Source: a virus. From it: a DNA stretch of 25,671 nucleotides. The stretch lies in IMG/VR virus record IMGVR_UViG_3300042453_005552, positions 1-25,671 of that record; one strand, given 5' to 3'. This document shows, in pieces, positions 1-25,671 of the stretch. Under the pieces are notes generated by a model, which was not told the DNA's origin, ran no database searches, and saw only the letters and a list, made by a program, of their open reading frames with translations. Positions within the stretch are counted from its first letter, which is position 1. Each line of letters opens with the position of its first letter. The position numbers and the translations under genes were made by a program.

Positions 1-1
1 T

Positions 2-460
2 GCTCGACGAACCTCGGAGACCGAATATGCCAATTCGGAATCACGTGGCGACCCCGTCGGAACCACGGTCTGGGGCCGAGTGCCAGAGCAGGTGCGTAAG
101 CTGGCTCTGCTTTATGCAGCCAGCGCCAACCACCAATCGCCGTTGATCGACGCGGCGGCTGTGCGCTGGGCCACGGACTTCATGCTCCACCAGACTCGAC
201 GCATGCTCTTCATGGCACACAACCACGTCGCGGAGAACCCGTTCCATGCTGAGTGCCTCAAGCTCATTCGGAAGCTGCGCGAGGAATCCAACGGACAACT
301 CGCCCATAGCGTGCTCCTCAAACGCATGAAGATCGATGCCAAGACCTTCCAGGAGTTGGTGACGACGCTTGAGCAACAAGGGGATCTGCTGACGGTGATT
401 CAAGCTACCGCCGGCCGACCACAACGGCACTACCGATTGCTGGGTGAAAGCAGTGGGTGA
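2..460 (+). CDS. C-terminal part of a DUF3987-type phage primase/helicase-like protein (5' end outside the window)
   Basis: The frame is open from the window edge (position 2) to the TGA at 458-460, so this is the last ~152 residues of a longer protein. A GTG at 80 could be read as a start, but the coding sense continues upstream without a stop, so it is internal. The block RVPEQVRKLALLYAAS, followed by a Trp-Ala-containing helix about 30 residues on, resembles the C-terminus of DUF3987/virulence-type primase-helicase proteins that replicate phages and integrative elements. The last ~60 residues look like a small winged-helix ending in a Gly-Arg-Pro basic stretch. The family assignment rests on a short region without the ATPase core. 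Just past the stop, the same frame still reads VKEV- and VKEA-like units, so the gene may once have been longer. Confidence 0.6.
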   Translation, partial: ARRTSETEYANSESRGDPVGTTVWGRVPEQVRKLALLYAASANHQSPLIDAAAVRWATDFMLHQTRRMLFMAHNHVAENPFHAECLKLIRKLREESNGQLAHSVLLKRMKIDAKTFQELVTTLEQQGDLLTVIQATAGRPQRHYRLLGESSG

Positions 461-598
461 AACGAGGAGTGAAAAGTGAAAGAAGTCCACTGCAAGTGGC
501 TAGCCAGACCGGTGAAGGAAGCCTCGATTCGGAGAAAGACCCGTGAAACAAGTACCAACCAAAATCACCCCAAGCACCCGTGAAAGAAGTGAAAGATC
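444..598 (+). repeat. Iteron-like direct repeats, consensus GTGAAAGAAG
   Basis: Copies or near copies of GTGAAAGAAG start at 444 (GTGAAAG only), 457 (GTGAAACGAG), 469 (GTGAAAAG), 476 (exact), 512 (GTGAAGGAAG), 543 (GTGAAACAAG), 580 (exact) and 589 (GTGAAAGATC). Spacing is irregular. An inverted copy (CTTCTTTCAC) lies at 641-650, and related purine/pyrimidine tracts occur at 678-699 and 757-773. Such clustered short direct repeats next to a replication gene suggest initiator-binding iterons. The units at 476 and 512 are in frame with the upstream primase gene and would read Val-Lys-Glu-Val/Ala, so a decayed repetitive coding tail is a serious alternative. Confidence 0.5.
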
Positions 599-718
599 GG
601 TTTCGCAAACCCAACGAAATACTGGGTCCCTGACTTCTTTCTTCTTTCACCCGGTCACGCAGATATATGTATTCACACCCCTTCTTTCTTCCTTCACCCA
701 CACCCACGTATATGCCAG

Positions 719-742
719 CGCGTGCGCGTATAGACGCACGCG
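719..742. other. GC-rich hairpin
   Basis: CGCGTGCG (719-726) is perfectly complementary to CGCACGCG (735-742) with an eight-base loop containing TATA. There is no T-tract after it on either strand, so it is not a typical terminator. It lies between two purine/pyrimidine-biased tracts in the origin-like gap. Confidence 0.5.
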
Positions 743-904
743 TATGAGAGGGGTGGAGAAAGAAGAAAGAAAGCTCCGGAGCCCCAACGCTTACCCACGA
801 AGTCGCCAAGGTTGGCCCACGTTCGCGTCGTTGCGTGTGAGTGGGTTTGCTGGCCAATCGCCGGCGCTGAACGCCACACGTGGCCACACGTTGGCCTGTG
901 GTAC

Positions 905-923
905 GTCTGCCAATGTGGCAGAC
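905..923. promoter_or_regulatory. Perfect 8-bp inverted repeat, possible operator
   Basis: GTCTGCCA and TGGCAGAC flank a three-base spacer (ATG). The symmetry suits a dimeric DNA-binding protein. No T-run follows, so a terminator is unlikely. It lies ~105 bp upstream of the small gene at 1030, where it could control the following three-gene run that ends with the methyltransferase. The regulatory role is inferred only from symmetry and position. Confidence 0.35.
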
Positions 924-1029
924 CCAATAGGTACTTCTCCGTGATCTGCAAAAGGAGACGCGTGCGGGAACAATCGCCAAGTGTGAGACAGTTTTATTTT
1001 CTGGTCAGAACAACCAATGGAGAAAAGTT

Positions 1030-1236
1030 ATGTCAACGCAATCGGAACCTAAACGCGATCGATGGAACACGATAGTCGTGCCGGCAGCCAAAGGACTGGA
1101 GCGGTTCTTCTGGAACCTAGCTTGGTTCTGCGTCCTGCTCGTGGTGCTTTTTGGTGGTCCATGCATTCGCAACATGCAGAAGCCGCTTGAGAAAGGAGAG
1201 CCACATGAACAGCGAGCGGCTGATCCTGCCCAATAG
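1030..1236 (+). CDS. Small predicted membrane protein, unknown function
   Basis: A 68-residue protein. The ATG at 1030 is preceded by TGGAGAAAAG, a good ribosome-binding site. Residues 1-27 are polar and basic. Residues ~28-46 (WNLAWFCVLLVVLFGGPCI) form one hydrophobic membrane-spanning segment. The tail is short and charged. It overlaps the start of the next gene by 32 bp and looks like the first gene of a three-gene run (1030-2811). I do not recognise a family. Confidence 0.55.
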   Translation: MSTQSEPKRDRWNTIVVPAAKGLERFFWNLAWFCVLLVVLFGGPCIRNMQKPLEKGEPHEQRAADPAQ

Positions 1237-1435
1237 CCGACTCTGTTTGTTTTGCAACTCAATCGAGTGTGCAGGCACTGACGACTTGTGCGATGCCTGC
1301 ACCCAGCACTGGAGCCAATTACCACCTACCGAGCGTCCGTTTGTCGAGGAACATGACTTCGATGATTGGGATGCTCACTACGAACCAAACATTTTGGAAT
1401 ATCACCTCAAAAGATTACTGAAGGATCGAAAATGA
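1205..1435 (+). CDS. Small Cys-rich, zinc-finger-like protein
   Basis: A 76-residue protein starting at ATG 1205, chosen because GAGAAAGGAGAG lies directly upstream; an in-frame start at 1151 lies deep inside the preceding gene and has no such site. Cysteines at residues 14, 17, 22, 29 and 32 (CLFC...C...CDAC) form a compact cluster that could bind one zinc ion. The rest is acidic and Trp/His-containing, with no recognisable domain. Its stop overlaps the methyltransferase start in an ATGA junction (1432-1435), so the two are translationally coupled. It may be a DNA- or protein-binding adaptor, but this is speculative. Confidence 0.6.
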   Translation: MNSERLILPNSRLCLFCNSIECAGTDDLCDACTQHWSQLPPTERPFVEEHDFDDWDAHYEPNILEYHLKRLLKDRK

Positions 1436-2811
1436 AAATTGAAATGAGATCGATTACTGAGATCAAACCGTACCCCAACAACCCTCGCATCAATGATGAT
1501 GCGGTCGACACGGTGGCTGGCAGCATCAAGGAGTTCGGATTCCGTCAACCGATTGTCGTGGATGGTGAGGGTGTCATCATCTGCGGCCACACACGATTCA
1601 AAGCGGCTCAGAAACTGGGGCTCGAAAGAGTACCCGTCCATGTGGCCAAGGATCTCACCCCAGACCAAATCAAGGCGTATCGCATCGCGGACAACAAGAC
1701 CGCAGAACTTGCTGAATGGAATTATGACCTGCTGCCGATCGAACTCGGCGAATTGCAGTCAAGCGGTTTTGACCTTTCGTTGTTGGGGTTTGATGGAGAT
1801 GAGTTGCTGAAGCTTCTTTCGACCGAGGTTGAAGAAGGACTCACCGATCCAGATGACGTTCCGGCACCACCGGACGAAGCCGTAACCCAACCTGGCGATC
1901 TTTGGATCCTAGGCAACCACCGCTTGCTCTGCGGTGACTCATCGAAACCTGAGGATCTTGACCGACTACTCGGCGGCAAGACGATCCAGCTGGTCAACAC
2001 CGATCCTCCTTACAACGTGAAGGTCGAGCCGCGATCGAATAACGCGATCGCGGCTGGCCTATCGTCATTCTCGAACGACAGCGCTTCGCAGAAGCTCAAG
2101 GGTGGCCAAGGCAACGCGGCATCGTTTGGTGTCGATCATGAGACCGGTAAACCCAAGCATCCCCCAACGCACAAGAAGCTCCGAGCTAAGGATCGTCCGC
2201 TGGCCAACGACTTTGTGACCGACGAGGAATTCGATCGATTGCTTGATGCGTGGTTTGGAAACATCGCTCGGGTGCTCGACCCAGGTCGTGGTTTCTACAT
2301 CTGGGGTGGGTATGCCAACTGCGGCAATTACCCCCCGTTCCTCAAGAAGCATGGTTTGTATTTCAGCCAAGCAATCATCTGGGACAAGATGCATCCAGTG
2401 CTTACCCGCAAAGACTTCATGGGCGCGCATGAGTGGTGTTTTTATGGTTGGTTGGAAGGCTCCGCGCACGTGTACCTCGGCCCAAACAATGCAACCGACT
2501 TGTGGCAAATCAAGAAAGTCAATCCTCAGTCGATGATCCACCTGACCGAGAAGCCAGTCGAACTGGCGGTCCGTGCGATGCAGTACTCGTCGCGACCAGG
2601 CGACAACGTTCTGGATCTATTCGGTGGAAGTGGTTCGACACTCATCGCAGCCGAACAAACAGGACGTCATGCGTTTCTGATGGAACTCGACTGCCTGTAT
2701 GCGGATGTAATCGTCGAGCGGTACCAGAGGTTCACAGGCAAGCCGGCGATCTTGGAACGTACCGGAACGTCTCCGATCCCGATGAACACTCCGACCGCAG
2801 CGGGAACCTAG
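1432..2811 (+). CDS. ParB-domain/DNA methyltransferase fusion (N6-adenine or N4-cytosine type, beta class)
   Basis: A 459-residue protein. ATG 1432 is preferred over the in-frame 1366 because it forms an ATGA overlap with the preceding stop and the protein then begins exactly at the ParB-like domain. Residues ~5-130 are a ParB/Srx-type domain (PNNPRIND, then GHTRFKAAQKLGL at 52-64). Residues ~155-440 are an N6_N4 methyltransferase. The catalytic DPPY is at 191-194 and the S-adenosylmethionine motif FGGSGST at 397-403; this catalytic-then-cofactor order is the beta class. Such fusions are common in phages and usually act without a partner endonuclease, protecting phage DNA or marking it for replication or packaging. 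No restriction enzyme gene is nearby. The recognition site cannot be read from sequence. It ends in a 4-bp convergent overlap with the minus-strand gene at 2808. Confidence 0.9.
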   Translation: MKIEMRSITEIKPYPNNPRINDDAVDTVAGSIKEFGFRQPIVVDGEGVIICGHTRFKAAQKLGLERVPVHVAKDLTPDQIKAYRIADNKTAELAEWNYDLLPIELGELQSSGFDLSLLGFDGDELLKLLSTEVEEGLTDPDDVPAPPDEAVTQPGDLWILGNHRLLCGDSSKPEDLDRLLGGKTIQLVNTDPPYNVKVEPRSNNAIAAGLSSFSNDSASQKLKGGQGNAASFGVDHETGKPKHPPTHKKLRAKDRPLANDFVTDEEFDRLLDAWFGNIARVLDPGRGFYIWGGYANCGNYPPFLKKHGLYFSQAIIWDKMHPVLTRKDFMGAHEWCFYGWLEGSAHVYLGPNNATDLWQIKKVNPQSMIHLTEKPVELAVRAMQYSSRPGDNVLDLFGGSGSTLIAAEQTGRHAFLMELDCLYADVIVERYQRFTGKPAILERTGTSPIPMNTPTAAGT

Positions 2812-3128
2812 AGCTTATGGCAGTGCCAATGTTGGTTCTCGAAAACATACAGGTAGTTCGCATCGCAGTTGCGTGCGAACACCAAGAGCGACCCACGGTC
2901 GCAAACATGCTTTGGGGGACGTGCCCGAGAGAAGTACTCGGGTTCCCCATCGCTCGAGGTCAAACTTCGAAGTTCCCCCCCGGCGACGAGCGCCGAGGCT
3001 TTCTCGATGGAGTTGTACCGTTGGTTGAGAATCACCCCAGCATGTTCCGGGTAGCCATCGAAGTGGAGGTAGGCGGCATGGAAGCTCCCGTCGCTATCCG
3101 CACAGGCAATCGTTGCTCGCGTCGACAT
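2808..3128 (-). CDS. Conserved phage-type hypothetical protein (MSTRATI family)
   Basis: A 106-residue protein, last of a four-gene minus-strand unit (3962 to 2808). The opening MSTRATIACADSDGSF and the following HFDGYPEHAGVIL are a pattern found in small proteins of unknown function in many phages. The middle carries a short GGELRSL block and the end is rich in Tyr, Trp and His. No catalytic motif or membrane segment is visible. The spacer to the upstream gene is 12 bases. It converges tail to tail with the methyltransferase, with the two stop codons overlapping. It is probably an accessory protein made early in infection; the role is unknown. Confidence 0.7.
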   Translation of the reverse strand: MSTRATIACADSDGSFHAAYLHFDGYPEHAGVILNQRYNSIEKASALVAGGELRSLTSSDGEPEYFSRARPPKHVCDRGSLLVFARNCDANYLYVFENQHWHCHKL

Positions 3129-3140
3129 AGTTTGATCCCC

Positions 3141-3362
3141 TTACGATTGAAGGCCTTCAGGTCCGAGAATCTCGATCAGGTCACCGGGCATTGTCAGCAT
3201 GAGCGAACGGCCGTTGTCCCAATCGACCTCGACTTGCGTCCAGCGGTGGTGTGGATGAACCGCAATAATGGTTCCAAGCGAACCGGCAGGAATCGGGTCG
3301 GGATCGTTCGGCATGAATATCAATCGGATCCGATCACCGATCTTGAGTGTGTTAGACATCAT
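3141..3362 (-). CDS. DUF4314-like small protein
   Basis: A 73-residue protein. Residues ~6-68 match the DUF4314 pattern: an opening KIGDRIRLIFMPNDPDPIP, a central Gly-Thr beta turn (GSLGTI) and VEVDWDNGRSL followed by a Gly-Asp-Leu-Ile near the end. This resembles a small SH3-like beta barrel. The start is ATGATG at 3362/3359 preceded by GAAGGG. The spacer to the upstream gene is 15 bases. DUF4314 proteins are frequent in phages and conjugative elements, and their function is unknown. Confidence 0.75.
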   Translation of the reverse strand: MMSNTLKIGDRIRLIFMPNDPDPIPAGSLGTIIAVHPHHRWTQVEVDWDNGRSLMLTMPGDLIEILGPEGLQS

Positions 3363-3377
3363 GAGGTTTCCCTTCGT

Positions 3378-3629
3378 TTAGAGAATCTTTCCAAGCAGGC
3401 TGTTTCTCATCGCATCGAGTGCTTCACAGGCGTAGAGGTGTTCGGTAAGAAGCGGGCCGGCGGTTTGTGGTTGCTGCGCGTCGGCGATCTCAAGCATGTC
3501 GGCCAAAGTTCGAAGCCCCTCAACGGCTTTGTAGTAGGCCTCGCGGATCTCTTGAGCTTGGTGTGCGTCCATCGTACGGAAGGCGTCGCGAAGAATTTTT
3601 TCGTTGGCTTTCTTGTCGGCGGTGGTCAT
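3378..3629 (-). CDS. Small helical hypothetical protein
   Basis: An 83-residue, mostly alpha-helical, charged protein (KANEKILRDAFRTMDAHQ, then several Leu/Ala-rich helices). AAGGA lies just upstream of the ATG at 3629. It is the second gene of the 3962-to-2808 unit, with 36 bases to the gene before it and 15 to the gene after it. No family, cofactor site or membrane segment is recognised. Confidence 0.6.
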   Translation of the reverse strand: MTTADKKANEKILRDAFRTMDAHQAQEIREAYYKAVEGLRTLADMLEIADAQQPQTAGPLLTEHLYACEALDAMRNSLLGKIL

Positions 3630-3665
3630 GGTCGTGTTCCTTGTGGTTGGTGTCTGGGTTGGTGG

Positions 3666-3962
3666 CTACGACTGGTTCTTGAGGAAGTACTGCAGCATCT
3701 TTTGTTGTTCGTAGAGCTTGTTGAGTTCCGCTTTCGCTTCCTTGGCCTCGCGAAGGTCGCCATCGGCGAAGTCCGTCCAGCTCAGGCTGCAGGGTTGGTC
3801 GTTGAGCATCGCGGTCGCATCTTCTACGGCTCTTTGGGCTCGCCAGAGCATTTGTTCGGCGGCCTTGGCGATTCGTTTCTTAGCGTCCGGAATCATCCAC
3901 TCCAGGCGGTTGAGTTGTTCCTGGATCGCTGCGACCGTGGGGTTTGTGGCGGTGTCGTTCAT
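3666..3962 (-). CDS. Small coiled-coil hypothetical protein, first gene of its unit
   Basis: A 98-residue protein of unknown function. Two long amphipathic helices rich in Glu, Lys, Ala and Gln (about 10-50 and 65-93) suggest a helical hairpin or coiled-coil dimer. The start at 3962 follows CAAACATGGAGAAACGACG, a ribosome-binding region nearly identical to those of the first genes of the other two minus-strand units (5921 and 7097). That shared leader supports both the start and its role as first gene. Confidence 0.65.
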   Translation of the reverse strand: MNDTATNPTVAAIQEQLNRLEWMIPDAKKRIAKAAEQMLWRAQRAVEDATAMLNDQPCSLSWTDFADGDLREAKEAKAELNKLYEQQKMLQYFLKNQS

Positions 3963-4105
3963 CGTCGTTTCTCCATGTTTGCTTTAGGGTTTTCGTTTGG
4001 CGTTACGACACAGTTCCCATGCTTTGGGAAGAACATCAAGCCGATGTGGAAAGTAATGTTTTGGATTCTCGAAGAATGTTTTCGAGCCCCACAAACGCCA
4101 CCGTT
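3963..4105 (-). promoter_or_regulatory. Leader/promoter repeat, copy A
   Basis: This is the upstream region of the 3962-to-2808 unit, and it resembles copies B (5922-6060) and C (7098-7262). Shared features, read on the minus strand toward the gene: a GCTTGATG-like block (around 4030-4042), a CATGGG/TGTGTCGTAACG-like block (around 4000-4020), and a CAAACATGGAGA ribosome-binding site. Farther upstream, GCCCCACAAACGCCAC (4086-4101 on the plus strand) is identical over 16 bases to 7240-7255. TTCCC (4014-4018) and GGGAA (4026-4030) form a small inverted repeat. The resemblance is seen by eye; the promoter function is inferred. Confidence 0.6.
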
Positions 4106-4150
4106 TGGCACCGTTCGCGTCGCTTTGGAACTTGGGAGAATGACGCCCTC

Positions 4151-4190
4151 CAACGAGAAAACGCCCACACATCGCAACCGTGGGGCGTTT
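4151..4190 (-). terminator. Intrinsic terminator of the 5921-to-4209 unit
   Basis: Read on the minus strand, AAACGCCCCAC pairs with GTGGGCGTTT across a short loop (one bulged base), and the stem runs into GTTTTCTCGTT. It lies 18 bases beyond the stop of the last gene of the unit (4209). The tail GTTTTCTCGTT is also present at the terminator at 6191-6222. Confidence 0.7.
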
Positions 4191-4208
4191 GCGCGAAATC
4201 AACCCGGT

Positions 4209-4448
4209 TTAGCGCCGGAGCCAATTCCGAATGGTCTTGAGCTCGTACCTGCCCAAACCGGAGACCGCATAGTCTTGGCCGTTATGCCCGCGGGCGATCA
4301 ATCGGTCGCCCCGGCGCTCGACATACTCGACGGTCGTATCCAAAGACGGGTCGTCTTCGGATTGGACTTGGTACGAATGGTCGGGATCGGGGTAAGCTCG
4401 CTGGCCTTCGGAAAGGTCGGTCACCAAATGGATCTGTCCGATGTGCAT
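4209..4448 (-). CDS. Small hypothetical protein
   Basis: A 79-residue protein, last gene of the 5921-to-4209 unit. Its ATG at 4448 lies one base after the stop of the preceding gene (TAACATG), so translation is probably coupled. The sequence looks beta-rich with alternating charged residues (TTVEYVERRGDRLIARG) and ends in a basic Trp-Leu-Arg-Arg. No known domain is recognised. A hairpin terminator follows. Confidence 0.6.
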   Translation of the reverse strand: MHIGQIHLVTDLSEGQRAYPDPDHSYQVQSEDDPSLDTTVEYVERRGDRLIARGHNGQDYAVSGLGRYELKTIRNWLRR

Positions 4449-4449
4449 G

Positions 4450-4644
4450 TTAGCGCTCCGTGGTCGTGGTGGTCTGGTCGCGATTGGGTAAAGGTGGATC
4501 TAGCTCTTCGGCAATCGAGAGCAGGATCTCGGCAAGTTGGTTTGCATAGATGCAAGTCACCTCGCCCGATTCAAAGGCCTCATCGAGTCGCAGCGCGACC
4601 TTACGCATCGCGTCTGCGACTCGGTAGTTCGGATCGGAACTCAC
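4450..4644 (-). CDS. Very small helical protein with GTG start
   Basis: A 64-residue protein. The frame is open much farther upstream, but the likely start is GTG 4644, because it forms a GTGA overlap with the stop of the HARE-HTH gene (4641-4643) and everything upstream is antisense-like Arg/Asp-rich sequence lying inside that gene. The protein is helical (YRVADAMRKVALRLDEAFE, then a second Leu/Ile-rich helix) with a polar Thr-rich tail. It is the only gene of the minus-strand island that is not in the shared codon phase. Function unknown. Confidence 0.6.
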   Translation of the reverse strand: MSSDPNYRVADAMRKVALRLDEAFESGEVTCIYANQLAEILLSIAEELDPPLPNRDQTTTTTER

Positions 4645-5210
4645 TGGGCCACCTCGGCGGTTGCTGTTGCGGCTACGAATCGGCCCCGATCGGTTTTTAC
4701 GAATCGCGATGCCTCGCCCTTGGAGAGCTCGCGAAGGATCGCGCTGTAGAGCGTCGCGTGGGGCGTCTTCCCACCGGGGCTCGTCCAGTAACCCTTCGCA
4801 GTCATCGCTTCGATCATCTGTTGGACGCTCAAGGGCTCGGTCGCTTCGCACAAAACCTTGTGGGCGGCAGCCAACGCGCTCAAGCGCTTGGGTTGATCGC
4901 CGTTAGTTTTCTTCGCGATCCGCTTGGGTTTGGTGACCGGTTCGGGAGAACTGTTGATGGTGATCACGGTGGCTGGTTCGTTCTCGACCAAGGTAAGGTT
5001 GTTGGTCGTAGTGACCTTCGCCGAACGCTTGCTTTTGCCGACTTCGCCCTGCAACCGCTGGGCGCTCTTGATGTGGATCTTCTTTCCCGTCGCAAGATTC
5101 GTGGCACTCCAACCACCACTGGGTTTCTCGCTATCGATCTGGATCTCGACCTTCTTGCCGGTGACGTTCGCATAGTACTTGCCACCGATCTTGACCTCTG
5201 CCTTTTTCAT
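4641..5210 (-). CDS. Two-domain protein with C-terminal HARE-HTH DNA-binding domain
   Basis: A 189-residue protein. ATG 5210 is chosen because GGAGAAGAGAAG precedes it; an in-frame ATG at 5252 would add 14 residues. Residues ~4-52 (KIGGKYYANVTGKKVEIQI, then GGWSATNLATGKKIHIKSA) look like a small beta-rich domain. Residues 55-105 are a basic, Thr-rich linker. Residues ~110-181 match the HARE-HTH winged helix: AAHKVL, PLSVQQMIEAM, GGKTPHATLYSAILREL, SRFVKTDRGRF. HARE-HTH domains occur in restriction/modification proteins and chromatin factors and are thought to recognise DNA, possibly modified bases. Here it could be a phage regulator or a reader of the methyltransferase mark; both are inference. 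Confidence 0.8.
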   Translation of the reverse strand: MKKAEVKIGGKYYANVTGKKVEIQIDSEKPSGGWSATNLATGKKIHIKSAQRLQGEVGKSKRSAKVTTTNNLTLVENEPATVITINSSPEPVTKPKRIAKKTNGDQPKRLSALAAAHKVLCEATEPLSVQQMIEAMTAKGYWTSPGGKTPHATLYSAILRELSKGEASRFVKTDRGRFVAATATAEVAQ

Positions 5211-5309
5211 CTTCTCTTCTCCAATCTTGTCGCGATGGTTGGCTGCCATCATCAGGCGGCGGGAACCTCCCGCCGCGACGCGTCGACTCGCGCCGATCGC
5301 GTTTCGGCT

Positions 5310-5564
5310 CTAGTACGCGACATCCCAAGCTCGTTTCGATCCGTATCCAAGCTGCCCCCCTTCTACGATGTAGACGATCTGGTCCGTATTGACGTCATCG
5401 TCGTCTTCGTCATCCTCTTGGTCGTTGATTTCTTGCCCCGACGCCAAACCAACGATCCGGTTTTCGAACGGCCAGTTCTGTTGGGTCATCACCCGCACTT
5501 CACATTCGCCCCCCAGCTCATCGCGGTACTCTTCGAGGCGTGCAATCAATTCGTCAATCGTCAT
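5310..5564 (-). CDS. Conserved phage hypothetical protein with acidic insert
   Basis: An 84-residue protein. The pattern MTIDELIARLEEYRDELGG, then EVRVMTQQNWPFENRIVGL and a closing VYIVEGGQLGYGSKRAW, recurs in small uncharacterised phage and plasmid proteins. Between the two conserved halves is a strongly acidic run of about ten Asp/Glu residues (48-58). No catalytic motif is seen. It is the second gene of the 5921-to-4209 unit, 24 bases after the first, with 99 bases to the next gene. Confidence 0.65.
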   Translation of the reverse strand: MTIDELIARLEEYRDELGGECEVRVMTQQNWPFENRIVGLASGQEINDQEDDEDDDDVNTDQIVYIVEGGQLGYGSKRAWDVAY

Positions 5565-5588
5565 ATTTGTTCTCTCTTATGTTTTCGG

Positions 5589-5921
5589 TTAGTTGGCGTA
5601 GGTCAGGTCGGCGAGGCCGGCGGCGAGGAAATCCACAATCGCGCGGGCCAAATCGGTTTGTGCATCGACATCCAGCCCGCGGTCGAAATTGAAAACCGTC
5701 TGCTTGTCTTGCAGTCGCTGCAGCCAGAGTTTCGAGATTCGGCTCTTTGCCAGTTCGTACTCTTCGCATTCGGCGTGTTCGGGGAAGACCAAGGCGTCGA
5801 AGCGGTGCCCGGCAATCGTTCCGCAGACCCAGGTTCCGCCACCCGCGGCGCGTCGGGTGGTCTTGGTGATCTTCAGGTCGTCGCCCAGGTCAAATTCGAA
5901 GGGTTTGTTTGTTTGGGTCAT
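5589..5921 (-). CDS. Hypothetical protein, first gene of its unit
   Basis: A 110-residue protein of unknown function. The first half is beta-rich (DDLKITKTTRRAAGGGTWVC, then IAGHRFDALVFPEHAE). The second half is helical, ending in DLARAIVDFLAAGLADL. The start at 5921 follows CAAACACGGAGAACCAACG, the same ribosome-binding arrangement as the first genes at 3962 and 7097. No family is recognised. Confidence 0.65.
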   Translation of the reverse strand: MTQTNKPFEFDLGDDLKITKTTRRAAGGGTWVCGTIAGHRFDALVFPEHAECEEYELAKSRISKLWLQRLQDKQTVFNFDRGLDVDAQTDLARAIVDFLAAGLADLTYAN

Positions 5922-6060
5922 CGTTGGTTCTCCGTGTTTGGTGTTGTGAGGAATTCGTTTTCGTTAACACACATGAGCCATGCGGTTGAAACGTCATCAA
6001 GCGGTTCTGGCGGAATCTGGGAAGTAATCTCTGAAATTCTTTTACCGCCAAAAAAACTAG
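5922..6060 (-). promoter_or_regulatory. Leader/promoter repeat, copy B
   Basis: This is the upstream region of the 5921-to-4209 unit. On the minus strand it carries CGCTTGATGACG, ACCGCATGGCTC, TGTGTGTTAACG and CACGGAGA in the same order and similar spacing as copies A and C. GGAAGTAAT on the plus strand (6019-6028) also resembles GAAAGTAAT of copy A. The 16-base block shared by copies A and C is not clearly present here. Promoter function is inferred. Confidence 0.55.
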
Positions 6061-6190
6061 GGAAAACATGCGATTTGCGATGTTTGCGACAGGTTGGCCT
6101 GTGTGGCCACATGCGGAAGAATGGTCCCTTACTTAGGACCTACCCGGAATCATGCGGCTGTGACGATCGTGGGCGGAACGATTCCCACAT
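6061..6190. other. Gap between copy B and the next terminator
   Basis: No gene is seen. It contains GTTGGCCTGTG (6093-6103), repeated from 890-900, and two short inverted repeats: GGTCC/GGACC (6123-6127 and 6136-6140) and GTGGG/CCCAC (6169-6173 and 6184-6188). These may be protein-binding sites or chance. Confidence 0.3.
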
Positions 6191-6222
6191 AACGAGAAAA
6201 CCCCAAGGTAAAAACCTCGGGG
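6191..6222 (-). terminator. Intrinsic terminator of the amidoligase unit
   Basis: Read on the minus strand, CCCCGAGG pairs with CCTTGGGG (one G-T pair) around an A/T loop and runs straight into TTTTCTCGTT. It lies 18 bases past the stop of the amidoligase gene (6240). Its tail is the same as at the terminator at 4151-4190. Confidence 0.75.
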
Positions 6223-6239
6223 CAAAGCTTTCTTGGAAC

Positions 6240-7097
6240 TCAAGCGGCTTGGTCGTATTTGCGAGCCAGGTCGAGCAGTTTGTTTTTGATCCCCTTCCAA
6301 TCGCGGTCGGTCTCGCCCGTGATTTCGCCGAAGGCTTTATTTCGAAGCTCTCCCTTGTACCAACCTTTGGTCCAACCCAACCGGTAGAAGAGTCGGTTGA
6401 GTTCCGTTTCGCCAAGGCCAGCCCCCGGTCGGTCCCAGCAACTTTTGGTGCCGTCTTTCTTGGTGTAGTCCCAATCCGCGCATCGTTTGGTGTTCATCGC
6501 GAGCTCGGCCAGCCCCAAAACCATCATCAGGTATCCGACCACCTTGGTCTTGTTGAGCGTTCCGGCGAAGGCCCGGAATTCGATTCGGTTCTTACCCGCA
6601 GCCAGGTGCGTGAGGTTCAGCAGGTGGTAGCGATCCGCTTCGCATCGGTTCTTCGCGGCATCTTTGTCGCCGTATTGTTTGATCCGTTTGGTGTAGACCG
6701 TTTGTTCGCGTCGGCGTGTTCCGGTGCTGGCGAAGATCGCTTTCTCGTGGTTGCCGACCAAGGAGATCAACCGGGCCAAGGCGGCTGCGTCGCCGTTCCA
6801 TTCGATCGTAATGTGCAAGCCGCAGCTCGCGTTGACCTTCGCGTCGTGTTCGTTGATCTTGTCGATCGCGTCTTCGATTTGTTTGAGGCCTTCGTATCCC
6901 TTGAGTTTGGGGCTTACGAATTCGCATCCCTTGCGGTTCGGTGTTTCTGGTTTGATGCTCGCGTCGCGCTCTGCTCGCCATCCGGTGGGGAGCCAAGGTA
7001 CTTGGTATCCGTGGTGGTAGGGTCCGATCGGTGTGGTGTCGCTGTTTGGCAGGGTGGTCTCGAATTCGATTCCGAAGGCGATCTCGTTTGCGTTCAT
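6240..7097 (-). CDS. Amidoligase family enzyme (glutamate-cysteine-ligase-like fold)
   Basis: A 285-residue protein. ATG 7097 is chosen over 7190 because GGAGA precedes it, the leader matches the other two units, and the family signature starts right there. Visible motifs of the ATP-dependent carboxylate-amine ligase fold are GIEFE (9-13), RAERDASIK (41-49), GCEFVSP (57-63), CGLHIT (92-97), RYHLLNLT (156-163) and RIEFRAFAGTLN (171-182). These Glu, His and Arg residues are the expected metal/ATP-binding positions. Family members form amide or peptide bonds using ATP; the substrate is unknown. It stands alone in its transcription unit, without the amidotransferase or cyclotransferase partners often seen with amidoligases. 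A phage copy could modify a peptide, the wall or a protein. Confidence 0.85.
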   Translation of the reverse strand: MNANEIAFGIEFETTLPNSDTTPIGPYHHGYQVPWLPTGWRAERDASIKPETPNRKGCEFVSPKLKGYEGLKQIEDAIDKINEHDAKVNASCGLHITIEWNGDAAALARLISLVGNHEKAIFASTGTRRREQTVYTKRIKQYGDKDAAKNRCEADRYHLLNLTHLAAGKNRIEFRAFAGTLNKTKVVGYLMMVLGLAELAMNTKRCADWDYTKKDGTKSCWDRPGAGLGETELNRLFYRLGWTKGWYKGELRNKAFGEITGETDRDWKGIKNKLLDLARKYDQAA

Positions 7098-7262
7098 CTC
7101 TGTCTCTCCGTTTGGGTGGGGTGGGTTTGTCATTTGCGATCGCGGTTGCGTTCGCGTGTGACACATGAAGCCCTGCGGTTCGGAACACATCCAGCCGAGA
7201 AAGCATGTTTTTCAAGGTCTTTTCGCATGTTTTTCGGTCGCCCCACAAACGCCACGGTTGGG
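7098..7262 (-). promoter_or_regulatory. Leader/promoter repeat, copy C
   Basis: This is the upstream region of the amidoligase unit. On the minus strand it shows CGGCTGGATGTG, AACCGCAGGGCTTCATGTGT and, nearer the gene, AAACGGAGAGACAGAG before the ATG. It therefore resembles copies A and B. GCCCCACAAACGCCAC (7240-7255) is identical to 4086-4101 and is followed by a similar GGTTGGG. It lies in a 275-base divergent gap, so part of it may also serve the late operon that starts at 7373. Confidence 0.55.
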
Positions 7263-7372
7263 CCCGTGTGGGGGCCAAAAATCATGTGCCCAATGAGGCC
7301 AACATCGAAGAAACTCGCACCAGTGGGGCACGTGTTGGCCACCGTGCCAAACATCCAAGAAGGGAGCCTGGT
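7263..7372 (+). promoter_or_regulatory. Upstream region of the late operon
   Basis: These 110 bases precede the first late gene and, with copy C, form the divergent gap between the accessory and structural halves. TTGGGCCC/GGGGCCAA (7258-7280, one mismatch) and GGCAC/GTGCC (7327-7331 and 7344-7348) are imperfect inverted repeats. GTTGGCC occurs at 7334-7340, as in the gaps at 890 and 6093. I see no confident -35/-10 pair. A late promoter is expected here from gene layout. Confidence 0.35.
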
Positions 7373-7579
7373 ATGAGTAACGGAAAGAATCCGATCGACC
7401 CAAATCGCCTAACCCCAGAGCAGGCGGCGAAACTACTCTCGGCAGCAGCCAAGATTCGCGTTCCCGTAGAGCAAATACGGGAAGACCTCGAGGTAGGAGC
7501 TCCTCGCAATAACGATGGAACGATCAACTTGATGCATTACGCAGCATGGATGGTGAAGGAGATGGGCCGTGGCAACTGA
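7373..7579 (+). CDS. Small protein, probable small-terminase-like DNA-binding subunit
   Basis: A 68-residue protein starting at ATG 7373 with GGGAG just upstream. The order LTPEQAAKLL, a helix with RVPVEQI, then INLMHYAAWMVKEM parallels the N-terminal ~60 residues of the next protein (LRPSELCRLL, NERQLHRHRTRAG, FVDLLRYVAWLIEV). The two look like copies of one small helix-turn-helix module. Its place immediately before the large terminase fits a packaging-site recognition subunit. It is shorter than typical small terminases (usually over 100 residues), so the call is tentative. It overlaps the next gene by 11 bases. Confidence 0.5.
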   Translation: MSNGKNPIDPNRLTPEQAAKLLSAAAKIRVPVEQIREDLEVGAPRNNDGTINLMHYAAWMVKEMGRGN

Positions 7580-9836
7580 CCCCAGAAAACTAAGACCCAG
7601 CGAATTGTGCCGGTTGCTGAACTCGACGCCGCTAGGTGAAGTCATCAACGAACGGCAACTACATCGTCATCGAACTCGCGCCGGCATGCGTATTGGTGAC
7701 GCTCGCTTCGTTGATCTTTTGCGTTATGTCGCGTGGCTCATCGAGGTTCGACACGCACCGCGAGAGGAGTCCGAAGGCGATCCCTACGAAAAGCTCAAAG
7801 ACCGTGCGCGAGCGAGAAACGTCGCAATCGCGCTTGCGGGCCGAGACATTGGCGAGCTTCCGTCTGTCGCTGATCCAGAGCGAAAGGCTCGCGCTGCGAG
7901 AGATTTTCGCTTTTTCTGTGAGTCGTATTTTCCATTGACGTTTCATCTCAACTGGTCCGACGACCATCTCAAGGTGATCAATCGCATCGAGCAAGCCGTC
8001 ATGAGCGGCGGTCTGTTCTCAATGGCGATGCCACGTGGTTCAGGTAAGACCACGATCTGTGAATGCGCATGCATCTGGGCTGCGCTCAATGGCCACCGAG
8101 AATTCGTTTGCCTCATTGGCAGCGATGAAGGGCACGCAATGGACATGCTCGATTCCATCAAGATGGAACTCGATGGCAACGAACTTCTGCTGGCGGACTA
8201 TCCCGAGGTGGTATTTCCAATCCAAGCTCTCGATGGAATTGCCAATCGCTGCAATGGCCAGCTTTATCAAGGACATCGTACGCACATCGGCTGGACAGCA
8301 CGAGAGATTGTGCTACCCACCATGCCTGGTAGTGTGGGCAGCGGAGCGATCGTAAAGGTGGCTGGTATCACCGGTCGAATTCGCGGGATGAAATACAAAC
8401 GGGCAGATGGCAGAACGGTGCGACCAACCTTGGTTGTGATCGACGACCCGCAAACCGATGAATCGGCTCGTTCGCTTTCCCAGTGCGCAACGCGCGAGAG
8501 CATTCTTGCCGGTGCGATTCTCGGGCTGGCCGGCCCGGGAAAGAAAATCTCTGGGATCATGCCGTGCACGGTGATTCGTCCAGGAGACATGGCTGACAAC
8601 ATTCTCTCGCGAGAAAAACATCCCGAATGGAACGGAGAACGAACACGGATGGTTTATTCGTTTCCCAGCGACGAAAAGCTCTGGCTGCGATACGGTGAAC
8701 TGCGAGCCGAGAGCCTTCGCATGTACGGTGACATGCGACTAGCCACGGAGTTCTATTCGTCCCATCGATCGGCCATGGACGACGGAGCACAGATCGCTTG
8801 GCCCGAGCGATTCAACCACGATGAACTCTCTGCTATCCAGCATGCGATGAACCTCAAACTGCAGGATGAGGCAGCGTTCTTCGCTGAGTACCAGAACGAA
8901 CCGTTGCCTGAGGTCAAAGCAAGCGATAACGAACTGACGACGGATCAGATTGCTGGGAAGCTCAATCGTATCGAGCGGCAGTTGGTTCCGATCGGTGCGA
9001 ACCATCTAACCATGTTTATCGATGTGCAGGCGACACTACTGTTCTATTCGGTCATTGCTTGGGAAGACGATTTCACTGGGTATCTAGTGGACTATGGGAC
9101 CTATCCAGACCAGAGACGGACGTACTTTACGCTGCGAGATGCTCGAGCAACGCTTGCACAGGCAACCAAAGCAGGTGGACTGGAAGGCTGCATCTACGCT
9201 GGCCTGGAGCGTCTCACGGCGGATTGCCTTTCCCGAGAATGGAGGCGTGACGATGGAGCCATGCTACGCATCGAAAAGTGTTTGATTGACGCCAACTGGG
9301 GCTCGTCAACGGACGTTGTCTATCAGTTCTGTCGCCAAAGCCAATTCGCTGGACTCGTCATGCCGAGCCACGGGCGATTCGTGGGAGCGTCCAGTCAACC
9401 GTTTTCGGAATATAAGCGAAAGCCCGGTGACCGAGTTGGCCACAATTGGCGTATTCCGAACGTGCATGGCAAGCGAGCGGTCCGGCACGTTGTCTACGAC
9501 ACCAACTTCTGGAAAACATTCATCCATGCCCGTTTGGCCGTGGCGATGGGAGACCGTGGCTGCCTGTCGCACTTCGGGGACACACCGGAAACCCATCGGC
9601 TCTTGGCGGAACACCTATCGGCTGAGTATCGCGTTCGAACCGAAGGTCGAGGAAGGATTGTCGACGAATGGAAGCAGAGACCCGAGCGCGGTGACAATCA
9701 CTGGTTCGATTGCGTCGTCGGCTGCGCGGTTGCAGCATCGATGCAAGGCGTCTCTTTGCCGGGTGCAGATAATCTGGTTTCCAAGAGGCAAGGACGGGTG
9801 AGCTTTGCTGAGTTGCAACGGAGGCGTGGCCGATGA
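7569..9836 (+). CDS. Terminase large subunit (DNA packaging ATPase/nuclease) with N-terminal DNA-binding extension
   Basis: A 755-residue protein. The start is GTG 7569 with AAGGAGATGG upstream. Residues ~8-62 are a small helix-turn-helix-like module. Residues ~110-450 are the ATPase, with Walker A PRGSGKTT (155-162) and Walker B TLVVIDD (287-293). Residues ~475-740 are the RNase H-like nuclease, with acidic positions in TMFIDVQ (D485), CLIDANWG (D574) and HWFDCVVG near the end. Large terminases sit on the portal, cut concatemeric DNA and pump it into the prohead. It is longer than the usual 450-650 residues because of the N-terminal module. It is coupled to the upstream gene by an 11-base overlap and to the next by ATGA. 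Confidence 0.93.
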   Translation: MATDPRKLRPSELCRLLNSTPLGEVINERQLHRHRTRAGMRIGDARFVDLLRYVAWLIEVRHAPREESEGDPYEKLKDRARARNVAIALAGRDIGELPSVADPERKARAARDFRFFCESYFPLTFHLNWSDDHLKVINRIEQAVMSGGLFSMAMPRGSGKTTICECACIWAALNGHREFVCLIGSDEGHAMDMLDSIKMELDGNELLLADYPEVVFPIQALDGIANRCNGQLYQGHRTHIGWTAREIVLPTMPGSVGSGAIVKVAGITGRIRGMKYKRADGRTVRPTLVVIDDPQTDESARSLSQCATRESILAGAILGLAGPGKKISGIMPCTVIRPGDMADNILSREKHPEWNGERTRMVYSFPSDEKLWLRYGELRAESLRMYGDMRLATEFYSSHRSAMDDGAQIAWPERFNHDELSAIQHAMNLKLQDEAAFFAEYQNEPLPEVKASDNELTTDQIAGKLNRIERQLVPIGANHLTMFIDVQATLLFYSVIAWEDDFTGYLVDYGTYPDQRRTYFTLRDARATLAQATKAGGLEGCIYAGLERLTADCLSREWRRDDGAMLRIEKCLIDANWGSSTDVVYQFCRQSQFAGLVMPSHGRFVGASSQPFSEYKRKPGDRVGHNWRIPNVHGKRAVRHVVYDTNFWKTFIHARLAVAMGDRGCLSHFGDTPETHRLLAEHLSAEYRVRTEGRGRIVDEWKQRPERGDNHWFDCVVGCAVAASMQGVSLPGADNLVSKRQGRVSFAELQRRRGR

Positions 9837-10021
9837 AGCAAGAGAAACCAGGTCCCCAGGAACGCGGAATCCAATGCCCCCAGTGCGGTTGCCGTCACTT
9901 CTACACCACGCACACAGAGCCTCTTAAGGATGGCCGCATCCGCCGACGGAAACAGTGTCGGCATTGCGGCAGACGAATCGTCACCTACGAAACAACACCG
10001 ACACAGCAGAAAAATTGCTAG
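9833..10021 (+). CDS. Small zinc-ribbon protein
   Basis: A 62-residue protein that starts in an ATGA overlap with the terminase stop. Two CxxC knuckles (C15/C18 in CPQCGC and C42/C45 in CRHCGR) are separated by ~24 residues with a basic turn, the geometry of a zinc ribbon, and RIVTYE follows. It resembles transcription-factor-type ribbons such as those in NrdR or in phage Ogr-like activators, but is too small to assign. Its position among packaging genes suggests a late-gene regulator or a terminase/portal accessory. Confidence 0.7.
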   Translation: MKQEKPGPQERGIQCPQCGCRHFYTTHTEPLKDGRIRRRKQCRHCGRRIVTYETTPTQQKNC

Positions 10022-10127
10022 ATGTAGCAGGATCTTGCTGAATCTCTTCTTTCTTTCGTCATCAAGTCGGCTCACCGGGTAGGTCTCCAAATAGACGGGC
10101 ACTTCGCCTGTTTCACTGGAGTAACCG

Positions 10128-10325
10128 ATGGCTGAAGAACTCGACGACACCATTCGCCAAAACGCGCAAGGCCCAGCGAAAGCAGCGGGCGACGCTGGCA
10201 GTGTGGAACAGCACAAGCTGACCGACCAAATCGAAGCCGACCGCTATCTAGCCTCAAAACAAGCCGCGAAATCGAAGCGTCGTGGCTTGGTCTTCAACAA
10301 GATTGTTCCACCGGGGGCCGAGTAA
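10128..10325 (+). CDS. Small conserved protein between terminase and portal (gpW position)
   Basis: A 65-residue, charged, helical protein (QHKLTDQIEADRYLASKQAA, then a basic KSKRRGL and a Pro-Pro-Gly end). Small proteins of this type occur just before the portal gene in many lambda-like prophages, the position held by the head-joining protein gpW in lambda. Whether it is a gpW homologue cannot be said by eye. It lies two bases before the portal gene and 106 bases after the zinc-ribbon gene. Confidence 0.6.
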   Translation: MAEELDDTIRQNAQGPAKAAGDAGSVEQHKLTDQIEADRYLASKQAAKSKRRGLVFNKIVPPGAE

Positions 10326-10327
10326 CC

Positions 10328-11785
10328 GTGTTGTCCTGGATTTCCAATTGGTGGTCGCAAAAGCCTGTGCGAGGTTTTAAGCCAAGCACAGTTCGAGTCG
10401 TGCGCGCACGCTACGACGCTGCTGTGACCACCGACGATAATCGACGCCATTGGGCTAATGCCGATGGGCTCTCGCCCAATGCATCCAATAGCGCCGCTGT
10501 TCGCCGGATTCTCAGGAACCGTGCTCGTTATGAAACGGCCAACAACTCGTATGCTCGAGGCATCGTACTGACACTCGCGCATGACGTGGTGGGTACCGGC
10601 CCCCGGTTGCAATTGCTCACTAGCGATCCTGATGCCAATCGTCGTATCGAGCAGGCATTCATGCAGTGGGCCCGTTCGGTGCATCTCGCCGAGAAACTCC
10701 GTACGATGCGGATGGCACGCGCCACGGATGGCGAATCTTTCGCAATCCTCACGAACAATCCGCGCCTCAATACGGAGGTCCAACTCGACCTTCGCCTCGT
10801 CGAGGCAGACCAGGTCACGACGCCCGATCTCGACCGACTTTCCACCATTGCCGTGGACGGCATCGTCTTTGATTCCTCAGGGAATCCGATCGAGTATCAC
10901 ATCCTTCGCAATCACCCAGGTGACAGCTTTTACTCGGCTCGCAGCGACTATGACCGCATCCCCGCAGATGCGGTGTTGCACTGGTTCCGAGCTGATCGCC
11001 CCGGTCAAACGCGCGGTATTCCGGACATCATGCCGGCACTGCCGCTCTTCGCACAACTTCGCCGATTCACCCTTGCTGTTCTGGCAGCTGCCGAGACCGC
11101 GGCCGACTTCGCGGGAATCCTCTACACCGATGCACCTGCCAACGGGGAAGCCGATGCAGCCGAGCCTTTCGAGCCGATCGAGCTTGAGAAGCGAGCATTG
11201 GTGACGATGCCCGGTGGTTGGAAGATGGCCCAGATGCAAGCCGAACAACCATCGACGACCTATGGTGAGTTCAAGCACGAGTTGCTTAACGAAATTGCTC
11301 GCTGTTTGAACATGCCGTTCAACATCGCGGCGGGTAACAGCTCGGGCTACAACTACGCTTCTGGTCGCCTGGACCATCAAACCTATTACAAGGCGATCCG
11401 AGTAGAGCAATCGCATCTTGAACGAGCCGTTCTCGATCGCCTTCTTGCTGCTTGGCTCGACGAAGCCGCTCTTCTGCCTGGATTGCTTCCAACCGGACTT
11501 GGTCCATTTGCTCAGTGGCCACACCAATGGTTTTGGGACGGTCATGAGCATGTGGATCCAGCCAAGGAAGCCAACGCACAGGCCACGCGATTAGCTAGTC
11601 ACACCACCACCTTGGCTGATGAATACGCCAAGCGAGGCCAAGACTGGGAAACACAGCTTCGCCAGCGAGCTAAGGAAATCGCACTTATGTCGGAGCTTGG
11701 TCTAGCGACCGAGTCCGTTACTCCCACCACGAATCAGGATAACGCCGATGTCCAAGACGAAGAGGTCCCTGCCGATGACGCTTAA
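10328..11785 (+). CDS. Phage portal protein (lambda-type)
   Basis: A 485-residue protein. The start is GTG 10328, two bases after the previous stop. The pattern RRILRNRARYETANNSYARG near residues 58-77, TLAHDVVGTGPRLQ, a Trp-Phe-Arg-Pro-type segment (VLHWFRADRPGQTRGIP), and a late MPFNIAAGNSSGYNYASGR block are typical of the lambda gpB-like portal family. The portal forms the dodecameric ring at the capsid vertex through which DNA passes, docks the terminase and nucleates head assembly. The acidic C-terminus (last ~20 residues) overlaps the start of the protease-capsid gene. Confidence 0.92.
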   Translation: MLSWISNWWSQKPVRGFKPSTVRVVRARYDAAVTTDDNRRHWANADGLSPNASNSAAVRRILRNRARYETANNSYARGIVLTLAHDVVGTGPRLQLLTSDPDANRRIEQAFMQWARSVHLAEKLRTMRMARATDGESFAILTNNPRLNTEVQLDLRLVEADQVTTPDLDRLSTIAVDGIVFDSSGNPIEYHILRNHPGDSFYSARSDYDRIPADAVLHWFRADRPGQTRGIPDIMPALPLFAQLRRFTLAVLAAAETAADFAGILYTDAPANGEADAAEPFEPIELEKRALVTMPGGWKMAQMQAEQPSTTYGEFKHELLNEIARCLNMPFNIAAGNSSGYNYASGRLDHQTYYKAIRVEQSHLERAVLDRLLAAWLDEAALLPGLLPTGLGPFAQWPHQWFWDGHEHVDPAKEANAQATRLASHTTTLADEYAKRGQDWETQLRQRAKEIALMSELGLATESVTPTTNQDNADVQDEEVPADDA

Positions 11786-13778
11786 GCCCCAGCAAAACCA
11801 AAGCCAACTGAGTATTTCCGCAACGGCTGTCTTCGACATCGATGCGGCAGTCGACGGTTCGTCCGCAGCGTCGCTCCCTAAGTTTCGCATGGTCGCCTAC
11901 ACCGGTGGCCCGATGCGAGTCGCTGGTTGGCGTTACCCAGTCATCATCGATCTGGCCGGCCTATCGATCCCATCGCAGGCCAGGCCGATCCGTTTCGGTC
12001 ACGATCCTCTCTCGGGTGTCGGCCATACCGATGCGATCCGAGTTGAAGGTGGACAATTGATCGCCACCGGGATCGTCTCTCGCGATACACCGGCAGCACG
12101 AGAAGTCGTGGTGAGTTCCAAGAACGGATTCCCCTGGCAGGCCTCAGTCGGCGCTGGCGTTGATGAATTCGAATTCGTCAAGGATGGGCAAAAGGTCACC
12201 GTCAACGGGACGCAGTACAGCGGTCCGGTAAACGTAGTCCGCAAGTCCTCGCTTGGTGAAATCAGTTTCGTAGACCTTGGTGCCGACGGAGCAACGAGCG
12301 CGAGTGTCGCAGCTCAGGCATCTGCAACCCCTGGAGAACCAGACATGGACGATTCGCAAACCCAAACTCAAGACGATCCCAACGCAGCTCCTGTTGCACC
12401 GGTCGTTCCCAATCCGGCAACACCGGAACCTGTAACCACGCAGCCTGAGGTCAACGCAGCAATCGAAGCGATGCGTGCTGCTCATGCAACCGAGCTCGAT
12501 CGTATCGCCGGGATTCGGCGTATCTACAACGGTGCACTCCCAAGCTTAGAAGCTCGTGCGATCCGTGAAGGCTGGAACCTGGAAAAGGCCGAGCTCGAAA
12601 AGATCCGAGCCACGCGCCCCGCAGTTCCTGCCATCCATGTGCAGAACAACACGATCAACGCACCCGTTCTGGAGGCAGCTTGCTTCCTAGCAGCCGGCCT
12701 CTCCAACGTCGAAGAAGTGGCCGATGAGCAATCGCTCGATCTGGCAGCCCGGCGATTCCGAGGCGGGATCGGGCTGCAAGAGCTGCTCCTCGAAGCCGCC
12801 TGGGCGAATGGATACTCCGGACGCAACTTCCGCGATCACCGCGCCGTGATGCGAGCCGCATTCGGTAACTCCATCGAAGCCAGCTCGGTGAGCAACATCG
12901 ACATCGGTGGGATTCTCTCCAACGTAGCCAACAAGTTTCTCTTGGACGGGTTCTACAGCGTCGAGCGAGTTTGGCGAAACATCTGTGCGGTTCGAAACGT
13001 CTCGGACTTCAAGACCGTTACCAGCTACCGGCTCATCGGTAAGGACCAATACGAACTGGTTGCACCAGGGGGTGAGCTCAAGCACGGCAACCTTGGCAAC
13101 GAAAGTTACACCAACCGAGCCGACACCTATGGCTTGATGATGGCCATCGATCGACGCGACATCATCAACGACGATCTCGGTGCGATCACGACGGTACCAA
13201 GGAAGCTTGGACGAGGTTCGGGTCTGAAGATCAACGATGTGTTCTGGACGGTGTTCATGAACAACGCGGCATTCTTCACGGTAGGAAACAAGAATTTCCT
13301 ATCGGGGACCGACACGGTACTCTCGATCGACGGATTGACCAAGGCCGAAGTTGCCTACTACGACCTGGTTGATTCCGATGGCAAGCCGATTGGGACCATG
13401 CCAGCGATCGTTCTTGTTCCCACCGCGCTTGCTGCGATTGGAACACAGCTCTACAAGTCGCTGGAGATGCGAGATAACACGGCCAACGCACGGATGCCCA
13501 TCTCGAACCCGCACGTCGGTAAGTTCCGAGTCGAGGTCAGCCGGTACTTGGCCAACGCCCTCTACACCGGCAATTCGTCGAAGGCTTGGTACCTAATCAC
13601 CGATCCGAATGATCTGCCCCTGATCGAGGTCGCGTTCCTGAACGGCCAAGAAGCTCCAACGATCGAGACCGCCGATGCAGACTTCAATGTACTCGGTGTC
13701 CAGATGCGTGGTTACCACGACTTCGGTTGTGCGTTGCAAGATCCACGCGCAGCCATCAAGTGCAAGGGTGAGGCATAA
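11748..13778 (+). CDS. Fused prohead protease, scaffold-like linker and major capsid protein
   Basis: A 676-residue protein. The start is ATG 11748 (AGGA upstream); ATG 11775 (AGAGG upstream) is an equally good choice and would remove nine residues. Residues ~20-195 look like an HK97/Mu-type prohead serine protease, with candidate catalytic H85 in RFGHDPLSG and S133 in WQASVGAG. Residues ~200-235 are a Pro/Thr/Gln-rich linker, followed by a helical, scaffold-like stretch to ~300. Residues ~370-676 look like a Mu gpT-like major capsid (SNIDIGGILSNVANKFLLDG, then YGLMMAIDRRDIINDDL). Usually protease and capsid are separate genes. Autocleavage around residues 190-380 would release the shell subunit. 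It overlaps the portal gene by 38 bases. Confidence 0.88.
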   Translation: MSKTKRSLPMTLKPQQNQSQLSISATAVFDIDAAVDGSSAASLPKFRMVAYTGGPMRVAGWRYPVIIDLAGLSIPSQARPIRFGHDPLSGVGHTDAIRVEGGQLIATGIVSRDTPAAREVVVSSKNGFPWQASVGAGVDEFEFVKDGQKVTVNGTQYSGPVNVVRKSSLGEISFVDLGADGATSASVAAQASATPGEPDMDDSQTQTQDDPNAAPVAPVVPNPATPEPVTTQPEVNAAIEAMRAAHATELDRIAGIRRIYNGALPSLEARAIREGWNLEKAELEKIRATRPAVPAIHVQNNTINAPVLEAACFLAAGLSNVEEVADEQSLDLAARRFRGGIGLQELLLEAAWANGYSGRNFRDHRAVMRAAFGNSIEASSVSNIDIGGILSNVANKFLLDGFYSVERVWRNICAVRNVSDFKTVTSYRLIGKDQYELVAPGGELKHGNLGNESYTNRADTYGLMMAIDRRDIINDDLGAITTVPRKLGRGSGLKINDVFWTVFMNNAAFFTVGNKNFLSGTDTVLSIDGLTKAEVAYYDLVDSDGKPIGTMPAIVLVPTALAAIGTQLYKSLEMRDNTANARMPISNPHVGKFRVEVSRYLANALYTGNSSKAWYLITDPNDLPLIEVAFLNGQEAPTIETADADFNVLGVQMRGYHDFGCALQDPRAAIKCKGEA

Positions 13779-13838
13779 ACCTCGCTCGGCACGTCGTTCA
13801 TTCCTTCATCCGATCCACCAATTGAGGTTTAGCCAATC

Positions 13839-14168
13839 ATGCCACAGGCAACGTTCATTCAAGAAGGTCACTACATCGATCACACACCCGCAGGCGCGAT
13901 TGCCTCCGGGGATGTGGTGGTCCAAGGGGATCTCGTCGGCGTTACTGTTCGTCCGCTAGCAGCTGGCGAACTGGGCTCGCTCGCAGTCGATGGGATTTTC
14001 GACTTCAACAAAAACACCGGTGTCGCGTTCACAGTCGGGACCATCCTGTACTGGGACGATACCAACAACGTCGTAACGACAACCTCTGCAGGGAATAAGT
14101 CGATCGGTAAGGTGGTTCGCGCTGCGGCCTCCGCAGATACCACCGTTCGAATTCGACTCAGTCAGTAA
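13839..14168 (+). CDS. DUF2190-like capsid decoration protein
   Basis: A 109-residue, beta-rich protein with the DUF2190 pattern: an early GHYIDHTPAGAIASGDVVV, then VGVTVRPLAAGELGSLAV, a FNK-containing turn and a closing IGKVVRAAASADTTVRIRL. Family members bind the outside of the capsid shell as cement or decoration. Its place 60 bases after the capsid gene agrees. The start is ATG 13839 with GAGG 11 bases upstream. Confidence 0.85.
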   Translation: MPQATFIQEGHYIDHTPAGAIASGDVVVQGDLVGVTVRPLAAGELGSLAVDGIFDFNKNTGVAFTVGTILYWDDTNNVVTTTSAGNKSIGKVVRAAASADTTVRIRLSQ

Positions 14169-14225
14169 TCCATTATTGGGTTCACATTTCCACACTTTGA
14201 ATCTCATTCATTCGCAGGAATCACT

Positions 14226-15482
14226 ATGAAAACCAAGTGTTATTCGTTGGTAGCTCTGGTGGCTGTTTGCATTGCCACCGTTTCATTCGCCCAAGAGAGG
14301 ATCTGCATTGATGGCAAATGCCAAACCGGTCAAGCAACCGGAGGCACGATCGTCATCGATCCGCTTCGAGAAGAATTACCACTGGTTGATAACGCACCCA
14401 AAGCAACGGCCAACGGAATTGCTGGCGATCAGTTCGATCAAGTCGTCCGGGCCACCGTTCGCGTTACGATCAGTGGTGTTTGCGGAAGCGGCACGGTTGT
14501 CGGTCGCACGCCCGAGGGAAACGCGATCGTACTCACCAACGCGCATGTCGCCGGTACCACGCGTGGCCGAACCGTCAACGTAGAACGATGGAACACCAAC
14601 GGTAGCAGCGAAAAAGGCACCGGTACGATCGTCGCATCGGGATATGGCAAAGGGACCAGCGTCGACTTCGCCTTGCTCAAGTGCAACCCAGCGTTCGCCA
14701 AGGATGTCGATCCGATCCCGCTGGCGGATCGCTACCCCAGCAACCAATCGTCGGTGACGACCTTCGGATGTCCCCGGTGCGAATGGCCAAGCTTGCAAGT
14801 CATCAGGCTTAATCGCAAGGAAGGTCAAATCCTCTCGTGGAAACCCGAAGCCATCGGAGGTCGCAGTGGTTCGAGCCTGATCGACTATACCGATGAAGGG
14901 CCCCGCGTTGTCGGCCTGCTGACCTGGGCTGGTGGTGGCGAGGGGCTTGGCCAATCGACGCCGTTCTTGCTCAGCGCGATGCGAGGCAAGCTACCAGCCA
15001 CATTGGAAGGCTTGCCTGCAGGAGCTCGCGAAGTGAGTTACCAAACCGATGAAAGCCTTGAAACCGATGAGATCGTCCAAGTTCCGTCAACGACACTTGG
15101 TGAACCTTTGCAATGGCCGCTGGGTTTGCTGGCCCAAGCACAAGTGCAGGATGACGTGATCGATTCCATTGTCGATCGCCCACGAATCAAGCCAGCCCCT
15201 CAGGAGCCCGATGATTCCGGTTTGCTGCGGGATCGCTTGCCACTCGGTCCGCAGTGGACTCCAAGCGGTTTGGTCGCGACCTCGGCTGCTTCGAGCATTC
15301 TATTGCTTTTGGGACTTCAGTATGGATTGCCGCTCGTACTGCAGGCCATCCGAAATGCACGGAAGTCCCGAGGGAACCCCCTGCTCAATGATGACCAGTT
15401 CAAGCAGTTGCTCGACCAATACCAACAGCTGCTCAAGCTCATGGAACAAAACGGTAAGACCCCACCGGACATTAAGACCTAA
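14226..15482 (+). CDS. Secreted/membrane-anchored trypsin-like serine protease
   Basis: A 418-residue protein. The start is ATG 14226, with AGGA six bases before. Residues 1-22 are a Sec signal peptide (MKTKCYSLVALVAVCIATVS, cleavage after SFA). Residues ~70-255 are a chymotrypsin-fold protease with a complete triad: H107 in LTNAHVAG, D147 in SVDFALLK and S214 in GGRSGSS. Residues ~347-375 are one membrane segment, and 388-408 a Gln/Leu coiled-coil-like tail. The predicted topology is a protease domain outside the cytoplasm, tethered by its C-terminus. Such enzymes are not part of the standard head-tail gene set, yet it lies between the decoration and connector genes. It could process virion or host surface proteins, or be cargo expressed with the late genes. 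Confidence 0.85.
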   Translation: MKTKCYSLVALVAVCIATVSFAQERICIDGKCQTGQATGGTIVIDPLREELPLVDNAPKATANGIAGDQFDQVVRATVRVTISGVCGSGTVVGRTPEGNAIVLTNAHVAGTTRGRTVNVERWNTNGSSEKGTGTIVASGYGKGTSVDFALLKCNPAFAKDVDPIPLADRYPSNQSSVTTFGCPRCEWPSLQVIRLNRKEGQILSWKPEAIGGRSGSSLIDYTDEGPRVVGLLTWAGGGEGLGQSTPFLLSAMRGKLPATLEGLPAGAREVSYQTDESLETDEIVQVPSTTLGEPLQWPLGLLAQAQVQDDVIDSIVDRPRIKPAPQEPDDSGLLRDRLPLGPQWTPSGLVATSAASSILLLLGLQYGLPLVLQAIRNARKSRGNPLLNDDQFKQLLDQYQQLLKLMEQNGKTPPDIKT

Positions 15483-15495
15483 GTGGAGCATCGCC

Positions 15496-15876
15496 ATGGC
15501 CGACATGCTTCGCGATGGCCAAGAGTGGCTCGCCAATCAGCTCAAGACCCATGCCTCGAGCACCGTGGTCTACGTGAGGGGAGCGAATCAGGCAAGCGTG
15601 TCGGCCACCATCGGTCGGACGCTGCTGAAACTCGAAGATGGATACGGTGGCGTTCACATGCAGTGGACCGACCGTGACTTTTTGATTCAACCTGCCGACT
15701 TGGTGATCGCCGCATCGCAGGTACTGCCGGAACGTGGCGACACGATCCGCGAAACCCAAAACGGCAAGGTCTACATCTACGAGGTGATGACTCCGGGAAG
15801 CGAGCCGCACTGGCGATGGTCGGACCCGCACCGAAGACTCCTTCGTATCCACACCAAACAGATCGGAATTGAGTGA
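15496..15876 (+). CDS. Probable head-tail connector/stopper protein
   Basis: A 126-residue protein. ATG 15496 is chosen (GTGGAG upstream); the frame is open farther upstream, but that part lies inside the protease gene and reads as Ser/Cys-rich noise. The end of the protein, with PERGDTI, YIYEVM, HWRWSDPHRRLLRIHTK, resembles the beta-barrel pattern of head-closure proteins. Its place between capsid genes and tail-tube gene supports this. The exact family is not recognised. The stop overlaps the next start (TGATG). Confidence 0.6.
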   Translation: MADMLRDGQEWLANQLKTHASSTVVYVRGANQASVSATIGRTLLKLEDGYGGVHMQWTDRDFLIQPADLVIAASQVLPERGDTIRETQNGKVYIYEVMTPGSEPHWRWSDPHRRLLRIHTKQIGIE

Positions 15877-16304
15877 TGTCGGCAAGTATCGTCGCAATCG
15901 CAGATGCAGTGACCGCCGAGCTGAACGGTAACACGTTCACTCAAACGTTCACAGCGCAGCGGCTTTACCTGCCAGTATTCGATCTGCAATCGATGTCCGA
16001 TTTGAAGGTGACTGTCGTCCCCAAAGGGATCACCAGTTCGTCACTCGATCGTTCGCGAGACAACTTCGATTACCAAATCGATGTCGCGGTCCAAAAGAAA
16101 GTCAACAGTCAAATCGAACTGATCGATTCGCTGATGCGATTGGTCGAAGAGATCGGCGACTACTTTCGATCCAATCCACTCTCGAGTTACCCAGGGGCTC
16201 GCTGTACCAATGTCGAAAACACACCTGTTTACGCCCAAGATCATTTGCAAGAACTCCGTCAATTCACCAGCGTCCTGACCCTTACCTTCCGCCTTTGGAG
16301 ATAA
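15876..16304 (+). CDS. Probable tail completion/terminator protein
   Basis: A 142-residue protein starting at ATG 15876, in a TGATG overlap with the previous stop (a GTG at 15873 would add one residue). The arrangement of an N-terminal helix, a central beta strand with VDVAVQKKV-like alternation (IDVAVQKKVNSQIELID), a second helix (LMRLVEEIGDYF) and a final hydrophobic strand (TSVLTLTFRLW) fits minor tail/tail-completion proteins. These cap the tail tube and bind the head connector. The assignment is by position and general pattern. Confidence 0.6.
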   Translation: MSASIVAIADAVTAELNGNTFTQTFTAQRLYLPVFDLQSMSDLKVTVVPKGITSSSLDRSRDNFDYQIDVAVQKKVNSQIELIDSLMRLVEEIGDYFRSNPLSSYPGARCTNVENTPVYAQDHLQELRQFTSVLTLTFRLWR

Positions 16305-16307
16305 CCG

Positions 16308-17882
16308 ATGACCACCGGAGACGTTGGCCCATTCCGCATGCAGTTCACCAATTCGCGAGGAGTCACCCGTGAGATTCCTGGATTGGACGACGTGGATGAC
16401 ATGTTCAAAGTCAAATCGATCCAGAAGAAGTTCCGCGATTCCTGGACTCGAACTCTGACGGACCTTTGGGAACTGACCACTAGCGGTGGATCAACGGCGA
16501 GCGTCTCCGGTGGCGTTTTGACCATCGGATCTGGAACAACCGCGGGTGGATATGCCGAGCTGCTCTCGAAGGAAACGTTCACGATTCCATTCCGAGCCAT
16601 GATTGCGGTCCAGTCGGGCGCAACGCGGCAAGCCAACACGCATCACATCATCGAAGCCATCTCGGTCGATCCAACCACTGGAATCCCTGATGGCAAGCAT
16701 TGCTTGAACATCGACATCGGTGGTGCTGCCAATACGACCGTGACCAACATGGTCTACAGCGTCCAAAACGGTGGTTTGGTTCCTATCGCATCGGCAGCAT
16801 CCGCGATTGTTTCGACGGCTACCTATTCGATTCTCGAACTCGAACCGTTCTCCGACGAATGCTATTTCCACTCCAGGGCGATGGATTCGACAGGTGGGCG
16901 CTCGAACTCGTATGTTCGGCATCAGCAGATTCCCGATCCAACCGCAGTCTACAAGATCCGTATTCGCTCGATGAATCATCAAGCGTTTAAAGCGGTTTCG
17001 GGCGCGATCGCCGGCCCAGGAAACGTTATTCGCCTTACGTCGACCGCACACGGATACACCGGAACGCCGACGATTTGGGTTGAATACCTCAACGGGGTCA
17101 CCAATAACGGCGCGGTCTTGCGTGGTAATTACGCAGCAACGGTGATCGATGCCAACACGATTGACCTAACCGGAACCGTTTTCTCCGGAGTATACGTTAC
17201 TGGTTCGGGACAGATTGCACTTGCTGCCGCACCCGCAGCGATCAATTTTCAATCCCAGTTCATCAACTGCCAGGATTACGCAGAACTCACTGCTGAAATC
17301 ACCGCAGGTCGTGGCCAAACGGTCATCGGACAAGGCTTGGGGGTGATCCTTACGGGCGCGACCGCAACCACGACCAACATCGGAACGGTAACGGCGAACG
17401 TCGCTGGCCAAGCGGCCCACGATGCAGTGGTCGCAGGTAACCCGGTTCGTATGGCTGCTCGTGCTCTGACCGCAGCGTATGCGAGCGTCGCGACGGGTGA
17501 TGTGGCCGACTTGGTTTCCACGCTGCAGGGTGTACTGGTAACGCGCCCCTGGCAAATCCCCGAACTCGAATGGGCCTATGCGTCGGCTGCTGGTGGCGTG
17601 ATCAACACGACCGATGTGGTCATCGCAGCAGCCGCCGGCGCTGGTCTGCGTCGCTACATCTGCTCGATGCAACTCTCGAACAACTCGGCGGTCGCGACGG
17701 AAATCGTGCTCAAGGATGGTGCCACCATCATCTGGCGAGGTCATTTGCCTGCCAATGCACCGATGGCGGAGATCATCTTTGAGAACCCACTCAAGACCAC
17801 GGCTGCAACAGCGCTGAACTTCGCATGCATCACCACCGGTGCTGCGGTTTACGTCAACGCACAAGGATTCACGGCACCGTAA
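16308..17882 (+). CDS. Large beta-rich virion structural protein with AHG-type (FCCH-like) domain
   Basis: A 524-residue protein with GGAG upstream. It is Thr/Ala/Gly-rich and beta-predicted, as in virion spikes or decoration fibres. Residues ~60-225 look like a lectin/jelly-roll-type sheet. Residues ~239-302 (VIRLTSTAHGYTGTP, IDANTIDLTGTVF) match the small beta domain that phage structural proteins often share, annotated elsewhere as E1-FCCH. Residues ~370-524 (VRMAARALTAAYASVATGD, then LRRYICSMQLSNNS and VYVNAQGF at the end) resemble C-terminal beta domains of other phage structural proteins. It sits between tail-completion and gp10-like genes, so it is likely attached near the neck or tail. 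No enzymatic motif is visible. Confidence 0.7.
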   Translation: MTTGDVGPFRMQFTNSRGVTREIPGLDDVDDMFKVKSIQKKFRDSWTRTLTDLWELTTSGGSTASVSGGVLTIGSGTTAGGYAELLSKETFTIPFRAMIAVQSGATRQANTHHIIEAISVDPTTGIPDGKHCLNIDIGGAANTTVTNMVYSVQNGGLVPIASAASAIVSTATYSILELEPFSDECYFHSRAMDSTGGRSNSYVRHQQIPDPTAVYKIRIRSMNHQAFKAVSGAIAGPGNVIRLTSTAHGYTGTPTIWVEYLNGVTNNGAVLRGNYAATVIDANTIDLTGTVFSGVYVTGSGQIALAAAPAAINFQSQFINCQDYAELTAEITAGRGQTVIGQGLGVILTGATATTTNIGTVTANVAGQAAHDAVVAGNPVRMAARALTAAYASVATGDVADLVSTLQGVLVTRPWQIPELEWAYASAAGGVINTTDVVIAAAAGAGLRRYICSMQLSNNSAVATEIVLKDGATIIWRGHLPANAPMAEIIFENPLKTTAATALNFACITTGAAVYVNAQGFTAP

Positions 17883-17890
17883 GAACAACC

Positions 17891-18283
17891 ATGATCGCAG
17901 TCAAAGTCACCACGAAAAAATCGATCGACAAGGTCAAACGCAAAGCGCAGCAAGGCAACTTCAAAAGTCTTGGTCATGCAGCTGCTGCGATTCGTTTGAT
18001 CGCTCGTCGTTCCATTCGACGGGGCAAAAAGGCCTCCATGCCTGGCAGCCCGCCCAACACACGTCGCGGCCAGCTCAAGCGTTCGATCATGTACGCATTG
18101 GACAAACAACGTGGTCGCGCCCTCATCGGACCGGACTTCGATGTAATTGGTGCTGCGGGCAAGGCTCACGAGTTTGGAGGCAGGTTCCGTCGAGAGCGTT
18201 ACCCCAAACGACCGTTCATGGGACCCGCACTGGAAAAAGTTAAGGACCGTCTGCCGCCCATGTGGGCAGGCAGCATTCGATAA
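17891..18283 (+). CDS. HK97 gp10-like / virion morphogenesis protein (head-tail joining)
   Basis: A 130-residue basic protein. ATG 17891 is chosen eight bases after the previous stop; an in-frame ATG at 17825 falls inside the upstream gene. The pattern SMPGSPPNTRRGQLKRSI, then KAHEFGGRF and RPFMGPALEKVKD, is typical of gp10-like and Mu gpG-like minor tail/neck proteins, which link tail terminator and portal assemblies. It has 12 bases to the tail-tube gene. Confidence 0.78.
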   Translation: MIAVKVTTKKSIDKVKRKAQQGNFKSLGHAAAAIRLIARRSIRRGKKASMPGSPPNTRRGQLKRSIMYALDKQRGRALIGPDFDVIGAAGKAHEFGGRFRRERYPKRPFMGPALEKVKDRLPPMWAGSIR

Positions 18284-18295
18284 GGAGAAAAAGAA

Positions 18296-18745
18296 ATGCC
18301 AGCCAAACTTGGACTCGATGCAAAGCTCTACCGAAACACAGGGACGTTCGCCACCCCTGTATGGGACATCATCGGAAATGTGCGAGATCTAACCCTCAAT
18401 CTCGAAACCGGAGAGGCGGATGTGTCCACCCGTGCCAATAACGGCTGGCGTGCCACGGTGGGCACACTCAAGGATGCCTCGCTCGAATTCGAGATGGTTT
18501 GGGACACGGTCGACACCGATTTCACCGCCATTCGCGATGCGTTCCTCAATAACACCACACTTGAGTTCGCCGTGATGGATGGACTTATCACGGGGGCAGG
18601 AAGCAGTGGTTCTCAGGGATTGAGGGCAACGTTTCGCATCGCCAGCTTCTCACGCAATGAAGCCTTGGAAGAAGCCATCACGGTCTCGGTCACCGCCAAA
18701 CCCACGTATGCGTTGAACCCGCCATCGTGGATGACCATTCCTTAG
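18296..18745 (+). CDS. Major tail tube protein
   Basis: A 149-residue protein with a strong AAGGAGAAAAAG upstream of ATG 18296. The pattern MPAKLGLDAKLYRNTG, NVRDLTLNLETGEADVSTR, SLEFEMVWDT, then a late EEAITVSVTAKP matches the siphovirus tail-tube (TP901/HK97-like) fold. Stacked hexamers of it form the tail tube. Its order directly before the tail chaperones and tape measure is canonical. Confidence 0.85.
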   Translation: MPAKLGLDAKLYRNTGTFATPVWDIIGNVRDLTLNLETGEADVSTRANNGWRATVGTLKDASLEFEMVWDTVDTDFTAIRDAFLNNTTLEFAVMDGLITGAGSSGSQGLRATFRIASFSRNEALEEAITVSVTAKPTYALNPPSWMTIP

Positions 18746-18774
18746 TCTGCACTTTCATCTTAGGGATATTCGAT

Positions 18775-19269
18775 ATGCACAGTTTTGTAGACAACTCGCG
18801 GCGGACATGGGAAGTCGTGATCAATGTCACGGCGGTCAAACGGATCCGTGGTTTACTTGGGATCGACCTGTATGCCTTGGTTGACGATGGGTTTAAGTCA
18901 CTTTCCAAACTGGTCTCCGATCCCGTTACCTTGGCCGATGTACTGTATTGCCTCTGCAAGGATCAGGCCGACAAGCAGTCGATCACCGATGAAGACTTCG
19001 GACGGGCTCTGGCGGGTGATGTGATCACACTAGCTGCCGATGCATTCGTCGAGGAACTAATCGATTTTTTCCCCGATGCCCGCGCGAGGGCGAGTCTCCG
19101 CAAAGCGATCGAAGCGGGCAAAGCGGTTCGGGACAAGGTCCTCAATCACGCGGAGAAGATCCTCGATTCGATCAACCCCGAGACCGAAGCGCAGAAGTGG
19201 ATCAGCTCGTCTGGCACTTGGCAGGAGTCCTCGGCGTCGATCCCGGACCATTCAGTCTCCGAGAGCTAA
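18775..19269 (+). CDS. Tail assembly chaperone (G-like)
   Basis: A 164-residue protein. ATG 18775 (AGGGA upstream) is chosen over an in-frame 18727 that lies inside the tail-tube gene. The pattern FVDNSRRTWEVVINVTAVKR, then SDPVTLADVLYCLCKDQAD, EDFGRALAGD and EELIDFFPDAR is that of conserved proteins between tail tube and tape measure, which coat the tape measure during tail assembly. It overlaps the next open frame by 73 bases in the -1 frame, as in the G/GT arrangement of lambda. The C-terminal part (residues ~100-160) is a charged helix. Confidence 0.8.
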   Translation: MHSFVDNSRRTWEVVINVTAVKRIRGLLGIDLYALVDDGFKSLSKLVSDPVTLADVLYCLCKDQADKQSITDEDFGRALAGDVITLAADAFVEELIDFFPDARARASLRKAIEAGKAVRDKVLNHAEKILDSINPETEAQKWISSSGTWQESSASIPDHSVSES

Positions 19270-19484
19270 TCGCGATGGGAGAAGCACGCAGCCAAGTTCT
19301 CTGGAATCACACGTCCAGCATCTTGGCAATGCTGGCCAACATCCATCGCGATGCTAAGCGATCGCGAATCTACCATCCGTCGGACTTTAATCCGCACGGC
19401 AAGAAACGACCTCAACCTCGGACGATGGTTGGGATCGGAGCCCTGAAGCATGTTTTCATTGATCGGCAAAGCGAGATCCAATAG
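19197..19484 (+). CDS. Tail assembly chaperone, second component (T-like)
   Basis: A 95-residue open frame in the -1 frame relative to the G-like gene. The pattern LVWHLAGVLGVDPGPFSLRE, then EARSQVLWNHTSSILAMLAN and SDFNPHG is characteristic of the T part of G/GT chaperones. The earliest usable start in this block is GTG 19197, which lacks a clear ribosome-binding site; ATG 19275 would cut off the conserved first half. It could be made by a -1 ribosomal frameshift from the G-like gene or by coupled re-initiation. No classical slippery heptamer was found near the overlap. It is followed two bases later by the tape measure gene. Confidence 0.7.
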   Translation: MDQLVWHLAGVLGVDPGPFSLRELIAMGEARSQVLWNHTSSILAMLANIHRDAKRSRIYHPSDFNPHGKKRPQPRTMVGIGALKHVFIDRQSEIQ

Positions 19485-19486
19485 CG

Positions 19487-21478
19487 ATGGCATCCAGTTC
19501 CAACATCAAAGCCGGCGCAGCCTACATCGAGCTCTACACCAAGGACTCTCGTCTGGTGAAGGGGCTCAATGACGCTGCCAAGCGACTGGACGCATTCGGT
19601 AAAAGCCTCCAAGGAATCGGGACCAAAATGGCGATGCTTGGTGCAGGGATCGTCACCCCACTGGCCGGCGCTGCCAAGGTCTTTGCCGACATGGGCAGCG
19701 ATATGGTCGACATGAGCCAGCGCACTGGCGTGTCGGTCGAAGCCCTCTCGGAACTGGGGTTTGCTGCCGAGCAATCCGGTGCTGATATGGGGACACTCGA
19801 GGGCTCGCTCAAAAAGATGCAGAAGATGCTCTTCGAAGCGGCGTCCGGATCGCAATCGGCCCAAGAAACCCTCGCATCGCTTGGGCTCAGTGTTGCGCAG
19901 CTGTCAAAACTATCGCCTGACGAACAGTTCAAATTGATCGCAGATCGAATGTCACAGATCACCGATCCAACGCTGAAGACTGCGACAGCGATGGCGATCT
20001 TTGGTAAATCGGGCACGCAGTTACTGCCGATGCTTTCGAGTGGTGCCAAAGGAATCGAAGAGCTGCAGCAACAAGCTCGCGATCTGGGCCTGACTATGGC
20101 CACCGAAGATGCCCAAGCAGCTGAGGCCTTCGGAGATCGCATCGATGTCTTGTGGAAAGTCCTTAAGAAGACCGTCTTCACCATCGGCTCCGCATTAGAG
20201 CCGGTTCTATCGGCAATGATCGATTCAACAGTTCGAATCGTTGTGGCCACTAGCGACTGGATCAAGAACAACAAAGGTTTGATCGTCACGGTCTTCAAGG
20301 TGGGAATTGCGATCGCGGCCGGTGGAGCGGCAATTGTCGCCCTCGGCGCTGCAGCGGTTGGACTTAGCACTGTCTTCGGCGCTGCCGCAAGTGTTCTTGT
20401 GGGAATCGGCCAAGGGGTCGCAATCCTCGGAACAGCGATCGCAGCATTACTTTCTCCGATTGGGCTGACCATCGCAGGTCTTGCAACACTGGTTGGATAC
20501 TTTGTCTACACCACGGGTGCCGGCACACAAGCGATGCAGTGGCTGGGGGATCGATTCAATGAACTCAAAGACACCGCACTCGCTGCCTGGCAAGGGATCG
20601 GAGATGCGCTGGCGGCCGGAGATATCGCACTGGCAGGCAAAATCCTGTGGCTCACCCTCAAAATGGAATGGCAACGTGGAGTCGCATTCCTGCAGTCTAA
20701 GTGGCTCGACTTCAAAGGATTCTTCATCGGTATCTTCCAAAGCGCGGTCTATAGCGTCGCAGGTCTAATGACCGACGCGTGGGCAGGACTACAAACCGGC
20801 TGGCTAGAAACAACCCACTTCATCGCCGATAGCTGGACTGTTCTCATCAGCCTGCTCCAAAAGGGATGGAATCGATTCAGCGGGTTCTTTCAAAAGGTCT
20901 GGGCCCGCATTCAAGGTCTCTTTGGGGATACGAATGCCGAATCCGAGATCGCCAAGATCAACGATGAGATCGCTCGACAGGATGAGTTGATCAACAACTC
21001 TCAAAACCAAACCATTCTCGATCGCGAGAAACAACGCCAAAAGGCTCGCAATCAAATCGAGCAAGATCGCCAAGGGGCGCAGTCGGCGCTCTCAGACATG
21101 CAAGCCCAAGAGCAGTCTGCTTTAGCCGATGCAAATCAGAAGGCATTGGCTGACTCCGCAGCAGAACTCGAAAAGGCCAAGGGCGAATGGAAATCGGCGA
21201 TCGGCGAAGCAGCGCAGAAACGCTCGGAAACCTCTCCTGGGTCATCCAGCAAATTCTCGTCATCCGGTCTTGGCTTGCCAGACCTAGGCAGTATGGATCA
21301 ATCGCTTGCCGAGACCAAGAAAAAGACGGATGTGGTCGGAACATTTAACCCGATCGCAGCCATGAACCTTGGATCCGATTCGCTAGGCGAACGAACCGCA
21401 CGTGCTAGCGAAGAAGTCGCTTCCAACACCAAGAAACTCGTCCAGCAAGCCGACCGTGGTGGTTTGGTCTTTGGATAG
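19487..21478 (+). CDS. Tail tape measure protein
   Basis: A 663-residue protein. It has an N-terminal helical domain with repeated Gly/Ala/Met helices (MAMLGAGIVTPLAGAAKVFA; QRTGVSVEALSELGFAAEQS). A hydrophobic Gly/Ala/Val zone at about 265-345 contains several membrane-like helices. A Trp-rich region spans ~350-480, and a Gln/Lys/Ala coiled-coil ~490-580. The tail is Ser-rich. The length and composition are those of a siphovirus tape measure, which sets tail length and may insert into the host membrane during DNA entry. By the usual ~0.15 nm per residue, a tail of roughly 100 nm is expected. The place after the chaperones is canonical. No lysozyme domain is seen. Confidence 0.9.
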   Translation: MASSSNIKAGAAYIELYTKDSRLVKGLNDAAKRLDAFGKSLQGIGTKMAMLGAGIVTPLAGAAKVFADMGSDMVDMSQRTGVSVEALSELGFAAEQSGADMGTLEGSLKKMQKMLFEAASGSQSAQETLASLGLSVAQLSKLSPDEQFKLIADRMSQITDPTLKTATAMAIFGKSGTQLLPMLSSGAKGIEELQQQARDLGLTMATEDAQAAEAFGDRIDVLWKVLKKTVFTIGSALEPVLSAMIDSTVRIVVATSDWIKNNKGLIVTVFKVGIAIAAGGAAIVALGAAAVGLSTVFGAAASVLVGIGQGVAILGTAIAALLSPIGLTIAGLATLVGYFVYTTGAGTQAMQWLGDRFNELKDTALAAWQGIGDALAAGDIALAGKILWLTLKMEWQRGVAFLQSKWLDFKGFFIGIFQSAVYSVAGLMTDAWAGLQTGWLETTHFIADSWTVLISLLQKGWNRFSGFFQKVWARIQGLFGDTNAESEIAKINDEIARQDELINNSQNQTILDREKQRQKARNQIEQDRQGAQSALSDMQAQEQSALADANQKALADSAAELEKAKGEWKSAIGEAAQKRSETSPGSSSKFSSSGLGLPDLGSMDQSLAETKKKTDVVGTFNPIAAMNLGSDSLGERTARASEEVASNTKKLVQQADRGGLVFG

Positions 21479-21487
21479 GAGAACCAG

Positions 21488-22279
21488 ATGCCTCAGCCAA
21501 TTATCGTCGAACGCTTTGACTCCAAGGATATCAGCGAAAGCAAGGACAATCCGAGTGCGGACTTGATCTACATGATCATGAACACCGAGGATTACGCCAC
21601 GGCTAAAGGCCTAATGGCCTCGACGATTCCAGCAAAGTTTGGAGATCTTTTCCTAGACGATTATCACATCGTTCACCAAGGAAACGGTGTCTGGGAAGGA
21701 ACCGCACGTTACGTCAAATGGAAAAGCGAATCGCAGTACTCGTTTGATACCGGTGGTGGCACGCAACATACGACCCAGAGCATTGCAAATGTCGGCAAGT
21801 ACTCGGCAGCAGGATTCGTTGCTCCGGATTTCTTTGGTGCCATCGGAGTCACCGACGATCGGGTTGAAGGGACCGACATCACGGTCCCCGTTTTCAATTT
21901 CACTGAAACCCACTACATCGACAAAACACTCGTCACCGGAGCGTACAAGCTTGCCCTGTTCAATCTCACAGGCAAAGTAAATGGTTCGGGATTCAAGGGA
22001 TTTGCGAAAGGCGAGGTGCTGTTTCTCGGAGCAAGCGGATCCAAGCGTGGCCTGGACGATTGGGAGATTACGTTCCGGTTTGCCGCCAGTCCGAACGTGG
22101 CCGGCCTTTCTCTGGGAAGCATCACCGGAATTGCCAAAGAAGGATGGCAATACCTCTGGGTTCGATTCATCGATGATGAAGACTCGACAGCCAAGGCACT
22201 CATTAAACGACCGGTTTCTGCTTACGTCGAGCAGGTTTATTCATACGGCGATTTCAGTGGCCTTGGGATCGGAGTGTAA
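21488..22279 (+). CDS. Virion protein of the tail-tip region, unknown function
   Basis: A 263-residue protein with AGGAGAACCAG directly before the ATG. It is a mixed beta protein. Blocks such as YATAKGLMASTIPAKFGDLF, GNGVWEGTARY, DWEITFRFAASPNVAGL and GWQYLWVRFIDDEDS are the sort seen in uncharacterised siphovirus tail genes just after the tape measure, where distal tail or hub proteins sit. I cannot assign a named family. It has four bases to the next gene. Confidence 0.6.
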   Translation: MPQPIIVERFDSKDISESKDNPSADLIYMIMNTEDYATAKGLMASTIPAKFGDLFLDDYHIVHQGNGVWEGTARYVKWKSESQYSFDTGGGTQHTTQSIANVGKYSAAGFVAPDFFGAIGVTDDRVEGTDITVPVFNFTETHYIDKTLVTGAYKLALFNLTGKVNGSGFKGFAKGEVLFLGASGSKRGLDDWEITFRFAASPNVAGLSLGSITGIAKEGWQYLWVRFIDDEDSTAKALIKRPVSAYVEQVYSYGDFSGLGIGV

Positions 22280-22282
22280 TCG

Positions 22283-22954
22283 ATGGGAGACCAATTCCGC
22301 AAAGTGCTACCAGGGGATCCGCTGAAGATTCCGGCGGAAGCCTGGAATGCTTTGGTGGATTTGTCCCAACAGCAAAAGAACCAGCGGCACGATCAACGAT
22401 CGAACGACGAAGGTACGTCGCGTCAAACGACACTCGCCAAAGTACGCAACCAAACCGGTGTCGATCTGGATCGCTTCTCCGTTGTGGCACTCGGAACTCC
22501 AATCATCACCCCAGCGGCCAATCTCACCGAATTCAAACGCCAAGTCAGCTTCCAAGGTCTTGTTCCAAGTGCTGGCACTGGGCCACGCTTTGGTGTGCTA
22601 CTAGAACCGCTCAAGAACAATTTCATTGGCACCGCAGCGCTCGGAGGCTGCGTCATCACGCGAGTTTCCGTGGGTGCTACAGCGTACGCCTGTGCGGAAA
22701 CTGTGACCGGTCAAAACGGCTACTTACGCAGCGTTCCACACGGACCAGCATCGGTGCTGTGGATCGAATCCTCGGGCACGGTGCGATGGGCGGTGATTCG
22801 TTTCGATGATGCCAACTACGAAGAGATCGTCTTCATCACCAGCAATATTCCAGACGGCAACGGTTACTACCCAGGCGTCGTCCAGAAGTTTGACGTCGCC
22901 ACCAAATCATGGAGCACGATTTTTAACTGCAAGGTGGTGGATGCTAACAAATGA
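22283..22954 (+). CDS. Tail-region protein, unknown function
   Basis: A 223-residue protein. The first 45 residues are polar and Gln/Arg-rich (PAEAWNALVDLSQQQKNQRH). Residues ~60-185 look like a beta-barrel with VRWAVIRF at its end. The remaining ~40 residues form a small Gly/Tyr-containing module (DGNGYYPGVVQKFD). No enzymatic motif is seen. It overlaps the fibre gene by an ATGA junction, so it is probably a baseplate or fibre-attachment component. That is inferred from location. Confidence 0.55.
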   Translation: MGDQFRKVLPGDPLKIPAEAWNALVDLSQQQKNQRHDQRSNDEGTSRQTTLAKVRNQTGVDLDRFSVVALGTPIITPAANLTEFKRQVSFQGLVPSAGTGPRFGVLLEPLKNNFIGTAALGGCVITRVSVGATAYACAETVTGQNGYLRSVPHGPASVLWIESSGTVRWAVIRFDDANYEEIVFITSNIPDGNGYYPGVVQKFDVATKSWSTIFNCKVVDANK

Positions 22955-24438
22955 CCTTGTATTCACGTCGCTACATCGCCACTTCAGTAAATGGCTCGGT
23001 CGAAGGCCTGCCGGTGTATGCAGCGACCTGTGCGCAACAACGATCCGGGCAAGGCCCCAAACGCCAACTTGGACATTTCCTTGGGATGATTGATGGAGAA
23101 CCTTTGTATGCGGTATCTAGCTGTGAGTTTCCTAAGATGGGTCGTTACCTCATGCGTTATGTGGGGTTTGCCGACCTGCCTATCTACGCCATCGTTTGCT
23201 GCGAGCTTTCCTCGAGTGGATCTTCGGGGAGCAGTGGTTCATCGGGCACATCTGGCTCCTCTGGATCTTCGGGCTCTAGTGGCTCGTCAGGTTCATCGGG
23301 TTCAAGCGGCTCTTCGGGATCGAGTGGTAGCAGTGGATCCTCCGGTTCGAATTCCGGAAGCGGATCTGGATCCAAAGGAAGCTCTGGCCCCTCCGGGCAA
23401 AGCGGCAGCTCAGGGAGCAGCGGATACTCTGGTTCCAGTGGCTACTCAGGCAGCAGCGGATCATCGGGCTCGAGCGGTTCATCTGGCAGCTCCGGTTCAT
23501 CCGGCAGTGGCTCGTCGAGTAGTGGCTCGCAAAGCGGATCTTCAGGTAGTTCAGGGACGAAAGGTAGCTCAGGTCCAAGTGGCTCCAGTGGCCCAAGCGG
23601 CTCATCCGGTTCGAAGCCATCAGGGAGCAGTGGTTCAAGCGGTAGTGGATCATCAGCAAGCGGTTCATCGGGCAGTGGTTCCGCTGGCAGTTCAGGAACC
23701 AAAGGTAGCTCGGGATCTAGCGGCCCAAGTGGTAGCGGCTCAAGTGGGAGTGGATCACAGAGCGGTTCGCAAAGCGGCTCACAGAGTGGGTCCGGCAGTC
23801 AATCCGGTTCAGGATCGCAGTCAGGATCGCAGTCAGGATCGCAGTCAGGTTCGCAGTCAGGTTCGCAGTCGGGATCACAGTCGGGATCACAAAGCGGCAG
23901 CAAACCGTCCGGCTCAGGCTCCGGTTCATCGGGACCCAGTGGCAGTGTTTCAGGTCCCAGCGGCACTGGCCCCAGTGGCTCCGGCTCTGGCAGTAAACCA
24001 TCTGGTGGCAGCTATGGCAGTGGCTCTGGATCAAGCGGGTCCAGGTCTGGCTCGGGTTCAGGTAGCGGTTCCGGTTCCGGATCGAGTGGTGGTGGATCGA
24101 GTGGCGCTGGCTCCAGCGGACCAGGATCCAGCGGACCAGGATCTAGTGGTGTCGGTTCCAGTGGCGTTGGCAGTTCAGGGCAATCGTATGGCTCTAGCGG
24201 TAATAGCGGTGGCTCGTCGGGCGGCAGCGGCAGCTCTGGTTCAGCAAGTGGGTGTTGCTGCCCGTGTTACTACCAGTGGAACGGACTTGGCTGGGTGGCC
24301 GTTGCTGTGCCGGATCCGTGCATCATTCGGGTCGGCCCGCTTCAGGCCGCATGCATCTGTGCGGGGGATGAGCCGACCAGCCCCGGCTCCTATGTCGGAC
24401 AAACCATTTACACAGGATGCGAGCAAGGTGCGATATGA
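22951..24438 (+). CDS. Gly/Ser-repeat tail fibre-like protein with Cys-rich tip
   Basis: A 495-residue protein starting in an ATGA overlap. Residues 1-86 form an ordered head with repeated short motifs (LPVYAATC, PLYAVSSCEF, LPIYAIVCCEL), each a hydrophobic strand ending in Cys. Residues ~87-433 are low complexity. The first part is strictly Gly every third residue, mostly Gly-Ser-Ser with GPS, GYS, GQS and GTK variants; later it shifts to Ser-Gly-Ser-Gln and Gly-Ser units. The last 62 residues are Cys-rich (GCCCPC, a Trp-Asn-Gly-Leu-Gly-Trp turn, CIIRV, CICAG), probably a disulfide- or metal-stabilised tip. It is a plausible stalked adhesin. The Gly-X-Y periodicity recalls collagen-like phage fibres, but proline is scarce. 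Serine is abundant enough to be heavily glycosylated, and a glycosyltransferase gene lies two genes downstream. Confidence 0.75.
   Translation: MTLYSRRYIATSVNGSVEGLPVYAATCAQQRSGQGPKRQLGHFLGMIDGEPLYAVSSCEFPKMGRYLMRYVGFADLPIYAIVCCELSSSGSSGSSGSSGTSGSSGSSGSSGSSGSSGSSGSSGSSGSSGSSGSNSGSGSGSKGSSGPSGQSGSSGSSGYSGSSGYSGSSGSSGSSGSSGSSGSSGSGSSSSGSQSGSSGSSGTKGSSGPSGSSGPSGSSGSKPSGSSGSSGSGSSASGSSGSGSAGSSGTKGSSGSSGPSGSGSSGSGSQSGSQSGSQSGSGSQSGSGSQSGSQSGSQSGSQSGSQSGSQSGSQSGSKPSGSGSGSSGPSGSVSGPSGTGPSGSGSGSKPSGGSYGSGSGSSGSRSGSGSGSGSGSGSSGGGSSGAGSSGPGSSGPGSSGVGSSGVGSSGQSYGSSGNSGGSSGGSGSSGSASGCCCPCYYQWNGLGWVAVAVPDPCIIRVGPLQAACICAGDEPTSPGSYVGQTIYTGCEQGAI
23209..24249 (+). repeat. Ser/Gly codon repeat region of the fibre gene
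   Basis: About 1.04 kb of degenerate 9-base (Ser-Ser-Gly) and 12-base (Ser-Gly-Ser-Gln) units. Synonymous Ser and Gly codons are mixed (tct, tca, tcg, agc, agt; ggc, gga, ggt, ggg), which points to old divergence or selection for repeat stability rather than very recent slippage. Other frames stay open across it only because of the repeat. Confidence 0.9.
23809..23892 (+). repeat. Seven tandem 12-bp units encoding Ser-Gly-Ser-Gln
   Basis: The unit TCAGGATCGCAG occurs three times exactly (23809-23844), twice as TCAGGTTCGCAG and then twice with more changes up to 23892. This block is more homogeneous than the rest of the stalk, so it is the likeliest place for recent expansion or contraction. 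Confidence 0.85.
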
Positions 24439-24968
24439 CCAGACCTATTGAGTGTCCACACAACGTTGATGGCTATTGCCAGATCTCAACCGATTTGGCC
24501 CAGATGCCGGTTCCTATCGCCCAGGATGCCTGCGCTGCATGCATCCTGCAAGCAAATCCGCGAACCAAGAACTCCGTCACCTGCAGCAAGGCGATTCAGT
24601 ATCGAACGCTTGTCGGCATGCTTCCCACCGATGAGTTACTGGAGTGCGTGAAGCCACCATCGCGAGGTGTCGGAACCGAACTGGAATCCCTCATCGAGCA
24701 AACTCGCAGCTTCCTTCGGCGAGTCTGGCTGGGTTGGCTCATTCCCCCACGAGTCCAATGTGGCTGCTCGGCAACGCGGAGTTCCATGAATCAGCAAGGC
24801 GTGCTCGGATGCCTTCGCAATCGAGACAAACTCGCCGACGAAATTCTGGACCGATGGCGAAAGCATGTGCCAATCATTCGATTCGTTCCGTTGTCTCGAT
24901 TTTTGGTCGGGATCTATCTAATTCAGGCGATTCGCCGATTTCAAAACAAGGAGACTGCCAATGGCTAG
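24435..24968 (+). CDS. Cys-rich protein of unknown function, coupled to the fibre and glycosyltransferase
   Basis: A 177-residue protein. ATG 24435 is chosen (AAGGTG upstream, ATGA overlap with the fibre stop); an in-frame ATG at 24417 lies inside that gene. There are two cysteine clusters: residues 7, 15, 33, 36 and 50 (CPHNVDGYC, then DACAAC) and residues 109, 111 and 126 (CGC, then MNQQGVLGC). The centre has a hydrophobic helix (FLRRVWLGWLIPP). The clusters look like metal-binding sites. It may assist fibre folding or glycosylation, judged only from gene order. It overlaps the glycosyltransferase gene by eight bases. Confidence 0.6.
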   Translation: MTRPIECPHNVDGYCQISTDLAQMPVPIAQDACAACILQANPRTKNSVTCSKAIQYRTLVGMLPTDELLECVKPPSRGVGTELESLIEQTRSFLRRVWLGWLIPPRVQCGCSATRSSMNQQGVLGCLRNRDKLADEILDRWRKHVPIIRFVPLSRFLVGIYLIQAIRRFQNKETANG

Positions 24969-25671
24969 TTGCATGGAAGCCCATCCCGATCTGACTCCCG
25001 AAGCGATGATGGAACTGATCGCCCAGTGTCCACCAGGACCTTGGCCCAACGCCTGGGGTACATGGGACAACACGATTGAAGCCCATCGCAGATTGATTGA
25101 CCAGTACATTGACAACCTCATGCCCAGCAGAGTGACTTACTCGCAAGAGCGAGGCATCGTCATCGCTGGGGGAGGTTTAAAGTACTTTCCGAGCGTTTGG
25201 GTCAACGTGAATCTGCTTCGGCATTTTGGCTGCACGCTCCCGATCCAGCTTTGGTATCTGGGCGACACCGAGATGGATCCCTACATGAAACGATTACTTG
25301 AACCGCTCGGTGTTGAATGCATCGATGCCCGTGAGATTGAGAAACAGCACCCATGCCGGATCCTCTGTGGCTGGGAACTGAAACTCTACGCGACGCTCCA
25401 CTCACCGTTTGCCCAGGTTCTATTTCTGGACGCCGACAATGGGGTCGTGTGCGATCCAACGTATTTGTTCGACTGCGGGGAATACAAACGCCACGGCGCG
25501 GTTTTCTGGCCAGATTACGCGTGCTGGACGCTCAAGCCTGGCGTTTGGAAAGTTTTCGGGATGATGGATATGGCCGAACCGGAAGTGGCCGAGCACGAAC
25601 GAGCCTTCGAGTCCGGGCAATACCTCATCGACAAACGTCGCTGCGATCGCGAACTGCGATTGTCGTTACTC
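24961..25671 (+). CDS. GT71-like (MNN1-type) glycosyltransferase, N-terminal part; 3' end outside the window
   Basis: The first 237 residues are present and the frame is open to the end of the window. ATG 24961 follows AAGGAG at the usual spacing. Residues ~65-100 (GIVIAGGGLKYFPSVWVNVN, then LPIQLWYLGD) and residues 136-165 (CGWELKLYATL, VLFLDADNGVVCDP) match alpha-mannosyltransferases of the MNN1 group: nucleotide-sugar fold, DAD at 157-159 as the metal-binding DxD, and FESGQYLID at 216-224. The enzyme would add a sugar, probably mannose, to a protein or glycan. It has no signal peptide at its start and probably acts in the cytoplasm. The adjacent Ser-rich fibre is a candidate acceptor. Confidence 0.85.
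   Translation, partial: MASCMEAHPDLTPEAMMELIAQCPPGPWPNAWGTWDNTIEAHRRLIDQYIDNLMPSRVTYSQERGIVIAGGGLKYFPSVWVNVNLLRHFGCTLPIQLWYLGDTEMDPYMKRLLEPLGVECIDAREIEKQHPCRILCGWELKLYATLHSPFAQVLFLDADNGVVCDPTYLFDCGEYKRHGAVFWPDYACWTLKPGVWKVFGMMDMAEPEVAEHERAFESGQYLIDKRRCDRELRLSLL

Follow-up and report, generated by a model that had tools for sequence, protein, structure and literature searches.

A Ser/Gly-rich tail fibre paired with sugar enzymes points to fibre glycosylation in siphovirus-like phages of Planctomycetota

Few phages have been shown to glycosylate their virions, and glycosyltransferases encoded near phage tail fibres are usually read as modifiers of the host surface. The gtr serotype-conversion clusters comprise membrane glycosyltransferases, a flippase and a bactoprenol transferase. 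Ser-rich-repeat (SRRP) adhesins, anchored in the cell wall, rely on an accessory Sec system for export and are modified by glycosyltransferases of their own, with GtfA/GtfB carrying out initiation. In giant viruses, long, repetitive fibre proteins are the supposed targets of virus-encoded sugar enzymes. The GT71 enzymes of yeast extend glycans that are already present. According to PMC11256854 and PMC12619734, which cite Freeman et al. 2023, glycosyltransferases of mycobacteriophages such as Che8 are thought to glycosylate virion proteins, namely the major capsid and tail-tube proteins, and are encoded near the genome end.

Here we describe a locus that closes the tail operon in siphovirus-like (pro)phages infecting Planctomycetota. 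The window, i.e. the whole stretch of DNA that was analysed, comprises the 25,671 bases of a virus record, in which a fibre, a Cys-rich protein and a glycosyltransferase are encoded after the tail genes (Table 1). As in the mycobacteriophages, the glycosyltransferases are phage-encoded, and here gene pairing ties them to a putative virion protein; however, a dedicated Ser-rich fibre, with its gene beside those of the enzymes, is the candidate target, and the phage group is unrelated. With SRRP adhesins the locus shares a long Ser-rich stalk together with glycosyltransferases, whereas cell-wall anchoring and accessory Sec export were not seen, and the fibre start carries no hydrophobic segment resembling a signal peptide (the maximum 19-residue hydropathy in the scan, 1.32, lies at residue 446). 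As for GtfA/GtfB, a GT4 enzyme is present in the locus only in sister phages. The gtr clusters are likewise phage-borne, but the enzymes here are predicted to be soluble and lie behind a fibre gene, with no flippase-type partner noted among the downstream genes. Giant viruses also combine sugar enzymes with a long repetitive fibre protein, although they infect eukaryotes, use other enzymes and have collagens of the Gly-X-Y type. Our literature search found no report of a Ser-rich phage fibre that has its own glycosyltransferases or is exchanged with them.

Table 1. Features of the locus and its tail operon context, in positions of the window
Feature	Positions	Strand	Basis or remark
Tape measure protein (tail operon context)	19487..21478	+	PHROG tail length tape measure, E=6e-46
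T21, conserved tail protein, neutral anchor of the contrast set	21488..22279	+	Kept in relatives
BP, conserved tail protein	22283..22954	+	Relatives; Ser-rich region at BP C-terminus in sister phages and L129
Ser/Gly-rich fibre, 495 aa	22951..24438	+	
Fibre N-terminal domain, 3x motif like R-Y-L-x-R-x-G...P-L-Y-A..C	22951..23202	+	Alignment
Ser/Gly stalk, 347 residues, 85.6% S+G	23209..24249	+	
Cys-rich tip, fibre C-terminus	24250..24435	+	Fibre comparison
Cys-rich protein, 177 aa, optional member	24435..24968	+	16/35 enzyme loci
GT71/PF11051 glycosyltransferase, N-terminal 237 residues	24961..25671	+	Pfam, motifs; model and fold match of full relative

An earlier note, made from the letters of this DNA, had described three serially overlapping genes, the first with a stalk of almost only Ser and Gly and the third with the DxD and ESGQ motifs of MNN1-type enzymes, and each of these points holds. 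The genes overlap by ATGA (24435-24438) and by eight bases (24961-24968). The stalk (fibre residues 87-433) contains 179 Ser (52%), 118 Gly and 4 Thr, written with all six Ser codons (19-36 times each) and all four Gly codons; the longest exact repeat in its DNA is 29 nt. This codon diversity rules out that the stalk is a mere DNA satellite artefact. Short tandem arrays with periods of 12, 15 and 27 do occur, and slippage therefore contributes. Relatives of the N-terminal domain, for which AlphaFold2 gave no usable model, were found 56 times in viral sequences and 5 times in genomes. Among the relatives the stalk varies from 121 to 519 residues and its repeat sequence differs widely, with period-4 PSSG or mixed repeats in some, and the place of the Cys-rich tip may be taken by unrelated-looking C-termini. 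In sister phages Ser is kept while Gly drops to about 5%. In four loci (L153, L157, L158 and L129) BP carries the Ser-rich region as a C-terminal fusion, and such fusions imply a location in the virion.

The glycosyltransferase frame is cut at residue 237 by the end of the contig, and thus of the window, yet it matches PF11051 (Mannosyl_trans3) with E=3e-24 and 86.2 bits against a cut-off of 22; a full relative reaches 109.9 bits. The DAD form of the DxD motif is invariant and ESGQ is (near-)invariant among relatives, which are 428-1022 residues long where complete. An AlphaFold2 model of the full relative (pLDDT 90.5) has a GT-A fold, and its best match in the PDB is yeast MNT2, at a probability of 1.00 though with a TM of only 0.4. 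The phage enzyme thus resembles the alpha-1,3-mannosyltransferases MNN1/MNT2 of yeast in its Pfam match, DxD and ESG motifs and fold, and differs from them in its predicted solubility, an extra C-terminal beta domain and an FkbM methyltransferase that is often located behind or fused to it. The hydropathy scan detected no membrane segments in the cassette enzymes, and no enzyme for a first sugar was identified in cassettes of the window's class.

What carries our interpretation is the distribution of these genes among relatives. The earlier note had taken the fibre, the Cys-rich protein and the enzyme for one coupled module. The coupling of fibre and enzyme stood: a Ser/Gly-rich protein is encoded at most 2 kb upstream in all 40 viral enzyme relatives with upstream DNA, so that the contrary case which that note had named beforehand, enzyme relatives regularly found without a Ser-rich protein, occurred 0 times in 40. 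Fibre relatives without a glycosyltransferase were seen only where the contig ends. Some distant PF11051 genes (G040) have no Ser-rich protein in the retrieved stretch of DNA. Among phages chosen only by the neighbouring tail gene T21, a glycosyltransferase follows 36 of the 41 Ser-rich fibres, as opposed to 2 of the 13 loci without such a fibre. We use this tail-gene-anchored count instead of the one that includes loci fetched by the enzyme (49/55 versus 2/16). Four of the five Ser-rich loci without a confident glycosyltransferase belong to the Hint class. Since the loci all come from a single broad tail lineage, the pairing counts are not independent.

Moreover, a second, unrelated family of enzymes shows the pairing too. 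In the sister phages with a Ser-rich region fused to BP, a non-homologous GT4 enzyme usually lies 3-24 bp behind it, and the enzymes of these phages comprise GT4 plus GT64/GT2. Cassettes of the GT71 and GT4 types alternate on the tree of the tail gene, which requires no fewer than 5 and 4 changes, and fibre type and enzyme type repeatedly switch together. The genes keep the order of fibre and then enzyme and either overlap or lie a few bases apart. Exchange affects the fibre and the sugar genes jointly, and therefore these viruses probably coat their own fibres with sugar. We give a probability of roughly 0.7 to the locus being a cassette for virion glycosylation, whose soluble enzymes would put methyl-capped glycans on fibre serines, a reading drawn from comparison of sequences. 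The glycosyltransferases (here GT71/PF11051, in sister phages GT4 plus GT64/GT2) would modify the fibre at its many serines while it is still in the cytoplasm, ahead of tail assembly, using nucleotide sugars of the host. The FkbM methyltransferase, joined in some relatives by a sulfotransferase or pyruvyltransferase, would then cap or decorate the glycan. Such a coat may yield a stiff, soluble and protease-resistant stalk, alter or mask surface binding, or both.

Could the enzymes instead act on the surface of the lysogen? They would then modify the O-antigen or another polysaccharide, thereby excluding other phages, and stand beside the fibre only as part of a shared host-interaction region. 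This is how glycosyltransferases near phage tail fibres are generally interpreted, for instance in pelagimyophages (PMC7029224), and it would suit the fact that the module can adjoin host genes at a prophage end. We nevertheless regard it as rather improbable: the enzymes are without membrane segments and no gtrA/gtrB-like partner was seen, tail loci lacking the Ser-rich fibre mostly lack such enzymes as well, the type of enzyme changes with the type of fibre, and the two genes keep their order and close spacing.

It is more improbable still that the stalk is a flexible low-complexity linker generated by repeat slippage, with the enzyme as an unrelated passenger. The tandem arrays in the DNA and the wide range of stalk lengths would both be expected of such a linker, but Ser stays high with all of its codons in use, sister phages retain Ser at a Gly content where a flexible Gly-Ser linker would have no need of it, and the near-universal pairing recurs with unrelated enzymes. 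A collagen-like triple helix, with the enzyme as a collagen-type modifier, is the most remote of these explanations. Despite a Pfam Collagen match (E=3e-8), Gly fills its best fixed third position in no more than 40% of the stalk triplets, and strict Gly-X-Y continues for 16 triplets at most; Gly-X-Y is thus not uninterrupted in the stalk, on which ground we rejected the triple helix, and the period-4 or mixed repeats of relatives do not fit one either.

The fibre glycosylation that we favour would mean that a family of environmental phages builds its own glycoprotein fibre with dedicated enzymes, which the comparison of loci links to their presumed acceptor. Sugar enzymes in tail loci could then be read in a new way, and densely O-glycosylated protein could be studied in bacteria in a compact system. 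More tentatively, and with the odds against it, the locus may be an exchangeable 'glycofibre' unit, in which a Ser-rich tail fibre and its own glycan-building set (GT71, or GT4+GT64+GT2, with methyl capping by FkbM, sulfo or pyruvyl capping) are swapped as one, giving different glycan coats or glycan ligands for host lectins. This would be a glycan-based analogue of tail-fibre exchange, and the exchange of a fibre's glycan coat as a module is a testable route.

The comparison also corrected the earlier proposal on the make-up of the module. The Cys-rich protein is present in only 16 of the 35 enzyme loci, which rules it out as an obligate partner; a weak resemblance to DUF6171, below the Pfam cut-off, appears only in its divergent homologues L128 and L131. 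The module extends past the window with the FkbM methyltransferase (of the sugar type), and at times with further sugar enzymes. This methyltransferase usually lies behind the glycosyltransferase and is fused to it in divergent members, and the cassettes of some relatives include a sulfotransferase or pyruvyltransferase.

A PHROG search with T21 returned no match, nor did tblastn of T21 against INPHARED; tblastn of the glycosyltransferase was without a match in INPHARED phages and PLSDB plasmids. An origin of the enzyme from the host is not supported, PF11051 being present in 3 of 392 Planctomycetota genomes. The hosts are Planctomycetota, and about one in nine of the sampled genomes of this phylum carry a tail gene of this phage family. 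In three host genomes with the module, every PF11051 match lies inside copies of it.

Three genes, encoding the Ser/Gly-rich fibre, a Cys-rich protein and a PF11051/GT71 glycosyltransferase, overlap in series in the window sequence, as the earlier note had described. Within its stalk, the fibre holds 179 Ser, 118 Gly and only 4 Thr (85.6% Ser plus Gly over 347 residues), and since every Ser and Gly codon is in use there, the kept feature is the amino-acid composition and not a DNA repeat. The enzyme matches PF11051 with E=3e-24, its reading frame being broken off at residue 237, where the virus contig ends. An identical 47.6 kb contig, IMGVR_UViG_3300042539_002592 (L002), breaks off within the enzyme gene exactly where the window does (window 25671), and this shared stop is probably an assembly break between variants. 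The structural operon on the window contig is siphovirus-like, with domain matches to a lambda-type portal and a GpA-type terminase nuclease domain, as well as a head protein/protease, a major tail protein and a tape measure. A trypsin-like protease gene and a short direct repeat were also seen in the window.

Coordinates of features in the window and in related loci
Feature	Locus	Position	Strand	Description
Direct repeat	window	4086-4109 and 7240-7263		24 nt, 92% identical, both in spacer-like stretches
Trypsin-like protease gene	window	14226-15482		PF13365, amid phage structural genes
Fibre	window	22951-24438	+	86-residue N-terminal part, 347-residue stalk, 62-residue Cys-containing tip
Cys-rich gene	window	24435-24968		
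Enzyme	window	24961-25671		
Radical SAM-like gene	L128	3913-4767		read from sequence; behind fused glycosyltransferase-FkbM gene
Radical SAM-like gene	L131	7686-8555		as in L128
Hint class	L208	11255-12763		
Hint class	L196	12717-13994		
Hint class	L181	7740-8954		
Hint class	L197	11092-12261		
Collagen-match tail protein	L260	8001-12025		Pfam; GT2-methyltransferase gene directly after

The co-occurrence of Ser/Gly proteins and GT71 genes in relatives, which the earlier note had proposed as a check, is borne out. In a first scan for the enzyme (35 viral loci), a Ser/Gly-rich protein lies just upstream in 34/34 loci with upstream DNA, while a profile scan (41 viral loci) found a Ser/Gly-rich stretch, meaning 60 residues with at least 65% Ser plus Gly no more than 2 kb upstream of the enzyme, in 40/40 loci with at least 700 bp upstream. 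Of the three-gene module that had been claimed, it is this pairing that stands; the Cys-rich gene, present in 16/35 loci, is not a fixed member. The partner is kept even with enzymes of 40-43% identity (L128, L129 and L131), loci in which the fibre N-terminal domain was not detected, and the stalk repeats vary between relatives (GSS triplets, SGESSGFSG, PSSG with period 4, GSGS). In genome G040, a protein of 901 aa (L284) that matches PF11051 twice is encoded on a short contig piece, and no Ser-rich protein was seen in the 3.4 kb retrieved.

Searching with the fibre N-terminal domain gave 56 viral loci and five genome loci, the latter from Pirellula, Isosphaeraceae and Gemmatales assemblies. 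Twenty viral loci have no enzyme match: 19 stop inside the fibre or at most 564 bp beyond it, and L085 continues for ~1.1 kb past the domain, which would not hold both an enzyme and a fibre of typical length. The genome loci run from fibre to enzyme to an FkbM methyltransferase gene, except for L134, where the sequence breaks off within the enzyme. FkbM (PF05050) likewise comes next after the enzyme in most loci with enough DNA. By Pfam, enzyme and FkbM form a single protein in L128, and the same fusion is apparent from sequence reading in L129 and L131. The L033 enzyme carries a GT2 domain (Pfam) and an apparent sulfotransferase-like tail, and that of L006 an extra region that reads as transferase-like, without a Pfam match of its own. 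One contig (L164/L241) holds a decayed-looking prophage copy, in which fibre and enzyme are absent, FkbM is retained and the frame of T21, a conserved tail protein, is shifted.

As a contrast set, we fetched relatives by the neutral upstream tail genes T21 and BP, whatever their fibre, and found three Ser-rich types. Besides the window type with GT71, there is a type in sister phages with the Ser-rich region fused to BP, where a GT4 gene follows 3-24 bp behind in 18/20 loci, itself followed by GT64-, GT2-, FkbM-, sulfotransferase- or pyruvyltransferase-type genes. In the third type the fibre has a Hint-like domain and the neighbouring genes weakly resemble MptE/CST-I, with a Gly_transf_sug gene in one locus (L198). 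Among distinct loci found through the tail genes that have 3 kb or more downstream, with detection by purpose-built profiles and by Pfam on selected genes, a glycosyltransferase is present in 36/41 loci with a Ser-rich fibre vs 2/13 without (nominal p=3e-6, ignoring relatedness). Those two are L260, with a Collagen-match fibre and a GT2-methyltransferase, and L185, with a GT2-methyltransferase and a sulfotransferase. A further Gly_transf_sug match among the loci without a Ser-rich fibre was not placed to a locus; the association held when it was added to an earlier count.

Among 392 Planctomycetota genomes, T21 was found in 43 and PF11051 in three. Forty T21 regions were examined, 37 of them long enough, and eight of these 37 carry a Ser-rich stretch, three with a GT4 cassette and three others (L322, L326, L327) with a layout like the Hint type; GT25- and Gly_transf_sug-type matches occur in this group when pooled. 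The 29 regions without such a stretch gave five glycosyltransferase matches (GT2 three, GT9 two) among 91 genes, many of them ordinary host genes.

A tree of T21 with 86 rows requires 12 changes of the GT71 label and eight of GT4, of which well-supported branches force at least five and four, respectively; a few rows (L034, L129, L036) sit on long branches in uncertain places, and some labels were taken from early-ending contigs. Near neighbours carry different cassettes, as with L119 (GT71) next to L262/L265 (GT4). As each of the two enzymes has its own type of fibre, a change of enzyme is also a change of fibre.

A model of the full-length relative L014 (435 aa, pLDDT 90.5) has a predicted GT-A domain and C-terminal beta domain, judging from secondary structure and matches. 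Among solved structures it is closest to yeast MNT2, a mannosyltransferase of family GT71, at a global TM of only 0.4. With the enzyme profile, MNT2 gives a weak match (E=0.011) in which DAD is aligned with DSD; the ESG and GDK regions fall in a second, non-significant stretch. The best match among viral models, a 511-aa phage protein named 'AdoMet_MTases', is in line with a glycosyltransferase-methyltransferase fusion.

What the comparisons show is the gene order, the pairing, the exchange of fibre and enzyme together, the Ser-rich regions joined to a tail protein in sister phages, and the class of the enzyme. We propose that the stalk serines would be O-glycosylated in the cytoplasm, ahead of assembly, and that methyl capping may come afterwards. 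That the enzymes instead act on the host surface is improbable, in our estimation; no membrane segments were seen in the enzymes, and the window locus is not a gtr cluster. Glycosylation of the fibre itself would work like mycobacteriophage virion glycosylation and like that of SRRP adhesins, but the window locus, being without an export signal, does not count as an SRRP system. We file the cassette as a variant of phage virion glycosylation, apparently in a new form.

Fibres of the Hint class start like KYFLYIPVWATT and end in the Hint-like domain (weak Pfam), and may be self-cleaving; a SAM methyltransferase gene accompanies the MptE/CST-I-like gene upstream of them. A 2OG-Fe(II) oxygenase is present somewhere in the group of loci to which L260 belongs.
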